In this document: positions 1-64,000 of the stretch, piece by piece
How the letters are laid out: each line of letters opens with the position of its first letter
Numbering within the stretch: position 1 is the first letter of the stretch
Notes under the pieces: model-generated
The model's input: the letters and a program-made list of their open reading frames with translations, nothing else
Told to the model about the DNA's origin: nothing
Databases searched by the model: none
From: Eumeta japonica
Taxonomy: Eukaryota > Arthropoda > Insecta > Lepidoptera > Psychidae
Reading direction: 5' to 3'
Assembly (NCBI GenBank): GCA_005406025.1
Contig: BGZK01000094.1
Coordinates: 310,001-374,000, forward strand
DNA: 64,000 nt
Translations under genes and position numbers: made by a program

Positions 1-1327
1 ATATATATATGTACATCGTTAACCAGACTTTCTGCGCTATGCTATTGAGTTTTGGATTTATACCGCATTATATAATTTTTGCCACGTCATTTTTACCAAG
101 AGAATTGAAATTCTTTCCCCATAAACTTTGGAAAGCGAGTTAAAAGTTATTCCCGGTAACATTAACTCGAGAATTACTAAAATGTGAGGATGGAAATGCT
201 ATGGACATTTGATAAGTATTGCATTTCTTCTTGTATTTTTCTATCAGACATATATATTTATATATTATATTAAACTTATACATTATGTATGATATTAGAC
301 ATAACAGAATATATAGTGATGGAGGTACAAATAACTAAGTGTATATTTCACTTTTAAGCCATGTGTCTTGTCTTATTTTATTCAAAGATGAAAGATTTTG
401 GGCTATGTACTTTGTACAATCGCAAAAATAAGTAGGTACTTATCATAACATCAACATGTTAAACAGTGCCCCAGAAATATACAAAAATAAAATATAAGTG
501 AAAAATAACAGCAAAAGTTAAGTTTTATGTAACTATTTAAACATTTATTTTAGAGGTCGTTGAAATTAAACAAAGCACATGGATGAAGGTTCGTAATGGT
601 TTTTTATTGAGTAACTAGCATTGGATTTTTCTTATCTTTATACCGGCTCAAAAAAAAGGAAATTTTAGTTTTAACAGTTTTAAAATAAAGTTTTTATTTT
701 GAACTTTTATTAAGTACTTTATTAATTTGAATCAATTTAACTTTAAAGAAAAAATACCCTTTACTTATATAAATGGTCATATTTTCTCTATGATATTTCT
801 CATGATATAAATCAAGTCACAAATTAAAGAGTTGGTTTGCTATGTATGGGATATATTACATTAATATCTTCAAATTTGTTATCCATAAATTTTAATTCAA
901 ATCATTACTATAGAACTTGATTATATTAAAAATATTTGTAGTTATTTTAAATTGGGATAAGGCATATGTAGATATTAATTAATACATATGGATACGTAGT
1001 ATGCTGACACATACGTTGGGTATAACACACAGATACTAAAAACCGTCCAGTACACGTATAAGGTTCGTTTGTACACGCATTGCGACTCGCCGTATAAACT
1101 AGGCTCTAAAGGCCTCGGTCGTCCACAGTTACCAGCACTGAGTTTATAATTCTAACGCATCGGTACTTGTGATGTTAGCACAGCGATCATATGACCTAAA
1201 CGAAAACTTATAAAATGTATTTAAAATAAGCTATAAGTTAATAGTAACTAACCAGTAGAGGTGGAATCGAGTATATGTGTATTAACCGGCCAGTGTCTAC
1301 CGAGATATTTTATAGAAAATATGTGTG
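1..1327. other. AT-rich intergenic DNA, no gene seen
   Basis: No open frame of interest, no recognisable domain and no obvious repeat apart from a short TA run at the very start. The segment 1000-1150 is somewhat less AT-rich than its surroundings, but I cannot assign it a role. Confidence 0.7.
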
Positions 1328-1385
1328 TGTGTCTAGTAAAGATTTATCCAGTTTATAGAAACTGGATAAATCTTTACTAGACACA
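1328..1385. repeat. Perfect 27-bp inverted repeat with 4-nt loop
   Basis: The left arm (1328-1354) and right arm (1359-1385) are exact reverse complements, separated only by ATAG. The arm begins TGTGTCTAGTAAAG. It sits in AT-rich DNA next to a short GT run. A 27-bp perfect stem with so small a loop is longer than chance would give. It could be a recent fold-back insertion or a hairpin-forming element. It is shorter and more perfect than a typical animal pre-miRNA, so I do not call it one. Confidence 0.9.
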
Positions 1386-2179
1386 TATAACGTGGCGGCT
1401 TCTAAGTAACCACAAAAAAAATTGACCTTACGCTCGATTAATCAAAACAAAGCCTATTTTTAAAATCTAATATAGTCCATCATGCCTTTTTTGTGACATC
1501 AGTTTTACATGTAATTTTTTACACATTAGTATATACACATTCTTATTTGTTTACACTATTTTACGACATTCGTTTTTACTGCTTTATAATACTTATTTAT
1601 AATGTCTATTCATATCATAGGTTATTTGTCGAATGTTAACACGCACGCACCCTAGTATACACTAACACTTAATGTGAGAAATGTTCATGGCTCTGCTGGA
1701 GGTAGCGCAATTGCGAGTTACTACTCGATATTGATCGCCAGCTTCTGGTTTTAATCGAGAAAAGCCTTGAATATTTCTATTAGGGTAATCTTCGCTATTG
1801 ATAAAAATATCATGAACCTATTTGTAATGTACTCGTCCGTTTAGCGACGTGATGCAACGTTTTCATTCTCGTCACGGACGAGCAATTTTAGCGACATACA
1901 TATAAATATTTATTGTTTTAATTGTGCCCATCGATATTAACGTATATATTACGTGGTGTATGAAGATAGATATATAACAATATATGGAACCATTGTTATT
2001 TGCAATAAAAAAAATGTAAGTAATTTGTAATAGAAAATATTTCGAAAAATGCGTTATACTTGGACGATTCCAAGAAAATATTATACGAATCTCATTTCGT
2101 AGCGCGACTGAGAAGAAAACGTGTCTGGAAAGCGAATGAGCTTCATGCTTCGAATTTTCTCGACTCTGCGGATTATTCA

Positions 2180-2535
2180 ACACACACAACAAAAATATTG
2201 CCCGCCTACCGGCGACGCGACACCCGTCAAATGACGAAAGAGGGGCGCAGCAAACGATTAAATCGCCGTAAACGCGCGTATTCCCACGATAATCGGGCGT
2301 AAGTCGGACTCGTCGCGTCTTCAGCGGACGAGCGCGCCCCCTCTCGTGCCGGACGTAAAATAACTTTTGTTGTCATTTTATGACAACAATTACGACCTAT
2401 AAAACGTGTGGCGATTATAGTCGCACCGATTCCGATGTGGACCCGTTTCGGCGGAGCGTGCGCGCTGTGACAGCGGCCCGCCTGAAATCACTGACCGCGT
2501 GGCCTTACGTGAAAATTTACGACGATCCGAAGTGA
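2180..2535. promoter_or_regulatory. CpG-rich block, candidate regulatory element
   Basis: This block is clearly richer in C, G and CpG than its flanks. Inside it, 2367-2389 forms a perfect 10-bp stem with a 3-nt loop (arms TTGTTGTCAT and its complement). A TTTTATGAC-type Hox-like site overlaps it. Short open frames cross the block on both strands, but none resembles a known protein. In a Hox intergenic region this is a plausible cis-regulatory module. That role is inference. Confidence 0.35.
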
Positions 2536-2709
2536 ATGCTATTCTATAGTCCATAAAGTACCTTATTGTACATACGAAATTGTGAAAGTAAGCCGAATGT
2601 CGCTCTATTCGGAATGATTGCCGCGATATCACCCACATGAAAAAGACGTTTTAGGTAATACGTCAGGCATTGCTATGTGTGTTATTAGCCCGAAATAGGG
2701 TATCCAACG

Positions 2710-3131
2710 ATTTTGACGTGACAAAAATTAGGTTGCGGCTGGGAGTCACTTAAAAAAGAGCTCGGTAACGTAACGATGAGTCACCGAACGAGAGGTATGC
2801 CTCTCTTAAATGATCGGTCTGCCGCGCGCGCAGCACTAGAGATATGCATAGCTTGCAAATGTAACAAGTTATTGTATGTATATTTGTATATAAATACGTA
2901 TGTGTGTAAAGGTAAAAATAAAATTTTGTTAATATGAAATTCAGTGCGATTCTTTGTATAAATTAATGTTTTAAATATAATTCTTTGTATAAATAAATGT
3001 TTTAAATTGTTACTATTATTTCATCCTTCTTCCTACTATACGAATGAATATTCACATTAAAATGATTTTACCATTCAAAGTCGTTGTCACGTAAAACTTT
3101 CGGTATACCGACCAGGCAACCAAATTTTTTT
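2710..3131 (+). mobile_element. Unidentified ~430-bp dispersed element, copy A
   Basis: This stretch is the reverse complement of 26234-26669 over its whole length, with scattered substitutions and small indels. It runs from TTTTGACGTGAC through a GC-rich part (GGTTGCGGCTGGGAGTCACT, then the GCCGCGCGC region) into an AT-rich part, and ends GGCAACCAAATTTTTTT. A roughly 30-bp tandem duplication (TTCTTTGTATAAAT...) lies near 2950-3005 in both copies. Near both ends there is a similar sequence in inverted orientation (ACGTGACAACG-like), best seen in copy B. No coding capacity is present. It is probably a non-autonomous DNA transposon, but I cannot name the family. Confidence 0.8.
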
Positions 3132-3969
3132 AAATGCTTGTAGTATAAGAGATCTGATCAAAAAGTAGGTATTCTCTTTTTAAATGCTTATAGGATAGTG
3201 TATGTGCATATGATTGCCCCAATATGAATCATATGTATTTATGAATATAAATAATTTATGCCTAAGGAGTTATGGCATCTGCGTGTATAACGGTTTTTAC
3301 GTTTAATAAATAAGCTAACTTTAAAAGGAAGACCGGTTTTAAATCACAAAACGTGCATATCTAAGATTTGAAAAGATCTTGAATTTTCCTTCAAGGGTCA
3401 CAGCTTATAAATGCATGAGGTACCTGAAAATGAGTCGTGCATCGCAATTCACAGTAACAATTTGCCACTTACCACGCAAATGGGGCGCCGGGAAGAACGG
3501 GCGTGTTAAAATTGTGCGGTGAAATGCATCCAATTTGGCAACGAACAAGTGGTGATGTATTTTATACAGATATCTAGTTGTAATCTACGCCGGCCATCAG
3601 GGTGATAGGTACCGTCAGCGTGTACTGACGTATTGCATTATATATAAAAAATCGAATGAAAAAGTAATTCGAAGCAGTAGTTTTTTGAGACAGCTAGTGC
3701 ACATACGTCATTATCATATGTTATTACTGGGCACTATTTTAGATTACAAGTTTATAGCATGTCAATCTACATTTTACATATAAATATAAAGCAATTATGT
3801 TAATTTATCCTTACAATTTATATGCAACATTTAAGGTTTTATTTTAGCTAGTTAAATTGTTAATTTAAATTATGCAATGTCTAGCGTCACAAAATTTTAT
3901 TATAGATACATTTACAATTTGCAGGTGCGAATTTTCGCAACACAAATATTTAATAACTCACATTTGAGA
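3132..3969. other. Intergenic DNA, nothing identified
   Basis: Mostly AT-rich. A moderately GC-rich patch at 3470-3620 may be regulatory, but it has no feature I can name. Confidence 0.6.
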
Positions 3970-4115
3970 TCATGTCGGCCATTCGAGATCGGCCAACTTT
4001 TTTGCCGACCGTGGCGTAGCCTACCCGATTTCATATTCGGCTCGCGAGCGCTCTCCGCATTTGAATGAGGACCGCCGCGCTCACCGCCGACCCGCGCCGC
4101 TACGACCGCACAGTT
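3970..4115. promoter_or_regulatory. CpG-rich block, candidate regulatory element
   Basis: A short, sharply bounded GC- and CpG-rich block in AT-rich DNA, containing a repeated ATCGGCC/GCCGACC theme. Open frames on both strands are composition-driven and match nothing known to me. A good acceptor-like sequence on the + strand (tract ending ATTTGCAG at about 3923) precedes it, so part of a non-coding transcript is possible. Confidence 0.3.
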
Positions 4116-6388
4116 TGTTCCGTACACATACTTTACAAGTAATATCAAATACATAGTAAAGAAGATTGCAAAAAAAGAAGCAGATTTCTAAATTAATCAA
4201 ATGAGTAAATACACGAAGAAAATGTTTTTAGTGTAATTTCGTGCCGTAATTTTTTTATTTTAGATACCTACTTTTAAATGATTTGTCAATACAGACGCAA
4301 GTTGAAAATTTATAAAAAATGTTTCAATTGTGAGTTAAACATATTTTTTTTCAATTTAAATAAAGGGGATTTTCGCTAGAGTTTCTCATTTTCAACATCG
4401 ATGTTCCGTTTACAATTGCACAATAATTTTGTCTACAATTGTGAGTTCCAGTAGCGAACGTAATACATATCTACATTTTATCAATACACTATGCATGCAA
4501 TTTTCAACATGGAATTAGAAGTTACATCTACAAATGTTCCTCTGACCGCTCAAAATAAAGAATGAGAAAAAAAAAGGTTTGCTTAATTGAATAAAAACAT
4601 TGTCTCTACCGCTATTGTTTTTAATTATTTAATTTATTGAATTGTGTTTGAAGTATCCATCAACAATCAAATGTGCATATTTTGAAAATATGCACTCTTC
4701 AGGGAATTGATATTGAAATAAAGGTCGCACTTCTATACTTGATATCAAGCTTAATGAATTTGTACATTGATTGAGATTATACAACACAATTACTATTATA
4801 TATAAATAAATTCGTCAATTATAATATTTTTAAAAATACGTGTTCTCATATTAAAAACTAGATTAAATGGTCAGCAAAAAAAAATCCTAGGAATAATGGA
4901 AATATGTGATAAGTCCACAAGAACGTTTGTTTCAAACCTAACATTCCATCGATCTTAACGAACGTACACGAACTTGCGTTTAGTGTATAGTTTAAAAAAC
5001 ACTATCTGCGCCTTTAAACATAAATTAGTATTGCTAACACTGTTGATACTATAATTAACTTCTTACGCAAAGTAAAGAACGTTACAAATTATGAAACGTA
5101 GAGCAAAAAACGTGAGACGTCTATAACGAGCGATTAATCGCGACTTATCAGTACCCGGGCTGTCGCTTACTAAGCAACATTGTATAGGAATTTGTACATG
5201 CGCAACGAATGGAGTGTTATCTAGTTAAGTTGTCAACGGTCTTGCAATGTTACTTAAGAACAAAATGCAATTTATTTCTTCCAGCACGCATAGGTAAAAG
5301 GTTTGTTGCCGTTCACACTCTCCGAACACCGGAAAAAAAATATACCCAGATACTTTGTAATAAATTTATGCTTCTAGAATTACAGGTGCATAAAGGTTGA
5401 AAATGTTAATGAAGAACGTTCATACTAAATACATGATTAATGTTCCATTTAGAAACGTGATCAATTATAATTATAAAATTAGTTCCTATATCCTCTTAAA
5501 AGTAGCCCAAAATCAAATTGTTGATCACTCATATAAACCTGGATCGACCCATTAAAAATTGATATATAAACAGTTGCCACACAGATGGTTTGTTTAGCAT
5601 TGTTTGACTAATAACATCGTTTCTTGACGTTGGTTATCACATCAAGGGATACTATATCTTAAATAATATGGCCATGGCTACTTCCCTCTCATAACCTAGC
5701 TCTACGGTATATTTAGATTTTTTCAAGCAAAATTTGCTTCTGTTGTCTGTCCAACAATAATTTCAAACGTAGATGCGACCGATAGTCATGGACCTTAATG
5801 CAAATATGAAATATATATTTGATTTTTGTCAAATCGTGTCTTTACTATTGCACGTTTATGTATTGAATGCTTGGAAATATATAATGGGGTTTTAAGTAAG
5901 AAAATTGTCCAAAGTTATTCACTATCAAACAAAGAAAAAATGTCTATATTACACATGGTTCTATGTTTGAAATATCGGATGCCGCTTCACACTCAATTCA
6001 ATCCAATTCGCTTCGTTTCAATCACGCCACAAATGGCAAAGGATTCAACTTCCCGTTAAGACGACGCGTTCATGATCCGTATTTATTGAATCGTTTGCAA
6101 CTCTTAACCGTCTGTTTCGCATCAATCTCAGTCCACGACCTAGAGCGTCACCTTACCGATACTTACAGTGCAGGAAATCACGATTCCAAATTAGTGAAAC
6201 AGTTTTACAATCGATACAGTTAATCTTGTATAGCATGTAAACATGATGTTAATACTTGTGCTGAGCATAGGATGAGAGGTCGTGGAGAACGTGTGGCGCG
6301 GGCCACATGCCACGAACGAGGTCGAGCGATAAAGGCAATACGGTGCGTAATTTAAGATATTTTGTACATCATTAAGAGATTTTTTCCA
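4116..6388. other. AT-rich intergenic DNA, nothing identified
   Basis: I see no gene, recognisable mobile element or tandem array. The open frames here (5209-5400, 5826-6059, 5963-6223) lack any domain and look like chance frames. Confidence 0.6.
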
Positions 6389-6690
6389 CGACTTCAATTT
6401 CGATTCCGGTCTAACTTTCGATTCTAGTCTGACTTCATTCCCGTTCATAATAATTTCACATTTTATTTTATTCCGGTGGAAAATCTGCCTCTTCGCAAAA
6501 CATCGCCAACATCGCCAACTTGGATATAAAATGTATTCCTTCGTCTTTCGTATATAATCCATTCTAGTTTAGCTATCAGCCTAGCTGAATATCTTGAATT
6601 CTGTTATTCATTTAAATTCCGACTCCACCATCGGCTCCGATGCCGATCCTGTTTTCGATTTTAATTTCTATGTCAGTGCTGATCTTAGCC
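6389..6690. repeat. Degenerate GATTC/CCGATTC-type minisatellite remnant
   Basis: Two patches (6389-6446 and 6614-6690) are built of loosely repeated six-base blocks such as CGATTCCGGTCT, CGATTCTAGTCT and ATCGGCTCCGATGCCGATCC. The complement resembles the GGAACC/GGAATC-type blocks at 26884-27090 and 50815-51070. The array is strongly decayed. Confidence 0.5.
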
Positions 6691-7285
6691 TTCCATCGGC
6701 TATTGCGGATGGCAATAAAAGAAACAACATAGAAAATTAAGGTTTTCGTCTTGTCTTCACGGCGAAGAGTGATTTTTTTTATTAATATGCCAAGGAAGGA
6801 AATTTAATTCTCATAACACAGAATAATAGTTATCAATGCACTTGTAGCCTTGGTTTAATTCACAAGCAATAATCAAATGATACCGAAGAATAATGCGTTC
6901 TCATTGATTACGTGGTTACAACCCCATGACGACGTTAACCGTAATTAGACCAGCGGTTTAATTATCGCTCGTGAGGTTAAGAATGTCAACGATGTGTGTG
7001 TTGATGACAGCACGCACTCAAGAATAGGAACTTATTATCAAATGGTAGTTGATGAGTTCTCTATTCTTCTACTTTTACTCTATCAATAGATTTTAGACAA
7101 ATTCGATTCGAACCATTTCGACGGTAAACTCTTCCAATAAAAAAAAAAACTAAAACTATTTTCTATTTCACTTTTCGTTTTATTTTTTTATTTGGTTTCG
7201 GAATGTTTTGTGGTTTTCAAGTCAATATATAATCCATATTTATTTAAAAAAGCGCCACTTTTAATATTTTGAAGTAAGATATCTT
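6691..7285. other. AT-rich intergenic DNA, nothing identified
   Basis: No gene or repeat recognised. A T-loop-like GGTTCGAATC string on the - strand near 7105 has no cloverleaf around it. Confidence 0.6.
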
Positions 7286-8017
7286 TCAGACACGGTGTTC
7301 GATTTTTATCTGCTTTACGACATCTGACGCAGTTTCTTGATCAGAATAAGTTGACTGCATACCAACCGCCAATTCAATGAGAATTTTAAAATCATAGTTA
7401 CATTGAAAACACACTTTTTGAATATTAACAATATCTTTCTCGCAAACCAACCGATTTTGATTCAGTTTGCATTCATTGATGTTGTTTTTTGAAGTAAAGA
7501 ACTTATTAGATTTTAAAGTTTGTCGGTTAAACAGTTTAAGAGCTTCCATTTTTTTTTGGGATGTTTCTTAACCTGTTATATTTATTGAAAAAATTCTGGT
7601 ATGATATGTCTTGAAAAATAAATTGGTTTTGATGCGGCTTGCGTTGATGTTTTTTTGTAAAAACAACTTAATCATATTTCGAAATTTTTTGATAAAGCAA
7701 TTTAAAAAATATAGTAAAAAACACTTTTAAAAAAATGTTCTCCAATGATATATCTTGAATAAATCGAGCGATTATGATTCAACTTGTAGCAATTAATGTA
7801 AATGCTTGGGGAATAGAGCGGATTTCATTATGGTAACGATCAATAAAGAAATCAATTAGTTATTTCAGAAACGTAACTTTTCTAAAAGCTTTGTTTTTGA
7901 GATTCCTCAAATTAACCAATAGGAGTCGGTTTTGATTTACAGGAAGTCTAAATGAATTTCTTTTCTTTGCTGCAAATCACTCTTGCAATCGGTTAACCCG
8001 TTTGAAAGTTATGACAG

Positions 8018-8057
<40 letters not shown>

Positions 8058-8256
8058 GCACGTACGCACGCACGCACGCTCGCATGCACGCACGCACACA
8101 CACACAAACCTCTGAAAACCTCCAAAAAGCTTCTTGAGACCGCAAAACGTCCATAACTGACAAAATTTCATTTTTTTAAATCTGGGTGAAAACAGAATTA
8201 CAGTAACTTCTTAATTTTACAAAAAAAATCAATTTTCTTCCAGAAAATTAAAAAAA
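7286..8256 (+). repeat. Diverged dispersed repeat array with CA/CG microsatellite tail, copy 1
   Basis: Units containing a TCTCCAATGATATATCTTGA-like core followed by a GATTCA-rich part recur at about 7429, 7592 and 7735. The same core recurs at about 56170 and 56318. Downstream comes CGGTTAACCCGTTTGAAAG, a phrase I associate with 3' ends of lepidopteran non-LTR elements. A long CA/CACG microsatellite follows, then a tail with ACCTCCAAAAAGCTTCTTGA ending in TTTCTTCCAGAAAATT. The direction and the LINE link are inferences. No transposon protein is preserved. Confidence 0.6.
8022..8106. repeat. CA / CACG compound microsatellite
   Basis: About 16 CA units run into imperfect CACG/GCAC tetramers and back into CA. 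The open frame across it on the - strand (Val/Cys/Arg-rich) is produced by the microsatellite and is not a gene. Confidence 0.97.
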
Positions 8257-9750
8257 ATAATCGAAATAGATATTTCCTTCACGGCTTAAGTCAAGTTTAT
8301 TACATCTTTTTAAAAAAATGTATTTCTTTTAGTTGTAAGTAACATTTGTGATTTCTTATACACTTGCATTCTCCACGCACGTATATGCACGATATCGATT
8401 TCGTATGCATGCACGTCTCCTTGTAATATTATTTAACGAAGAAGTCGTTTTGGCGCGCTCTTTAAAACGTCGTTTTTATGTTAAAATATTTATACGTGCG
8501 TGCATAATTTTATATCGCTTCCTCAATTCTTTTTTTCTGCATACAATTAGTAAATGCAGCCATGTGCGTATCCCACTGTGTTATTATGAATATAATGAAT
8601 CTATTTTTTATTGATTTAAAGGAAAAGCTGCTCTTCGTCGCTCACGAACTAAAAACATATCCATTTTAATTGAAACATTCCAGCTTCTGGTGCATTTTTA
8701 TTTATAGTAAAAGGACTCCGAAATTTATAAATATCTATAGCGATCTCGATGTGCCACACGTCCAGTGGTAACAAACTTTTGCTTCCACAAGCTGGGGTCA
8801 AGAGGGGGAATAGGCTGAATGTTGTTTAACGGGACTAGCCGCCTGGGGGATCGCACTAACAACGAAATTAACATAATATACCTTGTAAGCCTTCGGAGTT
8901 ACGGTACCGTGAATAATTAATACAAAATTGTTTGGAATTCTACCATGTATATAATGTAATTGAAATAAATTGCTTATATTTATATAGATGTTTATTACTG
9001 CACAGGGAAACTGAGCTCCGCACGTGTAACAAACCAAGTACTCGAGTAGTTTATCCAACAGCCAGTACGGATAATGTCTTCGACCTGGTAGATATAGACG
9101 AGGCGTTCACTTCGAAAAGGGGAAATTCTTTTTAATAGCTATAATGATATCGAGACGAATACGAAAAAGTATTTTTAATGGAGCTATAAATATATTTCTG
9201 ATCGATCTAAATATGCATTATTTTATTTAAACGAGGTATATTAAATTTTTTATCGCAATATAAATTAATGCTGTAATTTTAAAGCGACGTTTTAATTTAT
9301 TTTACCTTTCGAACGAAACCTTGCGATAAATAATTCGATCGTCGTGAAATATGTGGCTTATCCAAAAATTTACATATCACAAAATGTATAATTTTTTTTG
9401 TGGCTTTGAAACATAAATAAGGATTGTCGTTTCGTCGGTTTTTGTAAAATGTGTTTGTTCCTTAAGAAATTGAAAATAAAGCTAATTTTAAGCGCTTACG
9501 GGTACCTAAAATAAAATACTAAAGGTGACTATGTGCTTGCGTGTATCATCTTTAAGTAGATTTTTACTCGTAGAGGATCAAACTGATCTATATGAGAAGA
9601 AAAAAGTGTTTCGATTCAGAAATTAAATCGCTTCATATAAAACTCGTGATGAATACCTATATAATAGTTCAATTATTATTTTATAAAATGATGTATATGC
9701 CGAAATCAAATCCGATTAAGCACATACCATATCATGGCATATTGTTTAAG
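8257..9750. other. Intergenic DNA, nothing identified
   Basis: AT-rich, with a slightly GC-richer part at 8740-9120. No protein domain is recognisable in the short frames at 8348-8614, 8798-9058 or 8932-9135. Confidence 0.6.
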
Positions 9751-9856
9751 ATACTTAAATTGTTTAAGTATATAGAAGATAAATAAAAAAGTGTATAATT
9801 AATATACTTAAATTGTTTAAGTATATAGAAGATAAGTAAAAAAGTGTATAATTAAT
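9751..9856. repeat. 53-bp direct tandem duplication
   Basis: The units 9751-9803 and 9804-9856 are identical except for a single A/G difference. Each starts ATACTTAAATTGTTTAAGTA, which is itself nearly palindromic. The near identity points to a recent duplication. Confidence 0.95.
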
Positions 9857-11645
9857 AATTACATTTCGTTAAACGCATTCATAAACTTTTTATTTTAATT
9901 TTTTTTATATATTTTTTTAAGTTAAACAATAAATACTTTCATCATAGTCAATTAGATAACGTATATTTATAAAGTCTACGCAAAAATGAAGCTATTCGTA
10001 GGGTGCCCTAAGCGGATGTCCCAAACAGCAATGTAGTTGGTATCAGGTGTTCAGAACTGATTTAGGGATTTACATTATCTCGGCTGTATTTCAAGGGGTC
10101 TTAGTCGCGGGTGGCCATCTGCAAATCTTAAACGTACCCTTGAAGGCAAAAAGTCTCGTATTTTAATCTATACAAGCTTAAGGCAACTTAAAATAAACGC
10201 CTTTAAGATGAGTACAATACAGAGGCAAAAGAGTTTTAATTTATTTTTTATTTTAATATAAAGTATTGAATAACAAACCCTGTAATAATGACATAGTAGC
10301 TATTGTACGAGGTAAGAGCGTAAAGTCAAACACAGTAACAATTTTCCAAACAGAAAACCTAACCTGAGATGATCTTTCAGTGTTTTAAAATTTCCTAATG
10401 GCATTTTCATTATTTTAATATACGAAAGTGAATTTTGTAGCAGTCACTATGATTTGACATTCCCCTTTTAATTTTGTCGTCACCATTAAAACAATTCTAG
10501 CATCAAATCGTATAACATCTTTCACTGAATATTCCCGATTCGCATGTGCTCAAAGGGTATAAAATTTGTGCGTAGCCTCATCCATTTACCGTCGATCGAA
10601 GTCTACCCCACATTAACCTTATGATCGGGGAAGTTTAGGGTGGGCTATTTCTTACGTAAGATTGAGTTTCAGATATTTTACCCTTTGCCCTTATAAATTT
10701 AATGACATCCAGCTATTGTCGTAGATGCAAAATGTAAAGCTATGAGATGTATACATACCTTCGTTATTAGACACATGCAAGTACCGTTTATTATATTCTG
10801 CAAAAACAAATTTTGATAACAATTGATAGGTACTCGTTTCTTCGTAAATTTAAAACATATCGAATAATATAGTGATAAAAACAATCCAGGATATAGTGTA
10901 TGAGTGCGCTCACGTTTGACAATCCTATTCTGTAGATAAACCTAATGTGATTCGGTTGGAGTTTTAGCGAAACACAAAATTGTTCTTTTTACAAATTTTA
11001 TCTTAGTTTCGTTTCTTCAATTTGCTTAAGAAAGATACATAACTTAATACAAAAACAATATGTTAACACAAATGTATTGATTAAATATTCAATTTGACAA
11101 AACGAAGAATGCTCACACTGTAGAAGCAGATGAATCATCTGATACAAAGTCATAAAATCGCTAAATGTAACTAGGCAATTTTTTTTCACGTGTCTCCTAA
11201 AGGCATCAAAAACATTTGAAGTAACAGTAGACATTTCGCTTAATTTAAACAGTAGTAATACATAACCGATTAAATAAATATATACTGTTATTTCTATAAA
11301 ATCGAAATATTTTACAAATGCTATTTCAAAAACACTTAGTTTTCTTTTTGTGTCAAATAATTTTAAATTCACATATTTTGTTGCTACATTGTATTTATTC
11401 AGAGAAAGTATCCATAAATCTAAAAGGTTTATACAGTTTTATCTCAGAACGTCTCTTTAGCGTCGCAAAGTACATCGACCTGCGTGTAGTAGACTCGGAG
11501 CGGCGGTCACGACTCTCGAGCATGCATTTTATTTTATGGCCTCCATAAATGAATATGCCTAAAGAGGTTCTGTGGATTTGTGATTTGAGTTCAAGCCAAA
11601 AAGACATAAATAGACAAGGTCATAGAGCATAATAAGTGAAGCTGC
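9857..11645. other. AT-rich intergenic DNA, no gene seen
   Basis: A less AT-rich patch at 10000-10170 (with GGGTGCCCTAAGC and GGTGGCCATCTGC) could be a regulatory island. Open frames at 10699-10884, 10998-11372 and 11318-11607 show no recognisable domain and are overlapping shadows. Confidence 0.6.
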
Positions 11646-11705
11646 AGAGACTATAGTCGACTGATCTAGATCAGTCCGTAATCACATCGGTCGACTATAC
11701 TCTCT
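11646..11705. repeat. 60-nt imperfect hairpin with nested 16-bp palindrome
   Basis: The arms 11646-11665 and 11686-11705 pair over 20 positions with two mismatches (core TATAGTCGAC). The 20-nt loop side contains ACTGATCTAGATCAGT at 11660-11675, a perfect palindrome that competes with the outer stem. The geometry (20-bp stem, 20-nt loop) is compatible with either a small precursor RNA or a transposon end. I recognise neither. Confidence 0.75.
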
Positions 11706-13616
11706 ATGGTTACGACACCTGCGCACTTACGACATGGACTAGAAGAACTAAGTCCTACTTATGGGAAATACTGTATGTGCGTTTACAGAAAGTAGTGTGC
11801 AAATTTTTCTGTAAACCTGTCGATTAGTAAGTTCGTGATAAGAGAGCTTTATTTGACGTGTACACTTAATATTTTAACAGATAATTAGTAATTTCAAATG
11901 TAAATTTTTACACAACAATTCTTAAACAAATAACAATCCCTAAGAATAATGGTTACCATTGCGTAAATATTTCGCATTTACCATTTCAGCGTTTCCTGAA
12001 AATGAGAACTACATCTAAATATAAAATTCATCGCATATTCATTATCTTTTACATAACTTGCTTAATTTTATAACTTGAAACAACGTTTATTTATTATTTT
12101 TTATATTTCATTTTAAGCAATGTATGTAAAGACAATGATATAAAAGTTTCAATCCAGAAAAGGTCTCAAAATATGGATTTGTTTCTGATAATTGAGTAGC
12201 CGTCTATAAGATGTGTTTGGAAAAAAAAGTATGGAAAGAATTTTGCTTTAGTGTGACAATAATATATTATGAGAAAGAGGAACTTCGCGGTTTTGCATTC
12301 AGATATCAAATAATTTGAATTTATTATCAAACAATAATTATAACACTATTTATAATTCATTAACTTGAAAACTGCGTTTATTATTCTTAATTTTATAAAC
12401 TAAGATAATAATTTTCAAACACTAAAGTTTATACAGATTTCTAGTCTTATATAAATATTAAAGTAAAATTCATAATAATTTCATGAATTTAGATATTTAA
12501 TTTGTTAAACTAGGAAATTTGTAAGTTTATCGATGTACTGATGAGAAATATCAATAAACCTCCATACAAAATTTTTGATGTAACCATGAAAATAGTAGTT
12601 GGGCTTGCAAATAATTATACATAATTTATTTATATGCATCATTTGGGGTTTGACGCTTAGATATTGTAATAATATTCATGATGCTGAAAGAATTATGAAG
12701 CTACGAGATAAAATGAGAGAAAAGTGATAGAATTGGTACGGGTCACTTTTTTTTTAATGTAAGCCTTTGACATTATGGAATAATCTACTCAAATAGATAT
12801 ATAAATCAATTATTTATTTCAAAACAAATAAAACAGCTAATATATTTAATTTTTTTTTGTAAAGTGGTGCTATCATACAACCTTATGGATAAATATGTAA
12901 ATAACTTTGAAGGGAAAAAAAAATTACATTGTAACAACTAAAATTTTAACACTGATACGATCTGCCGAAATCGAAAAAAACCTTTTATCTTAATATTGTG
13001 TCAATATTACCGTAAGATAATGTGTGCACCTGATGAGTAGGTAAAATGTATTTTATACTTTTATTCACAAAATTATCGACAATGATAAGATGAAGTTTAC
13101 TTTTGAGAGTGAATTTCAATATAAAATTTAACATGATTTTTAGCTTAGGTGCTTCATGTTTTTTAGCCTGGGAAGTTTAAAAAGCAAATTTTTGCTTAAT
13201 ATTTGTTTATAAAAGGCTAAAAATGTAAAATTGTATGGCAAATAAAATTTTACACGCAATTAAATACAATGGTTGTGTAATAACATTTTTCTATTTCGGT
13301 ACGACCACTGATTACACTCATAGTACCGTACTCTGGCTATCGCATGTCTTTTCTATAATGTATTGACTTCATTATGGATTACAAGACTTTATTAATCTCT
13401 TTACTTTGTAGATATATTGAAAGACAAAATAGAAAAGTAATCAAAACGCAAACTAATATAAACAACACTAAGGAAAGATTCCTCTATCCGTGAGCGTGAG
13501 CTTTTTGAGTGTACATAATTGAGTATTAATTTCATTATAAATGAAGAGTTAGTATCATGGAAAAGAAGTGTTATTTTAATCGTGAAAATAACGTTGTGTA
13601 TTTTTTCTTGTTACAG
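11706..13616. other. AT-rich intergenic DNA, nothing identified
   Basis: Very AT-rich, with no frame or repeat I can support. Confidence 0.65.
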
Positions 13617-13665
13617 AATCAAAGAAGAATGTCCATCTACGTGGAAACTCAAAACGTGTTTAAAG
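13617..13665 (+). other. Candidate 49-nt exon (unconfirmed)
   Basis: A pyrimidine tract ending TTTTTTCTTGTTACAG directly precedes 13617. The 49-nt segment ends AAAG at 13665 and is followed by GTCAGT, a good 5' splice site. Two of the three frames are open. The segment is on the iab-8 strand, about 9.3 kb upstream of the hairpin, so an exon of the iab-8 host RNA is one possibility. Splice-like pairs do occur by chance in a window of this size, so this is a weak call. Confidence 0.25.
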
Positions 13666-13964
13666 GTCAGTTTTTACCTTTTAATTTACGTACTTATGTT
13701 TACTTTATGTGTACTGTGTATTTTAATTTAAGTGTAGTACATGCAAGACTAAAGAAATTGACGAGAAACGTAAGAAAGAGAAATTATATTTCAATATATA
13801 TTTAACCATATGAAAATTAATAGCTTAAAGTCAGCATTCCTTTAATGCGAAATTCGTTACATAGCTTTATTTTTATTGTCATATTCGAGAAGATACAATC
13901 GCTGATGTAGAGTATATAAAAGGCCTAAATTGTATCAAAGTCTAATCTCATAAATTGAAACAAA

Positions 13965-14170
13965 AAAATATGATATGGTGTGGCCACGTAATGAAGTCAC
14001 ATAAACCTGATGAAGAATACTGAAGAAGAACATTTTTAAATTGTCAAAATTAAGTAGTAAGATACCAAGACAAGTTAGACAATGATTAATGCCTTAGCGT
14101 TTTATACGAGTATATAGCACGTATATAACTCTGGCGCAGGATGGAAAACATTCTCGAACCATAACCTAAA
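13965..14170 (+). pseudogene. Possible decayed LINE reverse-transcriptase tail
   Basis: Broken frames read like the end of a non-LTR ORF2: a CGHVMK-type string at about 13980 and a LWRRMEN-type string at about 14130, separated by stops. Both strings resemble the WxGHV and late xxWRxMEE motifs of insect LINEs. The match is short and the frame is destroyed, so the call is tentative. Confidence 0.2.
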
Positions 14171-14472
14171 CCAGACTTGAAAGTAAGTACAATTAGATAG
14201 CGACAGTTAGGATCAATGAACAAGTGAATATTTTAAAATATTTTGGAACTTAAGTCCAAAGACTAGTATCATTATAGGCATGTTTAGTACTATTTGTACA
14301 TTTGTCATACATTTTGTACATTTTTTCTAAAATTGTTACAGGTTCTTTTTAATTAACAGATTAAGTAATGATCGTTAGTTATGTTTTTTTTAATTCAAAG
14401 CGAGTTATAATTGGAAATGACAATGAATGAGGATGACCTTTTACTGCTCCATACGTACTTATATAGACGTAC

Positions 14473-14473
<1 letters not shown>

Positions 14474-14513
<40 letters not shown>
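14474..14513. repeat. (TA)20 microsatellite flanked by a 13-bp direct repeat
   Basis: Twenty uninterrupted TA units. ATACGTACTTATA occurs at 14451-14463 and again at 14511-14523, on either side of the tract. The TA run therefore lies within a 60-bp duplication interval. Confidence 0.95.
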
Positions 14514-14514
<1 letters not shown>

Positions 14515-14523
14515 GTACTTATA

Positions 14524-15954
14524 CTTTTGAAACTATTGAGTTTCAAAGTCTCTTTAAATTATTTATTGACGTATTGAACAAAAATTTGACTAACTGTTTT
14601 AATAATATAACTATCAATAAAAAAATGAAGTACCTACTTTGTCTAAATTAGAGCATGAAACATTTCTTATTACCAAAGTATTTAAGTATATATTATCAAA
14701 TTCAAAACGTTTTTTACATATGATGTCATAAGCAAATGAAAATTCAAGTATTCCTATATCAATTTTTAGTGACGAACACAACAGCGACTTCTTTAATCGT
14801 TTACTAATATTATCAGTAGGTTATACGATCATTTATCATGTACAAAAACCTAAAAATTCATGTCTATGTAATTTATCTTCACGTATTTCTATATGTACAT
14901 TTATAGAATTTAACTGTTTTGTAAAATCAGTCGTAAATAAGGAGGGGGATCCTTTATCTCTAAAACTACTCTAAAAATACAAAGTACTAAGTTTTATTCA
15001 TTTTTTATAGGAGGCTCTAAACTAAAGTTTTGAGTTTCCAAATTCCCACTGGAAACGAAATATGCTCATGAAGGAAAAATGTATTGTTTACTTTTACCGA
15101 GGTTGAAGTCATTATAATACGGAACCTTCTCCACGTGAGTTTAACTGTTATTTTCCCGGTTTTTAATAAAATAAATATAGGCTTTAGTAATATAGTCTAT
15201 TCAGTCTTGTTATATAGAGGTAGACATAGTTGTAGTAAAACATCGACGCATAAATGGTATTTTATTATAAATCAATGAGCTCAATTTACAGAACTATCCA
15301 GTCATAAATAATTTAAACTTGTTAATTCAATTTTGTTGACTACAAGTATTACATAGGTGTTTAATAATTGCTAATCACTGAAATAATTTATATATAATTT
15401 TCACAGATTATTCTGGAAATATAAAATACAGAAATTATATCTTATTACCATGTTGTACCTTCTCCAATGATACTTGAGGAATCTCTAATCGAAACTATTG
15501 ACAAACACGTCATTTTGAATAAACCGTTCGATGACGTATAAATAACGACGCTAAAAAAATAACCCAAAGAATGGCTGCTCGTACAGCCAGATTGAGTCGT
15601 TCTCGGACGCGTTCAGAAAATGACAAAGTATCTGTAAATTCAATATGTTTAGCATCTAAAGTGTTTGAACAATCCTGGTCTATTACCCTAAAATATAGAG
15701 ATACGTAAATGTTCAATAAACAAATATGACGTATATTTGAATTTATTTAAATTAATAGGTTTGGTTTATTAAATTCACTTAAAAGACGTATGTTTTAAAT
15801 CAATTGTTTGTTTTCTTATTTTCCTAGTAGTCCCTATACTTAACCCGGTACTGAAACATTGCATCTATATCTACCTACCTAAGTAAAAGGTCTGACAAAA
15901 ATTTTTTTTTGTATACTGTATACTAATTTAAGACAAGTTTTCATAACATTTAAT
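14524..15954. other. AT-rich intergenic DNA, nothing identified
   Basis: No gene seen. The frames at 14427-14651 (driven by the TA tract), 15084-15278 and 15510-15716 carry no domain. Confidence 0.6.
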
Positions 15955-16960
15955 TATATTCTACATGTATGCCATTTTTATCAACAACTTATCATTTTTT
16001 AGGCAGTGATATAAGTAATCTCCTTGATGTAGAAATTTTGGAATTTCTAATCAAAAAACTGCGACAAGTAGTTTTGACAGGCGTCTCTTGATGCTAATCT
16101 AACACTACCTAAAGAATTCTGAAAAGATCGAAGCCAATGGAAATCTAAGGGTGCAAAATCAGAGTTATATGGTAGATGAATTAACACTTCCCAAGCAAAC
16201 TCTTTCAATATTTGCTGAGTGGCTAAATATGTGTGTGGTCTGGCGTCATCATGGTGACAACCCACACCCTTTCTGTTGATCGGCAGTTTTTTCTCCCCTT
16301 CTTGCTGTTGGCAGTAGAAATCCGAATTGGTAGCTTTCTCCAGCGGTAAAAGCTCATAATGAATAACGCCCTTCCAATTTCACCATATATATAGAGCATC
16401 AACTTAGTGCAAGTTAATCCGAGTTTCGCCATATAGTCTGTAACGCTTGATTGCCTTTTGTCCATGAACTTTTTAGCACGTTTTTGTCATAAGTAACATA
16501 TTTTTCTTCGCGAAAAGTCATTTTTTTAAACGATTTGATTTTATTACGTTTCGATAGAGAATTGCAAATGAATACACGATTCGTTAAATTTCTTTTAGTG
16601 AGCTCGTGTGGGACCCAAGTATCGAGCTTTCTTGTACATTCAGCATTTTTTAAGTGGGTCAAAACTGTTTTATGACCAATCCTCGGCTCTTCAGTTATGT
16701 CGTATGAGGTAATATATTGATTTTGCTGTACTTTTTCAAAAATGGCATTGAATTTATCCATAATAGGTGATCAGAGCAAGGTTCTTCTTTGACATCAAAA
16801 TTACCGGACTGAAAACGCTTGAACTACCTTTGTGTTACTCTTACGGACACTGCATTAGATTCATAAACGTCACAAATTTTTTTCGTGGCTTGTGTAGCAT
16901 TTTTCCCTTTTTTTGTAGTAAATTTCCAAAGTATCGAATTTTTACGTTAGATTCACTCAC
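15955..16960 (-). mobile_element. Decayed mariner (Tc1/mariner DD34D) transposase copy
   Basis: Read from 16960 down to about 15962, the - strand carries an almost full-length mariner transposase in broken frames. In order it shows an N-terminal helix-turn-helix part (KKGKNATQATKKICDVYES), FKRFQSGNFDVKEEP, then LDTWVPHELT. The first catalytic region follows (REEKYVTYD, where the family has GDEKW, so Asp is replaced by Glu near 16508). After that come HHDDARPH, which keeps the second Asp, and NSDFAPLDFHWLRSFQNSL, which keeps the third Asp 34 residues later. The C-terminal LSQFF segment ends the protein. An in-frame stop replaces Trp at 16824-16826. A one-base frameshift lies near 16380 and more shifts and stops lie near 15980-16030. 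I did not find convincing terminal inverted repeats. The copy is inactive and could not encode a working enzyme. Confidence 0.93.
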
Positions 16961-18923
16961 TTTGATGTATAAAAAAACAATAAAGAAATGGCGGGACACC
17001 GTTTTTGATTTTCATTTATCTTTTTTTAGAAATTCAGTGATATCAAAAGTAGCCAGATCCGAATATCACAACCAAAGTGATTTTACTGCAATTTCTTACC
17101 TGTGCAATACGAGAAAACTTTTTCCTCGACCTAATATTATTGTATCAATGGAAAAATATATTCGAAACCGGTATTCAAAATCACACTCTCGCATAAAAAT
17201 CCACTCTAGACTAATCGTGAAAAGCATTTAACTTTGGGAAAATAACTATAGACTTTACAATGTATATAAGTTTTTAAGATGATAATTTGAGCAATTATTT
17301 ACAAAAAAGAAATAACTTGAATTTTTGAACTAAAATAAAGAAGAATTATTTGTATATTTATCGTCAAATACTGTCTAATGGACGAAAGCACATAATTTCC
17401 AAAACCAAACTCGTGTGCCCATTTAAATGATTTTTACATCAATCGATCTGTTTTAATCTTACAAGTGTCACTAAAACCATAACTGTAATCAAAATCTATT
17501 ATAGCAACAACCAGATGGCATATTGTGATAAAGAATAAAATGAAAGTTGTCGAACTAAATCAAGCGGGGCATTGCTGAATAGGTATTTGAAAATCATATT
17601 TGATTTCTCTGTTCAATTTTCATCTTGAATGGCCATTTAAAACTAATAATGATTTAAATTTGTTAAAAACCATCCTAACTTAAATTTCCAACACTCTCAA
17701 TAAAGAGAGTCATAAAGTTTTTATAATCATACAATAGATCTTATCAATGTCAAAAATAATTATTATAAAATCAGAATGACGGTCGTAAACTACAAAATGG
17801 CGGTAGAGATGAAAAAAACTTTCACATCATATATCGATGGACATGCCATTATTTTTGTTTAAGAATTACACAACTTTAATTGACAATTTATTAATAATAA
17901 TTAATATTGATAAAAGTTCATCACGATTATTACGACAATTTTTAATGTTGGCATGCCTAATGACAAGTAAGCAATTGCTGTTTATTGTTAAAACAAACCT
18001 AAAAAGTAGTAAATAAAAAACAATTATAAGAATTTTAACACCCCGAATGCGTAAAAGTGGACTACAAAAACAAAATCATCCGATTAAATATGATAAATAT
18101 TTGCAGTCGGATGCATCAGATTAATGTAACTCCGTATTAGTTGCGAATCTTGCAAACAAGTGTGCCTCCGCCTGCAAGTATTTGTCATATTAATATTTTT
18201 TTACACCATCTTGTTTCGGTCTTTTATTCAATTTTACGTGATGGAGCTTAGTTAATTTTTAGAATTGATTTTTGAAACTGCGGAAATTAAATTTTAATCC
18301 CACCTCGCTGGCCTCTTTGTGCGTTTAGGACTTGCACAACTTACAAGTTAACAAAATATATGAATTTTGTTGCCATCGATATTTGATTGTAACTCTTGGT
18401 GCGTTTACAAAAATGAATATTGTAGTACTGAGTAGTTTTGGTAGCATTTTTGAGCTGAATTCGTTTTAATCAATATTAACTAAGTAGCAACCGTTTGAAG
18501 ATCCAAACAGTTATAAATCTTTATCTATCCGTAAATTTCAGTTTCCACATCATTGCTTCAGTGAATTTAAATATTTGAGCTTATAGTGGACTAGTTCTGA
18601 TCGCTAATGAGCAACGGCGAATAATGGAGAAAGAAAGGAAAATTGTATAATTTAAGTATGCCAATTTACGCTTCATTAAGATTAAATTAATCAAGTAAAC
18701 TATCATTAAGATTTTTTGGAGTTCCACAAACGGCAGGAAGAAAAGAATTTATACTCTAACTGCGTTGAAGTCAGAAGATTATATTAAGAAATGTGTTGTT
18801 CATATGGTCTTTGTAGTACCTATAGGTATACATAAAGCAAACCTGGATTTTTTCTTTAAATACAATCAATGTCTAATGGCGAATTTGTGTCGTGTACCCA
18901 TGCGTGAAAACTAAAATTTGCGT
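16961..18923. other. AT-rich intergenic DNA with one YY1/Pho-like site
   Basis: No gene. AAAATGGCGG at 17794-17803 matches the YY1/Pho core except for its last position. The + frame at 16767-17231 is antisense to the mariner copy at its start and otherwise meaningless. Confidence 0.6.
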
Positions 18924-18978
18924 AAGTAATTTTTAGTGCTAAGTTGTCCAAGCCGACAACTTGGCACTAAAATTATTT
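18924..18978. repeat. Near-perfect 24-bp inverted repeat, 6-nt loop
   Basis: The left arm 18924-18948 and right arm 18955-18978 pair with one mismatch and one single-base bulge (core AGTGCTAAGTTGTC with its complement). The loop is CAAGCC. It belongs to the group of fold-back hairpins seen elsewhere in this window. Confidence 0.85.
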
Positions 18979-19499
18979 ATACAAAAAATATATTACAATC
19001 TTTTCGGATGGAAAATATAATACCTTAACAATCAGAGTTCAAAATTCATAAAGCATTTTTGTAAAATTTTCAACCCCATTGGAATTTTTTGGAAGCTTTG
19101 AAGTTTTGGTCTCTTTTGATAATACCAGATAATTACGAAAATCTTGGGCATTTAAGATTATTTTACGAATATGTGGAAAAAAATAAGATGAAATTTAAAA
19201 CAAGGAACAGATTTTAATAGCATTTTAATATTTTTAAAAATATGCATCGAAAATATTTAAAGCTTGTATTTGTTTAAAGTGTTAGTAGAGTGATATTCCG
19301 CTAAAATAAAATACATTAATTGTATTTAAATAATGAAAAATAATTATATTATATACGTCTTAATACCTTTATTTACCCATCCAAAAACAAAGCACAAAGC
19401 GTCTTGTATTATCATGGGCCATCGCCCAGAAAAATAACATTGATCGATATATATTCCGAGATTATATAATAGACATCGTCTGAGATTAGATATACCATG

Positions 19500-19640
19500 T
19501 AGATATTTGTGTAGCAGGTAGACTCTCGAATATCGCTTAATCGGGGTGGCGAGGGGCGTTCGGAGGCGTTCGGCAGCCTCCGCCATTAATCGGAGGCTTA
19601 TAGAGGGAATCAGAGCGCCACCGGCTGGAGATCCCTACCC
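19500..19640. promoter_or_regulatory. GC-rich block with inverted repeats and CTCF-like motif
   Basis: CGGAGGC at 19561-19567 pairs with GCCTCCG at 19576-19582 and is repeated again at 19591-19597. On the - strand GGTGGCGC (19615-19622) matches the core of the insect CTCF motif. The - strand frame 19344-19586 starts inside this block but shows no domain, so I do not call it a gene. Confidence 0.3.
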
Positions 19641-20244
19641 AATATAGCATATGCGAATTTTAGAGATAAAGTCTGTCTGTGTTCTGTTCATTATTCACAT
19701 TTGTAGCTACATATATAAACAGTATGCAATTTAATCGTTATAGGAACTAGTAACGTATTATCATTATGTTAATAATCTTTTAATCTACAAGTGAACTTTA
19801 ATTCCTTTATGCTTTACAAATTTTAAGTTTCAAATGAAGTGATATATTTAAAACTAAAAAATTATATTGAACTCTTGTTAATAAAAAAAAAAATCAAGAG
19901 GAAATTAAATTTGTAGGACAACAAAGGTTACATATAATATAATATTTAATGTCAAGGAAGCCGTATTACTAGAATTTTCAAATTAACAGTTAGGGTGCAT
20001 TGTACGAAAGTAGTAGATCAAACAGAAAAGATTTAAAACAAAACATAACTTTTAAAACATATCTTCGCCAATGATATGCAACATGATGCACCATGAACTT
20101 GCGTTCAATAAATGCTCTGTATTTAAATATTAGTTTTAAAAATATTAAACTTTTTTACCACGATCCTGGTACGGGCTGTTTATTTTTATAGTTGCAATGA
20201 ATATTGAATTGATAGCAAATATACCCACTTAGAAATATGTCTCT

Positions 20245-20325
20245 GATACACAGACGGACAGACAGACGGACACCGAAGTCTCATCAAAAGGTTTCGTTTC
20301 ATCCTTTTATATGCAAAAGCTTAAT
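20245..20325 (+). mobile_element. Diverged tail of lepidopteran dispersed repeat
   Basis: An ACAGACGGACAGACAGACGG tract is followed by ACACCGAAGT and AAAGGTTTCGTTTCATCCTTTT. This has the same order as the better preserved tail at 62430-62510 (GACG repeats, then a GGGTTCCGTTTTTCCTTTT phrase). It is an old, truncated copy of the same kind of element. Confidence 0.55.
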
Positions 20326-20469
20326 TAGGTTAATTATTCCTCAAACATTAATGGTTAAAATTATGATTGCTGTTTTTTAATGAAATGTAAACAAATATTC
20401 AGTATAGATTATGCATTTATTTTCAATATACTTTATCTCTAAAGAGCAGAAAGGCAAAAAAGTTTCTGT

Positions 20470-20770
20470 CTACGAACCGAAGGAGTTCCTCCAAACTGGA
20501 AATATAATTTCAAACATGGCAGCCGGGGTTTCCCCCTCTTCTGGACGTGGCCTCCCACAGTGTCTAAAATATGCACCCAAAATCCATTGTGTTGCCATGA
20601 CAACGGCCCGCTCGATACCCGCGGCGCGTCGGCGAATAATCAAACTTATATTTATCTCGCTTACACATTGAGTATTTGGATGCTGGATCCGGTTAGGAGA
20701 TACGTCTTTTTACTTTCGCTTCAACGATGGCCGAACGCCAAAGTGGAAAGTATAGTACACTTGTCTGTTA
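20470..20770. promoter_or_regulatory. GC-richer block with Pho/YY1 and X-box motifs
   Basis: The block is clearly less AT-rich than its surroundings. AACATGGCAGC at 20513-20523 is an exact match to the YY1/Pho-type consensus AANATGGCNGC. GTTGCCATGACAAC at 20591-20604 is a one-mismatch RFX X-box. Another GATGGCC core lies near 20727. Two overlapping + frames cross the block without recognisable domains. It is a candidate Hox cis-regulatory or Polycomb-response element, 2.4 kb from the iab hairpin (inference). Confidence 0.4.
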
Positions 20771-22988
20771 ATAAGAATACCCATTTCTGACCAGAATTTT
20801 TGTACTTATTAGAATATTTACTGTCGTTTACTCAGAAATCTAAGTCAGTAAAGGCTATTGCGTATTATAATGACACTGTGAACAAGTCATCATGTATGTA
20901 CATGATTCAAAAAATTTAATATACAAGTAATTGTAAAACATTAAAAAAATGCTATAACTGTTACCTTTTTAACTAATAGCAGTTCATATACAACCATCAA
21001 TATCGATGATACTCGACACTCATTATATAAAATGTATACGTGCACCCCTAATCTAATTAACTTTACACACTTATAAGTTATTTCAATAAAGATTTAACTA
21101 ACGACACGAAACTTGCGACACCAAATTATCTAATTTAGACTCCAAAACTACACAGGTTAATAAGTGAGCATACCGGCTTTGACACCGGTCAGGACACAAG
21201 TGATTGTAATAAAGTGTAACAATTTTTCAACCAAGTTAGAAAGTTGCTCCTTGGAACTATTGGCGGACCTCACAAAAGCGTTTTGGTTCACCTTTATTTC
21301 AACTTTCTATTTTTTTTTAATTTCACGTTGTACGACCGCGTCACGTGAATGCGGAAGCTCCAGAAAACTTTCTCTTTCAAACAATAAGTTGTTTTCGTTA
21401 CGAAACCTTCAAAAAAGCAATTTTTAAACCCTAAAAAATGAACAATTGATTATATTTTAACAATAGATGCTGTAACAATACTTAATGGGTTCACTTCGAG
21501 CGTATCTATTATTTTTTCGAACTAAGTTGTACCTAAAAATAAATAAATATGAGCTATACCTACATGTTGCAGTGCCACATCAACAGTCCTAATACTTAAA
21601 ATTATACTGATATAATCAATTTTTACTAAACTTGTATTTTTTCACAAAAGAGTATTTATTTTATCACCTAATATCGGTAGTTTTGAATGTCTAGACTAAT
21701 TTCATATAAACCTGTACGTAATTTATAGGTATAATTAATATTTATTAGATACGAGTGTACGCATTATCTGTTTTACGAAAGTGAATTTTATTGCAATTGA
21801 TTAAGAATTATATTTAAATAACAAAGTCTGTTGATTATTTTCACCTTCTGAAATTTTGTTCTAACCAGTGCATATTTAAATATCACACATTAACATTATA
21901 TAATATATTTTATAATTCTTGCCACGAATTCAATTATACTGAAATTGAATATCCTTTAGCAACAGACTTCAAAATGAAGATCTTTTTCTACGTAATGGCG
22001 TCTAGATATACGTAATAGTTTCAAAGGTCCTACAGAGATGGCAGCTCTGTCGTTAAAGAAAAAAAAATTGAATATCATTATTAAAAAACGTTGTTCCATT
22101 AGTATTTCTACGATTGTACCTGAATTAATTTGTTATATAAAGAACTGTCGAAACTTGTTATCAGATATTTTGTTAAATTACGTAGACATAATTTTATGTA
22201 CGTCAGAAAAGACTATGTTTTCTTGTTCAAGTTCAGGATTGTGTAAGATTTTTTATTTTCATTTTTCATTGTGTACGCCAAAATAACATTGAGAATAAAA
22301 TTTTTCCTACGCTTCAAAAAACTTTTTTTACTATTAATTTTCCATTTTCTATAATAAATATGTTGTTTGATAAAACAAACAATTGATATATAGTATTTGT
22401 TTTACCTAATTTACTCAATTATAAAACATTTTAATGGTTTAATGTAAGCATAATCTTCATACTATGTGTGAGAATAGTATATAGTAATATATACTATATA
22501 TAATAGTATAGTTTAGTTATTGTTAAATTTGACATTATTTACTTAATTTTCAATTTATTATAAAATATAGTTTTCTGAATCCATCCTAATACATAAGATT
22601 TATCATTTTTTGTGTTACTTGTAACGAAGGAATAGTCGTTATGTGTTTTATCTTGATATTTAGTAAATGTTTGATACCTTACCATTTTATGTTAATTCAC
22701 AAATCTGTACTTATATCCCTTCTATCTATCATTTTTAAGTAAAGGTTCATATATAAATAAATATTGTTTTCTTTTTTTAAATAAAACCACTTATAGTATT
22801 GTAATTTTTGTTTATTAGAATATCTGTTACATGTAATAAAATCTTTTGTACATATTTATAGGCCTTAGATAATTACCGACACAGTAGCTAATACAATTAC
22901 AAATAGACACAAAAATATATTGAAACAATAAAATTGTGAGGAAGTCGGATGCAGATGATGCCGGAAGCGCTGCCGTCGACAGGTGTCA
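20771..22988. other. AT-rich intergenic DNA, nothing identified
   Basis: Very AT-rich, including an AT-only palindromic stretch near 22475-22515. No gene or mobile element recognised. Confidence 0.6.
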
Positions 22989-23063
22989 CCTTCTGTTACG
23001 TATACTGAAGGTATACCGGAAAGAATCAGGCACTCAGGATACATTCAGTATACGTACAGAAGG
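22989..23063 (+). ncRNA. mir-iab-8: microRNA precursor mir-iab-8 (antisense partner of iab-4)
   Basis: The + strand folds into a stem-loop. CCTTCTG (22989-22995) pairs with CAGAAGG (23057-23063), and TACGTA (22997-23002) with its copy at 23051-23056. TACTGAA (23003-23009) pairs with TTCAGTA (23044-23050), and a few mismatches follow toward a loop at about 23019-23033. The 5p product would be 22996-23018 (begins TTACGTATACTGAAGG) and the 3p product 23036-23055 (begins AGGATACATTCAG). Both match the mature iab-8 sequences I know from Drosophila. In flies iab-8 microRNAs repress Ubx, abd-A and the cofactors homothorax and extradenticle in posterior segments, and the host RNA runs from near Abd-B toward abd-A. 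Conservation of the expression pattern here is inferred. Confidence 0.96.
22989..23063 (-). ncRNA. mir-iab-4: microRNA precursor mir-iab-4
   Basis: The complementary strand of the same hairpin is mir-iab-4. Its 5p arm is 23055 down to 23034 (begins ACGTATACTGAATG) and its 3p arm 23018 down to 22995 (begins CGGTATACCTTCAG). Both agree with the mature Drosophila sequences as I remember them. In flies iab-4 targets Ubx and abd-A, and forced expression transforms halteres toward wings. The locus lies between abd-A and Abd-B in the insects studied, so this hairpin fixes the genomic position of the window. A possible spliced host transcript lies just upstream on this strand (exon-like segments at 24209-24520 and 23303-23346), which would put the hairpin about 240 nt inside the following intron. 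Confidence 0.96.
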
Positions 23064-23302
23064 CGACGCGATTTTCGCCGAGCTGACAATCTCTTCGCAA
23101 CTCCTGGAACCCCACCTGCAACTCACATCGCAAATGTTAATACCTCGCTATACATAATAGATAAACAACGAAAAAAACTTTTATTTATAAGAAAATGAAT
23201 AAAGTTGTTCGGTATTGTCTATAAATATGTCATGTTCGGGACGATCAAACGTGTGATTCTCACTTCGTATCGTGCCTACGTGGCAATATCTTAAAAGCTT
23301 AC

Positions 23303-23346
23303 CGACCGAAATAACGTCGCCGCGCGCCCTCGCCCCGAACCTCCGC
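23303..23346 (-). other. Candidate 44-nt exon of the iab-4 host RNA
   Basis: On the - strand a tract ending CTGTTTTATTTTATAG meets a sharply GC-rich 44-nt segment (starts GCGGAGGTTCGGGG, ends TTTCGGTCG). GTAAGC follows at 23302-23297. The change in base composition coincides with both splice signals. Joined to the candidate upstream exon ending at 24209, the frame opened by ATG at 24269 stays open through all 44 nt. The iab-4 hairpin begins 240 nt further downstream. No transcript evidence is available here. Confidence 0.45.
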
Positions 23347-23829
23347 CTATAAAATAAAACAGTCGATTTACAACACCGTTGGGTCTTCAACCTGAAAGGG
23401 TAACACTGATAGCGCACATAAGTTTTGCTATCAAATGTTTGCGCTGAAATCTAGCGTCTAAAAATGGTTGCCTCTATGGGTCATTCAGAGTTACATATTA
23501 TAATATTTTACAATTCGTTTGGAAGACTAGTAAGATATAAAGGGCGTTTTAAATAAGTAAAACTCATTCTTCTAAAGTTAGCCAATGGGAATGCTGCGAA
23601 TTTGCGAAATGGTGATTGGCCGCTTGTCGCAAAAATAATATTCGCAAAACAGGGGCGGTGTCATCTGTGTCATTGCAAAACCGTCTTTTATTTGAGATTC
23701 AAACTTCTTTACATAAAAGTCAAGCCCGCAACACCTATTGTCTGAGAACTATTGTTAGACATAAAGGACAAATAACAAAGGCATTGTCGCTTTAAAACGC
23801 TCGCGGAAATCGGTAAAGAATTCTGTATA

Positions 23830-24010
23830 CTGGAAGTTGTGCGAGTCCGCGTGCGGCCTCACTGAATAGAACGCCACGAAGGAGCGGAGAGAAGGGTGCA
23901 TTATTTTCGTAATTTACGACGCACCGAGAGCCGCATCACGGCCGGGCCCGCTGCAACGGCGATATTGATTGTAATGCCCTAACGAAAAGCTCTTCTCGCC
24001 TCGGCGTTCA
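23830..24010. promoter_or_regulatory. CpG-rich block upstream of iab-4
   Basis: A GC- and CpG-rich stretch (for example GCACCGAGAGCCGCATCACG and GGCCGGGCCCGCTGCAACGG) lies between the candidate exons. It contains TTTACGAC near 23925, an Abd-B-type site. It would be intronic in the proposed iab-4 host transcript. A regulatory role is inferred. Confidence 0.35.
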
Positions 24011-24208
24011 TAAAATGTAGACATGTGTACGTAGAGATGCAAAAGTGCGTTAAGTAAAGCCACCAAACTACCTTTTATAGCGGTCTAAGTCAAACGGTAT
24101 TACAGGAAAATTATAAAGTGCCGGCGAAGGGTTAAATCTCGAAAAAAGTTTGTTAAACAATTAATGAAGATTCAAAGAATCGCCGAGGACTAACACGTGC
24201 ATACTCAC

Positions 24209-24520
24209 CCGCTCTCGACGGCGGCGCGTCATGAGATGTGAACAGCTGACGCGGCCACGAAGTAAACATTGTGGTGTGGTGCGGAGGGCGGCGCCGAGGC
24301 CGCGACGTGCTCCCGGGCGCGGCGTCCCCGGGCGTCTGGCGGTCTCGTGCCCAGTGCCGGCTCCCGGCCGCATCGATTGCGGCGGCCGGGTGCGCGCGCT
24401 CCTCCCGCCGCCACCACGGCTGGAACACGCCACTTCCGCCCTCGCCGCCCGCCCTGTGCCGCCCGCCGCCACCGACGACCGCCCGCCCAACGCACCGCAC
24501 ATGAACCACACTGCCTGTCG
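24209..24520 (-). promoter_or_regulatory. CpG island, candidate promoter/first exon of iab-4 host
   Basis: This is one of the most GC-rich parts of the window, with many CpGs and abrupt edges. On the - strand it ends at 24209 with GAGAGCGG followed by GTGAGTAT, a strong 5' splice site (intron from 24208). A frame beginning ATG at 24269 in a good insect start context (CACAATG) gives MFTSWPRQLFTSHDAPPSRA up to the splice. The same frame is open further upstream to an ATG at 24509. Overlapping frames on both strands are also open because the DNA is so GC-rich, so coding status is unproven. The position 1.2 kb upstream of iab-4 suggests a pri-miRNA promoter and first exon. An enhancer or Polycomb-type CpG island is the main alternative. 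Confidence 0.45.
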
Positions 24521-24532
24521 CTAAAAGTTTGA

Positions 24533-26100
24533 TAATAACACCTATTAAGTATTACTTCGTGACATTTAATTCGAAAGTCTCAATAGTTATTACATATTAA
24601 TAAATCGAAATTTAAAACTTCAATATATGCAAAATGCAAATATTTAGAATTATAATTATAAAACCTTGTAATTTTTCTTCTTGTTTCAACAGAATTTTGA
24701 AATCCAATACGATTTGGTTTTCCATATTTGCATCGGAAATTAAAGGATTCATAAAGTTATAGTGGTAACATATATGTATACGCTGTATATATTCTACATT
24801 ATGCTATCGTATGTTATTAAAGATATTATCATCTCGATGTGGGTCACGTAGTTTGTTAATACAACATACGTGCCTTATTATGTTATTCGGTGTGCCTATC
24901 TATACCTATTCCTAAGTTCAAACGGGATGTAATTCAAATTCAAAATAACTTTTAAATTACAACATATCACTGGAAATAAGAAGGTAAGTTATAAGATTTT
25001 AAAAATATATCACTTGTTTGTGGGGCAGTTTATTTAATTAGCAGACTTGGGATTATAAATATCTTTGATTTTTTTTTATATTTGTACCTTTGACGAATAC
25101 ATTACTTTGATATTAGATACACATAATTATATAATTATTAGTTATGGTAAATAGGTAAAACGTTATTATACATTATTAATTTGCTCAGGCCTAGACAAAT
25201 AATAATACGCACAACATTATATCATTAAATATAGGATATAGGTATAATTTCTTTAGGAAAGGCAAAAATCAACACAACGATAAAAATAATTTTAAAAAAT
25301 AAAAATTCAATTAGTGTTATAGTCGTTTATATAACTGAATTATCTTATTAAATGACATTAAAAATATTGGTTTTATTTTCAATTTTTTGAACACGTTACA
25401 TGCTTGCTAAGACATTCGATATTTACGAAATTCGTATAACGGAAGAAATCTCAAGAAGAAATACCTACTACATAAAAGTATTTTTAATTTGATTTGATGC
25501 AGAGTAAAAGTTGAGCATAAGAAACTTAAATTGTGTAATTCTTTTAAAGTTTTCGACTTTCTATCTAGAAATAAACGATTCTTTTTGACAAGTGCTTATT
25601 TAAAAAAAAACAGTTTTAAGGATTTTCATGTGTCGCTTTTTTTATTTCTATCTTTTGGCATTGCACAGCTGCTCAAAGCAGGGTCTTGGACAAGCGAGAG
25701 ACACATCTCATCAGTTTCGAATGTTTCAGGTTTTACAATACATGTCGTTTTATCAATCAATAATAGACAAAGAAAACTAATTTCACGTTCTTCTGTACCT
25801 ATTTTTATTAATATATAATCTTTAGAAGAACTAATGTAACCATATTATAATTTAAAACACAAGAAATAGCTGTTTGTCTGTATATTTATTTCAATCGACA
25901 TTCCTATCGAAATCCTGCCACATAATACTTACCAAAAAAAAATCGGAAGGTCTCCGCATCTATGGCTTTGAACCATGAACGTAATATCATAATTATTCAA
26001 ATGTTTACTACAAATACTGGTATCACACCATTCTTTGTCAATTTGAAACATATCTAAAATCCAAGTCAAATCAAATACATGTTAGCCACATGTCTCTAAA
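24533..26100. other. AT-rich intergenic DNA, nothing identified
   Basis: No gene. A good acceptor-like sequence on the + strand (TTTTTCTTCTTGTTTCAACAG, ending at 24692) has no convincing partner. The frame 25531-25818 has no domain. Confidence 0.55.
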
Positions 26101-26233
26101 GGCGAGCTAGGCCGTTGCTCCCGGTTGTTCTCATCATCATCATCATCATCATTGCAGTGACAGCGGTCGTAAGCTGAGGGCCACAACGGAGCGGCTGACG
26201 TCTAACACCTTCGATCTATGTAAATAAATATGT
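26101..26233. repeat. ATC microsatellite and GC-richer flank beside copy B
   Basis: A (CAT/ATC) run of about seven units lies at 26131-26152. It is followed by a GC-richer stretch (GCTGAGGGCCACAACGGAGC) directly abutting the ~430-bp element. It may be the end of another old insertion, but I cannot name it. Confidence 0.4.
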
Positions 26234-26669
26234 AAAAAAAATTTGGTTGCCTGTAAAGTCGGTATACGGGCGAAAGTTTTACGTGACAACGACTTTGAAT
26301 GGTAAAATCATTTTAATGTGAATATTCATTCGTATAGTAGGAAGAAGGATGAAATAATAGTAACAATTTAAAACATTTATTTATACAAAGAATTATATTT
26401 AAAACATTAATTTATACAAAGAATCTCGCACTGAATTTCATATTAACAAAATTTTATTTTTACCTTTACACATACATGTATTTATATACAAATATGTACA
26501 TTTGCAAGCTATGCACTAATTCTCTAGTGCTGCGCGCGGCAGACCGATCATAGTTGAGTGGGAGAGACGCAAGGCTTTCTCTCGTTCGGTGACTCATCGT
26601 TACGTTACCGAGCGTTACACTAAGTGACTCCCAGCCGCAACCTAATTTAAGACGTTGTCACGTCAAAAT
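26234..26669 (-). mobile_element. Unidentified ~430-bp dispersed element, copy B (inverted)
   Basis: This is the reverse complement of copy A at 2710-3131. On the + strand it runs from ATTTGGTTGCCTG to CACGTCAAAAT. Near the ends, GTTTTACGTGACAACGACTT (26275-26294) and the complement of GACGTTGTCACGTCAAAA (26651-26668) share ACGTGACAACG in inverted orientation, which suggests subterminal inverted repeats of a DNA transposon. Flanks differ from those of copy A at both sides, so the boundaries are well defined. No clear target-site duplication was found. Confidence 0.8.
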
Positions 26670-26883
26670 TGTCAGTTCAAAAACTTAAACCACTGAAAGT
26701 TATTGATCGAGTGCTTTGAAATTTTCATACAACGTTGTACTCAATTATTTATTAGCATTTACCTCCGACTTCATCCGCCTCTTTGTACTATTGAATCGAA
26801 CTATATAGATATACAATTTCTGTCATTAATTGAAAACTACGCTATACTCGAATAACATAAGGTATATTTTATAGTATTCACTC

Positions 26884-27090
26884 CAACTTCACCTTAATCG
26901 GAAACGTGACCGAAAGCGGATTCGAAATGGACAGCGAAACAGGCAAATTCAGAACCGGTATCGGGATGGACATCGAAAACAGGATTGGAGACGAAATCGA
27001 GGATGGGACCGAAAGAATCAACATCATGACCGCGATCAGAAACAATAACGGAATCAGAATTGAAAGTGGGACATAAACTGAGATTGGCAG
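26884..27090. repeat. Degenerate six-base-type minisatellite
   Basis: Loosely periodic blocks such as ACCGAAAGCGGATTCG, AACCGGTATCGGGATGG and GACCGAAAGAATC run for about 200 bp. The - strand frame across it (26878-27225), rich in Ile, Pro, Ser and Leu, is a translation of this periodicity and not a membrane protein. Related arrays are at 6389-6690 and 50815-51070. Confidence 0.6.
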
Positions 27091-30000
27091 CAAGATCGAT
27101 GAATATTGAACACACTGAGTAGTTTCCGTAACATTTATACGGTTGAGTTTTTTGCGCAACATCTTTACCGAAGCTAGATCTATCCAATAATGTAATTTGT
27201 CGCAAATAGAGGTATTTGTAAACAACTTCTGTTGAAGTTCTCATTTGCCACCGAAGTGCACCTACTGCAGTGGTTGACCATCTTCTTGATCCCTCCACTT
27301 CTTGACCATCTACCTTGAGCATTTAATACAACCTTTATTATTAAATACAGTGCACCATAAAAGTCTATACGGGTATTAGCCGTTCGATCTGCGCAACCTG
27401 GTGTCCCTTTGATATTCTACGCGCCATTGTATACAATAACTAGCAAATGTCCTGTAAATGCCCTTTATTATTTAAACATATGTATATTTGTGTGAAAATA
27501 TTAATTTCATATTTATTTGAAAATACATATCTAAATGGAACATAAAAGCTGAAATCATATAATCCAAATAGCGTATAGGTACCTACATAGTTGTCAGCGC
27601 AGCAAGTAAGCAATGCCACTTATTGCGGTGTGGGTGCTGGTGATTGGCGAACAAAAAAATTACAAAAGACACCGCCCATCGCAACGGCAAAATGATTTTG
27701 AAACCAGTGCTGCCACCTATAAATTAATATGTAGGTATATGCTTATTTTGGTCTGTATAAGATATATTCTTAAATTTTCTATATGCATACAAATATATTA
27801 CACAGATCATGTAAGTCAATATCGCTTATGTGCGTATCCAGATGCCAGTTAGCCTTCTTAGCTTGTGTATCCTGTCAGTTCGCTTTTGTCATAAATTAGA
27901 TTTTTTTGATGTAAATCTTAAATTGCAGAGCTACTAGGAATATTTACCCCAAGATGAAATACAGAAAAGTTGAACTTCCTCAAGACGTACCTTTTCCTTT
28001 AGAGTACAAGAAAATGAGAATAATTGTAAAGACCAGCTTCGAGAAAATAGCTTACAATATAAATTTTTAGGTGTACGCATAGTTTATATAAGTCCCTTTT
28101 AATATGTGTACTATGTGTTTGAAAAGATATATCGAACTCCCTTTTACCGATTACTTTGTAAAGCTCGACGTAAAAAACTAAATGCTTTATTTCCATGTGT
28201 GTTCAAATGTTTAATTATGTGAATTTACACACATAATACAAACAAACTTGAATAAAATTTCAAATATTTTGTTTCCTTTAAATAGTTTTTAGGTGTTCGA
28301 ATGATTAGGAGAAATCTGTCCTACTTTTATTAATATAGATGAATAGATGGATGAACTAGTGATGCCTTGGAGTAGTTTGATCGTTCTTTTAGCTCTATTG
28401 TATACTAACATATATCAATAATAATCCAATAAAATTTTTAGTATTACCTGTAATTTACTGCGCGTAATTTTTGTGCCTCAATCTGATTTTGTATGCAGAA
28501 GCCTACATTGTTGCAATTTTGGTGCACTGCAAATGTTACAATGATTTTATTTCCCCCACTCAATAAATTGCGGAGAGCGAGTATCGATATGAATATGAAA
28601 ATGTATAATTACTTCTTTTAACTACTTTAGCAAACCCTATACAGTTATATAGTTCTAGTTTCGTACAATTTTCGTTTTCATTCTCAATAAACTTCTAAAT
28701 GTATAAATAGTCAAAACGGAACTTAAAAAATGAAATTCATTCATGTAGTTATGTACTGTCATTAAAATGTTCACTATGTTTATTATAAAAGTTTTAAAGC
28801 GAGTTGTATTTATCAAAAATTGAGTTCGTATACAATATAATATCCATTGAGGATAATATTAAATTCATAAGAACAATTCACTGCTACATATAACCGTTTC
28901 TTTTATTCTTTTTATTATCTATATAGGTAGGCATTTATTAAAGTCATAATCGAGAAAGAAAAAACCAAGTTAGTAAAGTGGCTTTGCTATCGTTTTTCTT
29001 AAATAATTTTTTTCTTCATAAAATTAAATGTAAATATAATTTTCCAATATGTTATAAATACTCCAAATTAGTACATATTAAAAAAACGTAGTATTTAAAA
29101 GTGAAATACTTGGAAGTTGAATATAAGTATGCACGTAAGTTCATAAAATGTGGGAAAGGTAACTGATTTTATATTCAAGAAATGAATATCTGTATTTTTC
29201 TTTATTAATAAAAGTAGGTACTATACCTACTTCGTGATCATTTTAGTTAAATTATACTTGTTGAGACAATTCAATTACTTTCAAAATTGATCAAATTTCT
29301 CGTGTCCAACATATCACATTATTTTAAAAACTATTTAATTGGTTTTTCCTTCTTCAAACTAGTGTTATATTCGGATCATTCATAGTATGAATATGATAAA
29401 TCATTTATTAAAAACTTTCATCATAATTAACATTTCGATGTCATTTAGAATTTTGTATTTTAAGAACATACACATAAGAATGTCAATATGTTCTATACTT
29501 TCTTACATGCATATACTTATTACCACATTTACATAATTTATTTTAAATTTAGTATCATAATATAACTCCCTATTCTTAAAAATATGAAATGTATTTTGTC
29601 GTACCTAGTAGGAACGAATAGTATTCTTAAAAAGCACTTCTAGTACAAGTAGCGTATATTAAAAGTTAATAAATCGGAAATATTTAATAGCTCTTATACT
29701 GACCAATAATTCTGCCATGGAAGAGTTACGATGAAACGCGATATGGACAATTTATAACTAACCTCTGGATAATTTACGACCAACATAATGGCAAGTTGCG
29801 ATAAGTACAAGTTTTATTGCTATAAATATTCAATTTAAAACAATTTCTTGAGTAGATTTCTTGAACAGTAGAGCGTTATTTGTATAAGTCGTTTCAACGA
29901 TAATATAGCAATGTTATTATGATTTTTTCCAACAAATTTTTATGACAAATTCACTTGTATACATATTTAAATATAATTTCTAATAGAAACGAAAAAATTA

Positions 30001-30744
30001 TGATATATTTTGCAGTTTTTTTTAATAATAGTTTCTACTTAGTTTAAGATAATGTAGAACTGATTTAAGTATAATGTATTTTCATTAATTTAATGGAATA
30101 TATCTCTGGTGGAAAAAAAATATAAAGATTATATGCTTAATACGTACCTCAAAATGCAGAAATTAAGTATATAAAGTATTGAATTTCGTCAAATAATGGA
30201 TGTTATATTGTAAAATAAAGAACGTATCGACTGATAATCGTAACCAATAAATTTAATAAAAAACATAAATTAAAGTAAAGCGATATTTATTTTGTCAGGC
30301 CTGAGTTAAACGTTATTGAACATATCGATATGAAACTTAATTAATTCGATGGGGCATGGTTTTGTTGACGGTTTTAAACTATTTGTTTTTGAATTTGATA
30401 CACTCACAACCATTTACTTTCATAAACCATAACGCGGACATCCGCTGTTGTGTCTATAATATGAAATAAGACGTCTATTAAATGTTACATTTTGTTTATC
30501 AAGTAACCTTTACTTCATTTAAATTACAAAGAAGCGATTCGCATTCTACAAAAGATATTAAAAAACGAAATAAAAGTCGCAAAAGAACTTACCATTTGTG
30601 TATAAATAATTAAAACTATTTAATCACTGTAAATTCTAACTGGAACTAGGTTGAAATTGCAATTAATTAAACTATAAACGAGAACTGTTTTTATGTATAG
30701 GTTAACGTAAAGGTTAAATTCCGTTTGAGATTAGGCCTAAAAAG
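27091..30744. other. AT-rich intergenic DNA, nothing identified
   Basis: No gene or identified element. A GC-richer patch at 27590-27720 contains GGTGATTGGC and GACACCGCCC. Similar pieces occur near 23608-23660, so a short dispersed repeat is possible. Short frames (27613-27852, 27999-28196) lack domains. Confidence 0.55.
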
Positions 30745-30880
30745 CGTGTGGCGTCGGCCGCGCTGCCGGCGGCCATCTTACGCGAGCGAGCGGCGTGATT
30801 GGCGGGCATGCGTGACGTCACCGCCCTGCTACGCCGCTGCATTCCAGTGTTATCGGGGGGCGATTTTAGAATGTGCCACC
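30745..30880. promoter_or_regulatory. CpG-rich block with YY1/Pho, CRE and CCAAT motifs
   Basis: A sharply bounded GC-rich block in AT-rich DNA. GCGGCCATCTT at 30769-30779 is an exact YY1/Pho-type match (AAGATGGCCGC on the - strand). TGACGTCA at 30813-30820 is a palindromic CRE/ATF site. ATTGG at 30798-30802 is a reverse CCAAT box. This combination is typical of a promoter or Polycomb-response-type element. The + frame across it shows no domain. Which transcript it would serve is unknown. Confidence 0.45.
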
Positions 30881-31564
30881 AATGGAGATTTTATGCATTA
30901 TGAGAGAACTAGACACTTTTAAGGTTTCGAATTGGTTAGTATCCATAAGGAAATTAAAATTATTGCTTCGTACTCAAACACATACATAAAAAAACTGACA
31001 AATTAATGTATTTATTTTTTTGCATTCTGATTTAATTTTTTGACGTTTATAGCGTAAAAACAATTTTTGGTCTTGAAAAACCTAACCATAAATTTTCGAC
31101 ATTATATTACTTTTGGATCGAACAACAAAACATTTAAGTTGATATGGAAAACGATAGGTAACAAAATTTTAAGCTACAAAATTTTATACATAATATTATT
31201 GTTTTAAAAATATATCTTCGAACGTTCTTTGTCAATAATATTCTTATTATTACTGGAGTTAATTTAGTCAAATGATTTTATTTAATTCATACTGCGGTGT
31301 ATTCGCTTTACAAAGTGTTGCATGATGTTATTTATTTCACGGAAATTACGAGCCCCGCTGTTTAATGAATCTCTATCGCGTTTTTTCATCTCGTCGGTGA
31401 AGGCCTTAAATAATTAAAAACTCTCGGACCACCTTGTAAAGTAACAACTGTATCAGGCTTTTAAATACCGTCGGCTTTTCTCAATTAGTTTAAACTATAA
31501 TTCACAGTAGTTTTTTTATGACAACTTTTTATACTAAATTATGATCTTGAATTAACGTGGGATA
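30881..31564. other. AT-rich intergenic DNA, nothing identified
   Basis: No gene. A moderately GC-rich part at 31340-31450 is the only compositional change. Confidence 0.55.
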
Positions 31565-31590
31565 GAGGGAGAGAGAGAGAGAAAGAGAGA
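31565..31590. repeat. GA tract (GAGA-factor-type sequence)
   Basis: GGGAGAGAGAGAGAGAAAGA followed by GAGAT. Runs of GAGAG bind GAGA factor in Drosophila Hox regulatory DNA. Whether this simple-sequence tract acts that way is unknown. Confidence 0.7.
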
Positions 31591-34500
31591 TACGAGGCTC
31601 TTACGCAGTGAACGCGTTTTACGAAATATTAGCCCATCTGTTGTTCAGCTATATTTATGGACCGTGATATTTTATTTAAATTTCGAAAGTTATATTCTTA
31701 AAATGTTTTCAGAATCGAAGAAGTACCCATTTGTTATTATAAAATATAAAGGTATATTTTTATTATTCGACTGCGATAATTGGAATATGTAATATCTATT
31801 GTGTTTTTATGTTAAGTGAGTATATTAGATTTTCAAAACTTCTAGCACAACCAACTGAAAAATACACCTTTATTCGTTCGCAATAATGTAGGCATTTTCG
31901 TAAGTTTTATTTCACCAAAAACGATGCTAAATGTTTGTGTATGTACCATTATTACATTACTTTCATAAAAATAATTTGGCAAATTGATATGCTACACCTT
32001 TTATACAAAATCAAAACTCACATAAACACACGACCTAACCTAAGAGACCTGTGTTAATCTAGGCTTGCGTCGGTTTCCCTTTCTTGAAAATGTAGAAGCT
32101 CTAGATGTTGCGGTAGATAGAGATGCACATGAGCTCGTGTCGCGTAGCCTTGACCGGCGTGACGGATGACGTCCTTGTGGGGTCGCCGACCGCTCTGATC
32201 TGAGAACCGGATACAGCAGCTGTCATCTCGTGCAGTAGTAATATTTACATTTTTAGTTCTGATTTTTATCTCCATTACAGGTTGAAAATCCTAACATTTA
32301 TATTGCCGGTCTCGGTTCTTGGATATTAACCTACAAATAGAAGTACATGATGATATCTTTCAGTTTATAATGTAAGTAGGTAGATGCTTAATTATTGTTT
32401 TAGAAAATTAAAAAAAAAGCTTTTAAATACACTTTATCCAATTTTCAGTTGCAGTAGGTATCAAACATATTTAAGAACTGGGAAAATAGGCTATGTCTAG
32501 ATATTTTCGGTATTACAATAACATTTTGTTATTTCGTTATATCATTTCCTTACATTAAAGAAAAATAGAGAATTTTTTTTTCACTAGCATACCTAATCCT
32601 AAAATTTACCAGACGTTAAATGTTTTTCTGTGTTCGTCTATCTAGCATACGTGTCATGCCATAAATAAATTATCTATTTTGATTTTATCTATAGTTAAGT
32701 ATTTACATCTCTTACTGTTTTTACTGATTCGTCTAAGCAATTCGTCGTAGGATTGAAATAATCGATTTCGATCTATATTGGCAAATTGTACATTTTTTTC
32801 ATGAACTGCTTCTAAAAGATTTATATGTAAATCTATTAGGTTCTATAACATAGTTATCTACGTACGTATATTGTAATAAGTGTGGACTAAACCGATTCTA
32901 AGTAGTTCCTAAAGCCCTTTATAAAATGAAAAGCAAATTTAGTGGATTTAATAATCCATAATTCCAATGAGATAGAATTTTTTTTAAATAGTAATGAATA
33001 TGATATAATGATGGAATTTTTCTACACTCAACTCAGAAGATTCAGACAATGAAATCGACGCCATTCTTTTTTTACTTTAATCAGAACAAATATTTCGTTT
33101 TCTCTCTAAAATTCACAGCATAGGTAATTAATTCTTTGCGCAACAATAAATACCCATACAGCTCGATTGATAAGAAACTGACTTCGTAATAAAAGACAAG
33201 TTATTATTATTTTTTTTCTATTTAAGTAATGTGTAAACATGACGTTAGGCATGTTATTTGTTCACAACATATCTAAATGTTGTTGCAAACTGCACTAAGC
33301 TTGATTTGTTATTACGAAGGAAACTTTTATTAATACAATAGAAGTTTTACGATTATCTAACGTAATGTCGACGTAATCTGATGTTATGACAATAATAAGT
33401 GATTCCAATGGTAATCTTTTTTTTTAAGTATAAGACTATTTGTCTCGGTTAAAATTATCTGTAGTACATTGCTCTCAACGATGAGTGCATTTTCAAGTAC
33501 AGACAGTTGGATTCGATTTAAATTAGGTATATGAGCACGTCGAGTTGATGAATGTTATATACTAGCGTCGTTATGGTAAACGATTAATTGAAATTATAAT
33601 ACTACAAGTGAGCATATGGTAGTAAAGCAAATGAGCATAGGTGGTGCTTAAATAATTATATAAATAGTATTCCTGACTTCATCTTATTGAGTATCTTAAA
33701 AATTTACAACTTTTCATTATATGATTCCTTACAAATATATAGGAATTAATTAAAAGATTACTTAGCTATAATTTTGTAAGCAGTTATATTACAAACATTA
33801 TAAAAGAGATCATCGCCATGTTAGAAGTTTAAAAGACTTGTCGAGTACGAGTCTGAATATAGAACAAATTTATAAAGGAATTTTGAAGCATTTAAAAGTA
33901 TTAAAGCCCATTTTAAATATTATAAAACATAAACGGGAACGTATTAAAAAAAAAATTTTTTCAAACGATCTTTCAGGATGTTAAATTGGAATCGAATGAC
34001 ATTAAAATTGGTAATTTGTTTCATAAAGAATATAAACAAACTTTACAAGCAATTTATTTCGATGCGGTTTTGTTCGTCGCTATTGTCCAGTGTTGAGTAA
34101 TGAATTTATGATTGTGGAACGCTGGCAGTGTGTTCTCATTGGGTCTGTTAACTGGACGTGCAGCAGGCAATTGAAACTCGTGAGTTCTCCTTGAAATATG
34201 CAAACGCACATCTTAACCACTATAGTAGCTGTGTTTGTTGTTTTCTAATACATAGAATATTTAAACTCCACAATACGTATACTGGAATTAGATTGACAAT
34301 TACATATTAAATAATATAAAGGAATAATGTGTGCTCAAATAAAAAAGCCATAATTTCATCGCTTTTGTCGAAAGTTTTGAGGATTATTTGTTAAATAAAT
34401 GTTTACATATTTTTACATTGATTTAGTTTAAAAACACATAAAAGAGGTTTGTTTACCTGATCTATGAAATATGACAGTTTTCGGTCTCTTCACTTCCACA

Positions 34501-36189
34501 TTAATTCTAATCTAAACATTTACAATAATGTATTTTAAACATTGATTTTTTCTTCCATGACATACGGGCCTACATTAAATAACACTCACCAAATCAATTA
34601 GAATAACATGGAAATTGTATGAAAAACAGATCATGAAAAAAATTGCAATTTTCAACGCCATCTCAGACTGAAAATGAAAGAAATCCGCGAAGAGAAAACA
34701 ACCATTAGGATTACCAAAGTCAGAAAAATACACTAGAATGACCATCGAAGAATAAAGCAACAACATTTACTTAACTTCGATTTAAAATTTAATGCGACAA
34801 AATAAAGTTAAACGCACCAATTACGTGTGGGAGGACTTCAGTGTCTGTAAAACAAGACATGAGCTATTACAACGGGAAACAAGAAGAGTGGACCATATTA
34901 GTGCATAAACTCCTTGTTAACGTGACCCACTATATATCATTGATATATTTTAAAAAGTAGAAATGGAGAAGGCTACTGATGATATACAACTTTTATAAAA
35001 GAAAACAGAAAGTCGTACACTAGCGACGAAATGGAGAAGAATGAAACTGAAAAAGAAAGATTTATCAGTCCGTGTGATATTTATTGATCTATTGTGATTC
35101 ACGATCTATTCCGACTTCAGTTTCTGACTAAAGCTGCACGAATACCGACTGGTGATATACACACATAATTCTTAACCATGACTAAAACCCTTCACACCTC
35201 TCGCATATTTACACTTCTTTCGGTCCTTTCGTTTTATCGAGACTTATCCCTTTTAGTCACTGCGACTAAGTGAAAGTCGAGCGGATGATTATTATAAAAT
35301 TTGGCAAATATATATTGGAAGTCACTCAAATGTGATAGGACACAGAGTACGAATTTTTCATTCAAAATCTCTTTTTATTTTTCTATTACTGTTTTTCGTA
35401 CTTCACTTTATTTCTATGAACATCTTTGATAGGTAGCCCTTTTTGGTTCGACCTCAGCTTCAAGGTGAAGTTGAAATGATACGTATACATCACATTTTTA
35501 CCAGTAAGCAGTTACTTACTTGCTCAAGCTGTGAGTCAGAATTGGTGTCTTACTCCACCCCTCCTCCTCCATGTGTCCTAATCCCTCCATCAAATATGCT
35601 ATGTCCTCCCAAAAGGCCGGCAACGCGAACCGATGATTCCTTTCGGATTTCGAGTGTAAATGGGCGGCGGTGACCGTTTCTCTTTGATGGCTCGCATATA
35701 CTCGTTTGGTTTTCGAATATTCTATAAAAATACATCTACATACCTTTATCCACCCTTAATTTTCTTAGAGTATTTAATTGCAAAATACGTTACTTAGATT
35801 CTTGAGTACCCTTTTTTATATTCTTTGTACATAGTATCTAAGAGGGTATAAAAAACAACTCTGTAATATAATTAGAGACTATTTCCTTATTTTATGCCTA
35901 ATGACTGTAACTAAAACAATTTAGGATTTTTAAACGCATTTGCTAAAGGTGAATGTGAGAACAGATAAAAACGTCAATTTTTATTGTACATAATATAAAA
36001 AAAATTTTGCATTGTTTATGTGAGTTATAAATATATGGAAAGTATGGGATGAAAGTACCCAGTCCGAAATTTTGCTTTGTAGATTAAAAAAAAGTATAGT
36101 ATCAGTTTTGGGTCGATCATACAGAGCGTCTATTAACAACTAACACTTCGTTGCGGTAGTACCTAACGACAAGAATAACTTTCTAACGG
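31591..36189. other. Intergenic DNA, no gene supported
   Basis: Mostly AT-rich. A balanced-composition stretch at 32054-32280 carries an open - strand frame of 73 codons and is bounded on the + strand by an acceptor-like TTTTTATCTCCATTACAG (ending at 32280). I see no domain in it and leave it uncalled. A further GC-richer part at 35540-35700 is uninformative. Confidence 0.5.
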
Positions 36190-36645
36190 CTCATAAGAGC
36201 GACGCACGCACGGCCCGAAATAACGTGGACCCCGTCGCGGTCCTTTCAAGTCGGCTTATTTCTGTCGTAGCGTTGTTGGGCATCGCGCGTTGCGTAATGT
36301 GTTTAATCGCCTGGTATATTCCAGGGATCGTCGGCGATCGCGCCCCGCGTGCGCGCACGTCCCGCGGATTTGCGCGCCTGCCAAATACCCCAGCTGCGGG
36401 CGGACACGGCCGCCGCGCCGTGCCCCCTGAATACTGATACTGCCGATATCCGACATTGTTTCGTTTATTTTTTTTTTTGTTTCACTTTCGTCGAGAAACT
36501 GGACGACCGATGGCCAGACATGAGACCTATTGAATTTTTCATGGCGATCTCTATTGGAATTTCTTATGAGAGCCAAACGCTTAATGCCAATTTATATGTC
36601 GGGCTACGCGAGACGCCGCCGCCCGTGGAACTACAGATGCGGTAA
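36190..36645. promoter_or_regulatory. CpG-rich island, candidate regulatory element
   Basis: Long GC-rich stretch including GATCGTCGGCGATCGCGCCC and GCGGGCGGACACGGCCGCCG. Frames on both strands stay open only because the DNA is CpG-rich, and none shows a domain. It is one of the two largest islands in the window, with the next one only 0.5 kb away. It is likely a regulatory island or an exon/promoter of a non-coding transcript. Confidence 0.4.
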
Positions 36646-37129
36646 TTACGTTCGAGATTAACGTTAGACTATAAATTCCGTTGGATTCCGAAATAACATT
36701 TAAATTTGAATTTAATTTAAAATTTACACATTAAAACACAAATATGCAATGGAGAAGATCAATAAATTATATTTAATGTATGTTACGGTTATAATGTATA
36801 ATAGTTTATCTAAGAGTGTTTAATTGCCTATTTTAGACGTTAATAAATTACACAAAAAAAATAAAGCATTTAGTGATATTGTAATACATAGTCATGAACT
36901 AAAATGAACTGTTATTTTTTTTACTTTCATATTGATACAAAAAGTTGCCTGATAAGACTAACCTTAACCTAACCTTGCAGAGCAAACTCATGAGCTAGCA
37001 GTCGACAATCGCTATACAAAGTCACGTTAAGATCCAAAATGACTCGATGAAAAGCAACTGAGAACAGCAATTAATAGAATATCTCGAATGGCATTATTGC
37101 CGTACGATGAAATACGGGGCATAACGACA

Positions 37130-38035
37130 CAACCCAAGGATTTACCCGCGCGACCGACGTCGTCTACATCCTGTTCTTTCCCTCCGACGTTTCGCTAAAT
37201 CGAGAGAAAGAGATAACCGTCCCCTTTATTCCGTACGAAAGCAGTTTAAATAGCAAAGTGGATCGTTTTACGATAGCGTTGCAGATTTTTTTAGCGAACA
37301 AAACGAATTGATTGGCGATTTATTCAAATTCGAAGGTAAAAAACTACGAGCGCACTATGCACGGGTGTCGGGCTCTGCGCACGTGAGCCAGTGAGCCCGA
37401 GTACAATAAATCGATTTAACTTTAAAATTTAACAAAGTACCGAATTTATATCGCGGTGCCCACGGGGCGCGCTCGCCGCCAGCGTCCGGGCATCCGAGTA
37501 ATTTACTCGCAGCAAAATAAATAAATTAAGCGATCATTGCAACCTTGTACTTTTTTATAATTCACGCATGCGAGAGTGGCGCTCCGTGCGCATTGAACGA
37601 AAATAAAACCTAAGCCCTCGCCGACGATAGAAGTGCCCCGGTTGTGTTTTTGAATCGTGTTTTTTAGGAGAAAAAATGGCCGAGATAGGGATCCGAATTT
37701 ACAGACACGGCGGAATGTGAGCGCGCGGGCGCCCGGCCGCGAGGCGCATTCGATAAGCCGTCGTGCAGCTCTCATCGTGGGTAGGTTTTCGATCCGGCGC
37801 GCCCGCGCGAGCGCTCCGCTCTTCCGCGCGGGCGAGCCGATGTAGGACGTGCAAATAAACATGGTATTTTTATCGCCGCAAACCTTTATATAGTTGCGGT
37901 CGATTTCTCCTCTTTATCTGCTCGCAGCGGTGTTTGCTTTATCTCGAATAAAAAGGGAGGACAGCGCCGTGTGTCCGGGAAGTTTACAGCGCCCGATAGC
38001 GCCGCGCCGTGCGCGGCGATAGACTTTGCCTCGTA
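37130..38035. promoter_or_regulatory. Largest CpG-rich island of the window
   Basis: About 0.9 kb of GC- and CpG-rich DNA in several sub-blocks (37130-37210, 37350-37500, 37560-37850, 37900-38035). It contains an AAAATGGCCGA site (37673-37683) one base from the YY1/Pho consensus and self-complementary runs such as GGCGCGCCCGCGCGAGCGCT. Overlapping short frames (37503-37862 -, 37657-37845 +) have no recognisable domain. The size and isolation make it a strong candidate for a Hox regulatory element, though a non-coding promoter cannot be excluded. Confidence 0.4.
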
Positions 38036-39009
38036 CTTGTGAATACTTCTCTCATTGTATATATCAGTTAGTAGTTTGACACAAGTATTTGGGGATCTTT
38101 TGAAAATGTCAATTTCCTACTTTGCAAATCAATATCTGGGAAACTGGAATAAAACGTACGTCACAGTGACGTAATTATTAGAAAAATACACTGTTCTGAC
38201 TATTATCGGAGTTAAACCATACGTAATTGAAATTAAAACCCAGGAATCAATAATAGGATAAGCTTACGCCTATTTCCCGGAAAGATAGGCAGAGACTATA
38301 GAATTCCACATAGTACGATCTTTGCATATCTCTCTTGCCTCTCTGGCATCCATTAATCATTTTCATGCAAGCTCGTCGGTTTCGGGTGCTTAAAATTTTT
38401 CAGCATGCCAATATTAAAAAAAGGCCTGTTATGTACATCTGGAAACAAATATACGTAAACATTAAGTCTAGGACCATAATATTTGTATTTAGACCACAGA
38501 GCGCAGTGATTTCAACTATTATCGGTACCTACCTAATATTTATAGTCAAATCATTTTTTTTATATTACTATAAAATCCAAATTTTATCACATAACCAATA
38601 AGGAAAGCAAAGTAACCTAACCAAATCTTTTCCTAAATTTATTCAATTCAAATATTCAATTACAGTTACCTGCTGTATATTATTTGGTTATGATATGAGA
38701 GTACATCTACCAATATAATGCAAATTCACAAAATCTAGCGGATGCGCCATCTAGACTCACAAACGTTAGGACTATATTTAGTATTTTTTCCATGAATACG
38801 TGGACATAGTTTTTATGTGACGAATATTTAGACGTCATTTATGATACGAGGCTCCAGTCAGACATCGATCACAGTAAAAAATTAATAAAAATGTTAATAT
38901 CCTGCATTGTCCTAAAAATATACCAAAAATAATGATAAATACAGCTACAAAGAATGGCGATAAACACGTCAACTTAGACGTACTTAATTTTTTCGAGTCT
39001 TGATAAGAG
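38036..39009. other. Intergenic DNA with a CTCF-like site
   Basis: No gene. TAGATGGCGC on the - strand at 38744-38753 matches the insect CTCF core. The same ten bases occur on the + strand at 58468-58477. Confidence 0.5.
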
Positions 39010-39190
39010 ATCGTAAACACTAACCGCCTCTCGTCGTAAAACGGGCACTCGCGGACCGCGCACGAGACGCGAACGTCGACAGTCCAACTATTAAATTGTA
39101 TTGGTTTTGCGCATGACCGGTAGTATCCTCATCCTGACATCGTTTTACGACCTCGAAGGGGTTACACCGCGCGACACGGTCTAACAGTAA
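39010..39190. promoter_or_regulatory. GC-richer block with inverted Abd-B-type sites
   Basis: GTCGTAAAAC at 39033-39042 and its exact reverse complement GTTTTACGAC at 39142-39151 sit 99 bases apart inside a GC-richer block. TTTTACGAC is the preferred Abd-B type of Hox site. An Abd-B-responsive element would make sense in this location, but a single pair of ten-base words is weak evidence. Confidence 0.3.
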
Positions 39191-40404
39191 ACTGATTTGA
39201 CGGCAATAAATTTTAATAGAGCAAGATTTACGGGCGGTTGGCGGGGACGTTTACAACTCTCAAACATAAAAAAGCCCTGTTTGTTCGTGTCCCCTTTGCA
39301 TATCGATGAAACACGATTGGTAGTACTTTACATTTACGAGGACCTTTGGAAATTAAGAATTGTCGAGATTTGCTTATTGCAATAACTTAATAATAAATAT
39401 GTACCAATTACGCGTAACGAAATTAGAGGCACGTTGGTAAATATAAGCGTAGAGACGGTATCAAATATTCGTGCGCATATTCGCCCAAGAAAATTTCCTA
39501 TTATGATTCCTTCCCTAAAGTCAACTACGTACATGCAACACTTGTATAGCGATTGTCTGTCGCCCGAGCCTTAGGGCTGGCCATGCAGTCTAATGCTGGG
39601 TTATCGATAGAAACATGAAATATGCAATATAAAAATATGATTCTTAATACTTGTTTAAGAAACATATTTTTATGATAATTTATATTTTTTGTTATCTGAA
39701 CACATAGAAACTCATTCCAAATATACATCGTATTTTATTAATTTTTTTTATGTAAATAGTTTTTTATTATGAGATAAAAAATGTAATTTAAACTATTGAA
39801 ATAACTTATAATTTGATCAATCAGCGGCCACTTCTGTAGCTATTAAATCGATCCTTTTGTGAATATTCTAGTAACGTAATATGAATAACGATTGCTAAGT
39901 AAGCCGAGTTCAAGTAAGTGTATTTAAGGTGCTCACCATCCAGATTGCGTTTTGTCCACAAAACCGAAACGAGCTTATTTGAATGTATTATCATTGTCGT
40001 CGTGCTCACCTTCATACAGATACAGTTGAAAAAGATGAAATCCGGATATGTCGAAAAGGACCATATAAAATTATTGGCTTATACTGAAATATTATACATC
40101 TGGATTAAATAGGAAGAAGATACGACGTACGATAACAGAAAGTTTGTGGAATCACAATTAAAATCGTTTAAAACTGTACAAGCTTTTTTCCTCCGGTTAC
40201 ATGAATAAACAGGAAATTGAAACTTATTGTTCTGGTATTAAGGTCACTATTTCCAGAGCGTTGTGTGTGATGTAGCACATTTAATACACACAATTCACCT
40301 AAAGCTTCCATTTCAACAGCTAACTAAACACAATTTAAATAGATCCATAAATATTTACGTCGGGTTCGGAAAGTGCTAAGATAGAGATATAAAAATAGAT
40401 CGAT
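39191..40404. other. Intergenic DNA, nothing identified
   Basis: No gene. The frames at 39197-39385, 39334-39534, 39525-39728 and 39821-40112 overlap each other and have no domain. Confidence 0.55.
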
Positions 40405-40700
40405 ATGTTACCGAAGGCGCTAGGCGGCATTCCTACGCCACCCGCGCGCGCCGGCGCGGCGGACGCCTCCACGTACCTATGTGGGTCGTGCTCTCGCGGC
40501 GAGCTTATACAAAGGTTAAGGTACGTATTTAGAGACATAGTTTTATCCGCAACCAAGAGTGGAAATTTCAATAAAAATGCAAATTCGTCCCAGGCAATTT
40601 CCTTCTCACTATACGCGACGCGGTCGCGTTCGCCTTTATTAGGTCCTACGCGGATTATTTCGGGTTCGCTACCTTCTACAGCGACGGCAGCGAGTTTGTC
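40405..40700. promoter_or_regulatory. CpG-rich block, candidate regulatory element
   Basis: GC-rich core CGCCACCCGCGCGCGCCGGC followed by a mixed stretch rich in TCGCG and CGACGG words. The + frame 40405-40833 is open for 142 codons, the second longest uninterrupted frame listed here. Its second half is ordinary AT-rich DNA, no domain is seen, and a chance frame is the simplest reading. Confidence 0.3.
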
Positions 40701-41084
40701 GTTAATTCGGTTTTTTTTTTATCAGATCGCAATCGTCGCAAAGGAGACAAAGTTGTTTACTTTTCAAACGTTTATAAATATCATATTTATTACAGTATTT
40801 AGTACCACATTGTTATTTGTATTTTCATCTTGAGCTCTTTGTTATCGATTCCGATATCGGATCTCATCTCAGATAAGGTAATGTAATTTTCACTGCCCTC
40901 CTCGAATAAAAACGGCGAAGATTTTTATCGCTAGTCGTTATGTGTCATTGACGCCGCTTGTACATCGCGGTTATCTGACGAAAAACGAATTCAGATCTCG
41001 TTTATTCAGCAAAAATAATATATTCAAATTAAACCGAGCTCGTTTCATACAAAACATACATACAGATGCGAACATATTTAAGAA

Positions 41085-41300
41085 GTTTCGAGCCCTCGTT
41101 GGGTCCTCCCCCCCTCAATGATGGGAGAGGAGCAGAGGGTCGGGGAGGGGGGTTTAGAACAGGGTCGGATTAAGGACGACGGAGGCGAGGAAAGAATACA
41201 CAATTAGCCCCTCTACCTGCCGCTGATAACTTCGGAGATTTCTTAAAATTCAAAATCGACCGGAACCGAGGGTCGATGGGTGGAAACGGATGTCGCTCCC
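41085..41300. promoter_or_regulatory. GC-rich block with G-quadruplex-type tract
   Basis: G runs at 41123-41125, 41137-41139, 41142-41145 and 41147-41152 meet the pattern for a G-quadruplex with one long loop. An opposing C run lies at 41108-41114, so a hairpin is an alternative. The rest of the block is GC-rich without recognisable coding content. Confidence 0.35.
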
Positions 41301-42099
41301 GTAAAAGGCGCTTTCATAAATCAGATTACTTTTACTTATTTAAAATAATAAACTGATTTTTTTCGTGCGATCAGCGTTAATAAGTATATATTTATAACAT
41401 TAATCCGTGTTGCACCTTGGTATTGAAAAATATTTTTGTTTCGCAAATTCGATATTTTCACACTTTAATCAAATACAAAATTAATTAAGAAAATAATACT
41501 TTCAAAGACATGTTTTTTAGTTTTTCATTAGTAATAAATAATTGATTGTTACAAATAATAACATCAACATGAAAATCAATCGTAGTAGAACACGTCTGTT
41601 GTTCTTAAGAAGTATTGGGCACGTGTATAGTGATGTAGGTACATGCTAACCGACTGACATGTTTTGAGTTAAGTGTAACAGATTTCATTTTTCGAGGTCG
41701 CTGTATTATTCTTTCAAACGGCTCACTTAGATATTTATAGTGCCAAAATTGAATTAATGTTAATTTATATAATGCGAAAACTACCACCAATTTAGGTTCT
41801 TTCTGAGTTTGTGTATTTCACTATTTACACTGAGTTACTTACTGCACTTTTTTTCTCATTAAATGTATGTGTTAAAAAAAATTAAAATGTCCAATCATTC
41901 GAGCAATCTGAAGAGATACAACATTAAAATATTACAAACATTAGATAATTTCAATCAAAAGTGAAGTGCTTATAATAAACACAATCGTAATAGAAACCAC
42001 GATCCTAATAGGTGCTCATTTTCCGTGCCGAAAAACACCTAAGCCGGAATAATTTACCTTTTCAAATGTATTACGACTACGCAACATAAATTTTACATA
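41301..42099. other. AT-rich intergenic DNA, nothing identified
   Basis: No gene or repeat recognised. Confidence 0.6.
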
Positions 42100-42350
42100 A
42101 ATTTCTGAAATCTTGCGGCTCGCCCTTTCTAATAAAGCGAAGAAGCGGCCGGGGGTGGATCAGCGAGTGATTTAAAGAGATTGCCAGTTAATAAGCTGGC
42201 GTGTCCCGGTGTGCGTAGCCCTTTCTTCTCGGCCCTCGGTAGGTACATGCGCTACCTGCCACTGCCGCCGCCGAGCCGTATTATTAACCTGCGCGGAGAT
42301 ATTAAAAATATATGAATGTGAAAGACGGCGCCGAGTGCTCACCTAATAGG
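42100..42350. promoter_or_regulatory. GC-rich block, candidate regulatory element
   Basis: GC-rich DNA including AAGCGGCCGGGGGTGG, CTGCCACTGCCGCCGCCGAG and GACGGCGCCGAGTGC. A 150-bp gap separates it from an exact YY1/Pho-type site GCGGCCATTTT at 42502-42512. No supported reading frame. Confidence 0.35.
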
Positions 42351-45024
42351 TATGGAGTAGCTATCGAATGGCAAAATCAGCGAACAGGCAGATTCCCTTT
42401 GTTAGTAAAAGAGTTTCTTGAAGTAAAATATTCGTAACATAGGGATATCTGGTTTGATATCAATGTGAAATTTGAGTTTTTCAGTGAATTTAATTAAAAG
42501 TGCGGCCATTTTGTAATATATATATTCATTCGCAAATTCACTAATCATAACTTATAGGGTATTTTTCATTAATTTTTAAGATGATGTTTAGCGATAAAAA
42601 AGATTTTACGATACAAGTTAAGGGCAAATTCCTGTAATGATTATTTCATAATTATATTACACATAAAATTTATTTTTTAAGATTCAATCGTCATCAATAA
42701 GATACGAGTTCAATAATATTCCTGAAGATATAAAAAAATTACCCTTACACAAATTCAAAGCATTTATTAAACAAACAAAACAGTGCACAAAAGGGTATTA
42801 TACAATCTCTGAATATTTTGACAATAAATGGACATAATGAGCTCGACTTTCTACAGGTTTGTTTTTCTTGCAATAGTTTTATATATGACTGTATTTCTAT
42901 ATAATTTCGGTTTGAAATGAGTTATCCTCAAGTTTTTTGCTCGTTCTTCTTGAAGGATACGAACGAGCCTTACGAACGAATGATAATTATAATATAATGG
43001 TAATATATGATCAATAAACGCAAACAAAAAATTGTACATGTTTATATTTATTGCATGGCATCGATAGTTTAATGAACACTGCTAGATGATAATCACTTAT
43101 CTACCACCGTTTATCCGAAATGAACCTGAATAAAGTTTGTTAAATACTACTTATGCTATTATTTTTTATACAAAAACGTCATTATGATATCTGTCTAGCA
43201 TATTTTAGTACAAAGTACGTTAATACCTATGTACCTAGTTTCGGAATTAACGTTTGTTTATACACTCCGCCCCGCATAACTCTTACTGCAAGTCACAAAT
43301 CTCTTTAAGGAGAACGAGTGAATTAGACCATAGTGTTCGTGGTAGATGCATGTTAGGAATAGATGTTTTTTCAATTTCATTTACCTACGCCTTTCCAAAT
43401 TTGCAGGTTGTACCATGAAATTTTCTGTCACTGTTAAAGCGAGCAAGTTTTTTTGATCTGATATGTAATTCTATATGCTTGAATTACTTCAATAAGAAAA
43501 GTAATTGGAACTTTCTTTTATTAGTAGTGACAATATGAGACATACTGGAAGCCATCTTGAATTTTATTTATTGCCATACTCAACGTATATAGCGCTGAGC
43601 ATCTATTGATGCAAGAACGAAAAAAGTCAGAAACAAATAAATAATATAAATACAATCAATAATATAAATACGAACAAATATGAATTTATAAACACATTTC
43701 TCTCTGTTCCGTTTCATCGTTCAGCAGAGTAGAAAGTACCTAAATGTAGCACTGTGTATCCCTTTGTTTTTTTTTATCAAAAATGGATACAACACAGCAA
43801 CAAAGATTTTAATATCAAGCTAAATCGTCTAGTAACTTAATTATAATACTCCAGTTGTCTTCCTTTAACAGTTAAAATTTTATTTTAATATAGTCAACAT
43901 GCAGTTAAATACGACATGTTATGTGCTCATAACACGACGCTTCGTGTACGGGAAATACCTTGAAAACATTGCGATTATTGTACATATGCCTTTAAACAAA
44001 ACTTATTAAAATGCAAAGATAATCACCTCTCCAATTTTGAATCTCCGAGATAAACGTAGAACTTATATCATATTACCTTACACTAGAACGGTATTCCATT
44101 TTGTAGCTCGAGAACGAAGTACCATGAACGAAGTATCGAAGAACGAATAACCTCGAAGAACCATGAACAAAAGTAAAAATTAAAAAAAGTAACATATTTA
44201 AAACATATACACCTAAAGAAAAAAATAATGAACTCTGGATACATTGCAACAGTGACGCTGCTAGCTATGGTAAAAATAATTAAATTTATGTACATACATG
44301 TATTCAAAAAAGTTTGTTGTCGCGAGAAGATAAAGTTAGTAAAGCTTTTTTAAGATTCTGTAGCCAAAGTTAAGCAAATTAGCTTTTTAAATTTCGTCTA
44401 GTCCATTCGTCCGTTGATATACCACAACCTTATACTTAGCACTGTAATTGTTCATTGATCGTGATGAAATTTAAAGTTGTTTTATAGGTATAAACAACTA
44501 TAAAACTCCATATAGATGTGAAATTAATTACAGGGTAGGAATTAAGGGGTAGCTTTCTATACATTAAGTGGTATGTTAAATAATTTTATTTTTAATACCG
44601 CATTGTGTCGTTGGATAAACATTTGAAATAATATCACTTTTCTCTAGTTTTACATTTAACGGTTTAATTTTATAAAATTCGGTAAATTTATTTACCTTTT
44701 TCCCTTTTTCTAAACTTAAAATCTTGTGTTTTAAAACCTAAAAAAAGTCGCAATAATAAACCTTTATAAGTAAATTCGAATAAAATTACTATAAACAAAA
44801 TTTGTTAACAATTTTTAACTATTCATGATTATCAGTTATAAACAGTAATTGTTACTGTAAATTATATGAGCACATTTTAAGTTCAAATAAAAAATACCAA
44901 TAAAATTTATATTTATATCATATATTAACTCAGATCATATTCTAGATCGTTAAATGATTTTAAACATATAATAGTTATAAGGAGTGCTGTGAAATCCTTT
45001 TGTTTAACGTAGTTACTGAAATCA
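42351..45024. other. AT-rich intergenic DNA with two YY1/Pho-like sites
   Basis: GCGGCCATTTT (42502-42512) is an exact AANATGGCNGC match on the - strand. GCCATCTT at 43551-43558 matches the core only. A short GAACGAAGTACCATGAACGA-type duplication lies at 44110-44170. No gene seen. Confidence 0.5.
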
Positions 45025-45072
45025 GTATTAAAAAACAGTCAAATGGAAATCCACTTGACTGTTTTTTAATAC
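45025..45072. repeat. 22-bp inverted repeat with one mismatch, 4-nt loop
   Basis: The arms 45025-45046 and 45051-45072 (core TTAAAAAACAGTCAA with its complement) flank an AAAT loop. A single mismatched position lies near the loop. It is a compact fold-back hairpin like those at 1328 and 50347. Confidence 0.9.
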
Positions 45073-46099
45073 CACTGCGAGACAAGGTTTAAATTTATCC
45101 ATTAGCGTTCCTAAACTAGGTCTCTTATATATATAAGGGGTTTTTTTGCTGTACTAGCATTATTTATTATATTATATTTCAATATTTTTCTGAAAACTTT
45201 TATTTTATTAACAATTTTCTTAATATTGACAATTATTGTACGATCTTCATACTTACTTGTATTTCAAATTTTGGTCTAATTTAATACTATACATACTTCA
45301 TATACTAATACTATATATTAAGGTATTATTTTAATAAAAACAATTAACAAAAACTCATATTATTATAACATTTGTTATACAGATATACATATTCATAAAA
45401 GATGTACCTTAGTGTTATTTTTATCAATATTACTAATAATAACTTCTATAATATATTTCAAATTATTTTAAATATCATGTTTGGTAACTTTCCGTGATTT
45501 TATATCTGATATTTCTGATTGAGTCTTACCTGCGTACGCAAGACCAGATTTTGGTCAAATCTTTTCACACAGGATACCCTAAATAGGCCGTTTCCATTCT
45601 CGGTCCGCTGCTCCCTCATAATACATCACTCAGCGAGAATTGAGAACTTTTCCGACCTTCGCTTCGCCTGCGCCTAGCAAACAAAATAAAACCCCTGTTA
45701 CAAACATTTTCATCGGCTAGACGACGACTAGCGTAACGAATTAAGTTATCCGATAGTAGACCGAAATATGCATATTTGATAGGTTTTATTGTCCGTTATT
45801 CACTGAATTATTGTCATAATTGTGGGCAATAACTTATAAAATAAATCGATACGGCGCGCTTACGTAACTCCGCCCGAACGCAGTGTATGCCCCAAGGCCG
45901 ACCCGAATGGGTTTTTTTCATCTCGAGATGATTTGTAATAAGTCGGTGTGTTTCTTCTTCCATTGATCGCGTATTAAAGACGATAAAGACATCGTGTTCT
46001 TGATTGCCGTGTACTGCGTTATTTATAAGAATACCGAGGTTCCGTAGTTAGACATTAAATAGACTGGAGAGGAGTTTACAAAGTAGCTAGCGGAGTTAG
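45073..46099. other. Intergenic DNA, nothing identified
   Basis: AT-rich to about 45520, then more balanced, with GC-richer patches at 45590-45680 and 45850-45915. No gene seen. Confidence 0.55.
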
Positions 46100-46325
46100 T
46101 TACTCATCAGCCGGGCTCGAACGCTCCCTAGAGGATATCCTAATTTAGTTTGTCTGTCTAGTTATTTCTGTCTAACGCCAGTACAACGACGCAGTGTATC
46201 GGGGCGAAGTGTTGCGAAAATGCGGGAAACGTGGATCGCGGCGCGCCGCCCGCCCGGGGGAAATTCACCGTATGAAGCAAACTGAATGCCCATTGTTGGC
46301 GAGTTTGCGCTCGCTCTTTATTGCA
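46100..46325. promoter_or_regulatory. CpG-rich block, candidate regulatory element
   Basis: GC-rich centre GCGGCGCGCCGCCCGCCCGG (46238-46257) is partly self-complementary. The - frame across the block (46158-46340) has no domain. Likely regulatory. Confidence 0.35.
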
Positions 46326-48400
46326 TTCGATATTATTCATATAATGTCTACCTAACCAGAGATCGGTGGCACTTTTCGCGCAATGTTGTGGCGGATAGGA
46401 TTGTCTGAAATCGAATGTGATGAAAAGTTAAATCATATTAATGTATTCGTAAATAGCACCCTTTTTAAATGAAATATTTGAATGTGTATAGTTACGTATG
46501 ACGAATGACGAAATCAAAATCGAACAATTCCGTTCCTTTATAAATCACCGCAATACATATAATTATATACGTATACATATATAATATATATTTTCTGTCA
46601 CGTGTCTTCTCAATGGTAACGGCACAAAAGTCAAAACCGGTCTACATGCATCCATGGCTGGTTACAGATGTCGCTTAAAATATACAAAAGCTCTTGATTG
46701 TAATATTGATGCGTTTCTTCAATAAACGTGCTTCGAATACTTTTCGGCGTGTCAAGACGACATGAAATCCTTTTAGGCTGTTAAAGTTCCCACTATAACG
46801 ACCGCAGATGACGTCGCCGAACGCGTAAGCCCCGCGCTAATGTTCCACATAGCCCCATAATTATCGTCCACACAATCGCTGACTGCAATTGCTCGACGCC
46901 ATAGATAATACTTTATCACATTAACAACTCTCATAACACTATATCTCGGTGAAATATGTCCGTACTCGTCCTCCACGCATGGATATAACGTTGTTATATA
47001 AATTATTCTTTTAATTTAGACCGTAATACGAAGGTGTTAAAGCATAACTTCGAACGTGCACATCGAGAGGGTGGAAGCGAAAAAGCTCGTTTTGTTTTTA
47101 AAGGGCAGGATCGACTAATGGGCGGTCATTCGCCCGACTCCCGGTGGAAATGGCCGAGCACGCTTGACCGAAGGGGTAATTTGGAGGCAGACAGCGCAGA
47201 CGCATTTGCATTACAATAAAAGACTTGTATCTCGTATAGGTAAGTAGCGCGGGTGCGTGTTATTGTCCGAGGGTGCACGGAGCCGACTCTAAATATGCTT
47301 TTATCAGGGATCACGTAGTCACTTCTATAGTTTAATAATTGCAATAATTTTAAGTGTTATGTACACGTTTTAAGCAATATTTAGATTGTAACGTTTGATT
47401 TTATTTAACTTACCAAAAATATTTTCAATGTAACTCTCATCCTTTCTATTTTATCTGAAAATATTTATATATAACATATACCACATTAAAACGTAAGAAA
47501 AGAAAAACAAAAAAAAAAAGCTGTATATATTCACAATAATAAGCTTTTTCTCTGTTTTTCATAATTGCTTTAAAATGAGTACAAGTTTAACTTTTATGCT
47601 TATAATAGTGCAAATAAAAACTACTCCATAAGTTGTATAAAGTAAAAAAAAAAGCTTCCATTAAAAAATATTGTACCACTAATTATATAACATAGATTAT
47701 GTTCATGATGCAAATACATAACAATAAAATCAATGCAACTTTTAATTTTATGTTTCAACTAAATACAATATTTTTTTATCAAACGCTGATTTTATTTATG
47801 GTATTAGATAAATCATTTATTTTAAATACAAATATGTAAATCTCTGCTTTTGATATTATAAAATATTTTCACGTATTTGAATAGCATAGAAACATTACTT
47901 ATACACGTTGGAATCACAAACTTTAATTTTGCATACCCGATGCCAGCAAAACTGCAACACCTTTCTGCTAACTCTATTATTTATTTCTACGCTGTAGGTA
48001 TTTTTTTCGCGGAAACAATAATTGCCCGCAATGGTTTTAGCTGTATCGATAGAATAATTTTATTTTGTTGAGTATTCACGACTCGTGCGCTGCGACGATA
48101 AAACTATATAAAGGTGCCATTTGTTTCACGCAAGCACTGACCGATCGTGCATAAAAACATGTACTCGTATAATGACCCTAAATTAACTTTTAACACAAGG
48201 ATGCACTGAATAAATCCATGCGCCATTCCGAATTTGACTTGTGTAATGTAGCAATGACGCAAAAAAACGCATTATCTATTTTAAATAAATAACCCATTTT
48301 CATCCGAAATACATGACATGAATGTAGGCTTGTTCAATAAGTTAATTCATTGATAACAACGCAGTAACTATGTATGAATATTAGGATTTTATTTTATTTG
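46326..48400. other. Intergenic DNA with a GC-richer section
   Basis: 46770-47300 is more balanced in composition. It contains frames on both strands (46773-46976 -, 47034-47219 +, 47126-47344 -) without recognisable domains, and an octamer ATTTGCAT at 47204-47211. The remainder is AT-rich and featureless. Confidence 0.5.
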
Positions 48401-48423
48401 TATCTATCTATCTATCTATCTAC
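48401..48423. repeat. (TATC)n microsatellite
   Basis: About five TATC units followed by a diverged one. Confidence 0.9.
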
Positions 48424-50346
48424 TTAGTACATATGTATTCATATGTAATTTTTTCTCGTGTTTCGTCTATTAAAAGTAAATAACATATCTCAGGGAAAAA
48501 GGCAGTAATATTATAACATTCAATTTTAAATTATTTTGGACTTTTTGTTGTACTATTACGACTTCCTTAACTTCTTAATTTTATTAATTCTTCCACTTAA
48601 ATTTAAGCAACTGATGAGTGCTTTTTTTGGCATAGTTCAATAGTTACTTTTTGAATTTTCATAAAATACACAGTTTTAAAATATAGCTCAATAATTCAAC
48701 ATTAAAGATTTTTTTAATTATAATTTAAATTTAATCAAATTCACAGTGTCTCTTTCTTGCAATTAATTATCAACTAATATCTGTAGCTATTAAACTATGC
48801 CAAATAAACCCTTATCAGTTGTTTAAATTTAATGAAAAAACAACGGGACTTATGACATTAATTGCTGAGAAAGTCGTAATAAAACGACGAAACCTCCAAC
48901 AGAATTAAATATTAGATTTTAAGTTTTAGTGCTACCGTCTTTTCTTCTGAAATAAATAAATTGCAGTTAATAAAAATATTTATAATGTTTGTCAAAGTCA
49001 ATATAATTCATTTTGAATTAATATTTATCAAATTATTAATAATAAATCTTAATAAGAATGTGTGGTTGCTTTGACGAGCACGTGAGCGCAATGATAAATC
49101 GTTAAACAATATTAATACAATCTCCTTCCAACTGCCGCATTATATGAACTTCACATCATTTCGTCGAATCATCGATTCAGGAAAGGCTTTTTATTCAAGC
49201 GTACCGTCTGCATTACAATCGTATCTTCTGCATTCGTAACTTGAACAAATACTGTGCGGATAAGTACCCACCTCACTATTACTTATTGTTTTAGAAAATT
49301 ATGTTTATTTAATTCTAATTGAATTGCAGTCATATTAATGTAAGACGTTGAATTGTTTATCTCGTTATTACTATTAATTTTAGAAACTCACGTCTATTTT
49401 ACAGAAGCTTAGGCAGAAATCAAGTCACCACGTCTTCTTTGACTTTGAACATTATTTTCAAACTTCGCTGTTCCTTCTCGGCCTTTACACCGTTTCTTTC
49501 GATTATTATTAAGTTTTATACAGAGGGAGCCTCTCTATGTTCTAGGAAAGAAATATGTTTTATATTTGTCACTATATATTTTTGTAATCACAATTCCAAA
49601 ATAATCTTGTAATTATAAGAAACAAAACAATAATACGAAATTAAGAAATCAAACGAAGAAATGAAATAATGTTATTACGCGTATTTCATTCACTGATCTC
49701 ATTTCCATTAATCCATAGTGAAACCTAACTAAGGGAGAAACTATTCTTTCATAATATTTTAATATCTACAAAGTTATCAATATGTAATTCTGTCAGAAAA
49801 CAATAATACCTTCCGTAAGTAATAATTTTGAAAAATTTCCTGAACTAAATGGTTCCGAAATTTATATGAGAAATATTGTTTCCCCCAATTCCAAATATTT
49901 TTCAAAAATTATGAAGACACAAAAAATACCGCCACAAAGAAACAACGGTTCTAGTCAACAATAACAACCATTAAAGAGTCCCTGACAAAAGTAAAAAATA
50001 CAAACATCTAATAGGACAAAGGCCCATTCAACCCTTTCGTCAAAATAGGTCCGTTTAAGTTATTGCCCATAAATTGACTAGTAGGTGTACTTCCTTATTG
50101 CACCATAAATTGTACAAGTGCCATCCGTTATTGCAAGTTGAGAAGCACCTACATTTCTTAAAATGAATTTGATATTGACATTTGAATTTTAAATTAAAAG
50201 TACACGCGTCATTATTTTTTATTTCTATAAAACTACATCTCATTATAAATTTTACATAATTCTTAAGAAAGAAAGCTACTATATAATTGTAATTGTAAAA
50301 AACACATAAATTAAATGTTTTTCAGAATCTTGCATTACAACAGTTA
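48424..50346. other. AT-rich intergenic DNA, nothing identified
   Basis: No gene, mobile element or array recognised. Confidence 0.6.
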
Positions 50347-50387
50347 ACACACTTGCCTCGTTACGTAACGTAACGAGGCAAGTGTGT
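50347..50387. repeat. Perfect 19-bp inverted repeat with 3-nt loop
   Basis: The arms 50347-50365 (ACACACTTGCCTCGTTACG) and 50369-50387 are exact reverse complements around TAA. TTAA lies just outside the structure on both sides (50344-50347 and 50390-50393). It is GC-richer than its surroundings, so it is not a by-product of AT bias. Confidence 0.93.
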
Positions 50388-50814
50388 ACTTAAAATTTTT
50401 CATGTTAATGAAATAAAATTTGTAAGATACCTTTTTTTACCGAATTAAAATAGTTCTGAAGCATTTAAATAAAAAAATACAATTGAATGTGTTTAAGTAC
50501 TTAATCAATTTATATGTTTGTAGTTAAAGGTATTATTTTGAATAATGTAATAAAATATAATCTATAGAAATATTACAAATATGAAAATGAGTTTTTTTAT
50601 TAAGTCTCTTTTAAATTTATAAATGGCAACCGAAGTGAAATTTAGTAGGGATAGAATAGATATATAGTTTATGTACATACAAGACATATTGATATATATA
50701 TATAATTTGGTTATTCTTAACCATTGTTGTCTCCAAATTTAGCCGTATAAACATTAATAAATTCCTTCATCTTTTGTATCGATACGACTTCTAATTTATA
50801 CTTAATTACTGTTT

Positions 50815-51070
50815 TCATTTTTAATAGTGCTTTCGGGTGCGAAACCCATCTTTGTTTCTAGAACTGGTTTGGGATCTGAACCAAGCATGACTGGAATTTT
50901 CGACTTACAACGAAAAGACGAAACGTGATTATAACTGTAAGCGAGATCCAACATTGGAACAGAAGGCGGGACCGGGATGGAAACCGAGAGTATACATAAT
51001 ACCGGACCTAAAACTGAATCCGAAACCGGAAAAGGAATCAATATCGTAACCAGAAATCCGGTTTGGGATT
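50815..51070. repeat. Degenerate GGAACC/GGAATC-type minisatellite
   Basis: Blocks such as GGGACCGGGATGGAAACC, GAATCCGAAACCGGAAAAGG and AACCAGAAATCCGG recur with six-base spacing. The - frame 50802-51041 rich in Pro, Val and Ser is a by-product. It is related to 26884-27090. Confidence 0.6.
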
Positions 51071-52329
51071 CACAGAAGATTGAAAAAAGCTGTATAATGC
51101 AATAGACATAAAATTAAATATTTACATCCACGTTGGCGAAACCGTAGGTACAACTATATAGTCATCAAAACAAATTGGAAAAACATACGAGGTGACAATT
51201 GTGCGTAGGCCGGTTCGGTTAGGTATTAAAAGAGGCCATAATTCACGAACTAAACATAACGATGGCATGACATCCAAAAAAACTTCCGAGCAATATATAA
51301 AAAAGGATCACATTTTTATGAGTATTAACTACGAAAATGAAATGAAAGTTTCATAGCGTGCGCATATTTTAGGAGCTGTCAGAGCAACATGACGCAGTTT
51401 GTGAACCGCCCTCGTTTCACGTTCTAAACAAGTTTGTTTCAGCTCAAATGTAAGGGGAAATGCCTACTTCCTGTGCTTTGTTATTATGATTTCTAGTTAA
51501 TCATAAATTATATTTACGCTCAGGTGTACGAATTAATGCTTGCAATAATCGTAAATTGTGACTGTTAATGTGCATAGCTACTCAGTTTTAACCGTTTTGA
51601 TTTTACTCCAACGATTGTTATAAGAATTTTATTGTAGCTTTTAATCGTAAAATATACTTTATACTAATAAAATATACTAAAACTTACTCTTTTATAAAAA
51701 TAATATATTCAAATTATTATATGTGTAGAAAGTTTTGTTTTTTTTTTTTACAAATAATTACGTTATTTTTTTCTAATGTAGAATAACAAGTAAGTACAGA
51801 GACACTACCTGTACAAGCTAGTGACGTAAAAGTGCTAAAAAATAAATCACAAAATTTTCTATAAAAAATTTTTTTACAGTGAAATTATTTATTCTTATTA
51901 AATAAATTTCCATTCGTTAAATTTCTCATATTAAACAAATAATGATGGAATATGAAGTCAAAATGCTCAAAAGGTAAACCTGCGCTGGCACTATTCAAAG
52001 AGAAATGTAGGAATAGGAAAAATAAATATTAGAAAAAAAATATTAAAAGCATTCTAAATACTTAAGAAATTGTCAGAGTGAAATTGCGGTTTTATTTTGT
52101 TTATCGATTATATATTAAGTTATATTCTTATTATTAAGGTTTAATTACGATCAAATTTTAAACAATCACATGAAATATACGAAAACAAACTAAGTCATCG
52201 TTTCTCTGAGGTCGCAACGTAAACCTACATGGAAAAAAAAACTGAAACACTTCTCACAATTACATTAGTAATTTTCTTACGTAAACAACTATCAGATGGA
52301 GGTTATAGTGAAAAGTTATCTTATTAAAG
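51071..52329. other. AT-rich intergenic DNA, nothing identified
   Basis: A more balanced stretch at 51120-51450 has no recognisable content. Confidence 0.6.
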
Positions 52330-52520
52330 ATACGAGCAGCGGCATCGCCAGTTGCGGTGACGACTACATAGTTAATTAAGGGAGGCCCCTGTCGCGACGC
52401 GGCCTCAAAGTGTGTAGTGTTCCGCGGCACCGCGCGCCTCGCACGCGGTTGTGTAATATGAGCAAAAATTTAAGCATGGCCATGTCGATGCAATTCAATT
52501 AACTGCGGGTAATGTTTAAT
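52330..52520. promoter_or_regulatory. CpG-rich block, candidate regulatory element
   Basis: CTGTCGCGACGCGGCC and GCGGCACCGCGCGCCTCGCA lie in an otherwise AT-rich region. Downstream is CATGGCCATG (a palindrome holding two Pho GCCAT cores). No coding content seen. Confidence 0.35.
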
Positions 52521-52631
52521 ACAAATTAATGCATTAAAATAAGATTATATTGGTATTATTTGTTGTTGTGAAAATGAAATGGTCATAAATTTGATATTAT
52601 CGACGTAATACTTAGTTGTGTATTGTATATA

Positions 52632-52866
52632 TGTAGGGTATGGCAGAAGAGAAATGAAACTTGAATCGAAGCATTGGAGATGCGTTCTTTGCGTAATATG
52701 TGTGGAGTGTCATTGAAAGATGAATGTAGAAACAGTTATGTCAGAGAGCGGTGTGGTTTGAAGAAAAATGTCTGACTAGAGTAGAAAAAGGTATACAGCA
52801 GTGGTTTGGCTTTCTGGAAAGGACGAATAAAAGTAGACTGACAAAACAAATCTAAAGAGCAAATGT
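52632..52866 (+). mobile_element. Non-LTR retrotransposon, decayed reverse-transcriptase C-terminus
   Basis: Translating from 52632 gives WQKRNET, a stop, then IEALEMRSLRNMCGVSLKDE and RNSYVRERCGLKKNV. A frameshift near 52770 follows, then TRVEKGIQQWFGFLERTNKS and RLTKQI, a stop and RANV. The order of motifs (EMR.LR..CGVS..D, RERCGL, VTRVE.G..RWFGH.ER, RLTK.IY.A) is that of the region after the reverse-transcriptase domain in insect LINE-type elements. Two stops and at least one frameshift show it is inactive. I see no upstream palm domain, so the copy is truncated or eroded on its 5' side. Confidence 0.88.
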
Positions 52867-54518
52867 ATGAAAGTATGTTCGTTTGGATGTCTGTCCTTCG
52901 ATCACACTTGAGCGATTGAAGAGACTGTTATCAAATTTTATTATAGAAGCTATTAAATTATACTCTTAAATTAGAATATACGACACTTTCATACATTGAT
53001 ATTTATTTAAGTATTAGCAAAAGATGAAGAAATTCGTTCTGTGCTCACGCATGAAAAAGCACGGACCAATTTAAAACATAAAAGAGTACAATTACAGGTA
53101 AATTTTAATTTGCACTTACCGAAATTATTGAATATAATTAGTTATTGATATATTTATTTGAATATAGTTGTCGATGTATTTATGTCTATATGTAGATATA
53201 CATTTTTCTATTTATACTTTTATACTGTAAATGTTATATCAGCACATTGTGACACTTGTTTCAATAAAATCAATAATTTGCTTAAATGATAAACATTTTA
53301 ACTTTATTACTACCTAATTAGACTTTTTATGACATAGGTACACACGACTCTACCCAATACTATAAATAGAACGTGCGCACTTAATCACGAGAAAAGAGCT
53401 AAGAAAAAGTACTCATGTATCATGACCCAGTCGGTCAATTTTGTTTCTCAACAAGCGATACTGATATAAAGTCACAGCAGAAGTCATATGATCCTTATTT
53501 GGCATTACGGTCATATAAAACGAAATTCCACTTCTGTTTCAGAATAACATTTTGTTTGTTGATAGTATTATACAGCTTCAAAGCAAAGCAGTGAAAGCAC
53601 CTATCATGCGTCAAATTCGAGATCACATACTCGTTAAAATGTCAAAAAAAAATTTACAATTAGACAAATGCTGCTCCGCTAGGTGTAGGTCTGATATAAT
53701 TTTGATATTGTCTTTTCCATATCTGTAATGCCAAAATGTGTTTGCGTTATATAGCTTTCAGTTTACTCAAGTTGAGATCAACATCGCTGGTTAACAAATG
53801 TAATTGATGTGCTGGTCTCGATGGAACTTAGTCTTAAAATTGTCCTGTTCGGAGTAAACGTCGCCCATTAGGCCATGGATACCATCAAGGTATACTGAAA
53901 TAAATACAAACATTTTCGTAGCAGATCGAGTATAAAACATGAGATTTAAATTAAAACTTAAATAAACCCGCATATAGATTAACCCATAATTAGAATTTGC
54001 CACGAGAATAAGTAGGCGTTCATGGCAAATTTTGAAATATGAAAATGTCATTTTTTAGAAGCCGAGCGCTGCAAAGAAATTGGACGGGCTCCATCAGCGA
54101 TAAAAGTAAAGCAATTTAATAAAACCAACTTTCTCGTCGTCCATGCCGACATCGCCGACACTTAATTACCGCAGGCATAATTGAAAGTTTGCCTAAAGCT
54201 TATCGTGTCTGTGACTCTGTGACGCGTTTCCATTCTAGATGCGATACGGTTTTTGTGTTTATAATGCGGCAGCGAATTCAACTACCAAAAGTAACCTTCA
54301 TAAAGGGATTTAATAATTACTATAATCTGTTTTATTAACCGCTTTAATTTATTAATACGGCTAAACGATTATAAGCGTTTAGTACTTTATATCAATTCAT
54401 TATTAGATAAACCTGTGTTGTTGTCATTGCAATATTTTTTACGAAATTATGTATTAGATTTATGACAAATGGCTTTTGATGTAAAACATTTATAGGCGCA
54501 GGGCAAACCGGTTGTTAG
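52867..54518. other. AT-rich intergenic DNA, nothing identified
   Basis: No gene. GC content rises at 54060-54250 without a recognisable feature. Confidence 0.55.
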
Positions 54519-54660
54519 CGTGGCGACGCTTGCCGTGGCGACGGGTCGCCACGCTATATAGGGTATATATACAGTCTATTTATAGTAGAGTGCACTATAT
54601 GACGACGGGTCGCCATGCTATACTATAGATATTTACAGTCCACAGGTAGTAGTGTGTACG
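54519..54660. repeat. 64-bp tandem duplication with a GC palindrome
   Basis: CGACGGGTCGCCACGCTATA at 54539 recurs 64 bp later (from 54603) with few changes. Each unit continues into a TATA-rich, TACAGTC-containing part. At 54534-54553, CGTGGCGAC and GTCGCCACG form a perfect 9-bp stem around GG. A third partial copy GCGTGGCGACGC lies at 54519-54530. Confidence 0.85.
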
Positions 54661-55739
54661 GCGCCTCCCTTCGCACTCCGTTCGATGGTGCTGTTTACTA
54701 CGGTATTTGAAGTCACAGATGAAATGAATTAAGTTGTGGCAACTTTAAATTAATATTGAATTTTTGTATTTAATGAAAATAAATGTGTGTTAAGTAAATA
54801 GTCATCATTTTCTGTAAAAAAATCGTCATATTTAATTTTTCCATTATGCTGTATTTAGTTCCTGTCGTTATCTTGTCTTTAATGCATATTATTTGTAAAA
54901 ACTCGATGTTTCAAATCTGCCAGGCGTCCCGTGACGGCACACATTTTTTTTTCATTAAAAAACATCCAATTTAGTAATTTTGTAAATATGAATTGCGTTT
55001 ATTTTTCAAAATAAGCTCCATAAACTTTATTGACTTTGTACTGTCTTTCATTTTGAGCTTTTTGGGTTAATGTATTATAATTTATGCTATTTTAAATACG
55101 TTATCAATATTGCTAAAAATAACATATCATAGCATGAAATAATTCTATAATGAAAATATTACCTGAATTACACGACAAACAAAATAAAACTTTTACTTTT
55201 TCTTGATATTTTGTCGAGTATGTTGTATGTTTGACATTTATGCAAGCCATTTGAAGTGTACCATTCGTAAGCCTAACCTAACCGGTCCCATTTTATCAGT
55301 CCGTATCTGAACATGCAACTAGGCAAAATGGTATGAGTTGAAGTCAATAAACCTAAGTCCGCTGAACGTTTATATTATTTTCGTCCTGCACCAAGTCCAA
55401 CCAATGGCTCAAGGGTCCAAGGTTTTTCTTGTACGTGATCTTATTCGGTTTTCTATTAAAACCTGTTTCTCAACTAACTCCCATTGTAAAGTTAAAAATA
55501 TTTACTGCAGGTCTAAAACAAAATCTTGCATATTCTATCTCGCTTTAAGGATGGTTTTTGGAGTGGATTAACTTATTATATGTGAAGCATTTTGCAAATC
55601 TTTTCTAGATTTGAATACCATAAATGTGTAATTATTATACTATCTTTCAAAAGTCTTGTTAATACTATACTACGAAACTATGGGTCTCAACTCTTTTAAT
55701 TAATCGTTTGTATTAATTACGCACAGTTCATGGATTTTT
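54661..55739. other. Intergenic DNA, nothing identified
   Basis: AT-rich. The frame 55338-55571 has no recognisable domain. Confidence 0.55.
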
Positions 55740-56523
55740 AATTTAATTCGTTGATAAAAAATTTGAAATACATGTGACCCTCAAAGTCATTTTTGTCCAT
55801 ATCTTTTGACACCTTCAAAAAATGTAGTTTTATGATCAATGTTCTTTTTTTAATTTTTTGAATTTTTAGAGTTCAAAAATTTGAGAAACAGTTGGCCCTG
55901 CAAGCCATCCCTAAACTTTTACGATTTCTGGGTTTAAAGCGTTCAAAAATATATATAGCAGCAAACTATTAAGCTTGAGACTTCAACAGATCGACTCTGA
56001 TACTTAATACACTCTGGTATTTGATGAATATACTTTTAAAATATTTTAAGCTTTTCAAGTACCAAAATCCAGATTTAAAATATTTAAAAAAATGATGTTT
56101 TTTAATTTTATTAGATTTGGAAATTTATCTGTGGAGTGGTTTAAAAAATATTTTGAACAACACTTTTTGATAATTTTTCTCCTACGATGTCTCTTGAAAA
56201 AAATAATTGATTTTAGTAATTCTCCGTTAATGGACATCGTTTCTTTTAAAAAGAAAAATCGACTTAATCTGGAAATTTATCGGTATAGTGGTTTTTTATA
56301 TTAAAAAAAGTTTTCAAAATATTTTTCTCCAACGACATCTTTTAAACAAATCAATTGATTGCGATTCAGTTTGCGACATTCAATGCAAATTTTCGGGAAC
56401 AACAGGCGTTTGATTTTATATTTCAAATTTGCTTCAAATTTTTCGGAAAACCTAAATTGAGTAATTTTTCGAAAGTCGCCAACTACATTTTGATCGATTA
56501 AACCAATCAACAGTTATACATAA

Positions 56524-56556
<33 letters not shown>

Positions 56557-56580
56557 TGAGAGAGAAAGACAAACAATCAT
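55740..56580 (+). repeat. Diverged dispersed repeat array with CA/GA tail, copy 2
   Basis: The stretch begins with a part containing GTGACCCTCAAAGTCATTTT and GAGAAACAGTTGGCCCTGCA. Two diverged units follow, each starting near TTTTTCTCCTACGATGTCTC or TTTTTCTCCAACGACATC (about 56175 and 56320). The same core occurs at 7592 and 7735. It ends in a CA then GA microsatellite (56524-56567), in the same place as the CA/CG tract of copy 1. Frames through it (56092-56304, 56301-56510) are not genes. Confidence 0.55.
56524..56567. repeat. (CA)n(GA)n compound microsatellite
   Basis: About nine CA units switch to about nine GA units, with two interruptions at the end. Confidence 0.97.
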
Positions 56581-57249
56581 CATTCGGAAATTGATATAAA
56601 TAGGTTCTCAGGTCAAAAGCAATCAACAAGAAATGATGAATACTCGGACTTCGAATATCGGACTAAAACAACAACTTCCTAATAATTTCACAACAAACGG
56701 ACAAAAAAATATTTTCCAAAATCTTTTCATTGATTTTAGAAAATATTTTATTATATTTTCGCATTCGAACATACGCGATTGAATTTGTTCTGATGTAATT
56801 TCAGTCAGTAGGTAACACAGAACACTTCGCTGTGTACTCTTTAACGAAGCTATTGCAATTACGACTGTGCCATTGGCAGAATGTATAGCGATCCTATATT
56901 AGAAACAGTATACTTGAAAGAAAAGAAAATAAGTAAAAAATGTAGTGATTTTTAGAAGAAAACATCAATACACGATTTTCATCATTAAAGACGTCATATA
57001 CGATATCAGAAACTAATTTTTAACTTATTAACAAAATATAAAATTTTAGTAACTTACATTACGAAAAATGTTTTTTTAATTTAGTTTATAATCTGCTTGG
57101 TCTTCTATAATTTTTATTAAACGTGAACTTTTTGTCGATTTAGCATTATTTATTCTGAAGAACACTCCTTTTGAATACCCTTTTAAAATTTCATAATTTT
57201 CAAACGTTACACGTGACTTTAACGTGTCGTGTTGTAAAATGGGCACTGC

Positions 57250-57520
57250 TCCTTATTCCACTTAGATGGCTCGTAGAAAGTTCTCGTCGGCTCTAATTTC
57301 AGGCTGAAACTGGCGACTGTCTGTTAATTGTTGATTTAAACGACGCCATTTGCATCGGATTGTTCTAGGGCGGCTGATTAGCATAGATTGCACGCCCGGC
57401 CAGCGCTCACTCTTCAAAGTTTTCCAATTTCCAACCGGGTTCACGGTGTGCGGAGTTTCTTAACGTGACTCGGAATGTAATTAACGAATTTCGCCGATAC
57501 ATTTGCATCTGTATGTAGTT
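57250..57520. promoter_or_regulatory. Balanced-composition block with two octamer sites
   Basis: This block is GC-richer than its flanks and carries the POU-type octamer ATTTGCAT at 57348-57355 and 57501-57508, plus GATGGC near 57265. The - frame 57262-57444 has no domain. Octamers are common in AT-rich DNA, so the regulatory call is weak. Confidence 0.3.
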
Positions 57521-58460
57521 GTGGGGACAATGAGTTATATGATGAGAATTTAAGATTGGGGTATCTGCATAAATTGTATTTTGTTGTAAACCAACGCCGT
57601 CTAGTAAATCAGTAAATTATAAACCCTCACAATACCAAACCAGATGAATGGTCTTCATATCAGATTTGCAAAATGTGGACTTATTGACAAGGTTGTACCC
57701 AGTACCTCCTATATACGCACTACATATACCTAATGTTAAACTATCTAAATCTAAGCTAACCTACCTGTATCCAGGTACCGGGCGTATCGAGGGAGGCACC
57801 TGCCCTCCCCTGCCCCCTCAGGTACGCCCTGATTTATTGATGTTTGGACCTCTAAGCTTCTGAATTCAATAGAAAATTTAATACAAGTATCAGCCAATTT
57901 AAAATATATGAAAACTTCTTTAAATTCATTCATTTTCATTTTCTTTATTAAAATAGTATATTTTTAAACTACAAATGCTTACACCAAAAATTACATTTTT
58001 CACCACCACGATCGGAGCTGTTTCTAAGAAAAGAGATTAAAATGAAATCAACCTATGGGGAAGATTGTAGTGGATAACTTGATATAAGAAGTATTTTTAA
58101 TGAAATTTTTAATAATTGTCACCATTATAGGATTAGGGCCAAGAAAAAATATTGTTGCGTATATACGGTTAAAATTGCAAAAACAAAACATTATTATAAG
58201 TATGTAGTGTTACCGTACAAAAGAGGCACCCATATTGATTATTTAATATTACCCCAAGTTCAACATGAAAATGCTTAATAAGGTCGACTCCGTCTTTACA
58301 AGGAAGACTATACAATATATGTGTTTCAATTCATTTTTCTAAATCGAAATTTTATTTTTGTACGGACGCTAGGTAACATTCATATTTCCAAATTTAATTT
58401 TAAATAGTATATAATTATTTGACGAATAATTTTTATTTATTTAGCAGTTAATATATTGAA
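57521..58460. other. Intergenic DNA, nothing identified
   Basis: A C-rich patch at 57770-57830 (GGGAGGCACCTGCCCTCCCC, self-complementary) is the only compositional feature. No gene. Confidence 0.55.
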
Positions 58461-58467
58461 TTCTGAC

Positions 58468-58477
58468 TAGATGGCGC
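58468..58477 (+). promoter_or_regulatory. CTCF-like motif
   Basis: TAGATGGCGC followed by GTGGGGCGC. The first ten bases are identical to the - strand site at 38744-38753. CTCF marks domain boundaries in the Drosophila bithorax complex. Function here is inferred from the core motif only. Confidence 0.3.
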
Positions 58478-60589
58478 GTGGGGCGCACTATCTCTCATCG
58501 TAATATATGCAAAAACAAATGACGCTATCTCGCATTTTTAGCAGGAGAGCGCCTTGCTTTCGATGGTATATCTCGCCTTCCTTTGTCTAAAATATTTTTT
58601 AAGCGTCGTCTTAAATAAAATATATGTTTTTTTTCTTTCACCAAGCATGTTCTGTTCGATTCAAAACAAGAAGGCATTTTTTAAAGATCATAAAATTAAG
58701 GCTACGCACCTTGTACATAGTGTGATTATGTCAAATTCGATGTCGAAACTAAATAATATGTTTAATTAGATATGTCAAAGATAACATTGATTAGAACTCT
58801 TTAAATAGTATACTACTATTTTAATACAATTCGCTTCATGATGACAACACCATCAAAAACAATATAAATCATAAAACTTGAAGCTGACTCGCTTTGACAA
58901 TGTCATGAATGTCGGTGATTGTGAATATTGTGCTGCTTGATTTCCAAAATTAATATACGGATGTGTAAAAATTAAAAATTGTAATAACAATATCATTATT
59001 ATGTAGATGAATAAATAATATTAAACTAGTCATCCTTAAATAATATAACTCTTATGGTTCATCTGCAAAGTTTTAATCACTGCCATGGATTTATGTAAGA
59101 CGTCTGAAAAGCATCTATATGAAAATTAAGATCTGCGTACGTTAAACACTGGATACCGTTTTAATAACTCACCCCCGCTCTTCCAATTTTTTCATTCGAA
59201 AAAAAGTGAACTTAAAACCAGCCATGGTTACAGTTACAGTCCTATCGTCCTTGAGTTCGTTGACTTCTCAGAATTTAGTTAGAAAAACAATCGCTCGTGG
59301 ACCGAGTACCAAATCAAATAGCAAAAGTTTCAATTGATTTCTTATAAATAATAAGAATGATGTTTTACTAATACGCAACGTTTGGTAGTGTATTTACTGA
59401 AATTATTCTTTTAATACTTTTAATTCAAATGTTAAAATCAATTGATTTCAAATAATAGATTATTTTAGATTGAAAATTTTAATAAATGAAAGACGTAACC
59501 GACGTATCTGATAAACTTATTCAATTGTTTTTTTCTTCTTTAGCCTATTTAAAAACCTTCCATATTCATTAGTATTATTTGATTTTTGTATGTGCCTATT
59601 ATTAATAACTTTAAAAACTTTTCACAATAAGTTTCTCTTAGTGTAGATCTACGTAACTTAACCTACATTTTATCGATTTTGATAAAACAAAAGCTCCATT
59701 GTAAAGTATATATATATGTAGGAAAGAGAGGCGCAGATGCTACTCGTAGTACAGCAAACCAAATAAATAAAAAGTGCTTGACTTGCCATCACTGCATCTA
59801 TACAACTTACATTATAATTTAATTACTTATAAAAATTATATATTTTTTGTATTCTAAATTGTTTCTTACGTTATTATGAGTACATAACAATTAAGTTATA
59901 ATGTATACGACATCAATTATAGAATTTCGCTTTGGTAGGCAATTTAACTATATATGAGACTACGTGCTTGATCTATCATAAAGGTGCATTTAAATTACTT
60001 AGTTTTGATTCTCAATCGATGCATTAGTGCAAGAAATTTGTGAATATTTTATTAAAATGGCCAAAAATAAGTGTATTAATGCTACCAATATTTTTTTAAC
60101 AATCTTTAGATTTTTGCTTAAAAGTTGCGTCGTTGTAACTGTCCTTAAAAGTGAATAAATGAATTCAAATTAAGACATTGTAGTCAAAAAAAAAGTATTT
60201 TCCATGATAACGTTTAGATTTTTGGTCTATCAATTTTTTAAATTTAATTGTTTTTTGAGCTCAAAAATTGCACCAAATACCGCAATAATTTTTGACTACG
60301 TATGTGAAAAATAATAATTAGGTAATTTGAACAATAGTCGTTCATGTATAATTTATTATTGTATTCATAGTATATTCTATTATTGTGGAAATAAATTACA
60401 TCACTCTCATTATTGTAATTAATTATTTCTTTATCTAACTACCTAGAACTAGGAAAATAAGTAAAGTTAATTTTACAACAAAACTTGTTTTAAATTTCCA
60501 CTACTTTTATGTATACAAAAATAAGTGAAATTCTCGTAAAGAGAAATTGGTTAAAAAATTCACTGCCAGCTTTCATATAATGACGGCGA
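58478..60589. other. AT-rich intergenic DNA, nothing identified
   Basis: No gene, recognisable mobile element or array. Confidence 0.6.
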
Positions 60590-60800
60590 TTGTACCGCGC
60601 CCTACGCATCATGGCCGCCGGTCGTAAAGGGCTGGGCTGTAAAATAAGTAAAAATAAGGGGCCGGCGGCGGCGGGACGAGCAAAGTTCAAAAGGAACTTT
60701 TGCTTTTTACCAGTCGCCAACTTTAAATTTGTTTCCATCCACGGTCCGGCCGGCGGATGCGGCCGGAATAAGAATACTGGTCTCATCACCGTGACCCGCT
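60590..60800. promoter_or_regulatory. GC-rich block with YY1/Pho-like site
   Basis: GCATCATGGCCGCCGG (60606-60621) carries the Pho core ATGGCCGC. GGGCCGGCGGCGGCGGGACG and GTCCGGCCGGCGGATGCGGC follow. GCAAAGTTC and GAACTTTTGC form a small imperfect inverted repeat near 60680-60703. Frames on both strands (60490-60789 -, 60590-60841 +) are driven by composition. Likely a regulatory block. Confidence 0.35.
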
Positions 60801-62210
60801 ATTTAGCTGTGATGCTGGCGCGAAATTATATCACTAATTAAATTTAATCAGTCATGTGCTACTTTACGCAAATTTAATTTTGTTTTTAATATTAACAATA
60901 ATATTCCATATATACTCTCATATACGTATGTATAGTAGTAGCTACAGGTTCCTGTAAATGCATTAGTTGTTATTATTTTATTTGTGACGGTTAGAAATAA
61001 ACTTCATTGATTATAGTAGTATTCATTTCAGAGTAAAATGAAATGAATAAATGAAAAATGAAGAATTGAAATGAATTAAATGAAATGAAAAACGAAAAGT
61101 GACTAAGCTTTTAATGTTCTCTTAAAACTTACAAGTAGTAAGTCTTGTAAGACCTACTATAAGACTTCAGGCAGAGGCTTTAAGAAAATCTTCGATTTCA
61201 TAATTGCCTTTTGTTAGAGTACTTGTTTAGTTTATATGTTAATATAGTGTTCACATATTATTAAATAAAAGAATAACAACTAAAAATATATCGCAGAGTA
61301 GGTATAAAAAATACGGTAAGTTACATTAATATTATTTACATTATTTTAAATTATAAATTACCAGACTACCATTACATAAATTTTCTGTGAGTCAGGACAT
61401 ACAATAATCTGCTATAAGGTTTTAACAAGCTTAATCGTTCTAATTTCAAACAACCGCCTAAAAAAATCAATAAATTCGAGAAAATATTGTTCTTACTTCA
61501 ATTTTCTTCAGCCTTCAACTAGAAAGTTCTTTAGAAAAACTTTTTAGTCAAGATGGCTGACAGTTTTTATGATGATGGTTTTTTGTGTAGCGTATGTGTA
61601 GGTATGTGTGTTCGAGCGCGAGCAATTAAACGCAATAGAAAGGGGTCACAGCTAATTTATAATACCTGAAAATTGTACATATATTGTTGTCAAAAATGTT
61701 TTTTTAATGATTTCAAAAGTATTTCACCGATTATTTTCTAAGTCACATCTAAATGAGCACTTATTCTTGAGTTCTAATTTTAATAGAGACTAATTTAAAA
61801 GTTACTACCTTGGTAAGAAGAAATAATAGATTGTCGAGCGGCAAAACTATCGTACAAGGGACAAATGTCTCTTGATCCTATTTCTGATATTAAAAACTTG
61901 CCAAGAGCATGTTGGACCATGCACATTATCAGGGTTCCAAAGCCATTATTACAAAGAAATGCACTACAGGTGAAAAAAGTATGTTGTTACACTTTTTCCA
62001 TGTTTCCTGCACAGAATAGTTACAAGCACTTTAGTCGCCTATAAATAATTAAAAAAATAGTTCAGGAATCGAGTCCCGCAGTTTTTACAAATAATTATAA
62101 ACTTAAGAATTCTACAAAAAGATTTGGTTACCCATACAATTATGTCCACACATACCGTTATTTAAGCTTGATGATTGATTACATACTTTAAAAAATAAGG
62201 ACTATATTTT
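60801..62210. other. AT-rich intergenic DNA; ATGAA-rich simple sequence
   Basis: 61033-61100 is imperfect AAATGAA-type simple sequence. AAGATGGCTGA at 61550-61560 is a YY1/Pho-like core. No gene seen. Confidence 0.6.
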
Positions 62211-62510
62211 TTATGATTTAATTACAGTTGTATGATTTTCAGATTTTTTCCTATATTTGTAGTATAGTGTCGAAATATACGTTTTTTGAGACATAAACTG
62301 CCGTATCTTTTTTACGTGCACTGAAAACTTTGATATTTTTACAACTTTAAAGAACTGTAAACTTGAGTATATGGTTTTAATTCCAACTGGATACCTCCAT
62401 GCGTTCCCGAGATAAAGGGTCTTGACAGACGGACGGACGGACGGACGAACGGACAACCAATTGATCCTATAAGGGTTCCGTTTTTCCTTTTGAGGTACGG
62501 AACCCTGAAA
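62211..62510 (+). mobile_element. Lepidopteran dispersed repeat, 3' tail with stem-loop
   Basis: The copy contains CAACTGGATACCTCCATGCG and CCCGAGATAAAGGGTCTTGA. A GACAGACGGACGGACGGACG tract and a hairpin follow, with arms AGGGTTCCGT (62472-62481) and ACGGAACCCT (62497-62506) that are exact reverse complements. I recognise this arrangement from many lepidopteran sequences as the end of a dispersed retroelement or SINE-like repeat. A conserved 3' stem-loop would be the reverse-transcriptase recognition structure, which is inference. A more diverged relative is at 20245-20325. No coding capacity. Confidence 0.7.
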
Positions 62511-62659
62511 ACAGGTCCGTTTCACGTGTTATCGTTGACATCTTTTTTTTCGAAATTGTATTTCTCTTTATACGAATTTGTCCTTTAAACTTTATTATCT
62601 ATAATTATTTGCATTTTGTCAATAAGACCATGAATAATTTGTGTACAGTTTACACTAAA

Positions 62660-63015
62660 ATCATAAGTGAAACAGCCAAAATTAAATTTTGATAAGAAAA
62701 CCAAATTGTAATCTGTCTCTTCACTATATCTCCCTAATCCAAAAAAAAAACTTTAATCTATCGTCATTTAATAATATTCCTGTTATGGAGGCGGAAACTA
62801 AGAGGTAAAACTAATACCATTTTAAACGTTTTCAGGATGTTGAATAAAACTGTAGAAATTCAAGCAAAACAATAAAAATAGACTAAAGCTTGTATGGAAA
62901 CAAAGAAATAATGGTAGATATTATAAATCAATATGTAAAATATAATAACACAAAAATCTACGCCATGGCATTTTAAAATATTACTGAACTCGATATCTCG
63001 ATAGGTAAGTCAGAT
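62660..63015. repeat. Direct repeat unit 1 of an end-of-window pair
   Basis: Its left block (62703-62766, TTGTAATCTGTCTCTTCACT...) and right block (about 62946-63015, AAAAATCTACGCCATGGCAT...) are almost identical to 63683-63746 and about 63909-63978. The DNA between the blocks is not alignable by eye. The left offset is 980 bp and the right offset 963 bp. Confidence 0.88.
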
Positions 63016-63632
63016 TAAACGTAAAGAATAGGATAGCTAAGTTGTTTATTTACAAAAAAAAACGACATGTATGAGAATTAGAAATAAAAATAAGAAGTCA
63101 ACAAAATATATCAATTTTCAAAAATTTTTTACTAAGCCAGTTCATAACGAACTTTAGTATATAAAAATGTAACTTAAAAAAAGAAATCAGCTCAGAAAAA
63201 CCCGCTCATACGTAGTGTGTGAGATGTCTTGAAACATAAGTAGAAATAAGAAACGGTATGCGCATTTAATAATTAATCACCATATTTAGAATCAACTTAC
63301 GAAACTGTTAAATCTTTTGAAATATTGTAAAAAATTAAGAACAATTATCAATCGTATCTGATTGTCATGATTTAGTAAATCAATGAAGTGCATATTATGA
63401 ATATATTAGTACAATAGTTACAAAATGATTTTCCTAAAAACTGCCTACTAATTTCAATAACTAATATCAATAAATATAGAGATGTAAGACAGTGAATAGC
63501 ACCTAGGTTCTCTTACCTGAAAAGGTCGTTAATTTTATTAATAATCGATACATTGTGTTATGGTAGTTTCCTTAAACGAAATATTCATTATTAATATCAT
63601 TTTCAAATAATCATAAATCTGTTCCGGTATAC
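63016..63632. other. AT-rich spacer between the two repeat units
   Basis: No gene or element identified. Confidence 0.6.
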
Positions 63633-63978
63633 TCTGTAAAAAATCATAAGTTAAAAGCCAAAATTGAATTTAGATAAAAAAAAAATTGTAATCTGTCTCT
63701 TCACTATATCTCCCTAATCCAAAAAAAAAACTTTAATCTATCGTCACATGTACGATTCCTGTCTACGGGCGACTGCGAGAAAACTATACATATAATATTT
63801 AGATAAAACTGCGATTTCTGTCTGTTGAAACGTTATTTAGATAATTCTAAGAATTTAACTAAGTAAATAGATTTAGACTAAGTTAAAATTATAGCATATG
63901 AAAATAAATAACACAAAAATCTACGCCATGGCATTTTAAAATATTACTGAACTCGATATCTCGATAGGAAGTCAGAGT
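63633..63978. repeat. Direct repeat unit 2 of an end-of-window pair
   Basis: The second copy of the unit at 62660-63015, with both end blocks conserved and the middle replaced by unrelated sequence. Conserved ends with a variable middle suggest related but different members of a non-autonomous transposon family, both in the same orientation. Confidence 0.88.
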
Positions 63979-64000
63979 TAGTAAGCACGGAAAGACTAGG

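Follow-up and report, generated by a model that had tools for sequence, protein, structure and literature searches.

A 75-nt hairpin in the 64,000-nucleotide stretch of Eumeta japonica DNA analysed here, hereafter the window, is almost certainly an ordinary arthropod copy of the known Hox microRNA gene iab-4/iab-8. Its sequence, strands, fold and family were observed directly. This is a deeply conserved gene, and both the locus and the use of its two strands are already published. The gene is well studied: either DNA strand of its one hairpin can be read, and the products fine-tune genes that specify the identity of body segments. No tested feature departs from the known kind: the arms, the fold, the full model length and the layout of products on both strands are the same here.

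Family and mature arms

The window was searched with all 4227 Rfam families, and RF00725 (mir-iab-4) is the only one to reach its gathering score, which is 73 bits. It matches positions 22990-23062 of the + strand over the whole model (1-71 of 71), with 89.7 bits and an E value of 1.9e-19, whole-window E values referring to the 64-kb search. The earlier note had named the hairpin mir-iab-4/mir-iab-8 from the letters alone, and this match bears it out. Departures from the consensus are confined to letters of the outer stem and to the loop, which has two extra bases. A second candidate at the hairpin, mir-4716, scores 18.4 bits against a cut-off of 76 and was dismissed.

Each of the four mature arms has a single exact match in the 64 kb, both strands considered, at the coordinates that had been claimed for them (Table 1). 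The queries were written out after the window had been read, and we take their letters to be those of the mature Drosophila iab-8 and iab-4 sequences; the independent check is provided by the Rfam consensus, identical to both + strand arms. The two 5p arms have in common a 12-nt core, ACGUAUACUGAA, beginning at position 3 of iab-8-5p and at position 1 of iab-4-5p. Their seeds (UACGUAU and CGUAUAC, respectively) are therefore shifted by two bases, distinct but related. Stretches matching iab-8-5p in viral contigs and iab-8-3p in bacterial and archaeal genome contigs numbered 0, as expected for an arthropod gene.

Table 1 Features of the iab-4/iab-8 locus in the window
Feature	Position	Strand	Basis
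Bidirectional hairpin iab-4/iab-8	22989..23063	both	Rfam RF00725 match and folds
Basal stem extension, expected pri-miRNA lower stem	22983..23069	both	five more pairs on +, four on -
miR-iab-8-5p	22996..23018	+	exact 23-nt match to query taken as Drosophila mature sequence; identical to Rfam consensus
miR-iab-8-3p	23036..23055	+	exact 20-nt match to query; identical to Rfam consensus
miR-iab-4-5p	23034..23055	-	exact 22-nt match to query
miR-iab-4-3p	22995..23018	-	exact 24-nt match to query

Folding of the two strands

The hairpin folds at -33.7 kcal/mol on the + strand and -35.0 kcal/mol on the - strand (z of -7.87 and -7.61, respectively). None of 200 shuffles was as stable on either strand, in agreement with the hairpin first recognised from the letters; combined with the full-length RF00725 match, this lies far beyond chance. 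With ten bases added per side (22979-23073), the stem lengthens and the energies reach -44.2 (+) and -45.0 (-) kcal/mol.

Energy alone cannot single out the locus, as the family match does. In a scan of the window for stable hairpins, made over non-overlapping 90-base places at a step of 10 with the strands counted apart, the iab hairpin comes 9th (-) and 10th (+). The GC content of seven of the eight places above it is 0.72-0.81; the eighth, 1311-1400 on the + strand, is an AT-rich near-perfect palindrome.

As read from the predicted pairing, the first internal mismatch is G.A on the + strand and U.C on the - strand. Near the loop the pairing also differs slightly by strand, because G-U pairs form on the - strand. 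It had been argued that the arm mismatches differ by strand as known for this locus, so that both strands can give distinct mature products: the slight near-loop difference stands, but the rest is a weak argument, since complementary strands carry complementary mismatches and the G.A/U.C difference thus gives no independent support. Duplex folds of the short arm ends, a rough predictor, place the iab-8 ends near equality (-3.5 for the 5' end of 5p, -3.8 for that of 3p), whereas for iab-4 they would favour the 3p arm (-5.5 against -1.5).

Against RF00725, the - strand reaches 40.8 bits (E of 1.4e-07 in a narrow search of 22800-23250), under the cut-off of 73. That only the + strand exceeds it would suit a real locus that, in this species, gives rise to microRNA on a single strand. 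We regard this as unlikely: the folds of the two strands are nearly equal, none of the four mature arms is damaged, and fly and beetle make use of both strands, with bidirectional transcription of the locus reported for the fly and Tribolium (PMC7523956). The lower - strand score may only reflect the iab-8 orientation of the model consensus.

Genomic surroundings

Apart from the hairpin, the window appears to be a long stretch of noncoding DNA that contains remnants of transposons. No tRNA was found in it, and no intact protein gene was recognised among the 10 of 18 open reading frames of at least 110 amino acids that were given to Pfam. In six frames of the 64 kb, neither the homeodomain word W[FY][QKS]N[RK]R nor YP[WF]M occurs, although an intron-split word would escape such a scan. 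The description of the hairpin as the only clearly functional gene in the window thus holds with respect to Rfam families above cut-off, tRNAs and recognised coding genes, the last to the extent of the Pfam coverage.

As iab-8 lies on the + strand, Abd-B is predicted to the left of the window and abd-A to its right. In the silkworm, mir-iab-4 is placed within the abd-A/Abd-B interval, in a region mapped as free of predicted protein genes (PMC5231277). As to the silkworm mir-2835, no second microRNA family lies above its cut-off in our window, though Rfam may not include this one.

A displaced or pseudogene copy, lying outside the abd-A/Abd-B interval, would account for 64 kb without a Hox coding word. 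PMC4862073 reports two exceptions to the usual placement: Metaseiulus, whose hairpin is on a Dfd scaffold and so lends this alternative some precedent, and Tetranychus, which has lost abd-A and in which no hairpin was found. The perfect conservation of the arms speaks against such a copy, as does the surrounding AT-rich sequence, in which no intact gene was recognised and which is comparable in this to the mapped silkworm region (PMC5231277), and we hold it to be highly improbable.

The window as a whole has a GC content of 0.321 and a CpG observed/expected ratio of 1.38. Around the hairpin (22900-23149) GC rises to 0.43-0.51, compared with 0.15-0.29 in the 100-base windows leftward (22400-22949); rightward it falls to 0.25-0.39, then climbs to 0.53-0.56 at 23250-23399. 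A constrained element might show such a rise, though 23250-23399 is GC-rich as well. Two further segments, 36001-36700 and 37101-38200, are GC-rich in their AT-rich setting, with CpG observed/expected of 1.57-1.89. At 24101-24600, GC is 0.64-0.66 in two 400-base windows and CpG observed/expected is 1.33-1.35, not above that of the window. All three segments are possible regulatory elements. The one at 24.1-24.6 kb could be the start of a short dedicated - strand iab-4 primary transcript, 1-1.5 kb upstream of the hairpin, which would place iab-4 under a control separate from that of the long iab-8 transcript; this is improbable, the more so because CpG is not enriched there. Neither the base composition of the window, nor its over-represented 7-mers, nor the sequence TTAGGTTAGG, with 2 matches against 0.07 expected, identified the organism decisively.

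Transposon remains and inverted repeats

A decayed mariner transposase lies at 16047-16770 on the - strand. Its piece 16047-16376 matched a mariner-derived SETMAR domain (best E of 1.3e-12) and the Mos1 transposase among solved structures; Pfam Transposase_1, the sole match among the ten reading frames given to Pfam, is weak here (20.8 against a cut-off of 24 bits). The piece 16417-16770, which Pfam did not match, is presumably mariner-like too.

An element of about 400 bp is present in two copies, 2699-3109 and 26271-26670, in opposite orientation; its terminal inverted repeats are imperfect. The copies lie 23 kb apart, on either side of the microRNA hairpin. At 62697-63968, blocks of 70 and 73 nt are repeated with 97 and 93% identity at spacings of 980 and 963 bases, which suggests that about 970 bases were duplicated in tandem.

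The search for inverted repeats returned 18 raw hits, whereas each of three Markov-1 sequences gave 0. Once simple repeats had been filtered, five distinct places were listed. Three are short near-perfect inverted repeats (1326-1387, 45025-45072 and 50346-50388) with loops of 3-4 bases and 19-28 matched pairs; the others are a TA repeat (14467-14520) and a place rich in AT (39629-39673). Sub-cut-off RNA family matches at 14463-14525 fall within the TA repeat and were dismissed.

These repeats and the transposon remains are all that would recommend a chance or transposon-derived inverted repeat as the source of the hairpin; the family-specific, full-length RF00725 match refutes it, and the imperfect, microRNA-like pairing and the shuffles on either strand leave it a vanishingly small probability.

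Proposed function

For the iab-4/iab-8 gene recognised here, we infer transcription, processing, targets and genomic neighbours by comparison, and by orthology it most likely works as in the fly. Counterparts of the Drosophila iab-8 and iab-4 ncRNAs would be the predicted host transcripts: a long noncoding + strand transcript of the iab-8 type, starting towards Abd-B, and a long noncoding - strand transcript of the iab-4 type would carry the same hairpin, each exposing it to Drosha and Dicer. Given the two-base seed shift, the target sets of iab-8-5p and iab-4-5p should overlap yet differ. Ubx, abd-A and Hox cofactors would be the main targets, through their 3'UTRs.

PMC3290615 describes the hairpin in all arthropods sequenced by then, with nearly invariant arms and with both strands expressed in the fly. 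In the fly, reported targets of miR-iab-8 are Ubx, abd-A, hth and exd, and abd-A is reported to be mildly affected when the microRNA alone is deleted (PMC8629391). The host iab-8 RNA is reported to repress abd-A as well, most likely through transcriptional interference (PMC3359974, PMC8629391). When these microRNAs are lost in Drosophila, only subtle effects on Hox patterning are reported (PMC3290615), and the targeting of Hox genes may therefore be a minor step; loss of miR-iab-8 is also reported to impair fertility in Drosophila (PMC3290615, PMC3359974).

Altogether, the hairpin is a reliable landmark: it marks the window as arthropod DNA and most likely as the noncoding abd-A/Abd-B interval of the Hox cluster, and it also gives the likely orientation of that interval.
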